Virus record (IMG/VR): IMGVR_UViG_3300029319_000457
Coordinates: 1 to 25,369 of that record
Reading direction: 5' to 3' (one strand)
Origin: a virus
DNA: 25,369 nt
The position numbers and the translations under genes were made by a program. This document shows, piece by piece, positions 1 through 25,369 of the stretch (the stretch's first letter is position 1; every line of letters starts with the position of its first letter). Below the pieces are notes generated by a model. The model was not told the DNA's origin, did no database searches, and saw only the letters and a program-made list of their open reading frames with translations.

Positions 1-1710
1 GGTTGGGGCTGCGGTGGTTGTAGTTGTGGTTGGGGCTGCGGTGGTTGTAGTTGTGACTGGAGCTTCAGTGGTTGGCGCTGCGGTGGTTGTCGTTGGCGCT
101 GCGGTGGTTGTAGTTGGCGCTGCGGTGGTTGTAGTTGGCGCTGCGGTAGTTGTAGTTGTGGTTGTAGTTGTGGTTGTTGTAGTTGTGGTTCTTGGTGCGG
201 GAGTGGTTGTTGTAGTAGTTGCAACAACAGTTACACCTCCATCATCATCGCAAATTACGTCGCTACATCTAAGCCCTGCGTAATACGAACCTTCTATTTG
301 ATCGCAATCTTGTTGAGTAGATACATCCTGACAGCCACCCAAAATTGAGCCGCAGCATACTCCAAATGGCTCTGGAGCTGCGGTGGTTGGAGCTGCGGTG
401 GTTGTAGTTGTGACTGGAGCTTCAGTGGTTGGCAAATCAACGCAAGGATTTGTTGCACAGGTTTCGCTCTCTTTAAAAGTCCCACCGAGTACATCACACT
501 GTGCTCTTGTTAAATCTAAACATTCTCCATAAACACAGCAGGCTCCGGTTGCTTCTGGAGAAAGCGTTGTAGTAGTTGTGGTAGTAGTTTCAGGACAACC
601 TGTAAACAAAAGTGAAGAGCAGTCTCCGCCAGCATGAAATTCACCTCCAATAGCATCGCACATAGCCGTATCGTAAACATTTACACAGCCATTTTGACCA
701 TACAATCCAAGTTCAACGGTGTAGCCATCTATCACTACCGATCCGCCACTTGTGCAAGTGCAAGCGTAGGTGGGTTGCGAGTAGACAAAAACGCTTCCAT
801 CGTATTTATATAGAGATGTGGGGTCGGGTTCCGTAGGTCCTCCACCGCCTCCTCCACCGCCTCCTCCATCGCAAAAAGAACATCCCGCACACAAACGCTG
901 CTCGCATCGTGTGGGGCACGGACCGCTTCCGTCGTATGGACTATTCTGACAGCCACCATCAGGACAACCAGCACAACAATCGCCACACACTCTTTCGGGT
1001 CCGGAGGTTGTGGTAGTGCCGGGGCCGCTTTCGGGAGCCGTAGTAGTTGTAGTGCCGCCCGAATCATCAGGGCAGCAAACACAGCAACCGGGAGTACCGT
1101 CGTATACAACAATAGTACCATCAGCCAAAGTACAGGTTACACCTCCACATCCACAATTTTCTCCGCAGTCACCATCGCTATTGCAGGGGGTTGAATCACC
1201 GCAAGGACCGCTTGTTGTAGTGGTCGTAGTGGTTGTGGTGGTAGTTGTTGTGGTCGTTGTTGTGGTCGTTGTTGGGTCAACATTATCGCAATGGTTTGCT
1301 GGATACTCCTCGCAAGGTTTGTCAAGTGGAATTCCCTCAAGTTCAATACAATCACTCCGCCCAAAATTTAAACAGAATGAACTTCCATCAAAGTTTTTAA
1401 AGCAACAGCCACCTGCTGGTTCTGGCGTCAACGTGGTAGTTGTGGTGGTGGTGGTTGTTGTTGTTGGTGTTGCGGTGGTTGTTGTTGTTGTTGGTGCTGC
1501 GGTGGTTGTGGTAGTGGTTGTAGTGCTTGTGGGACAGGGGTTAGATGCGCAAGTCGTACTAGCGTACCAAGTAGAATCTGGTCTGGCAAGACAGTCGTTT
1601 TCATTAACGTTGTCTTCGCAGGTTTTGGGATAACCTACACCATAGCAGCAAGCTCCAACTGGGGGTGGAGGTGGTGGTGTGCCTGTTTCGCAATTACAAC
1701 AAGTTGTCAT
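1..1710 (-). CDS. Thr-rich, Cys-module virion or adhesin-like protein (C-terminus beyond the left edge)
   Basis: An open frame starts at the ATG at 1710 (preceded by AAAGGG) and runs 570 codons to the window edge with no stop. The protein alternates small cysteine-rich modules with long threonine/Ala-Pro linkers. Modules of one type begin GACC or similar and follow GxCC-x-C-xxxT-xxxC-xxxxGG-xxxxxx-C-xxxx-C; I see them near residues 19-60, 104-142, about 380-415 and about 450-485. A different cysteine-dense segment and a poly-Gly stretch lie between. Linkers are mostly Thr with AAPT and EAPV inserts, a mucin-like composition. There is no signal peptide. The gene is last in the visible late block, 12 bases after a fibre gene, which suggests a surface-exposed virion part, perhaps receptor binding. 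That role is inference; the frame itself is clear. Confidence 0.8.
   Translation of the reverse strand, partial: MTTCCNCETGTPPPPPPVGACCYGVGYPKTCEDNVNENDCLARPDSTWYASTTCASNPCPTSTTTTTTTTAAPTTTTTTATPTTTTTTTTTTTLTPEPAGGCCFKNFDGSSFCLNFGRSDCIELEGIPLDKPCEEYPANHCDNVDPTTTTTTTTTTTTTTTTTTTTSGPCGDSTPCNSDGDCGENCGCGGVTCTLADGTIVVYDGTPGCCVCCPDDSGGTTTTTAPESGPGTTTTSGPERVCGDCCAGCPDGGCQNSPYDGSGPCPTRCEQRLCAGCSFCDGGGGGGGGGGPTEPDPTSLYKYDGSVFVYSQPTYACTCTSGGSVVIDGYTVELGLYGQNGCVNVYDTAMCDAIGGEFHAGGDCSSLLFTGCPETTTTTTTTLSPEATGACCVYGECLDLTRAQCDVLGGTFKESETCATNPCVDLPTTEAPVTTTTTAAPTTAAPEPFGVCCGSILGGCQDVSTQQDCDQIEGSYYAGLRCSDVICDDDGGVTVVATTTTTTPAPRTTTTTTTTTTTTTTTAAPTTTTAAPTTTTAAPTTTTAAPTTEAPVTTTTTAAPTTTTTTAAPT
35..76. repeat. 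42-bp direct repeat, copy 1 (copy 2 at 392-433)
   Basis: These 42 bases recur identically at 392-433 in the same reading frame, both encoding a TTEAPVTTTTTAA-type linker. They flank one cysteine module, so unequal crossing-over between them could delete or duplicate that module. Confidence 0.85.
74..157. repeat. Four tandem 21-bp units in the Thr-rich linker
   Basis: Four consecutive 21-base units begin GGCGCTGCGGT on the plus strand, with one or two substitutions between copies. On the coding (minus) strand each encodes APTTTTA. The length is a multiple of three, so copy-number change would keep the frame. Confidence 0.9.
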
Positions 1711-1722
1711 TACTGATACCCT

Positions 1723-4398
1723 TTAGCTAGAACCAGAACAACTTATATAAACAGGTCTATGTTCTCCATTGACTACCATTGTTATAACATATGCCGCGCC
1801 ACCGACAGCGCCTTGGCCATGAATATTCTGTTTGGTATCTCTATTTATAACAAGAATTCTTCTGTCAGCACCAAATCCATTCTCGTAAGATCTAGTTACC
1901 ATCCAACCGCTAGTTGGACTATTAAAGCTAGATGGAGCATAAATATAATCTTCCATAAAGCCTTCGTGTGTACCAAACCAAGAGTCTACCGTTTGTGAAG
2001 GCTGAGACCCATAATCAACACCCGATGTCTGTGTTATGAGATGGCCTGATTCACTTACTCTAGCTGCGGGTCTATCGTTGTTAATCCAATACTGAACATT
2101 TGGATCTGTATGACCTAAACTATAACCGGCGTCAGTAGTATCTCTAACAACTTCTAAAGGCGCTCCGCTAGGAAATGCTCTGGCCTTACCAATAGATACA
2201 CTAGGTGTTTTTGTGTATGCAAAGATTGAGTTCTGAATGTTAAGCCTGTCAGATAATTCACCTCTTGTGTAAAGAAGTCTTTGGTTGTCATCTAGACCTG
2301 CTACTATCTCTATGTTTCTTTGACCGCCTTCGCTATCAGAAATTTCACCCTCAAGCGCGTGTTGACCGATACCTATAGAGTTTGAGTTTGTTGCGTTTGC
2401 TCCAGCTCCGGGGCCAATAAATATTGACTTGTTTGAAGAGTCTGCGTTTTTACCAGCGCCATTACCTATAAATATAGAATCGTTAGTATTTATAGATGTA
2501 TGACCGGCTTGGTATCCTATGAATACTGGTGCTGTATCAGAGCTTAATGAAGAGTTTGGAGTAGTCGCTTCTTTACCGGCCTCAGTTCCGATGAATACTC
2601 CATGCTTCCACCCTGTAGCATTTGCTGCAACGTCACAGCCTATAAACACTGAGTGAGAGTTTAATGTTTGACTAACATTGTCAAAATTATCTAGGTTTGT
2701 AAATACGCCATTACAATTAACTCCGTAACTAGCTGCTCCGCTGGTTACATACGCAGAGAGATCACTTATACTAATCTTGCCCATGCCATCGCTTGCGTTT
2801 ACGTCTAACGGTAGATATGATTGACTTGTATCCAAGTCGCCTAGATTTATGGCTAAAGGCATACCGTCAAAGTCTAGCCCCCAGTAATATTCTCCGTCTA
2901 TCAGTAATCTCTTTAATCCAGACGCCGCTAAAGCTCTGTTGATTTGTAAGTCAGAAACGGAGTCTAGTGACGAGCCATCAAAGAACCTAATAGCACCCAA
3001 CATTCTTAAGTCGCCACTAACGGAAACAGTTGGTCTTTTAAAAGTAGGTTGTGCAAAAGTTGGTGTAATACTTATAGTGCCGCTAGGATCAAAATCCATT
3101 AGGGTTTGGTTAACATTGTTTTTGTTTTTAAACCTCATAGACATCATAGCTCTTGATTGAGCCTCTGACAAAGAGTCGTCGCTACCAAAAGTTACAACGT
3201 GTCTACTGTTTTCAAAGGAAAGGCCAAGATTGTAGTCGAGGTTGCCTTTCTTGAGTTTAAATCTTGTATCTTCGCCGTCAGAAGATAGGATTGTAAAGTT
3301 TCTCTGGGCGCCTTTCATTAATCCTGTAACAAAGGGCGAATCAGACGTTCCTATGGCTAATGTATAGCTTTCTGGACTTTCGTCTACAAACAAGCTGTTA
3401 CCAATAATTATGCAGTCATCTATGTTAGACGGGGTCTCGGTTATATCCGACAAGTAAAGTGATCTATATCCTAATATTATATTTCTATCACTAGAGCTGT
3501 GACTGTAGAATGACTGACTGCCAACAACGGTATTGAAACTACCTTGATTTCCACTACCGGCTTGATGACCGTAGAACGTATTGTCAGAGCCAATATTTGG
3601 TTGTATACCATATCCGTAAAGCGTATTTCTAGATATCGACGATGTAGATATTCTTAGTTTTGGAGTATACCAGCCAGCGTATGTATTTCCAAACTCATTT
3701 CCATAAACATGACCGCCAAAGTAATCATCTTGATTTTGAGTTAAATTAAACTCGTTACCATAATCGTCTTGAAAATAAAGAGCTTGTGTCTGTACAGATC
3801 CAGCGGGAGTATAAGGCTTGACGTATATTTTGCCAAAATCATCGGATTTAACTGGCGAGTTAGATTGCTCTCTCAATGCAACCGTTCCGCTGTATGAGGC
3901 GTCTCCGCTGTTAGATATTAGAAGTGCGGCCCTACCGTCTAAAATTGATAAATCATTTACAACCGCTCCGCTATTGGTATGACACCTTATGTCTCCTATA
4001 GCTGTTGTTCCGCTCTGGTGAACAAAGAAGCTTATTTCCTGAGTCTTAGCACTACTGCTATGTCCAAGTCTAGCTATTTCGTAAGAGGGGCTAGATGCAT
4101 GATTTTGATAAGATAATATAAGTCCAGAGGTGGGTGTATTGCCATTACCAATTAATTCTACTTTACTTCTCTTGTTTGCAGATAGGCTTGAAAATCTAGC
4201 TTCTACATCACCAGTAGCTTGGATGTTAAATATTGTTTCTGGCAAAGTCGGAGTATCAGATTCTGCGCGTGTTTTATTTGTTATACCTACAAGGCCAGAT
4301 TGTGATGGAACACCACCATTTCTTAATACAGTAACAGCCTCAAATACTTCAGACTGACCGTTCTCTACATGTATAGATAATCTATCTTTTTTATTCAT
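1723..4398 (-). CDS. Long fibre-like protein with YadA-head-type beta-roll repeats
   Basis: Predicted 891 residues, starting MNKKDRLSIHVENG after AGAGGAACACA. Two stretches, about residues 258-335 and 570-690, carry repeats such as NTFYGHQAGSGN, SIFIGNGAGKNAD and SIGIGQHAL. These resemble the left-handed beta-roll repeats of trimeric adhesin heads and of many phage fibres, where each turn ends in (I/F)G.(G/Q)A. Between them lie Ser/Asn/Asp-rich segments typical of trimeric fibres. There is no recognisable C-terminal intramolecular chaperone (no S74-type end); it finishes VYISCSGSS. It sits directly downstream of another repeat-bearing fibre gene, 11 bases away. Probable role: host attachment, as a trimer. 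The repeat type is seen; location in the virion is inferred. Confidence 0.75.
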   Translation of the reverse strand: MNKKDRLSIHVENGQSEVFEAVTVLRNGGVPSQSGLVGITNKTRAESDTPTLPETIFNIQATGDVEARFSSLSANKRSKVELIGNGNTPTSGLILSYQNHASSPSYEIARLGHSSSAKTQEISFFVHQSGTTAIGDIRCHTNSGAVVNDLSILDGRAALLISNSGDASYSGTVALREQSNSPVKSDDFGKIYVKPYTPAGSVQTQALYFQDDYGNEFNLTQNQDDYFGGHVYGNEFGNTYAGWYTPKLRISTSSISRNTLYGYGIQPNIGSDNTFYGHQAGSGNQGSFNTVVGSQSFYSHSSSDRNIILGYRSLYLSDITETPSNIDDCIIIGNSLFVDESPESYTLAIGTSDSPFVTGLMKGAQRNFTILSSDGEDTRFKLKKGNLDYNLGLSFENSRHVVTFGSDDSLSEAQSRAMMSMRFKNKNNVNQTLMDFDPSGTISITPTFAQPTFKRPTVSVSGDLRMLGAIRFFDGSSLDSVSDLQINRALAASGLKRLLIDGEYYWGLDFDGMPLAINLGDLDTSQSYLPLDVNASDGMGKISISDLSAYVTSGAASYGVNCNGVFTNLDNFDNVSQTLNSHSVFIGCDVAANATGWKHGVFIGTEAGKEATTPNSSLSSDTAPVFIGYQAGHTSINTNDSIFIGNGAGKNADSSNKSIFIGPGAGANATNSNSIGIGQHALEGEISDSEGGQRNIEIVAGLDDNQRLLYTRGELSDRLNIQNSIFAYTKTPSVSIGKARAFPSGAPLEVVRDTTDAGYSLGHTDPNVQYWINNDRPAARVSESGHLITQTSGVDYGSQPSQTVDSWFGTHEGFMEDYIYAPSSFNSPTSGWMVTRSYENGFGADRRILVINRDTKQNIHGQGAVGGAAYVITMVVNGEHRPVYISCSGSS

Positions 4399-4409
4399 TG
4401 TGTTCCTCT

Positions 4410-6020
4410 TTATGCATCAAGCTCATCGTGGTAAACAATACTAAATCCACGTTTGCCAGAAGTTGTTTTTATCCTACTTGCAAATTCGTGTGTAATCTTG
4501 ACACCAGAATCAACGGTCCCGTACATTACAGAGTAATCATAGCCAGACGGGTTAGAGTCGGCTCCTAGATGAGTTCCAGAATTTGCTATAAAATTAATGT
4601 CGGCGCGATTTGGATAGGAGTCAACATGCGGTTCTCTACTGAAATAAACCCTGTCGCCAGAAGGTTGGTGGCTCTTGCTGAATATACCGTAGCACCCGCT
4701 TTGTTTTACCATAGAGAGGCTTTCGCCCCCTAGAATTCTATCTACTTGTACGTGAGAACCACTAGCTACTTCAATTGATATATTAGATTGCCATCTTGAT
4801 CTAGACCAATGACTATCTTCCTCTAGACATGTTATGTTCGGATCTGAATTTCTAAATATAAATTTATAATCTCTTGTATAATCGTATCCGCTAGAGTGTA
4901 CCTCAAAACCCGCTCCGTCTACCAGTTCGTCACTTAGATAGCCACAAACCGTGTCATTGTGGAATCCTACGCCTCCATCATCACAAAGACCGCTAGTTGC
5001 TAAGTGTAGTGTCTTGCAGTCGTACAGACATTCATTTATAGTGTTGTATTGTGCATCATTTATTATAGCGTTACCTTTAACGAATATGTCATTAAAGTAA
5101 CCATCCCACAGTAATTTATCGGCTCCAGCAGCACCATTACCGGACCAGCCTAAAGAGTATATACCATTTTCTTTTGGTACAATGCTACCATTTACTGTCA
5201 TTAATGCTTCTCTGGGGCCAGAACCAAGCACACCAGAGATAGCGTCAGTCCCTACACCAATCTTCTCTCCAGAGAAATGTATAATCTCGTTAACAGAGTT
5301 CCAAGGATAACCCTTATTACCTAGATTAAATTCTCCGCTATGGGAAGGGGTAATGTCTCCAGAAACCTGTAGCGTTCCGTAGGGGTGGTTCCAGCCAATA
5401 CCTATAGAAAGTCTTCTTTCTTGCATATCCCCATACATTAATGGGACTGCACCAGAAGCTGATGTATAATCCTGACAGTCGTAGCCGCTATCTATTGGGT
5501 CTACGCCTAAAAAGAACTTATAACTATGATCAGTAGGAATATGGCTACCAGCACCATGACCAATGGCAATATTAAAAGAGCCAGTCCTGAGAGACTGTAA
5601 AGAAAAAGAGCCTATGGCAGTGTTGCCTGACCCCTGAGTGTTTCCGGCGAGACTGTTAAAACCAAAGGCTGTATTATAAGTACCGTCTAGGTTGCAACCT
5701 AAAGCGTGTGATCCACCTGCGGTATTCTGCGAACCTTCAAAGTTTGCGCCTAATGCATAGTATCCAAAAGCTGAGTTGTCAACACTACTTCTTCCTGCAT
5801 ACTTTAGTTTTCCTAAAGCTAGCTCGCCAGCAATTGTACTTCTGGTGTCTGGAGTTGCAAAGTTTGCACTTACTATCTCGTTGCCATCCGTAAATAAATG
5901 TACGGAATCGGCTAAGTCTCTAAGAGATATTCTTAGATCTAGTGGAGATATGAGCTGGGTAGAATTGTCTTGTAATAGAGAATTAATTTTCTCTATATAC
6001 TCAGATTTTGATAATATCAT
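4410..6020 (-). CDS. Fibre-like protein with N-terminal beta-roll repeats
   Basis: Predicted 536 residues. The first 50 (MILSKSEYIEKINSLLQ...) look like a small alpha-helical attachment domain. Residues about 81-160 contain four to five beta-roll repeats (NSAFGYYALGANFEGSQN, NTAFGFNSLAGNTQGSGN, NTAIGSFSLQSL, NIAIGHGAG). The remainder is beta-rich and of unknown fold, and includes GTLQVSGDITPSHSGEFNLG, a pattern common in tail-fibre proteins. Its repeat class matches that of the next gene, so the two may form a bipartite fibre, this one carrying the virion-proximal part. The Shine-Dalgarno in front of the start is weak (ACGGTCATACA), so coupling to the gene upstream is likely. Confidence 0.72.
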   Translation of the reverse strand: MILSKSEYIEKINSLLQDNSTQLISPLDLRISLRDLADSVHLFTDGNEIVSANFATPDTRSTIAGELALGKLKYAGRSSVDNSAFGYYALGANFEGSQNTAGGSHALGCNLDGTYNTAFGFNSLAGNTQGSGNTAIGSFSLQSLRTGSFNIAIGHGAGSHIPTDHSYKFFLGVDPIDSGYDCQDYTSASGAVPLMYGDMQERRLSIGIGWNHPYGTLQVSGDITPSHSGEFNLGNKGYPWNSVNEIIHFSGEKIGVGTDAISGVLGSGPREALMTVNGSIVPKENGIYSLGWSGNGAAGADKLLWDGYFNDIFVKGNAIINDAQYNTINECLYDCKTLHLATSGLCDDGGVGFHNDTVCGYLSDELVDGAGFEVHSSGYDYTRDYKFIFRNSDPNITCLEEDSHWSRSRWQSNISIEVASGSHVQVDRILGGESLSMVKQSGCYGIFSKSHQPSGDRVYFSREPHVDSYPNRADINFIANSGTHLGADSNPSGYDYSVMYGTVDSGVKITHEFASRIKTTSGKRGFSIVYHDELDA

Positions 6021-6034
6021 TGTATGACCGTAAA

Positions 6035-6532
6035 TTAACTAAAGCGTACTTGTAATGTGGAAGTATCAAACTTGACTGAGTCTCCAGTGTAGATAATTCT
6101 AGGATTATCCAACTGAGCATACATCAAGAGATTTCCCGTTCCATACTCTCCAGAATCTACAATAGCAACACCAGAAACCCAGCCCCAGTCAACTCTGGCT
6201 GCGCTTCCGTCACCTTCGTCAAAGTTGAAGGTAGATGCATTTTTGATAAGGCCACTACCAGCGTTGTGATCATCAAGATCGTATAACCACCTTGAGTTGC
6301 CTAGTGTTGAAGGGTTGCCAAGATTAATTCTGGCATAACCTGTTAATTTTTGAGCCGTTCCATCAGTTGGTGAAGTTCCAGACGGCAACTCCGGAATTGT
6401 TGAGCCAGTATCTGACTCTGATGGTACACCTGAGCATAAAGCTATAGCGATATTTGTTGGCTTGGCAAAACTCTCACCCCTAAAAAGGTGGTGGAGAAGG
6501 CCAGATTCTAAATAATCTGATAAAGAAGCCAT
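6035..6532 (-). CDS. Small conserved phage structural protein (LxxxLLxHLFRG type)
   Basis: Predicted 165 residues, starting MASLSDYLESGLLHHLFRGE. I chose this ATG over one 111 bases upstream because AGGAGG sits seven bases before it, and the upstream extension would translate a terminator hairpin and promoter. The N-terminus and the later ...GNLLMYAQLDNPRIIYTGD segment resemble a widespread family of small phage proteins encoded near tail or head-completion genes, of the type SNYLENALLNHVLR. That family has no precisely known role to me. The gene lies between the capsid gene and the fibres, behind its own hairpin and late-type promoter, so its expression is probably uncoupled from the capsid gene. 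Structural role is inferred. Confidence 0.75.
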   Translation of the reverse strand: MASLSDYLESGLLHHLFRGESFAKPTNIAIALCSGVPSESDTGSTIPELPSGTSPTDGTAQKLTGYARINLGNPSTLGNSRWLYDLDDHNAGSGLIKNASTFNFDEGDGSAARVDWGWVSGVAIVDSGEYGTGNLLMYAQLDNPRIIYTGDSVKFDTSTLQVRFS

Positions 6533-6576
6533 TAAAAAACCTCCTAAAAGTCCTTGGTTAGACTGTAGTACACACA

Positions 6577-6594
6577 CTATTATACACAAAAAAA
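6577..6594 (-). promoter_or_regulatory. Late-type promoter element, copy A
   Basis: On the minus strand a T-tract is followed by TTGTGTATAATAG; the -10-like hexamer TATAAT is at 6584-6579. No -35 box is seen 16-18 bases upstream. The same TTGTGTATAAT core recurs before the genes starting at 9755 and 11866. Confidence 0.55.
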
Positions 6595-6628
6595 GAGCCA
6601 TTCCCAATATAATGAGAATGACCCTTTT
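6588..6628 (-). terminator. Rho-independent terminator after the capsid gene
   Basis: Minus-strand hairpin with 15-base arms (plus-strand positions 614-628 and 591-605 of the 6 kb block, i.e. 6614-6628 and 6591-6605), all positions paired with a few G-U pairs, an 8-base loop, and a run of Ts after it. It begins about 25 bases downstream of the capsid stop codon. The T-run overlaps the next promoter element. Confidence 0.8.
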
Positions 6629-6651
6629 CTGTTGGATAAACACAGAGGATG

Positions 6652-7659
6652 TTAGAACGAGCCTAAGATAACCCTTCTGTTGTCCAATACTGCGAAGCCA
6701 AGTTCGGCAAATCCGTAGTATCCAGCTCTCTGCTGTCTGTGCAGAGTAGGATCTTCGAATACCTGAACTTGCTGCTTCATTGGCATGATGAAGCTATCAT
6801 TGGCTCCCTGATCAAGACCAACAACCAATTCAAGGTCAGAAGTCTGAACAGCGCCGCCAAGACCGTCAGTGAAGAAGGACTGATATTCCTGACCTTCACC
6901 AAGCTCATCAAGATCATGAAGGTTGACCCCAAAGATTCGAGTGATTGGTGCGCCACCTTCAGCAGCGGTGTAAATCTCTCGACGGGTTACTTCGTCAACC
7001 TGATCCAGACCCCAGTTACGCACATCTTCCAGAGCTTCTGGAGATACGTAGAGGTCAGTAAGGCGACCGCGATTAGCGGAGCCAGTGTTACCGCCAGCGT
7101 TACGACGCATGGTCGTTTGCATGAGAGAAACAAGTCTCTTGCTGAACAGGCCAGCGGTTGCGTCACCGTCGTAAACCAAGATGTTACGATCAACGCCAGC
7201 AGCGAGCAGGGTGTGCCAGCCGTCATCGTTCATCTTCTTGGTGAAGCCAGCTTCGAGAGCCTGCATAGCGCGGCCAACGATGTCCCAACGTGCCTCACGA
7301 GCATAACGCAGCAAGTAGTCAATACTTGAAGTAATGCTGTAGGTTGGGATCGTGACGTAGTCGCTTTCGACTGCTCGTTCTGGAACACGACCGTGACCGG
7401 GATTGGTGTAAGCGATATGCTCGCCTTCAAGCCCCGGAGAAATGAGGTCGAGAGGATACTCAGTAGAAGCTCCCGGCTCGACATTGATGGTTTCAAAAAT
7501 ATCGCCAAGGATATTTCCGACAAGAACACCCTTACGCAAAGGGAGTTCTAATGCTTTAGCGAATTCACGCTGTGCAGCGTAAGCGACGTTTTGGTCGCTG
7601 TCGCCCGATTTTTTCAGAAGTGTGATGAATTCATCACTTGGTCTTTCTGCATGTGACAT
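6652..7659 (-). CDS. Major capsid protein (HK97-fold candidate)
   Basis: Predicted 335 residues. I identify it by position (portal, protease-scaffold, decoration-like protein, then this), by size, and by features of HK97-type coats: an N-terminal helical segment, an extended middle with ITSSIDYLLRYAREARWD resembling a spine helix with its entry, a glycine-rich central domain (NILVYDGDATAGLF, LTDLYVSPEALEDVRNW), and a C-terminal beta-rich end (YYGFAELGFAVLDNRRVILGS). The leader has a strong AAGGAG nine bases before the ATG. It is more GC-rich and more uniform in codon choice than the fibre genes, as expected for the most expressed virion gene. A terminator follows immediately. The fold assignment is by pattern, not by alignment. 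Confidence 0.8.
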   Translation of the reverse strand: MSHAERPSDEFITLLKKSGDSDQNVAYAAQREFAKALELPLRKGVLVGNILGDIFETINVEPGASTEYPLDLISPGLEGEHIAYTNPGHGRVPERAVESDYVTIPTYSITSSIDYLLRYAREARWDIVGRAMQALEAGFTKKMNDDGWHTLLAAGVDRNILVYDGDATAGLFSKRLVSLMQTTMRRNAGGNTGSANRGRLTDLYVSPEALEDVRNWGLDQVDEVTRREIYTAAEGGAPITRIFGVNLHDLDELGEGQEYQSFFTDGLGGAVQTSDLELVVGLDQGANDSFIMPMKQQVQVFEDPTLHRQQRAGYYGFAELGFAVLDNRRVILGSF

Positions 7660-7685
7660 TATAAAGTCTCCTTTAGTTTGGGTGT

Positions 7686-8195
7686 TTAGCTAGCGACTGA
7701 GCCACCGGCGTTAGGAAGATTGACATAAACTTTTGCATATCCGTCTGCATCCTTGCGTGACATAAAGCGTCCAATAGCAAGTTCACCAGACTGAGCTGCA
7801 AACGTCGTGCCGTTACAAATACTACCTGCTGTTACAGGCGAAGCATATGCTGTATCTCCAGCCTTTGGAGTTCCGTCAACATTGCTAGTAACAACCCAAC
7901 CACGAGTCATAACGGTGACTTTGCCACCCTTCTGAACTTCGTCTTTGAATTGATTTAAGTGCGTTCTGGTCAGGTCTTTGTTGACAACGTCGTTCAACAA
8001 AATTCCGACTGGAACACTCGTCGCTACTGCTGAAGCGTATTTCACAAGGTTTTCACCTTGATCAAGAGCTGCACCAGATGCGCCTGCGAGAGCTGCTGCG
8101 TCTAAGACAACAACGCCACCGCGAGTAGCAACCCCTTCATTGTAGAAGAAGCTGATATCTGTCGATTCTTCATATCTATCTGCTTTGAGAGCCAT
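7686..8195 (-). CDS. Capsid decoration/head-stabilising protein candidate
   Basis: Predicted 169 residues, rich in Ala, Gly and Val, mostly beta by composition (VATRGGVVVLDAAALAGASG, GKVTVMTRGWVVTSN, GELAIGRFMSRKDADGYAKV). Many tailed phages encode a protein of this size and composition directly between the scaffold/protease and the coat; it binds and stabilises the expanded shell. The last part, from KAGDTAYASPVTAGS onward, resembles decoration proteins with a single beta-barrel. AGGAGAA lies eight bases before the ATG, nearly identical to the site before the nested scaffold start in the preceding gene. Function is inferred from order and composition. Confidence 0.65.
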   Translation of the reverse strand: MALKADRYEESTDISFFYNEGVATRGGVVVLDAAALAGASGAALDQGENLVKYASAVATSVPVGILLNDVVNKDLTRTHLNQFKDEVQKGGKVTVMTRGWVVTSNVDGTPKAGDTAYASPVTAGSICNGTTFAAQSGELAIGRFMSRKDADGYAKVYVNLPNAGGSVAS

Positions 8196-8213
8196 AGTTA
8201 ATTCTCCTGTAAA

Positions 8214-8936
8214 TTATTTGTTAGAAAGTACATGGGTTTCGAGCCACGATGCAACGCTAGCTCTCGTTGCTTCGATAGGATCATGCTCATCAGCTTCAAC
8301 CAAAGCTGCTTCCGAAGTTTCTACTTCCTCAAATGCATCTTGATTGATTTCTGCTTCTGCTTCATCAGCCTTTGCATCTTTTTCTTCTTTTTTCTTCTTT
8401 TCGAGAGCTTCTTTGAGAGCTGGAGGCATTGCTGCTTCAGCTTCTTCGTCTTTCTTTTTCTTCTTGTCGCCATGCATGTCTGCTTTCTTTTTCATCATGG
8501 CAACTTTCTTTTTCATCATGGCAACAATAGAGTCAAAAGCTTCATCGTCAAGAGCGTCAAAAGAAGCGAGGGTTTCGTCTACTTCTTCTTCATCCAAACC
8601 TGCTTCTGCAAGGCTGGCTTTTCGCTTCATGGACTTTTCTTTCTTCTTCATATCATCCATTTCCTTCATGGCTTCTGCCAATTCAGATTGCGACGTTTGA
8701 AGCGCATCTTCTAGTTCAGCAACACGAGCTTGAGTGGACTTAATGTTTTCATTAAGCTCATCAATGGTTGCTTGACTTTCTTCTGCGCTTTTCTCGAAAG
8801 CTTCGACCTGTGAAGCGAATTCTTTATCTTTAGCTTCTTCGATCTTAGCTTTAATGGCATCGTTTTCAGCTTTAGCTTCTGCGAGCTGCGTCTGAACTTC
8901 TGCCAACTGCTTTTCTAAAAGCGTATGATCTGACAT
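8214..8936 (-). CDS. Nested scaffold protein from an internal start
   Basis: In frame with the protease-scaffold gene, the ATG at 8936 (MSDHTLLEKQLAEVQ) is preceded by AGGAGAACTTAAC, a strong ribosome binding site with eight-base spacing. The start falls exactly at the junction between the protease part and the coiled coil. The product would be 240 residues of pure scaffold. The arrangement parallels phage lambda C/Nu3 and herpesvirus UL26/UL26.5, where a nested start makes excess scaffold over protease. The site closely resembles that of the decoration gene (AGGAGAATTAACT), which supports real use. Expression is inferred. Confidence 0.65.
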   Translation of the reverse strand: MSDHTLLEKQLAEVQTQLAEAKAENDAIKAKIEEAKDKEFASQVEAFEKSAEESQATIDELNENIKSTQARVAELEDALQTSQSELAEAMKEMDDMKKKEKSMKRKASLAEAGLDEEEVDETLASFDALDDEAFDSIVAMMKKKVAMMKKKADMHGDKKKKKDEEAEAAMPPALKEALEKKKKEEKDAKADEAEAEINQDAFEEVETSEAALVEADEHDPIEATRASVASWLETHVLSNK

Positions 8937-9755
8937 GTTAAGTTCTCCTATTGAAAGTTGAGGATCAGATTCTTTAAAGTTAAATTTTATACTGGCGGAG
9001 CTTTTTTGATCTCTTTTCAGTATTATGCTCCTTGAGTTGGCTGGTTTAGCAACCAAGCCTTTTCCTGAAAAAGAAATGTTGGATAAAGCACGGCCAACCT
9101 TATAGCCTTCGTATTCTCCAGTTCCGCCATAAGCTCTAAGATGCTTGGTAAGGAAGGATGATTCTTCGTCTCTAGCGAGTACCTTTGCATCTCCCTGCTC
9201 ATTGATTAACGCATAATTAAATCCAGCGAACAGGCACTCCATAGATACGTACCATTTATCATCCTCAATTTCTGAGATGATTTTATGCATACGGTCTCTA
9301 TTTTCTTCTCCCGTCCAACTATTGTAGAGAACTGCTTGAGTGATGATGTCGAAATCTTCCGGCATCGGAGAATCGTCTGCAACAGCTTTACCATCCTTTG
9401 TGAGGACATAGCTTCCGGTTATATGTCCAATGATATCATTTTCATTGTGCATAAAGTTGAACTGTTTGTCTTCCGGAGTATTCCTAGCTGCCCAAGTAGC
9501 CTCTGGCATGAACACGTCATCGTTTTTATTCCAACCACAAGAAACAAGTACAGACTCTAGATAATATAGATCTATCTGATTCTTGTTTTCTGCAACCACT
9601 CTTTCAAGAATGTCTTTATCAGAGATCACTTCTTTAGCGACCGCTAGATCGCCTTTTTTAACAGTGGCTTCGGAACAATAGGCAACGCTAGCGGTGCTCT
9701 TAACGAGTTCACCAATACCGTCATCTATTTCTTTTTGATATATTTTTATTGACAT
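8214..9755 (-). CDS. Prohead maturation protease fused to scaffold
   Basis: Predicted 513 residues in two parts. Residues 1 to about 245 look like a phage prohead serine protease: NFMHNENDIIG with a candidate catalytic His103, KWYVSMECLF with candidate Ser171, and FSGKGLVAKPAN near 230-240, which matches the conserved FsGvglV.nPAn ending of these enzymes. Residues 274-513 are a Lys/Glu/Ala-rich coiled coil (QLAEVQTQLAEAKAEND, MMKKK repeats, a long EKKKKEEKDAKADEAEAE stretch) typical of assembly scaffolds. Such fusions deliver the protease into the procapsid and are cut away during maturation. An internal ATG at 8936 can start a scaffold-only product. Active-site assignments are by motif position only. 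Confidence 0.75.
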   Translation of the reverse strand: MSIKIYQKEIDDGIGELVKSTASVAYCSEATVKKGDLAVAKEVISDKDILERVVAENKNQIDLYYLESVLVSCGWNKNDDVFMPEATWAARNTPEDKQFNFMHNENDIIGHITGSYVLTKDGKAVADDSPMPEDFDIITQAVLYNSWTGEENRDRMHKIISEIEDDKWYVSMECLFAGFNYALINEQGDAKVLARDEESSFLTKHLRAYGGTGEYEGYKVGRALSNISFSGKGLVAKPANSRSIILKRDQKSSASIKFNFKESDPQLSIGELNMSDHTLLEKQLAEVQTQLAEAKAENDAIKAKIEEAKDKEFASQVEAFEKSAEESQATIDELNENIKSTQARVAELEDALQTSQSELAEAMKEMDDMKKKEKSMKRKASLAEAGLDEEEVDETLASFDALDDEAFDSIVAMMKKKVAMMKKKADMHGDKKKKKDEEAEAAMPPALKEALEKKKKEEKDAKADEAEAEINQDAFEEVETSEAALVEADEHDPIEATRASVASWLETHVLSNK

Positions 9756-9771
9756 ATTAATACCTCAGAAC

Positions 9772-9786
9772 ATTATACACAAAAAA
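9772..9786 (-). promoter_or_regulatory. Late-type promoter element, copy B
   Basis: Minus strand TTTTTTGTGTATAATG in the 53-base gap between portal and protease-scaffold; TATAAT at 9777-9772. No -35 box. The predicted transcript start leaves only about ten bases of leader before the ATG at 9755, with TGAGG in it. Confidence 0.5.
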
Positions 9787-9808
9787 GTAAAAATTCTAAA
9801 AAAACCTG

Positions 9809-11866
9809 TTAAAAAGCATCTGAAAAGTGCTGGACAAATACGCCAACGATGTTTTTTTTGTAGGTGTTGATAGGCATTTTTGAAGTAGAAATCCCCTCTT
9901 TTGACAAAGTTTTTTGTATTTGCAGTGGGGTCTTTGTGCTGGTAGATACAGACTTGAAGACTAGACTTTCATCTATGTCGGACATAACATTTAGGTTAGC
10001 CATGACTTGAACTTTTAACTTTTCGAGATCATTGACTTCAGCCTTAGTTAGTTGTCTTAAATTGTTTTTATTGTTAGCTCCTAGATACGCTTTATTGATT
10101 GTGTCGGAAACGAAATCAAAAGCATCGCTGGTCCAAACTATGAGATCAGCAAGTCCGGGCTTTGATTTTGGTGTGTCCACCCGTTTTTTTCTTGGACCTT
10201 CATCCTTTTTGAACTTTGGCCTACCACCGTCTTTATCTATTTCATTCAACTTTTCAATAATCCCTTGCTCTGGATTGACTGGTGATCCGTCTTTTTCAGT
10301 TGGTGTCTCTTGTGGTTTAGGGGCTTGTTTTTCCTGTTTACCCATGTCATCTTCTGGTGGTTTATGGAAAGGGCCAGCCTTTTCAGGTAACTTCTCTCTG
10401 TCTCTTTCTTTTTCTTCTCTTTGCAGTCTCATCTTTTCTACTTGAGGAATTTCTTTAAATCTTTCTAAGACTGTCTCGTGACTGATAATATCTCTGTCAG
10501 CAAGTTGAATCAAGAGGTTCTTTTCAGATGCTTCGTCAGCGAGACTCATTTGGTCGAATGTTACATGTGCGGCTTTTCTAAAGCCCATAGCTTTACGAAC
10601 ATATTCTATTTCGGCTTCCCAAAACTTAGTGAGTTGATCTCTACCGTATTGTAGTCTTTCAACCAATGTTTTTAGGGATATGAAGTTGTTTGTAAAACCT
10701 CCACTTTGACCAGCCATACCTGTTAGGGTTGGCGGTACACCAAGCCCTGCATAGATACTATTTAAAACAGACTGGTATTTCTCAGAGCCTAAGAATTTGT
10801 AAACTTGGCTATTGGATTCTGTGTAACTAAGCTCTGGACCCCACACAAGCTCCATTGTACCTCCACCAACATTACTCGCTAGGATATTTCTAAGCTTGTT
10901 AATAGCGGCTTTATTTGGTAGAATCTTATGATCAAGGTTACCAAGCGTCCACAGTCTAATGTTAGAAATCGCCCCATCAAGCGCTGATAAGTCTGCTAGT
11001 CTCATTTTTTCCAGCATTATGATATCATCTAAGATCGCATACGTGAGGGGGTGCGCCCATTGTTGCCAATCGTCTTTTTTATAGTAAAAAGTGCTTAGTC
11101 TATCTTCTTCTAACTCTATCTTTTTCTTGCCTTCCCTTATTGCCTGCCTTACGTTTGGCGGCATAGACTCAAGCATCCTTTTAGGGACACCTCCATCTTT
11201 AAAATTGTCGAAGAATGTATTCGCAGTTAATTCATAATTTTTAACGCCAAGGAATAGATTGATAGCGCCATTCTTCATATCTACATTGAGAGGGTTTAAG
11301 AAGTTGTACCTCCAAGGTACTTGTTTTTGCGATATATTGGGAACTTGTAGTTTTATGTCACTAGCTAAAGATTTGATGTATGTATTTATTTCTGGTGTTA
11401 TTTTAGCGTAACTTTTATATACAAACACCTGTCCAGTTCTGTATAGGTTGTTCAAAAATCTTTCAGATCTCTCTTTGCCGTTGCACTTTTTAAACCATTG
11501 TTGGTAGAATTTTTCTACACTTCTGTTTTCGTGTACGATATTTATACCCTGACAGCCAAAGTCGCCCATGAGGTCAATAACATTTCTGACGATGCCGACC
11601 TTGTCATACGCATCCATACACATCTTGATAATGCGTTTAGCTCTTCTGGGAACCTGCTCTTCTGGGCGAAACGCATAGTAATCATTGCTTACAAAGCTTG
11701 GCCTAACAGATCTATTTGGCTCAATATCTAGATATTCTCTGTGATACGCCTTTGACACGCCTTCATAGGCATCTAGAGATTCTGAGTGTTGCTCAAAAGC
11801 TTTTGCTCTGCCAGCGGTGTCAGAGTCATTCCAAGTTATAAGGTGATCGGCGTTTTCTTTAGTCAT
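9809..11866 (-). CDS. Portal protein
   Basis: Predicted 685 residues. The portal dodecamer forms the DNA gateway at one capsid vertex and docks the terminase. Supporting features: position directly downstream of the large terminase, size, and segments usual in portals such as VRNVIDLMGDFGCQGI near residue 95, LNPLNVDMKNG, a stem-helix-like LTYAILDDIIMLEKMRLADLSALDGAI, and SVLNSIYAGLGVPPTLTGM followed by a long helix. After about residue 480 there is a charged, Pro-rich, probably disordered stretch (PEKAGPFHKPPEDDMGKQEK) and a basic C-terminal domain of about 130 residues. AGGAATTCAA precedes the start. Identification is by pattern and context. Confidence 0.82.
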   Translation of the reverse strand: MTKENADHLITWNDSDTAGRAKAFEQHSESLDAYEGVSKAYHREYLDIEPNRSVRPSFVSNDYYAFRPEEQVPRRAKRIIKMCMDAYDKVGIVRNVIDLMGDFGCQGINIVHENRSVEKFYQQWFKKCNGKERSERFLNNLYRTGQVFVYKSYAKITPEINTYIKSLASDIKLQVPNISQKQVPWRYNFLNPLNVDMKNGAINLFLGVKNYELTANTFFDNFKDGGVPKRMLESMPPNVRQAIREGKKKIELEEDRLSTFYYKKDDWQQWAHPLTYAILDDIIMLEKMRLADLSALDGAISNIRLWTLGNLDHKILPNKAAINKLRNILASNVGGGTMELVWGPELSYTESNSQVYKFLGSEKYQSVLNSIYAGLGVPPTLTGMAGQSGGFTNNFISLKTLVERLQYGRDQLTKFWEAEIEYVRKAMGFRKAAHVTFDQMSLADEASEKNLLIQLADRDIISHETVLERFKEIPQVEKMRLQREEKERDREKLPEKAGPFHKPPEDDMGKQEKQAPKPQETPTEKDGSPVNPEQGIIEKLNEIDKDGGRPKFKKDEGPRKKRVDTPKSKPGLADLIVWTSDAFDFVSDTINKAYLGANNKNNLRQLTKAEVNDLEKLKVQVMANLNVMSDIDESLVFKSVSTSTKTPLQIQKTLSKEGISTSKMPINTYKKNIVGVFVQHFSDAF

Positions 11867-11913
11867 TTGAATTCCTATACAATTAATTGAAATGCATTGT
11901 GAATGTTCAATAC

Positions 11914-11925
11914 ATTATACACAAT
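11914..11925 (-). promoter_or_regulatory. Late-type promoter element, copy C
   Basis: Minus strand ATTGTGTATAATG in the 70-base gap between TerL and portal; TATAAT at 11919-11914. No -35 box. It would give a leader of about 40 bases to the portal ATG. Confidence 0.5.
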
Positions 11926-11936
11926 ATTCTCAAGAA

Positions 11937-13922
11937 TTAGTAAATATCCTTCATCGAGTCAGTAAACCAATTGGGGCCAGAGTACATATCTCCCTGTTTT
12001 TCGCTTTTCTCCATAGTTGCAAATCCTCCATAGAAATTGTACATTGTCGCTTCCGGCAATCTAGCTAATGTTCTAGCCGCCATGTTAGCCATGATTAGTG
12101 CTGAGTAACGGTCTTTTCTTTGCTTACCCTTTTTACCTGTGCCTACTACTGTTTCTGGTGTATCCCACTTATCTCTTCCTGTAGCTGTTTGTGTTATCTG
12201 AATCATAGTAAGCTCATCTTTTAGGTCTTCTATTTCCATTACACATTGTTCTAGTGTGTCAAAAACCCTACCTTTAAGACCATCTTCTACGTTTGATAAT
12301 CCAAGGGTTATCGCGTCAAATCTAGGAAAGAGTATAGCTTTGTCTTCTAGATCTTTTCTTAGTCCATGATTTGCTTCTGCCAGCCAATCATACTTTGCAA
12401 ACTGACACATCTCAAGTATATGTAATCCTCTTTGATCGTCTGTGTCCTTTGGCTTGTCGTCGTCTATAACGGGCCATATGGCCACTTCTCCGTCCTCTAG
12501 CTTATCTGAGTCATGCAATGACTCCATGACCGCTATACCGCCCCCCTGAGCGTCCATAGCGATATGTACGCAAGGGAATATTCTCATGAGGTCTCTGATC
12601 TTTCTAGCGCAGTAAGCATAAAAGTCAGACTCTGAAGAAAAGCCACTCTTAACCTTCTGCTTATGCTGCTCCCTATTCGTTGTCCAACAATGCACTATTC
12701 GCCTATGGTCACTATTAACCTCAAGGACTACTATACTAAAATTATCAACTTCAGAAGCGGGGTCAACACCAAAAATATACTTCTTGTTAGGGTCACCCCT
12801 AAGACTAGCCTCAAAGATAACATCCTCACCCTTGCTGTCTTTGATTATTGTTGAATCATTAGAGCCATCATTAGAAACGCAGGACTCAATGAGGGTGCGC
12901 TTAAAGAACCCCTGAGAATCGCGTGTGAAGCAAGCTCCGAACTCCATTTGATATATACCGGCATGAACCGTCGCTTTCGATCTGGCGACTTGTGAGGCGT
13001 CCATGAAGCCTTCTGGTAAAAGTTCGTAAGGAACTCTGATAATCGAGTAGTCTTTCCAGTTAAAATCTTTAGGTGGATCTTCGCCAAATATTTCTCTTAA
13101 TCTATTTTGCTTGCCCTGACTTTTGATTATAGACTTCCATTTTTTCCAGTATTCAGCAAAATGATTGAAGTCATAGTAAGCTGTACCACTAAGAATAATC
13201 TGATTGTCTTTCTTTTCTAGTACCGAGTCTGTCTCTTCTTCAATCTCTAAGCCTAACTCCAAGGCTTTCTTTCTTGCTGCTATCTTCTTTACATTCTCTA
13301 TCGGGTCTGAACTTACCGCAGCAAAGCCTGCAACAACGGTTTCAAAAATATCACGAGGTATGGAGGCAAACTCATCAGAGATAATATCGTTAGCCCTTTG
13401 ACCCCTGATTTTTTGTCCGTCCCCCAAAGGTAAACAAGTGACGCGAGAGTTATTAATGCGCATAACGCAACGGTCCACATCTCGGCGTGGTCCAGAGTTT
13501 GCATCACACATGCTCCTTAGTATAGGTGAATTATTCCAGATTGTTTCCATGTATTCAAACAGAACTTTAGATTGACGGAAAGCAGCACCTACAACCACGA
13601 CTTTTCTATCGGGCAGCAGTAAAGCTCTAATCATAGAATACAAAGATAGAATAAAAGATTTACCAAAACCACGACTAGCTATGAGCATGGGGAATCTTCT
13701 GTTCCACATTTCGCATAAGAATAGTGCTTGAGATGGAAGTATGTTGATGTTAAAGATTTGTTTGCATAGAAACGAGAAATACTCTGGTCTAGTCATTAGC
13801 CACAGCATTTTATAATGATAATCATCATCATTGAAGTTGACGAACTTGAACGGATTGAATACTTTCTGATCGCCTATATCTAGGTTTAGCCAAGCTTCGT
13901 CTATATTTTTTAGGTTGTTCAT
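11937..13922 (-). CDS. terL: Terminase large subunit (packaging ATPase and nuclease)
   Basis: Predicted 661 residues. The protein pumps genome DNA into the procapsid and cuts it to length. The ATPase half shows a Walker A SRGFGKS at about 83-89, Walker B IISDE at 180-184 with the catalytic Glu, and a coupling motif SGTAYY at 245-250. The RNase H-like nuclease half shows FGVDPASEVDNFS with Asp388 and HIAMDAQGGGIAV with Asp458. A third acidic residue is expected further on (candidates lie in the DKWDTPETV region). Start and upstream stop overlap as ATGA with the ClpP-like gene, so translation is probably coupled. Both activities look intact. Confidence 0.95.
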   Translation of the reverse strand: MNNLKNIDEAWLNLDIGDQKVFNPFKFVNFNDDDYHYKMLWLMTRPEYFSFLCKQIFNINILPSQALFLCEMWNRRFPMLIASRGFGKSFILSLYSMIRALLLPDRKVVVVGAAFRQSKVLFEYMETIWNNSPILRSMCDANSGPRRDVDRCVMRINNSRVTCLPLGDGQKIRGQRANDIISDEFASIPRDIFETVVAGFAAVSSDPIENVKKIAARKKALELGLEIEEETDSVLEKKDNQIILSGTAYYDFNHFAEYWKKWKSIIKSQGKQNRLREIFGEDPPKDFNWKDYSIIRVPYELLPEGFMDASQVARSKATVHAGIYQMEFGACFTRDSQGFFKRTLIESCVSNDGSNDSTIIKDSKGEDVIFEASLRGDPNKKYIFGVDPASEVDNFSIVVLEVNSDHRRIVHCWTTNREQHKQKVKSGFSSESDFYAYCARKIRDLMRIFPCVHIAMDAQGGGIAVMESLHDSDKLEDGEVAIWPVIDDDKPKDTDDQRGLHILEMCQFAKYDWLAEANHGLRKDLEDKAILFPRFDAITLGLSNVEDGLKGRVFDTLEQCVMEIEDLKDELTMIQITQTATGRDKWDTPETVVGTGKKGKQRKDRYSALIMANMAARTLARLPEATMYNFYGGFATMEKSEKQGDMYSGPNWFTDSMKDIY

Positions 13923-14569
13923 TTTAAGCTATCTATCGAGTTGAATTTTCTTGTATTCAGAACTAAATCCGCAAAGCCATAATAAACCGACTCGTTTGCG
14001 TCTAAGTACCAATCGCCTTCTTTAAATTTTCTTTTTAAGTAGTTTTTTACTTTATCATACGTTGGATCTGTATATTGCTCTTTGAAATATTTTGATTTCA
14101 GACAGGCTTCTGTGTAAATGTCAAGCATTGTCTCTGTCATTTTCTTTTCAAAAGCAGCTCCTTTTTGTACATCTAAGTAATTTCCTGAGTAGCCGCTAGA
14201 ACCAAAATGGCACATAAAGTAAGTATTTGGCATCATTACTCGCTTGTCGGCAGCTTGTAGGACTACGCTACTCATTGATTCTGCTTGTCCGTATGCAATT
14301 ATTGTCACATAAGACTTTGATAGGCATATGGCGTCAAATATAGCCATGCCGTCATTCCAATTACCCCCAACGCTATGCATGTGAATAATTATCGGGTCGT
14401 TAGATACACTGTCTAGGAATCTTATATTCTTATAAAAAGTGGACGCCATCTTGTAGTCAACGCCGGGATCATCGTCGGTATTGGCTACATAACCATGAAG
14501 GTAAAGTTCTCTATTCTTGACATCTATGCCATAGCTCTGTATGTCAGAAATAACATCTGAGTTTAACAT
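13919..14569 (-). CDS. ClpP-like serine protease
   Basis: Predicted 216 residues with the ClpP/crotonase-type fold signature: HSVGGNWNDGMAIFDAI, then GQAESMSSVVLQAADKR with candidate nucleophile Ser98, then PNTYFMCHFGS with candidate His121, equivalent to the GxAASMG...KR..LPN...MIHQP pattern of ClpP. The catalytic Asp would be in DWYLDANESVYYGFAD or just before it. Its place right before TerL is shared by many phages in which ClpP-like (S14) proteases serve in head maturation, but here a different prohead protease is encoded 4 kb further on, so the role may differ. It might process another structural protein or act on host proteins. Strong site AGGAG before the start. Confidence 0.88.
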   Translation of the reverse strand: MLNSDVISDIQSYGIDVKNRELYLHGYVANTDDDPGVDYKMASTFYKNIRFLDSVSNDPIIIHMHSVGGNWNDGMAIFDAICLSKSYVTIIAYGQAESMSSVVLQAADKRVMMPNTYFMCHFGSSGYSGNYLDVQKGAAFEKKMTETMLDIYTEACLKSKYFKEQYTDPTYDKVKNYLKRKFKEGDWYLDANESVYYGFADLVLNTRKFNSIDSLK

Positions 14570-14578
14570 AAAGATCTC

Positions 14579-15073
14579 CTAGTTGTTTAAAATTTCATTA
14601 ACCCTTTTAATTATACTTAGCACAGCCCATTTTGCGTTTTTCTTAGAGTCGCAGAATAAAACATGGATGCCATATTTCATCTGATACTCCATGACTCTTC
14701 TGAGCATAAACTTGTTTGTTATTTTTAAAGAGTCCCACTTTTCTTCCGGTATATCGCTACCTTCGGGGAAATTCATAACATCTGAGAGGGAAAACTCAAA
14801 TATCATAAATTTATAAGGAAAATCTTTCATTCTTTCTATTTCTTTAGCAAACCTTACAGCGTCGTGTCCGATATTGTTTGCAAACTCTACAACGCTAGCT
14901 TTTCTTTCTATACATAGCTTATCCTCTAGACCTTCTATACTATAGTCACCGGTGTCTAGCTTTCTATTCACCATACCTTTGCATACGTGATATCTAGAGC
15001 TACTGGGTTCAAAAGTGTAACCCTCTTGCTCTCTAGTATCTTTTATGATTGTAAACGGTTTAGATTTAGACAT
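14579..15073 (-). CDS. ERCC4/XPF-type nuclease
   Basis: Predicted 164 residues covering a single nuclease domain: KDTREQ (Asp12), GDYSI (Asp43) and CIERK (Glu56-Arg57-Lys58), the VERKxxxD-like signature of the ERCC4 superfamily, which binds a divalent metal and cuts branched or flapped DNA. There is no helicase and no obvious helix-hairpin-helix pair, so it is a stand-alone domain. It overlaps the HNH endonuclease gene by eight bases and precedes the ClpP-TerL pair. A likely use is resolving replication or recombination intermediates so the concatemer can be packaged. The family is clear; the substrate is inferred. Confidence 0.88.
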   Translation of the reverse strand: MSKSKPFTIIKDTREQEGYTFEPSSSRYHVCKGMVNRKLDTGDYSIEGLEDKLCIERKASVVEFANNIGHDAVRFAKEIERMKDFPYKFMIFEFSLSDVMNFPEGSDIPEEKWDSLKITNKFMLRRVMEYQMKYGIHVLFCDSKKNAKWAVLSIIKRVNEILNN

Positions 15074-15332
15074 TTTTCTCTCTCACTATTTGGTGGAACA
15101 AAGGCTCGTAAAAATTTTCGTTGTTAGTAACCTCTTTATGGCAATTGTAGCAAAGGGTGATCCCATTGTCTATTTCAAATCTAAGCGTTGAGGCCGACGA
15201 CCATTTCTTGATGTGATGAACTTGAAGGCTTTTCTTTTTCTTGCAGTTTGGCATTTGGCAGGTATATTTGTCTCTAGATAAAACCCTCTTTCTCCACTCA
15301 GCGTAAACTGGATCGTCGTAGTTTCTTTTCAT
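15066..15332 (-). CDS. HNH endonuclease
   Basis: Predicted 88 residues from the ATG at 15332, which overlaps the stop of the upstream gene as ATGA. An ATG 123 bases further upstream is in frame but would overlap that gene almost entirely. Motifs: C25-x4-C30 and C61-x2-C64 zinc ligands, LQVHHIKKW with the catalytic His pair 39-40, and DNGITLCYNCHKEV with Asn56 and His65. This is the standard stand-alone HNH nuclease with a zinc knuckle. HNH proteins beside terminase genes commonly stimulate the packaging cleavage; that role is possible here. A homing endonuclease is less likely because there is no intron and the gene is tightly coupled to its neighbours. Confidence 0.88.
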   Translation of the reverse strand: MKRNYDDPVYAEWRKRVLSRDKYTCQMPNCKKKKSLQVHHIKKWSSASTLRFEIDNGITLCYNCHKEVTNNENFYEPLFHQIVREKNV

Positions 15333-15580
15333 TCTGGTACGTATACCTTTCTTATCAGAATGTCGTGTAAAATATCTTTGGTTAACAAGCTTGTTTCTTT
15401 CGAGTCGTCTTGCTTGAGTAATATTTCTACAAGCTGGAAGTAAGCGAGATAACAAGCCTCGTCTGGATCTTTGGCTTCTACAAATATAGTTGGAAACTGA
15501 TCTGAATATTCTTTGAGATTAAACTTTTTGAGTCTCGCTATAACGAAAGACAAGTCCATATCTACTTTGTAAATTTTCAT
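15329..15580 (-). CDS. Hypothetical protein, 83 residues
   Basis: MKIYKVDMDLSFVIARLKKF and DPDEACYLAYFQLVEILLK suggest a small mixed alpha/beta domain. I do not recognise a family. The gene begins three bases after the GMD stop and its own stop overlaps the HNH start (ATGA), so it is a full member of the operon. No strong Shine-Dalgarno is present, consistent with translational coupling from the gene upstream. No membrane segment, signal peptide or Cys cluster is seen. Confidence 0.8.
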   Translation of the reverse strand: MKIYKVDMDLSFVIARLKKFNLKEYSDQFPTIFVEAKDPDEACYLAYFQLVEILLKQDDSKETSLLTKDILHDILIRKVYVPE

Positions 15581-15583
15581 ATA

Positions 15584-16612
15584 TTAGTTTTCTATATCAT
15601 GTTTTACCATCAATCTTACGAGATCTGCGAAAGAGTGTCTTGGTCTCCATCCTAGCTTTTTTGTTGCCTTGGTATTGACACCACGTAGATAATCTACTTC
15701 CGCTGGTCTGTAAAACTCTGGGTCTTGCACAACAAGATCTGACCAATCGTCAACCCCGATATGTTTAAAGGCTACGTCTAGAAACTCTCGAATCGTATGA
15801 GTTTCGCCGGTGCAGATAACATAGTCCTCTGGACAATCCTGTTGAAGCATCATCCACATCGCTTCCACGTAATCTCCTGCGTACCCCCAATCTCGAAATG
15901 CTTCTAAGTTACCTAGACGTAGCTTTGGAAAATTAGGATCTCGGCCACTTTTTTCATAGTCACCGATCCATTTTGTGATTTTTCTAGTTACGAAGGTTTC
16001 TCCTCTTCGTGGTCCTTCATGATTAAATAATATACCCGCACTAGCATGAAGCCCATAACCCTCGCGGTATAGTCTTGTTATATGGTGCGCTGCGCACTTT
16101 GCTATTGCGTATGGACTTTGAGGTAAAAACTTTGTATTCTCGTCTTGATATTTAAATTGTTTTTTATAGGTTTTTGATGACTTGTTTAAATCAACCGCAC
16201 AGTCGTAATTCCTACCATACATCTCACTACTACTGGCTTGGTAGAATCTAGATCCTATAAGTCCTAGATCTACTATTGATTGTAATATGTTTAGACATCC
16301 TTTGCCCGTAATGTCCCAAGTTAGTCCGGGTTGTTTGAAAGACACTGCCACATGACTTTGTGCTGCAAGATTGTAGATTTCATCTACGTCGTCGTGTTCT
16401 TTTAGAATATTCATGACACTGTGAACATCTGTGATGTCCCCTTGAATTAACTGAAACGAATCATTGCTTAGAATATGTTTGATTCTTCCAGAATTATTGG
16501 TAGACGCTCTCCTGCAAACACCAATCACTTGATACTGCTTGCTCAGTAACAGCTCTGCTAAATGACTACCGTCTTGACCAGTGATCCCAAAAATGATAGC
16601 TTTATTTTCCAT
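15584..16612 (-). CDS. gmd: GDP-mannose 4,6-dehydratase
   Basis: Predicted 342 residues. The enzyme converts GDP-D-mannose to GDP-4-dehydro-6-deoxy-D-mannose with bound NADP+, the first step to GDP-fucose, GDP-rhamnose and related sugars. Seen: the Rossmann start IIFGITGQDGSHLAELLL, VCRRAS (Arg35, NADP phosphate), NLAAQSHVAVSF, SSSEMYG with Glu130, and the catalytic YAIAK (Tyr168, Lys172), then FNHEGPRRGETFVTRK, all characteristic of GMD rather than other sugar dehydratases. The distance from Glu130 to Tyr168 is longer than I expect for bacterial GMD, because of a Lys-rich segment near residues 143-162. No GDP-fucose synthase is nearby, so the product would feed host enzymes or a viral enzyme outside the window. 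It may alter host surface sugars or glycosylate virion parts. Confidence 0.93.
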   Translation of the reverse strand: MENKAIIFGITGQDGSHLAELLLSKQYQVIGVCRRASTNNSGRIKHILSNDSFQLIQGDITDVHSVMNILKEHDDVDEIYNLAAQSHVAVSFKQPGLTWDITGKGCLNILQSIVDLGLIGSRFYQASSSEMYGRNYDCAVDLNKSSKTYKKQFKYQDENTKFLPQSPYAIAKCAAHHITRLYREGYGLHASAGILFNHEGPRRGETFVTRKITKWIGDYEKSGRDPNFPKLRLGNLEAFRDWGYAGDYVEAMWMMLQQDCPEDYVICTGETHTIREFLDVAFKHIGVDDWSDLVVQDPEFYRPAEVDYLRGVNTKATKKLGWRPRHSFADLVRLMVKHDIEN

Positions 16613-16627
16613 TTCCTTAACTCTCCC

Positions 16628-17665
16628 TTAATTGAATTTGGCAGAAGCACATGTTCTGCACATTGTTTCATATGAATGTTCAATTACTTCTGCATGTTTT
16701 TCTGTAATCCAGAAGTCTCTTAGTTTTCCTTTCTCGAAGCTTCCAAAGACTGACTGCATCATGCTGTAATCATTGCAACACAGGAAACACTCTCCATTTG
16801 CGTTTACATGAATCCAGCCGAATGGTCTGCCACCTACTTCATGAGCATTGTGGCAACCTATAACCTTTTTATCCTTATTGCCCTTCATTTCAAACTTTAC
16901 AATAGCTTCTTTATTATCAATAACGCTGCTTATCAGACCAGCCCTGTCTATCAGGCTAGGGTTGCCATATATCTGCAAGGATGGAAATAATTCTTTTGCC
17001 TTATTTACTTCTTGTGCATGTTCACCCTTATGTACGTCTAGGTCTATATCTTGATCAAATTTATCGCCAAGCTCTATCCATCCGCCTTTGCCCAGTAAGG
17101 ATCTTTCTGTTATACCATTGACAACTATACTGAATGTTTTATGTTCCACCATGTTAGGTAGCTTTTCCATTGCGTAGTAGATATTCTCTATGACCCTCTG
17201 GTGCATTTCTGGTTTAGCATTGACTCTTTTGCTCCACTTGTTTGCATCTGTAAATATTGGCGTATTGAGATTAAGTCCATTAACAACGTCTGGGTATTCA
17301 GCTATGAGATCTACTTTTTGCTTTGTTAGAGTGGTGCCGTTGGATAAAATCATAAACTGGAAGTCAAGGCTTCTACATGCCTCAAGCAAGAAGTGAAAAT
17401 GTTTGTATAAAAGTATCTCGTTATAGTGCGCAGTGTAGAATCCAGAGAAATCAGGCGAAACTAATCCATCCTCTCTCTTTCTTTCTTGATCCACATCTTT
17501 TAATATTTTATAAAGTAATTCCTCTGACATTTGCTTCTTAGCATGAGAGGGATTATTCAAGTATCTAACTGGACAATACCAACAGCCTACATTGCAATGA
17601 CCATTAGGGTCCAACTGCATGTTGGCTATCTTGGTAGTCCTTAGTTTTTGTAGTATATCTTGCAT
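16628..17665 (-). CDS. Radical SAM/SPASM-type enzyme
   Basis: Predicted 345 residues. Residues 24-31 are CNVGCWYC, the CxxxCxxC ligand set for the 4Fe-4S cluster that cleaves S-adenosylmethionine. The barrel continues with FYTAHYNEILLY and MILSNGTTL. The C-terminal part carries further cysteines (C271, C293, C296, C297, C336, C339) in a GWIHVNANGECFLCCND...CRTC arrangement like SPASM or twitch domains, which hold auxiliary clusters in peptide- and carbohydrate-modifying radical SAM enzymes. No precursor peptide is obvious. The gene starts at a TAATG overlap with the probable small terminase and sits 15 bases before gmd, so a sugar or capsule-related modification is plausible. The substrate is unknown. 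Confidence 0.88.
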   Translation of the reverse strand: MQDILQKLRTTKIANMQLDPNGHCNVGCWYCPVRYLNNPSHAKKQMSEELLYKILKDVDQERKREDGLVSPDFSGFYTAHYNEILLYKHFHFLLEACRSLDFQFMILSNGTTLTKQKVDLIAEYPDVVNGLNLNTPIFTDANKWSKRVNAKPEMHQRVIENIYYAMEKLPNMVEHKTFSIVVNGITERSLLGKGGWIELGDKFDQDIDLDVHKGEHAQEVNKAKELFPSLQIYGNPSLIDRAGLISSVIDNKEAIVKFEMKGNKDKKVIGCHNAHEVGGRPFGWIHVNANGECFLCCNDYSMMQSVFGSFEKGKLRDFWITEKHAEVIEHSYETMCRTCASAKFN

Positions 17666-18486
17666 TACTCTTGAACGGTCTCCGGTGTTAAGAAAGGTTG
17701 GTCAACCATCTCGTCCGTATATTTGTGGTATGCTGACAATCGCTCTTTCTCTTTTTCCATAGCCAGCCTCATCTTTTCCATCTCTTCGCCGTATGATAAA
17801 GCCACTTCAGGATTGCTAACCAAATAGGTCATCCAACTAGTAAAGTTTTGTTTGCTGTCTTCTAATCGTTTCACACGCTGCTCACGAGTCGCCTTCATCT
17901 CTTTCAGCATCGAATTCTTCTTGGTCTGTAAGTCTCTGTAGTCTCTGTTGAGAGATTCCTGTGAGGCTTTCAGAGACGCCACCTGACGCTCCATATTAAA
18001 GATTACGTCTCGATCTATCTGATCTGGATCACGCTGCCTCTCAGCCAATACGAGGGCTTCTAAAGCGGATATCTGTTCTATGTTCTCTTTGTTATGTTTT
18101 AGGGCGCGATTCATAAGTAGTTCTAATTTAATTAAGTCTACTACTTGTAATTCTTCTGTAGGAATAACATCATCTTTAAATTGTGAAATAATCCTAGCCC
18201 AGTGATATTGGAATAATTTAAGTTCATCATCTGTAAATTGTTGTTGTAATTCTATCCAGTATGGCCTAAACGTCAAATCATACTGAGCTTTTTCTAAATC
18301 TTCGGGTTCTTCCATCCAAACAGGGCGGTCAATCTCATTTTTTGCTACTTTTTTCTTTATGAAACCGAGAATTGACTCAGGGTCTCGGTCTAGTTCGGTT
18401 GCGATTGCTTCTAAACCGAGATCTCGGTTTTCTTGTATCCATTTTTCTTCATCTTTGGAGATCCTACCCTTCTTCATAGTAGCCAT
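17665..18486 (-). CDS. Probable terminase small subunit
   Basis: Predicted 273 residues from the first ATG; a start nine bases later (M4, KKGRISKDEEKW) has better spacing from AGGAG and may be the true one. Residues about 6-48 (ISKDEEKWIQENRDLGLEAIATELDRDPESILGFIKKK) look like a helix-turn-helix with a homeodomain-like layout. Residues about 130-255 are a long coiled coil (LERQVASLKASQESLNRDYRD, EEMEKMRLAMEKEKERL). DNA-binding N-terminus plus helical oligomerisation region is the layout of small terminases that recognise the packaging site. Position in the operon upstream of TerL agrees. No single motif proves it; a transcription factor is the alternative. Confidence 0.55.
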   Translation of the reverse strand: MATMKKGRISKDEEKWIQENRDLGLEAIATELDRDPESILGFIKKKVAKNEIDRPVWMEEPEDLEKAQYDLTFRPYWIELQQQFTDDELKLFQYHWARIISQFKDDVIPTEELQVVDLIKLELLMNRALKHNKENIEQISALEALVLAERQRDPDQIDRDVIFNMERQVASLKASQESLNRDYRDLQTKKNSMLKEMKATREQRVKRLEDSKQNFTSWMTYLVSNPEVALSYGEEMEKMRLAMEKEKERLSAYHKYTDEMVDQPFLTPETVQE

Positions 18487-18979
18487 ACTCCTGTAGGATG
18501 TCTAAAATTGTGTTAACAATGTCATCTCTTTTCTGTTTTGTGATGTAAACATCGTTAATCATCTTTAAATAGTCCATTCTTATGTCTGCTGGTAGGTGTT
18601 CATTGATCAAATCAGCCATGTCGCGCAGTTCTATGTCTTCATAAGAGGTAACATAGGGGTTTTCTTCGTCTACGATACTGTTTTCATGGTCTAATTGTGC
18701 TGGTTGCATCAATTTTATTCGGTCTTCGCTGTCTCCAGAGAAATAATGGTTGTCTCTAACGAAGTTTTTGAGTCTATTTGATAAATTTACACTGAGAAAG
18801 TTTTCCAAAGGGCGAGCTTCATCATATCTATGTAAGGCTTCCATGCAAATAATAAAAGATTCTTGTTTAATATCCTCAATTGTGTAACCATAGAACGTAT
18901 ATCTTGGGGAAATACGGTCACACACCTTGTTAATTTGTCTAACTACCTCTTCTTCTGTCATTCCTTTCGGTATTTTCAT
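18464..18979 (-). CDS. Sigma-like factor, gp55-type late transcription candidate
   Basis: Predicted 171 residues. Residues about 28-78 (YGYTIEDIKQESFIICMEAL, RYDEARPLENFLSVNLSNRL, KNFVRDN) match sigma70 region 2: the core-binding helix DIxQE followed by the helix that reads the -10 element. I see no clear region 4, and the length is close to that of T4 gp55 (185 residues), the late sigma that recognises only a -10-type TATA element. It overlaps the next gene by 23 bases and follows a strong GGGAGG site. The late block contains repeated -35-less TGTGTATAAT elements that are natural targets. The sigma assignment rests on region 2 similarity; the link to these promoters is inferred. Confidence 0.75.
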   Translation of the reverse strand: MKIPKGMTEEEVVRQINKVCDRISPRYTFYGYTIEDIKQESFIICMEALHRYDEARPLENFLSVNLSNRLKNFVRDNHYFSGDSEDRIKLMQPAQLDHENSIVDEENPYVTSYEDIELRDMADLINEHLPADIRMDYLKMINDVYITKQKRDDIVNTILDILQEYGYYEEG

Positions 18980-18980
18980 C

Positions 18981-19733
18981 TTAATCCTCCCACCTCAAGG
19001 CTTTCCACTTGTTTCCATCGTAGCCTTCAAAGCATTTTTTCCTATGATTATAAATAATTGTTCCCGGTTCAACGTTTGTGGGGCGAGATTTCTGACTTTT
19101 TAACCTTAAAGCGTTAGAAGATATGGCAGAATCCTTGCCATTTAACTCTAAAGTGCTAGAGGTGTTAGAAATTACCTCAGAAATACTGGCACCTTTGATA
19201 TCATTATTGATATTTACCAGTACATCACCATTTTCAAGGTGAACTAGTTCGGGTACGCCATTGCCTAGAGAGCAAATTACGGTATTTTGTAAAGAAAAGA
19301 GGTGTTCATATGGTACAGTCGATGTCTGCACAACAAGATGGGCAGAGCTATCGAAGTCCATAATCTGTCTTGAGGGTCCACCGCCACCATCTAGGCGGCT
19401 GTATTCCTTAGCTTCTAGTCTTTCTAAGAAAACATCCTTAGAAGTTTCACTTTTTATTACTCTACCCCAGCCAGATTCCCTTTGTAGGATCTTTCTTTCT
19501 ACTGCATTAGAGTTGTCATCGAACAGGGCGATGGTATAATAAGTAATAGAACCTAGTGGTACTCTATTTCTGATCTCCAAATCACTTGAAAAGTCATACC
19601 AGCTCAGGTTGGCGAGCTTTGCAAGCTTCTTGGATATACCAAGTAGTAATATTAAATCTTTTCGTTCAGACTGTTGACCTATCGAGAAGCTAAAACTACT
19701 TAGTTTCGTCTTCTTTGGATTTTTTATCGTCAT
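18981..19733 (-). CDS. Unknown protein with fibre/tail-type C-terminal motif
   Basis: Predicted 250 residues. The first 150 show no family I recognise. The end (PGTIIYNHRKKCFEGYDGNKW) resembles a short motif found in many phage tail, fibre and baseplate proteins, of the form GTIYYNTTTNKFEGYDGTxW. So a virion role is plausible, although it lies with regulatory and packaging genes. The start at 19733 is inside the small gene upstream (38-base overlap), with AAAGGAC about ten bases before the ATG. The stop is one base from the next start, and its last codons form that gene's ribosome site. Confidence 0.7.
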   Translation of the reverse strand: MTIKNPKKTKLSSFSFSIGQQSERKDLILLLGISKKLAKLANLSWYDFSSDLEIRNRVPLGSITYYTIALFDDNSNAVERKILQRESGWGRVIKSETSKDVFLERLEAKEYSRLDGGGGPSRQIMDFDSSAHLVVQTSTVPYEHLFSLQNTVICSLGNGVPELVHLENGDVLVNINNDIKGASISEVISNTSSTLELNGKDSAISSNALRLKSQKSRPTNVEPGTIIYNHRKKCFEGYDGNKWKALRWED

Positions 19734-19860
19734 TTTCTAGTAAGTCCTTTAGCGATGCATCACATTTTTCCATGTCCTGTTTGACATCCTCCTGTAACTG
19801 TGCTGTTGCCTTGCAGCACATCGTTGATTCGCACGTTAGTTTCTTTTTTTCGTCTGCCAT
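19696..19860 (-). CDS. Small Cys-containing charged protein, 54 residues
   Basis: Starts MADEKKKLTCESTMCCKATA and ends KKSKEDETK. Four cysteines, three of them in the first 16 residues, precede a Lys/Asp/Glu-rich helical tail. No family recognised. The site TAAAGGAGAC lies eight bases before the ATG, within a 16-base stretch identical to the capsid gene leader. It is the first gene of the leftward block, next to a TGTGTATTATA promoter-like element. Its 3' end overlaps the next gene by 38 bases in another frame. Confidence 0.65.
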   Translation of the reverse strand: MADEKKKLTCESTMCCKATAQLQEDVKQDMEKCDASLKDLLENDDKKSKEDETK

Positions 19861-19886
19861 GTTTTGTCTCCTTTAGTTTGGTACAC

Positions 19887-19900
19887 TATATAATACACAG
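19887..19900 (-). promoter_or_regulatory. Leftward promoter candidate, one mismatch to the late element
   Basis: Minus strand CTGTGTATTATATAG matches the late TGTGTATAATG element with a T for A change. It is 27 bases before the first leftward gene. Confidence 0.4.
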
Positions 19901-19926
19901 AAGGGCGAGTTTTTCCAAAAAGCAAA

Positions 19927-19955
19927 TTGCAAAAATCGTAAAAACAGCATATAAT
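19927..19955 (+). promoter_or_regulatory. Rightward sigma70-type promoter for the structured-RNA region
   Basis: TTGCAA at 19927-19932, 17-base spacer, TATAAT at 19950-19955. Predicted start near 19962. No gene follows for 600 bases. Confidence 0.6.
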
Positions 19956-19961
19956 AGAGTG

Positions 19962-20440
19962 ACCAATGGTTGTAAAGTGGTCAAAATTCAATAAACATTC
20001 GTACAAAACCGTTAAACAGGGCTGTGGTATCGAGTCCAAGTCCATTTGAATTAGTGAGTTACCGGCGAGTGAACAAGCACTCCAAGGTTAGGCAAAAATT
20101 GAAAATCTAGGCTCTGTCCCACCATGACAACCTAGTACCTAAGAAGGCTCGCAAGAGCAAATTAAGCATTGAGAGAATCTAAGCATTAAAGTCCTAACTG
20201 CTTGCTAACACAACCGTGTACCTTTGATTCTTCTTAGGTACAAATGGCCTTGGTGCGCACCTAGTAGACTCTAGATTATTATCTTTATTTAGGGCTTACT
20301 TACGTGGTTTAGGTAAGACACCCGTCAGGAGTCCACCTTGTTTTGTCTGCACCACCAAGCATTTTTCATGCCAAACGGTAACAAAATTTCGTGAAGATAA
20401 AACTACCACCCTCAAAAAAAACAACTGGCGCTTTTTTTCT
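19962..20440 (+). ncRNA. Candidate large structured noncoding RNA
   Basis: No gene is credible here. The core is a perfect 12-base inverted repeat (20135-20146 with 20230-20241) enclosing three smaller hairpins: GCTC-GCAA-GAGC at 20147-20158 with a GNRA tetraloop, AAGCA/TGCTT near 20181-20203, and ACAC-AACC-GTGT at 20208-20219. Outside lie GAGTG/CACTC (20067-20082), CTAGG/CCTAG (20107-20135), CTTAC/GTAAG (20295-20317) and GCAT/ATGC (20359-20371). GTTAGG (20087-20092) can pair with CCTAAC inside the big loop (20193-20198), a possible pseudoknot. The GNRA loop exists only on the plus strand, agreeing with the promoter at 19927. The 3' end is uncertain. I could not place it in a known class; size and ornateness recall phage RNAs such as GOLLD or ROOL, but no sequence match is claimed. 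Confidence 0.6.
20409..20439 (+). terminator. Possible terminator of the structured RNA
   Basis: An A8 run, ACAAC, a GC-containing segment with T7, then GTTGT pairing back to ACAAC. It is not a textbook hairpin; placed by position before the next promoter. Confidence 0.35.
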
Positions 20441-20506
20441 GGTTGTCAATAGCAAAAACTAAGATAATCTAAGAAATATTTATTTGAAAATATTTAAAGA
20501 TACCTC

Positions 20507-20535
20507 TTGACAAACGCCGATAAGTATGGTATACT
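20507..20535 (+). promoter_or_regulatory. Early promoter E1 with spacer operator
   Basis: TTGACA at 20507-20512, 17-base spacer containing GCCGATAAGTAT, TATACT at 20530-20535. Drives the 45-residue gene. Confidence 0.85.
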
Positions 20536-20569
20536 TAAAGCATAACAAACAACAACGAAAGGTAAAATC

Positions 20570-20707
20570 ATGATGACCAAAGAAGAAATCAAGCAAGCAG
20601 TCGCCCACTACACCAAAGAGCAGTTGATTGAGTTGATTGCTGAATTGACAATCTCCGAGCAGGAGAAGCGAAAAGAATTGGACAAAATTCAGGGAATTAT
20701 CCGATAG
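20570..20707 (+). CDS. Small helical protein, 45 residues
   Basis: MMTKEEIKQAVAHYTKEQLI and so on: almost entirely amphipathic helix, rich in Lys and Glu, with no Cys and no membrane segment. A second ATG follows the first directly, so the start could be three bases later. CGAAAGG lies about eight bases upstream in a CAA-rich leader. First gene of the rightward early block. Family not recognised; small helical early proteins often bind host proteins, but nothing here proves that. Confidence 0.65.
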   Translation: MMTKEEIKQAVAHYTKEQLIELIAELTISEQEKRKELDKIQGIIR

Positions 20708-20708
20708 A

Positions 20709-20741
20709 GTGACCAGACGTGTCACACACATGTGCGATAAT
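20709..20741 (+). promoter_or_regulatory. Palindrome-linked promoter, copy 1
   Basis: GTGAC (20709-20713), seven bases, GTCAC (20721-20725), ten bases, then GATAAT (20736-20741). No -35 consensus. The same three elements with identical spacing recur at 21903. Confidence 0.6.
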
Positions 20742-20780
20742 AATAATATGACAAACAACAACAACACGAAAGGAAATGTT

Positions 20781-21005
20781 ATGAAACAATTTGATGTCAA
20801 AATCGTTTGCCCAATCAGTGGAGATGAAGTTACGCACAAGCACGTATTCGCTGACCGTTTACGCCAGAACGAACACGGCGAGACAGTGTTTCGATACAAT
20901 GACCATCACGATAGCTGCGAAGTTATCAGCGTGAAAGAAGTACCACAAGTCATTCTCGATGCGATGGCTGCATACTTCGAGCGGTTCGGTACTGCTTGCG
21001 AGTAG
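20781..21005 (+). CDS. Unknown early protein, 74 residues, Cys/His-containing
   Basis: MKQFDVKIVCPISGDEVTHK then FRYNDHHDSCEVISVKEV. Two Cys (10 and about 46) and several His could form a metal site, but spacing matches no zinc motif I know. I chose the ATG at 20781 because CGAAAGGAAATGTT precedes it; an in-frame ATG 72 bases upstream lies in the promoter region. A bulged 14-bp hairpin follows the stop. Family not recognised. Confidence 0.75.
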   Translation: MKQFDVKIVCPISGDEVTHKHVFADRLRQNEHGETVFRYNDHHDSCEVISVKEVPQVILDAMAAYFERFGTACE

Positions 21006-21023
21006 TCGCACCCCAACCAACCT

Positions 21024-21063
21024 CCTAGGAGCTGTCAGATATTTTGGCAGTTTCCTAGGTTTT
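21024..21063 (+). terminator. Hairpin terminator after the 74-residue gene
   Basis: CCTAGGA pairs with TCCTAGG, continuing through CTGTCA/TGGCAG with one bulged T, seven-base loop, then TTTT. About 20 bases after the stop. Confidence 0.65.
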
Positions 21064-21067
21064 AGTG

Positions 21068-21118
21068 TTGACAAAATAAAAAAAGGCCGCCCCGATTTTT
21101 TTTGGTTTTTTTTCTTTT
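21068..21118 (+). repeat. Unit-end element: TTGACA, A-tract, GC core, T-tracts (copy 1)
   Basis: TTGACA at 21068-21073, then A7, GGCCGCCCCG, T8 and further T-runs. No -10 box at the right distance. Similar elements at 21839 and 23068. It could be a weak terminator in which the A- and T-runs pair. Confidence 0.5.
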
Positions 21119-21133
21119 TTCTCATGATACCTG

Positions 21134-21161
21134 TTGACAGTGCCGATAATTATTATATAAT
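21134..21161 (+). promoter_or_regulatory. Early promoter E2 with spacer operator
   Basis: TTGACA 21134-21139, 16-base spacer with GCCGATAATTAT, TATAAT 21156-21161. Full consensus at both boxes. Confidence 0.9.
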
Positions 21162-21191
21162 AAGGACTTCACCAACACGAAAGGTTCCAAC

Positions 21192-21422
21192 ATGTTCAAG
21201 CTCACTCTGATCACCGTCGAATCCTGCATTGATGGCTTCTTTAACGACACCACCATCGCCTTCGGCAAGTCACCCAAGGAATGCTGGGCGAAGATGTCTG
21301 GCCGCAATCATGGCCAACGCATCAACCGTGGTGGCTGTCCTCGCGGGTACGGCGGCACTCCTGTTCTTTGCTGCGAGATTTTGGAAAAGAATGGGAAAAT
21401 TATCAAAGAAATTTGGGATTGA
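21192..21422 (+). CDS. Unknown early protein, 76 residues
   Basis: MFKLTLITVESCIDGFFNDT begins a probable beta strand pair; a Gly/Arg-rich middle (GRNHGQRINRGGCPRGYGG) and PVLCCEILEKNGKIIKEIWD follow. Four cysteines in all. The basic Gly-rich loop would suit nucleic-acid contact, a guess only. CACGAAAGGTT precedes the ATG by five bases. The stop is four bases from the next -35 box. Confidence 0.75.
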   Translation: MFKLTLITVESCIDGFFNDTTIAFGKSPKECWAKMSGRNHGQRINRGGCPRGYGGTPVLCCEILEKNGKIIKEIWD

Positions 21423-21425
21423 CCC

Positions 21426-21453
21426 TTGACAAGCCATAGCCCTATGGTATAAT
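21426..21453 (+). promoter_or_regulatory. Early promoter E3 with a perfect dyad in the spacer
   Basis: TTGACA 21426-21431, 16-base spacer, TATAAT 21448-21453. The spacer contains CCATAG-CC-CTATGG, a perfect six-base dyad, instead of the CCGATAATTAT element of the other early promoters. Confidence 0.88.
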
Positions 21454-21499
21454 TAGGGCATAACACATCACGTTTCTTTCTTTTTTAGGAGTTTCCATT

Positions 21500-21697
21500 A
21501 TGGACGATTTCACCAACCAACTTCAATCCGACGAACTCGCCTTTTACGAGCCTACTCAGGCTGACTGGGAGGAGTATCACGCTTGGCTTGAGGAGCAGGA
21601 GGCGGAAGCCTATGCCGACCTTGAGGAGGTTTACGAGGACGAGGCCGATCTGTACGGTGCAGAGTGGGAAAATTACGCTGTGAGGGACTGGGACTGA
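21500..21697 (+). CDS. Very acidic early protein, 65 residues
   Basis: MDDFTNQLQSDELAFYEPTQ, then long Glu/Asp runs with regularly spaced Tyr and Trp (WEEYHAWLEEQEAEAY, YEDEADLYGAEWEN). No basic patches. Strong site TTAGGAG before the ATG. Such acidic, aromatic-rich small phage proteins can mimic DNA (as anti-restriction proteins do), which is a possibility raised only by composition. Its stop overlaps the next start as TGATG. Confidence 0.78.
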   Translation: MDDFTNQLQSDELAFYEPTQADWEEYHAWLEEQEAEAYADLEEVYEDEADLYGAEWENYAVRDWD

Positions 21698-21837
21698 TGG
21701 ACGATTATCAGGAGCCGGAATCAGATGGCTCGCTTGAGTTCTGGATGTGGTGTGAGGAGCAAGCCGCTCTTCACGCCCATCCGGGGGATGACGAACCGAC
21801 TGAGATCGAGATAATTCCAGAAGATTTACCGTTTTAG
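21697..21837 (+). CDS. Acidic protein, 46 residues, coupled to the previous gene
   Basis: MDDYQEPESDGSLEFWMWCE, ending IEIIPEDLPF. Begins at the TGATG overlap and shares the MDD start and acidic, Trp-rich composition with the 65-residue gene, so the two may be related or act together. No family recognised. Confidence 0.65.
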   Translation: MDDYQEPESDGSLEFWMWCEEQAALHAHPGDDEPTEIEIIPEDLPF

Positions 21838-21838
21838 G

Positions 21839-21889
21839 GTTGACACGAGGCAAAAAACGGCGGGGGCTTTTTTTGGGCTTTTTTGCAGA
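21839..21889 (+). repeat. Unit-end element (copy 2)
   Basis: TTGACA directly after the stop, then A6, CGGCGGGGGC, T7, GGGC, T6. Same order of parts as the elements at 21068 and 23068; no -10 box. Confidence 0.5.
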
Positions 21890-21902
21890 ATTTTAGTCGG
21901 CA

Positions 21903-21935
21903 GTGACCTAACGTGTCACACCAGTATGCGATAAT
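21903..21935 (+). promoter_or_regulatory. Palindrome-linked promoter, copy 2
   Basis: GTGAC (21903-21907), seven bases, GTCAC (21915-21919), ten bases, GATAAT (21930-21935). Same geometry as at 20709. An alternative -10 is TATAAG at 21941. Confidence 0.6.
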
Positions 21936-21970
21936 ATAGATATAAGAAGTTAACAAGAAAGGGTAGAATT

Positions 21971-22081
21971 ATGGATTGGATATTGGATAACGAAGAGTTT
22001 TTCATGTTTGTGGTCGTCCCGGTATTGATGTTACCAGTCGGCTGGGTGGTCACAAAAATCCTAAAAACTTTTGAGAATTAG
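21971..22081 (+). CDS. Membrane microprotein, 36 residues
   Basis: MDWILDNEEFFMFVVVPVLM with LPVGWVVTKILK after it: one hydrophobic segment of about 20 residues (about 10-29) flanked by an acidic start and a basic end, which predicts an N-out single span. Site GAAAGGG nine bases before the ATG. It is alone in a unit driven by a palindrome-linked promoter. Single-span early proteins can act on the host envelope or in superinfection exclusion; no direct evidence here. Confidence 0.7.
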   Translation: MDWILDNEEFFMFVVVPVLMLPVGWVVTKILKTFEN

Positions 22082-22093
22082 TCAATAACCCCC

Positions 22094-22121
22094 TTGACAA
22101 ATGCCGATAATTATGTATAAT
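22094..22121 (+). promoter_or_regulatory. Early promoter E4 with spacer operator
   Basis: TTGACA 22094-22099, 16-base spacer with GCCGATAATTAT, TATAAT 22116-22121. Drives the four-gene unit 22157-23071. Confidence 0.9.
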
Positions 22122-22156
22122 AGGGGAATACAACACAACACTTTGAAAGGAACACT

Positions 22157-22591
22157 ATGCTAGATCCAACCAAACCTTACTGCGGAATGGGCAACATCGA
22201 GAACCTTGACCGATACATGCAATCGGTATTTGCTGAGTGCATCGAGGTTCCCAACGACCTACTGCCTGAAAAGTACCATGATGAATTGCGTGGTGGTCGC
22301 ACCGTCGCTCGATTGAATGAGATGCTTGAAGCGGAAGCGGAAGCGGAAACCGCCCACCAAAAAGAGAAAGCGGCGAAAGCCCGCAACATTGAGATACTGC
22401 GAAAGCAGGTTGAAGAAAAATCCATTTTCAAGACCCATCAAGGCGGCACAGACTTCGTTGACTTGTCCGATGAACTGGACTATAGCGATAACGAAACTGA
22501 CGAAATTCAACTTCACAGGAACCTAGTCGCTTTCGTTGGTGGCATGGTAAACGGCGGGTTGATTGATGCTGATGATTTACTGGAGGACTGA
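22157..22591 (+). CDS. Unknown early protein with central coiled coil, 144 residues
   Basis: Starts MLDPTKPYCGMGNIENLDRY; residues about 55-95 are Ala/Glu/Lys-rich (LEAEAEAETAHQKEKAAKAR) and should form a coiled coil; the end is acidic (GGLIDADDLLED). No catalytic motif or family recognised. Site GAAAGGAAC before the ATG. First gene of a four-gene unit; the next start is two bases after its stop. Possibly a host-interaction or regulatory protein, unproven. Confidence 0.82.
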   Translation: MLDPTKPYCGMGNIENLDRYMQSVFAECIEVPNDLLPEKYHDELRGGRTVARLNEMLEAEAEAETAHQKEKAAKARNIEILRKQVEEKSIFKTHQGGTDFVDLSDELDYSDNETDEIQLHRNLVAFVGGMVNGGLIDADDLLED

Positions 22592-22593
22592 TT

Positions 22594-22842
22594 ATGAAAG
22601 CAACATGGAAAGTTAGAATGGTTCGTAAGTTGACTGATAAAGTGTCGCCGGATGTCATAGTTGAAAGCAGTTTTGAGTATGCTTTGCCGGATGATTGGAG
22701 TGAGATGTTAGAAAACATGGACTCGATTGATGAAGCATATCTCGATTCTGTTTTTGCCGGTATTCATCAACACTGTACAGAAGAGCATGGTGAGTCTGGT
22801 TTCTATGCTCAAGGTTTAATTGCACCAAAGGAGCAAGCATGA
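22594..22842 (+). CDS. Unknown early protein, 82 residues
   Basis: MKATWKVRMVRKLTDKVSPD, then an acidic half with EMLENMDSIDEAYLDSVFAG. Predicted mixed alpha/beta. The start lies two bases after the previous stop and uses GGAGG at the end of that gene. Its own stop overlaps the next ATG (ATGA). No family recognised. Confidence 0.78.
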   Translation: MKATWKVRMVRKLTDKVSPDVIVESSFEYALPDDWSEMLENMDSIDEAYLDSVFAGIHQHCTEEHGESGFYAQGLIAPKEQA

Positions 22843-22919
22843 ACAAGAGAGAACAACTAAAAGCGTCATTACTTTGTATCTTTGCATTTATACTTGGATG
22901 TTTGGTAGCGGGGATATAA
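22839..22919 (+). CDS. Membrane microprotein, 26 residues
   Basis: MNKREQLKASLLCIFAFILG then CLVAGI: a basic start and one hydrophobic span reaching the C-terminus. The LGC sequence looks like a lipobox, but too little follows it to make a lipoprotein. The start overlaps the upstream stop (ATGA) and the stop overlaps the next start (TAATG), and AGGAG lies six bases before the ATG, so the frame fits the operon tightly. Confidence 0.6.
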   Translation: MNKREQLKASLLCIFAFILGCLVAGI

Positions 22920-23071
22920 TGAGAATGAGACGATGCCAATCAATAAAACTTGCACGTTATTATCAACGCTTAGAAAATATTGAGAAAAGGAGAATAGAAA
23001 ACGAGAGACAAGCTAAAAACAATTTTTTGGTTCGGCTTATCAATCGTTTGGGTTTTTTTCGCAGGGGTTGA
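22919..23071 (+). CDS. Basic small protein, 50 residues
   Basis: MRMRRCQSIKLARYYQRLEN, ending NRLGFFRRG. About 30% Arg/Lys, helical, suited to binding nucleic acid or acidic partners. I chose the ATG at the TAATG overlap; an in-frame ATG 99 bases upstream would cross two genes. Last of the four-gene unit. No family recognised. Confidence 0.6.
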   Translation: MRMRRCQSIKLARYYQRLENIEKRRIENERQAKNNFLVRLINRLGFFRRG

Positions 23072-23118
23072 CAAAAACGAAAAAAGGCGCCCGCGATTTT
23101 TGTGCCAAAGTTTTTTTC
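23068..23118 (+). repeat. Unit-end element (copy 3)
   Basis: TTGACA overlapping the stop, then A6, GGCGCCCGCG, T5 and a later T7. Same order as copies 1 and 2; no -10 box. Confidence 0.5.
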
Positions 23119-23138
23119 AGATTTTCCTAAAGATCCCC

Positions 23139-23166
23139 TTGACATCTGGCCGATATATACTATAAT
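23139..23166 (+). promoter_or_regulatory. Early promoter E5 with spacer operator
   Basis: TTGACA 23139-23144, 16-base spacer with GGCCGATATATA, TATAAT 23161-23166. Start predicted near 23173, just before a 7-bp closing stem. Confidence 0.88.
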
Positions 23167-23176
23167 GGAGGAGTAA

Positions 23177-23282
23177 GCAAGACAGATCGCCCTGATCCGA
23201 GGCGGTGCAGGTGATGAGCCGTAAGACTAGCAGTATCGGACGCGAGCCGGAATAATCTGGCAGCATTAAAACATTGTCTTGT
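23177..23282 (+). ncRNA. Structured 5' leader RNA or small RNA
   Basis: CAAGACA at 23178-23184 pairs perfectly with TGTCTTG at 23275-23281, extended by a G-U pair, and closes a region of about 90 bases. Inside: ATCGCC/GGCGGT with a nine-base loop (23186-23206), CCG/CGG around 23219-23239, and GCCGGA-ATAA-TCTGGC at 23246-23261. The stem begins about five bases after the predicted start site, so the RNA folds at its 5' end, 80 bases before the next gene. It could be a regulatory leader or be processed as a small RNA. A hammerhead was considered because of TGATGAG, but the core does not fit. Confidence 0.55.
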
Positions 23283-23361
23283 CTTATCTCATCCTAGCAA
23301 GTAAAAGGCGTTATGGCGTAGTCAGCGAAAAACCTGTGTTAACATTGAAAGGTAAAAAGTT

Positions 23362-23535
23362 ATGACCACCAAACCAGACCATCTGACATACTATTTCACC
23401 AAAGACAAGGAGACTAAAACCAAGATTCGCTATACAGCAAACGGCAGTGTATCGGGTTCAATCTACATTGAGAAGGATTCGGAACTCGCAAAGAATTCTG
23501 AAATTATTATGGAAATTTCTCAAGTAACCGCTTGA
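23362..23535 (+). CDS. Unknown early protein, 57 residues
   Basis: MTTKPDHLTYYFTKDKETKT, then SVSGSIYIEKDSELAKNSEI: alternating polar/hydrophobic residues predict a small beta sheet. TTGAAAGG precedes the ATG at usual distance, after a 185-base leader containing a structured RNA. The stop codon overlaps the TTGACA of the next promoter. No family recognised. Confidence 0.7.
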   Translation: MTTKPDHLTYYFTKDKETKTKIRYTANGSVSGSIYIEKDSELAKNSEIIMEISQVTA

Positions 23536-23559
23536 CATTGCCGATAATTATAGTATAAT
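23532..23559 (+). promoter_or_regulatory. Early promoter E6 with spacer operator
   Basis: TTGACA 23532-23537 (overlapping the upstream stop), 16-base spacer with GCCGATAATTATAG, TATAAT 23554-23559. Best match to the shared spacer motif. Confidence 0.92.
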
Positions 23560-23599
23560 GTTAGTATAAGTTTTCACAACACTTTTAGGAGAACGATCT

Positions 23600-23818
23600 A
23601 TGAAGATCAAACAAGTCGTCAGCACGAAGTTCTACTCAGCCTACACCGGTTGGAACTCGTTGCAATTCACCGATGAGGCTGGTAACGAAATTGACATTCA
23701 GATGAGCGATCAGAATTATCTGGATCTCGCCAAGACGGTAGGCCACAAAGCGGAGCGTATCCGCAATGAACGGGCTGAAGAAGCCGCACGACTCGCAGAG
23801 GAGAATGCTGATGAGTAA
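23600..23818 (+). CDS. Unknown early protein, 72 residues
   Basis: MKIKQVVSTKFYSAYTGWNS, then a C-terminal helix (RIRNERAEEAARLAEENADE) rich in Ala, Arg and Glu. The first half looks like a small beta domain. Strong site TTAGGAG before the ATG. The stop overlaps the next gene by eight bases. No family recognised. Confidence 0.78.
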   Translation: MKIKQVVSTKFYSAYTGWNSLQFTDEAGNEIDIQMSDQNYLDLAKTVGHKAERIRNERAEEAARLAEENADE

Positions 23819-23984
23819 CACCCAAACACCGATTTGCAGGGTCGGCACTGAATTTCCTGCTGGTACTGTTGTCGCCATCAAGAACAACGGAGTTTTGATT
23901 GACACTGCGGAAGGTGTCAAACTGTTTTCTTTTCCACAAATTGAAAGGTTCTGCTATGAACAACGATCTTTATCACAAGCGTAA
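23811..23984 (+). CDS. Unknown early protein, 57 residues
   Basis: MSNTQTPICRVGTEFPAGTV, VVAIKNNGVLIDTAEGVKLF: strongly predicted small beta barrel of SH3 type, a guess from alternation only. I chose 23811 because AGAGGAG lies seven bases before it; an in-frame ATG at 23805 is too close. It overlaps the previous stop by eight bases and the next start by 29. Confidence 0.68.
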   Translation: MSNTQTPICRVGTEFPAGTVVAIKNNGVLIDTAEGVKLFSFPQIERFCYEQRSLSQA

Positions 23985-24159
23985 CGAACGCAAGGTTTCT
24001 TTCCTGTACCCTAAAAACGGGAATCGCAATGTTCTTCGCGCCGTCAACGGTGTCAAGATCAAGAGTTTCACCGGCCCAAACGGTCGTGGAATTACCGTCC
24101 GAGAGGACAACGGCTTGCATAAGTCATTCTCTCTCTCTAAGTGCGTGGCGTCACTGTAA
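23956..24159 (+). CDS. Basic early protein, 67 residues
   Basis: MNNDLYHKRNERKVSFLYPK, then VNGVKIKSFTGPNGRGITVR. Basic and Gly/Asn-rich; the second half reads like a small beta barrel related in style to the previous gene. The start follows GAAAGGTTCTGCT and lies inside the previous gene. An in-frame ATG at 23899 lacks a ribosome site. Last gene before a strong terminator. Confidence 0.72.
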   Translation: MNNDLYHKRNERKVSFLYPKNGNRNVLRAVNGVKIKSFTGPNGRGITVREDNGLHKSFSLSKCVASL

Positions 24160-24184
24160 ACCCGCCAACCTTTCGTGTTGTGGG

Positions 24185-24216
24185 GAGAACGCCGCCTTCG
24201 GGCGGCTTCTCTTTTT
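24185..24216 (+). terminator. Strong rho-independent terminator
   Basis: GAGAA plus GCCGCC, TTCG tetraloop, GGCGGC plus TTCTC, then five Ts. A single bulged C is the only flaw. About 25 bases after the 67-residue gene. Confidence 0.95.
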
Positions 24217-24219
24217 GCA

Positions 24220-24245
24220 CAAAAAAAGCCCCGCCGATTTTTTCG
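24220..24245 (+). repeat. A-tract, GC core, T-tract element without TTGACA
   Basis: A7, GCCCCGCCG, T6, directly after the strong terminator. The composition matches the unit-end elements at 21068, 21839 and 23068. Confidence 0.45.
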
Positions 24246-24323
24246 CCTAAACCCTTGTCACCAAAAGACTTAGGTCAATCGGCAAATAAAAAGAAAAACT
24301 TTGAGAAATACTAAAGAATCCCC

Positions 24324-24351
24324 TTGACAATGACGATAAATATAGTATAAT
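24324..24351 (+). promoter_or_regulatory. Early promoter E7 with spacer operator
   Basis: TTGACA 24324-24329, 16-base spacer with GACGATAAATATAG (one change from the shared motif), TATAAT 24346-24351. No protein gene follows before the next promoter; it drives a structured RNA. Confidence 0.88.
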
Positions 24352-24378
24352 AAGAGAGTAAACAACAGCAAACAATAT

Positions 24379-24509
24379 GGGGCTTTTCGAAGGAGAAGAC
24401 CGGACGCTACTGCGTCACACAGTGTTTAAACGCTATCCCTTTAGCGGGGGATGACCTTTAGGCGTGAGACGTTGCCGGTAAAAGGCGGGTTCGACTCCCG
24501 CAAGCCTCT
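24379..24509 (+). ncRNA. tRNA-like structured RNA with a long insert
   Basis: Geometry of a tRNA: GGGGCTT (24379-24385) pairs with AAGCCTC (24502-24508); a T-arm GCGGG-TTCGACT-CCCGC (24485-24501) abuts that strand; ACCGG (24399-24403) pairs with CCGGT (24475-24479) at the anticodon-stem position; a five-base variable region separates them. Instead of an anticodon loop there are 71 bases with hairpins GACGC-TACT-GCGTC and CGCTA-TCCCTT-TAGCG. The D region is only 13 bases. No CCA is encoded. The missing D stem and helix at the anticodon position recall tmRNA, but 131 bases is far too short. No usable anticodon can be built, so I do not call it a tRNA. Confidence 0.5.
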
Positions 24510-24607
24510 AGCCTACAATTATGTTCCTAGCCGCTAGAGCGGTAACCGGTGCAAATCCGTGTAAAGCCCAAGGTGGGCGTGGGGTGCAATTCCCCTCTGG
24601 TTCGCCA
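24510..24607 (+). ncRNA. Second tRNA-like 3' module ending in CCA
   Basis: GGGG-TGCAATT-CCCC (24581-24595) resembles a T-arm with an unusual TGC in the loop. After one unpaired base come seven bases CTGGTTC, a discriminator G and encoded CCA (24605-24607), the exact layout of a tRNA 3' end. GCCCA-AGG-TGGGC (24566-24578) looks like a variable arm, and CCG/CGG at 24531-24549 like a D-arm. The expected 5' strand GAACCAG is absent; the best partner is TAACCGG at 24543. It may be a decayed tRNA or a designed 3' mimic. Boundaries are approximate. Confidence 0.35.
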
Positions 24608-24639
24608 AAATAAACCGGAAAACACTCAAGTCTGACCCC

Positions 24640-24667
24640 TTGACATTCCGATATAATATAGTAGAAT
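24640..24667 (+). promoter_or_regulatory. Early promoter E8 with spacer operator
   Basis: TTGACA 24640-24645, 16-base spacer with CCGATATAATATAG, TAGAAT 24662-24667. Drives the Gp88-like gene. Confidence 0.85.
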
Positions 24668-24701
24668 AAGACTGTAAGCAACAACAACCAAAGGAAAGCA
24701 A

Positions 24702-25369
24702 ATGTTAAAGTTCTCAGCAGCCAACGCTAAAATCGAAGCACTCGCCAATGATCCCGAACTCGCACAATATCTGACGGGCAAACGTAAGGTTTACTCGTTC
24801 GATCTTCTCAGTGGCTATTCTTGCCCATTCGCAGAATCGTGCCTATCTAAAGCTGTCGTACAACCAAACGGCAAACGTAAGATTAAAGACGGACTCAGGA
24901 CACAATTCCGCTGTTTCTCAGCTTCTCAGGAAGTCCAGTATACCAACGTATACAATCTTCGCAAGCACAATTTCGACCTGCTCAAGGATTGCAAAGACCT
25001 TGATTCGATGATCGATCTAATCATGAATAGCCTCTGCTTGCACACCAACGCTGGCATTGTACGGATTCATGTTGCAGGCGACTTCTTCAGTGAAAAGTAT
25101 TTTCAAGCGTGGGCCATAGTCGCGTCTGCACTTCCCAACATTTTATTCTACGCTTATACCAAGTCGCTCAAGTATTGGGTACGCCATCGACATTTATTAC
25201 CTAAGAATTTCATTTTGACCGCTTCGTATGGTGGGCGAACTGACTACCTAATCGAACTGCACAATCTACGCTTTGCTCAAGTGGTCTACAGCGAACAAGA
25301 GGCTCACGACCTCGGCCTTGCTATCGACCACGACGATACACACGCAGCGAAGCCAAGCCTACGCAATCA
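24702..25369 (+). CDS. Gp88-like phage protein (3' end beyond the right edge)
   Basis: MLKFSAANAKIEALANDPEL begins 222 visible codons. The segment FDLLSGYSCPFAESCLSKAV followed by FRCFSASQEVQYTNVYNLRK and later IVRIHVAGDFFSEKYFQAWA matches a conserved phage family I know as Gp88 (mycobacteriophage gene product 88). Its hallmarks are the SCPxAxxCLSKA cysteine pair and the FRCFSASQE block. The function of that family is not established; the clustered Cys could bind a metal or cluster. AAAGGAAAGCAA precedes the ATG. The GDFFS and YSEQEAHDLGL parts further support the family. It is transcribed from its own operator-bearing promoter. Confidence 0.8.
   Translation, partial: MLKFSAANAKIEALANDPELAQYLTGKRKVYSFDLLSGYSCPFAESCLSKAVVQPNGKRKIKDGLRTQFRCFSASQEVQYTNVYNLRKHNFDLLKDCKDLDSMIDLIMNSLCLHTNAGIVRIHVAGDFFSEKYFQAWAIVASALPNILFYAYTKSLKYWVRHRHLLPKNFILTASYGGRTDYLIELHNLRFAQVVYSEQEAHDLGLAIDHDDTHAAKPSLRN

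Follow-up and report, generated by a model that had tools for sequence, protein, structure and literature searches.

The locus and the fold of RNA1

The window, meaning the whole stretch of DNA analysed here, is a 25,369-base IMG/VR phage fragment for which a close cultured relative was not found; with the terminases of Bacillus phages of the Slash/Stahl group, that of the window has an identity of no more than about 27%. Genes of this phage include those for an ERCC4-type nuclease (14579-15073), a ClpP-type protease (13919-14569) and a radical SAM/SPASM protein (16628-17665). A small gene with a terminator (24191-24206) lies upstream of a tRNA-shelled RNA, here called RNA1, and a GP88-family gene with its own promoter (24640-24667) lies downstream. 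The features, all on the plus strand, are as follows.

24324-24351, plus: RNA1 promoter, TTGACA-16-TATAAT with CGATA in the spacer, 12/12 consensus match
24379-24509, plus: RNA1, tRNA-shelled RNA, 131 nt; the last base is the discriminator position, U
24379-24385 with 24502-24508, plus: acceptor, GGGGCTT with AAGCCTC, 7 bp, one G.U
24386-24397, plus: short D-arm, TTC-GAAGGA-GAA, GG in the loop
24399-24406, plus: P2 5' strand, ACCGG(A)CG, where a tRNA has its anticodon stem; partner strand 24473-24479
24407-24411, plus: unpaired 5' bulge CUACU at the P2-P3 junction
24412-24420, plus: P3 5' strand, GCGTCACAC, pairing with 24464-24472, one A.A mismatch
24421-24434, plus: P4 hairpin, AGTGT-TTAA-ACGCT
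24435-24452, plus: P5 hairpin, ATCCC-TTTAGCGG-GGGAT
24453-24463, plus: linker, GACCUUUAGGC; GACCU and GC invariant in the consensus
24480-24484, plus: variable region, AAAAG, from the sequence and the alignments
24485-24501, plus: T-arm, GCGGG-TTCGACT-CCCGC, 5 bp, 7-nt loop
24523-24607, plus: RNA2, second tRNA-like RNA, about 85 nt, on the same transcript as RNA1
24702-25369, plus: GP88-family gene (PF17338), Pfam E 2.7e-38, running off the contig

The acceptor, T-arm, variable region, stem at the anticodon position and 71-base insert given in the preliminary description were all found in place, the 71 bases separating the stem strands ACCGG and CCGGT. The D-arm, which had been considered almost missing, proved to be a covarying 3-bp stem with a GG loop, and only nucleotides 8-9 are absent. 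The insert is not a pair of independent hairpins; it is a single domain in which P3 encloses P4 and P5. Local hairpins GACGC/GCGTC (24403-24416) and CGCTA/TAGCG were rejected because they are not kept in the relatives L103 or L110. The promoter that had been assigned to RNA1, and described as operator-bearing, is present and perfect, but it is not special: it belongs to a recurrent phage class, TTGACA-N4-CGATA-N7-TATAAT having three perfect copies in the window (21134, 23532 and 24324) where 0.1 would be expected.

RNA2, which the preliminary description left unmentioned, has the T-loop TGCAATT, a predicted variable-type hairpin (GCCC-AAGGT-GGGC), an encoded GCCA end and a poorly paired acceptor, and it was not called by ARAGORN. 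Two copies are known, those of the window and of the related phage L104, which are identical at 82 of 85 positions, the adjoining RNA1 and GP88 being far less alike; RNA2 is absent from L103, and its 3' flank matches that of the type A RNAs (see below) in L002 and L056. A joint fold of RNA1 and RNA2 was no better than shuffles and was rejected. A terminator was not recognised after RNA1 or RNA2, and the spacers between the tandem tRNA-like units resemble ACAATACAAT.

Relatives, covariation and conservation

Relatives of RNA1 were found in seven other IMG/VR phage records and provide five further distinct sequences. The upstream small gene led to L103, the first direct relative, and to the divergent L104, and core patterns led to L108, L109 and L110 and then to L133/L134. 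In blastn searches the whole region was without relatives in cultured phages and RNA1 was without matches in plasmids; the exact T-arm pattern was absent from the viral contigs searched, and exact scans with two core patterns over 84,980 bacterial and archaeal genomes returned zero relatives.

RNA1 was observed in three genomic settings and once in a record of 126 kb, G025, that lacks the GP88 gene. The GP88 locus, used as the locus marker in relatives, is common to L002, L004, L014, L056, L101, L103, L104 and L134. In the window, L103, L104 and L134, RNA1 with its own promoter precedes GP88, and a separate GP88 promoter follows RNA1; in L108/L109 and L110, RNA1 is grouped in arrays with other structured RNAs, and the genes downstream are unrelated ones. 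RNA1 therefore probably acts in trans, and the varied contexts, the separate GP88 promoter and the G025 occurrence make cis regulation of one neighbouring gene unlikely.

Two alignments were evaluated. The seven-row alignment, with six distinct sequences, was made by fitting to the model, a procedure that biases it towards the structure, whereas the five-row alignment (window, L103, L108, L109 and L110) was not fitted. In the seven rows 97.0% of cells pair in the 40-pair structure and 23 of the 40 pairs show changes on both sides, as against three to four such pairs in slid registers, and 0 of 500 shuffles reached the observed value; in the five rows 97.4% of cells pair and both-side changes occur in 14 of 38 pairs, as against zero to one in slid registers. 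Single-sequence folding of RNA1 was not significant (z -1.7), so the case for the structure rests on this comparison, by which the secondary structure is firmly supported.

The covariation extends over the shell and the core. In the seven-row alignment the acceptor is paired in 100% of cells with both-side change at four pairs, and P2 in 97.6% with both-side change at two; such changes also affect all three pairs of the D-stem (TTC/GAA, CTC/GAG, TCT/AGA and CTT/AAG among the relatives), seven of the eight pairs of P3 (for example, GCGTC/GACGT to TTTTG/CAAAT) and three of the five pairs of P5. The T-stem likewise has both-side changes in three of five pairs (GTTGG/CCAAC, GTGAG/CTCAC and GAGGG/CCCTC in relatives), and the middle pair of P4 is U.G, G.U or A-U. 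The bulge CUACU is invariant in the five-row alignment, its position being occupied by AUUGCGA in L104/L134; the P5 loop, UUUAGCGG (UUUCGCAG in L104/L134), is nearly invariant; G3-C70 is present in all members; and position 73 is U in five of the six distinct sequences and A in L134. The consensus fold runs from the acceptor (7 bp) through the D-stem (3 bp), P2 (CCGG(A)CG/YGCCGG), the CUACU bulge, P3, P4 (AGNGU-loop-ACNCU), P5 with its UUUAGCGG loop and the linker GACCUNNNRGC to P3', P2', the variable region and the T-arm.

The window RNA fits the RNA1 family model R2/R3 (acceptor, D-stem, P2 with the 5' bulge, P3, P4, P5 and T-arm). R2, built from the window, L103, L108, L109 and L110, scored the window at 158.6 bits and the held-out L104 and L134 at 77.8 and 64.4 bits, respectively. 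A strict geometry scan for a full 5-bp T-stem, T-loop and 7-bp acceptor over 267 kb of the window and relatives returned five places outside tRNA and tmRNA calls, as against 0.0 in first-order Markov random sequence: RNA1 of the window, the family members in L108 and L134, type A in L002 and, as the fifth, another long tRNA-like RNA (103 nt) in L110. The preliminary description had set against its reading of a tRNA-like RNA that is not a tRNA the loss of the acceptor and P2 pairings in relatives that keep the sequence; the outcome was the opposite, in that the relatives keep both pairings, and a canonical tRNA fold was not found, which supports that reading. Taken together, RNA1 is a real RNA family that Rfam lacks, one in which a conserved core is enclosed by a tRNA-like shell.

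In the closest pairs the core (80 bases) is 89-100% identical and the shell 53-85%, with core and shell identities of 100 and 85% for window-L108, 89 and 53% for L103-L110, and 91 and 57% for L104-L134; for window-L103 they are 80 and 65%. Between the two main branches (the window versus L104/L134), core and shell have diverged to a similar extent (56-59% versus 46-57%). Invariant sites make up 19 of the 32 unpaired core positions versus 5 of 25 in the shell, and the GP88 proteins of the window and of L103, L104 and L134 are only 55-59% identical. Judged from the aligned sequences, conservation is inverted, the core being kept as sequence and the shell mainly by compensatory changes.

Sister RNAs in related phages

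The GP88-anchored loci carried a different but similar RNA, type A, at the same place, and BLAST of RNA1 and RNA2 against these loci matched only the common promoter. Type A RNAs, newly described here, were found in L056, L002, L013, L004, L014 and L101 and show both-side compensatory change in 11 of 40 pairs. Type A shares with RNA1 the acceptor, P2 with the 5' bulge, P3, two distal hairpins and the T-arm, and, except in L013, it occupies the locus before GP88, where the flanks are similar too; it differs in being longer (about 157 nt) and in having another core sequence and an encoded GCCA end (GCCT in L013). Model R3 gave the type A RNA of L056 22.9 bits, a score that is merely suggestive of one family with RNA1, because ordinary tRNAs score almost as high (up to 21 bits).

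Other structured RNAs were observed in these phages. Type B RNAs (L006 4529-4703 and L008 1356-1530) have the T-loop TGCAAAT, an encoded CCA and R1 scores of 24.6-27.3 bits, and their P2 and bulge resemble those of type A. A conserved type C RNA, CTTGGACATGTCAGT ... GAGGCATC, precedes a tRNA-like RNA in four phages (L006 4318, L008 1150, L013 1037 and L016 772). L110 has, at 4607-4709 on the minus strand, an RNA with the acceptor GACTGGT/ACCAGTC and two identical T-arms (GAGGGTTCGACTCCCTC), which scored 21.5 bits with R1, and a T-arm-bearing RNA common to L103 (4312-4403) and L141 (minus strand, about 950-825) was not called by ARAGORN in L103. In addition, upstream of RNA1 in L108 (5262-5420) and L110 (about 4950-4790, minus strand) lies non-coding sequence, AAGTGAGTCTGYGAGGCGACTTRATGACGGCCAATCTCAGCC..., that is strongly conserved and has its own promoter.

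Readings of RNA1 and known systems

RNA1 has the 7-bp acceptor and the T-arm of 5 bp and 7 nt that are typical of tRNA, but a 5-bp stem closed by a 7-nt anticodon loop containing U33 is lacking, 71 nt lying between the P2 strands, and ARAGORN called no tRNA in the window. The two bases after P2 are A-U in four of the five RNA types, as at tRNA positions 32-33, and A-C in RNA1, which gives no basis for reading an anticodon. It is very unlikely that RNA1 is a tRNA gene whose anticodon loop holds an intron or an extra arm: P2 does occupy the anticodon-stem position, and deleting P3-P5 in L104 and L134 leaves a 7-nt loop, AUUGCGA, with U33, but the same deletion in the window leaves 10 nt (or 5) and no valid loop. 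Moreover, ARAGORN with intron settings at the normal threshold found none in the RNA1 relatives, a lowered threshold placed a different anticodon and splice site in each relative, and an Rfam intron match was not found.

At the gathering threshold, zero Rfam families were found in the window (4227 families, among them Y RNA, group I introns and GOLLD); at E<=10, positions 24300-24700 gave two chance-level matches, neither over the RNA1 core, and the RNA1 relatives in L108, L110 and L104 were without matches. RF00023 and permuted tmRNA models likewise had no match at E<=10 in 24300-24700, in a search that has power: among 23 phage records searched it recovered one-piece tmRNAs in 12, and it recovered permuted two-piece forms in G001 and G027. 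tmRNA genes occur across this uncultured phage clade (L062-L073, L076 and L113); two short RF00023 matches first taken for mini-tmRNAs were a tRNA in L075 and part of a permuted tmRNA in L076. The alanine identity of tmRNA, G3.U70/A73, is also lacking in RNA1, as is a tag frame with a conserved stop, the window having TAG, L103 and L110 a later stop and L104 and L134 none, and the proposal of a very reduced tmRNA-like RNA was therefore not supported. A minimal tmRNA with the short tag AIPLAGDDL* in the window frame is scarcely credible: ARAGORN at a strongly lowered threshold proposes it in the window and L108, but these two sequences do not differ in this part, the frames of L103 and L110 have another end (LTA*), no stop is near in L104 and L134, and the changed codons coincide with compensating pairs.

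Mycobacteriophage DS6A has a tag-less, TLD-only tmRNA, and tmRNA is inhibited by a molecule of this kind, which may act by titrating SmpB (PMC4131195, PMC11915505). RNA1 showed neither the tmRNA-like D-loop motif nor the TLD homology of such forms, as it is without an RF00023 match. By contrast, an 83-nt RNA of a related phage (L016 985-1067) scored 38.9 bits with RF00023, below the cut-off of 47, and has the acceptor GGGCTTG/CGAGTCC, G3.U70, A73 and a tmRNA-like D-loop, the mRNA-like domain being replaced by a stretch of only about 26 nt; on these sequence features it is a predicted TLD-only tmRNA like that of DS6A, which RNA1 is not.

We propose, with moderate confidence, that RNA1 is a non-coding RNA that acts in trans for the phage and has the architecture of a natural tRNA scaffold, a reading suggested by the excess of core over shell identity in window-L108, L103-L110 and L104-L134. 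The acceptor stem, short D-arm and T-arm would imitate the outer half of tRNA, and a folded core (P2 with its 5' bulge, P3, P4, P5 and the GACCU linker) would replace the anticodon loop. From what is known of tRNA maturation, the host tRNA machinery may read the shell, with RNase P acting at G1 and RNase Z or exonucleases, perhaps with CCA addition, at U73; such processing could free RNA1 from the RNA1-RNA2 precursor and protect it, and during infection the core could then bind a protein or an RNA of either the host or the phage. End formation of the tRNA type is suggested by the missing terminators and the tandem tRNA-like units. Some observations speak against the scaffold reading: the T-loop of L110 is ATCGTCA, so the canonical elbow is not strictly kept; in L134 and L004 the 5' ends of the RNAs at the GP88 locus coincide with the predicted +1 or lie only a few bases from it, so RNase P would not be needed there; CCA is not encoded in the RNA1 relatives; and core and shell are similarly diverged between the two main branches. 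More tentatively, and with some doubt, a modular tRNA shell with exchangeable folded cargo might constitute a categorically new phage RNA class, encoded at a conserved locus and in arrays, with cargo (RNA1, type A, type B and the double-T-arm RNA) swapped by phages within a common processing shell and trans-acting RNAs delivered during infection.

Other roles were weighed against the scaffold reading. A cis-acting leader of the downstream gene, either a riboswitch or an attenuator, could be imagined from the position of RNA1 before GP88 in several phages and before short genes in L108 and L110, but it is quite improbable, given that GP88's own promoter lies between the RNA and the gene, that downstream genes differ among phages and that terminator or start-site pairing was not seen. 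Phage tRNAs are known to counter host defences and toxins that attack tRNA, and the tRNA-like geometry of the shell, conserved as structure, would suit a decoy for such a system recognising the acceptor/T half; this is unlikely, since a pure decoy needs no 80-nt core at 89-100% identity and since RNA1 is without an anticodon, the site of action of most known tRNA-cutting defences. The decoy for tRNA-handling enzymes of the preliminary description is conceivable in general, but it leaves the stronger conservation of the core than of the shell unexplained. A ribosome-rescue decoy, in which a tag-less tmRNA-derived domain would sequester SmpB, AlaRS or EF-Tu and so prevent trans-translation in the host, has a precedent in the proposal for the DS6A TLD-only tmRNA (PMC4131195, PMC11915505), and it agrees with the one-piece or permuted tmRNA genes of the phage kin, one of which has the 83-nt tmRNA-like RNA, and with the distance from the acceptor to P2, which at about 13 nt is like that of tmRNA. 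It is nonetheless unlikely, considering that RNA1 is without an RF00023 match at E<=10 and the tmRNA D-loop motif, has G3-C70 and U73 instead of G3.U70/A73 and conserves its core better than its shell.

The RNA1 family is thus a covariation-supported addition, absent from Rfam, that resembles a natural version of the laboratory tRNA scaffold, and it raises the question of whether regulatory RNAs of phages are produced and protected with the help of tRNA maturation enzymes. RNAs of this type escape tRNA and tmRNA finders, and the invariant core motifs are direct handles for a search for the partner of RNA1.

Compared with known systems, RNA1 matches canonical tRNA in its acceptor and T arm and in the length of its variable region, resembles it in part in its short D-arm, and differs in having 71 bases instead of the 7-nt anticodon loop and in not being called by ARAGORN. 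With tmRNA (RF00023) and its DS6A form it shares the acceptor, a T-arm with a UUCGANU loop, the lack of an anticodon, a D-region of about 13 nt in which the stem is short or absent and a long P2 instead of the anticodon arm; it differs in being without the tag, pseudoknots, G3.U70/A73 and RF00023 match, and in its conserved P3-P5 core, which has no counterpart in tmRNA. Bacterial Y RNA (YrlA) is a regulatory RNA with a tRNA-like module, which RNA1 also has, but RNA1 is unmatched in Rfam and its ends form an acceptor stem. In the engineered tRNA scaffold, an RNA cargo is inserted in the anticodon stem of a tRNA; both it and RNA1 hold a cargo in place of the anticodon loop, whereas RNA1 is natural and its cargo is conserved.
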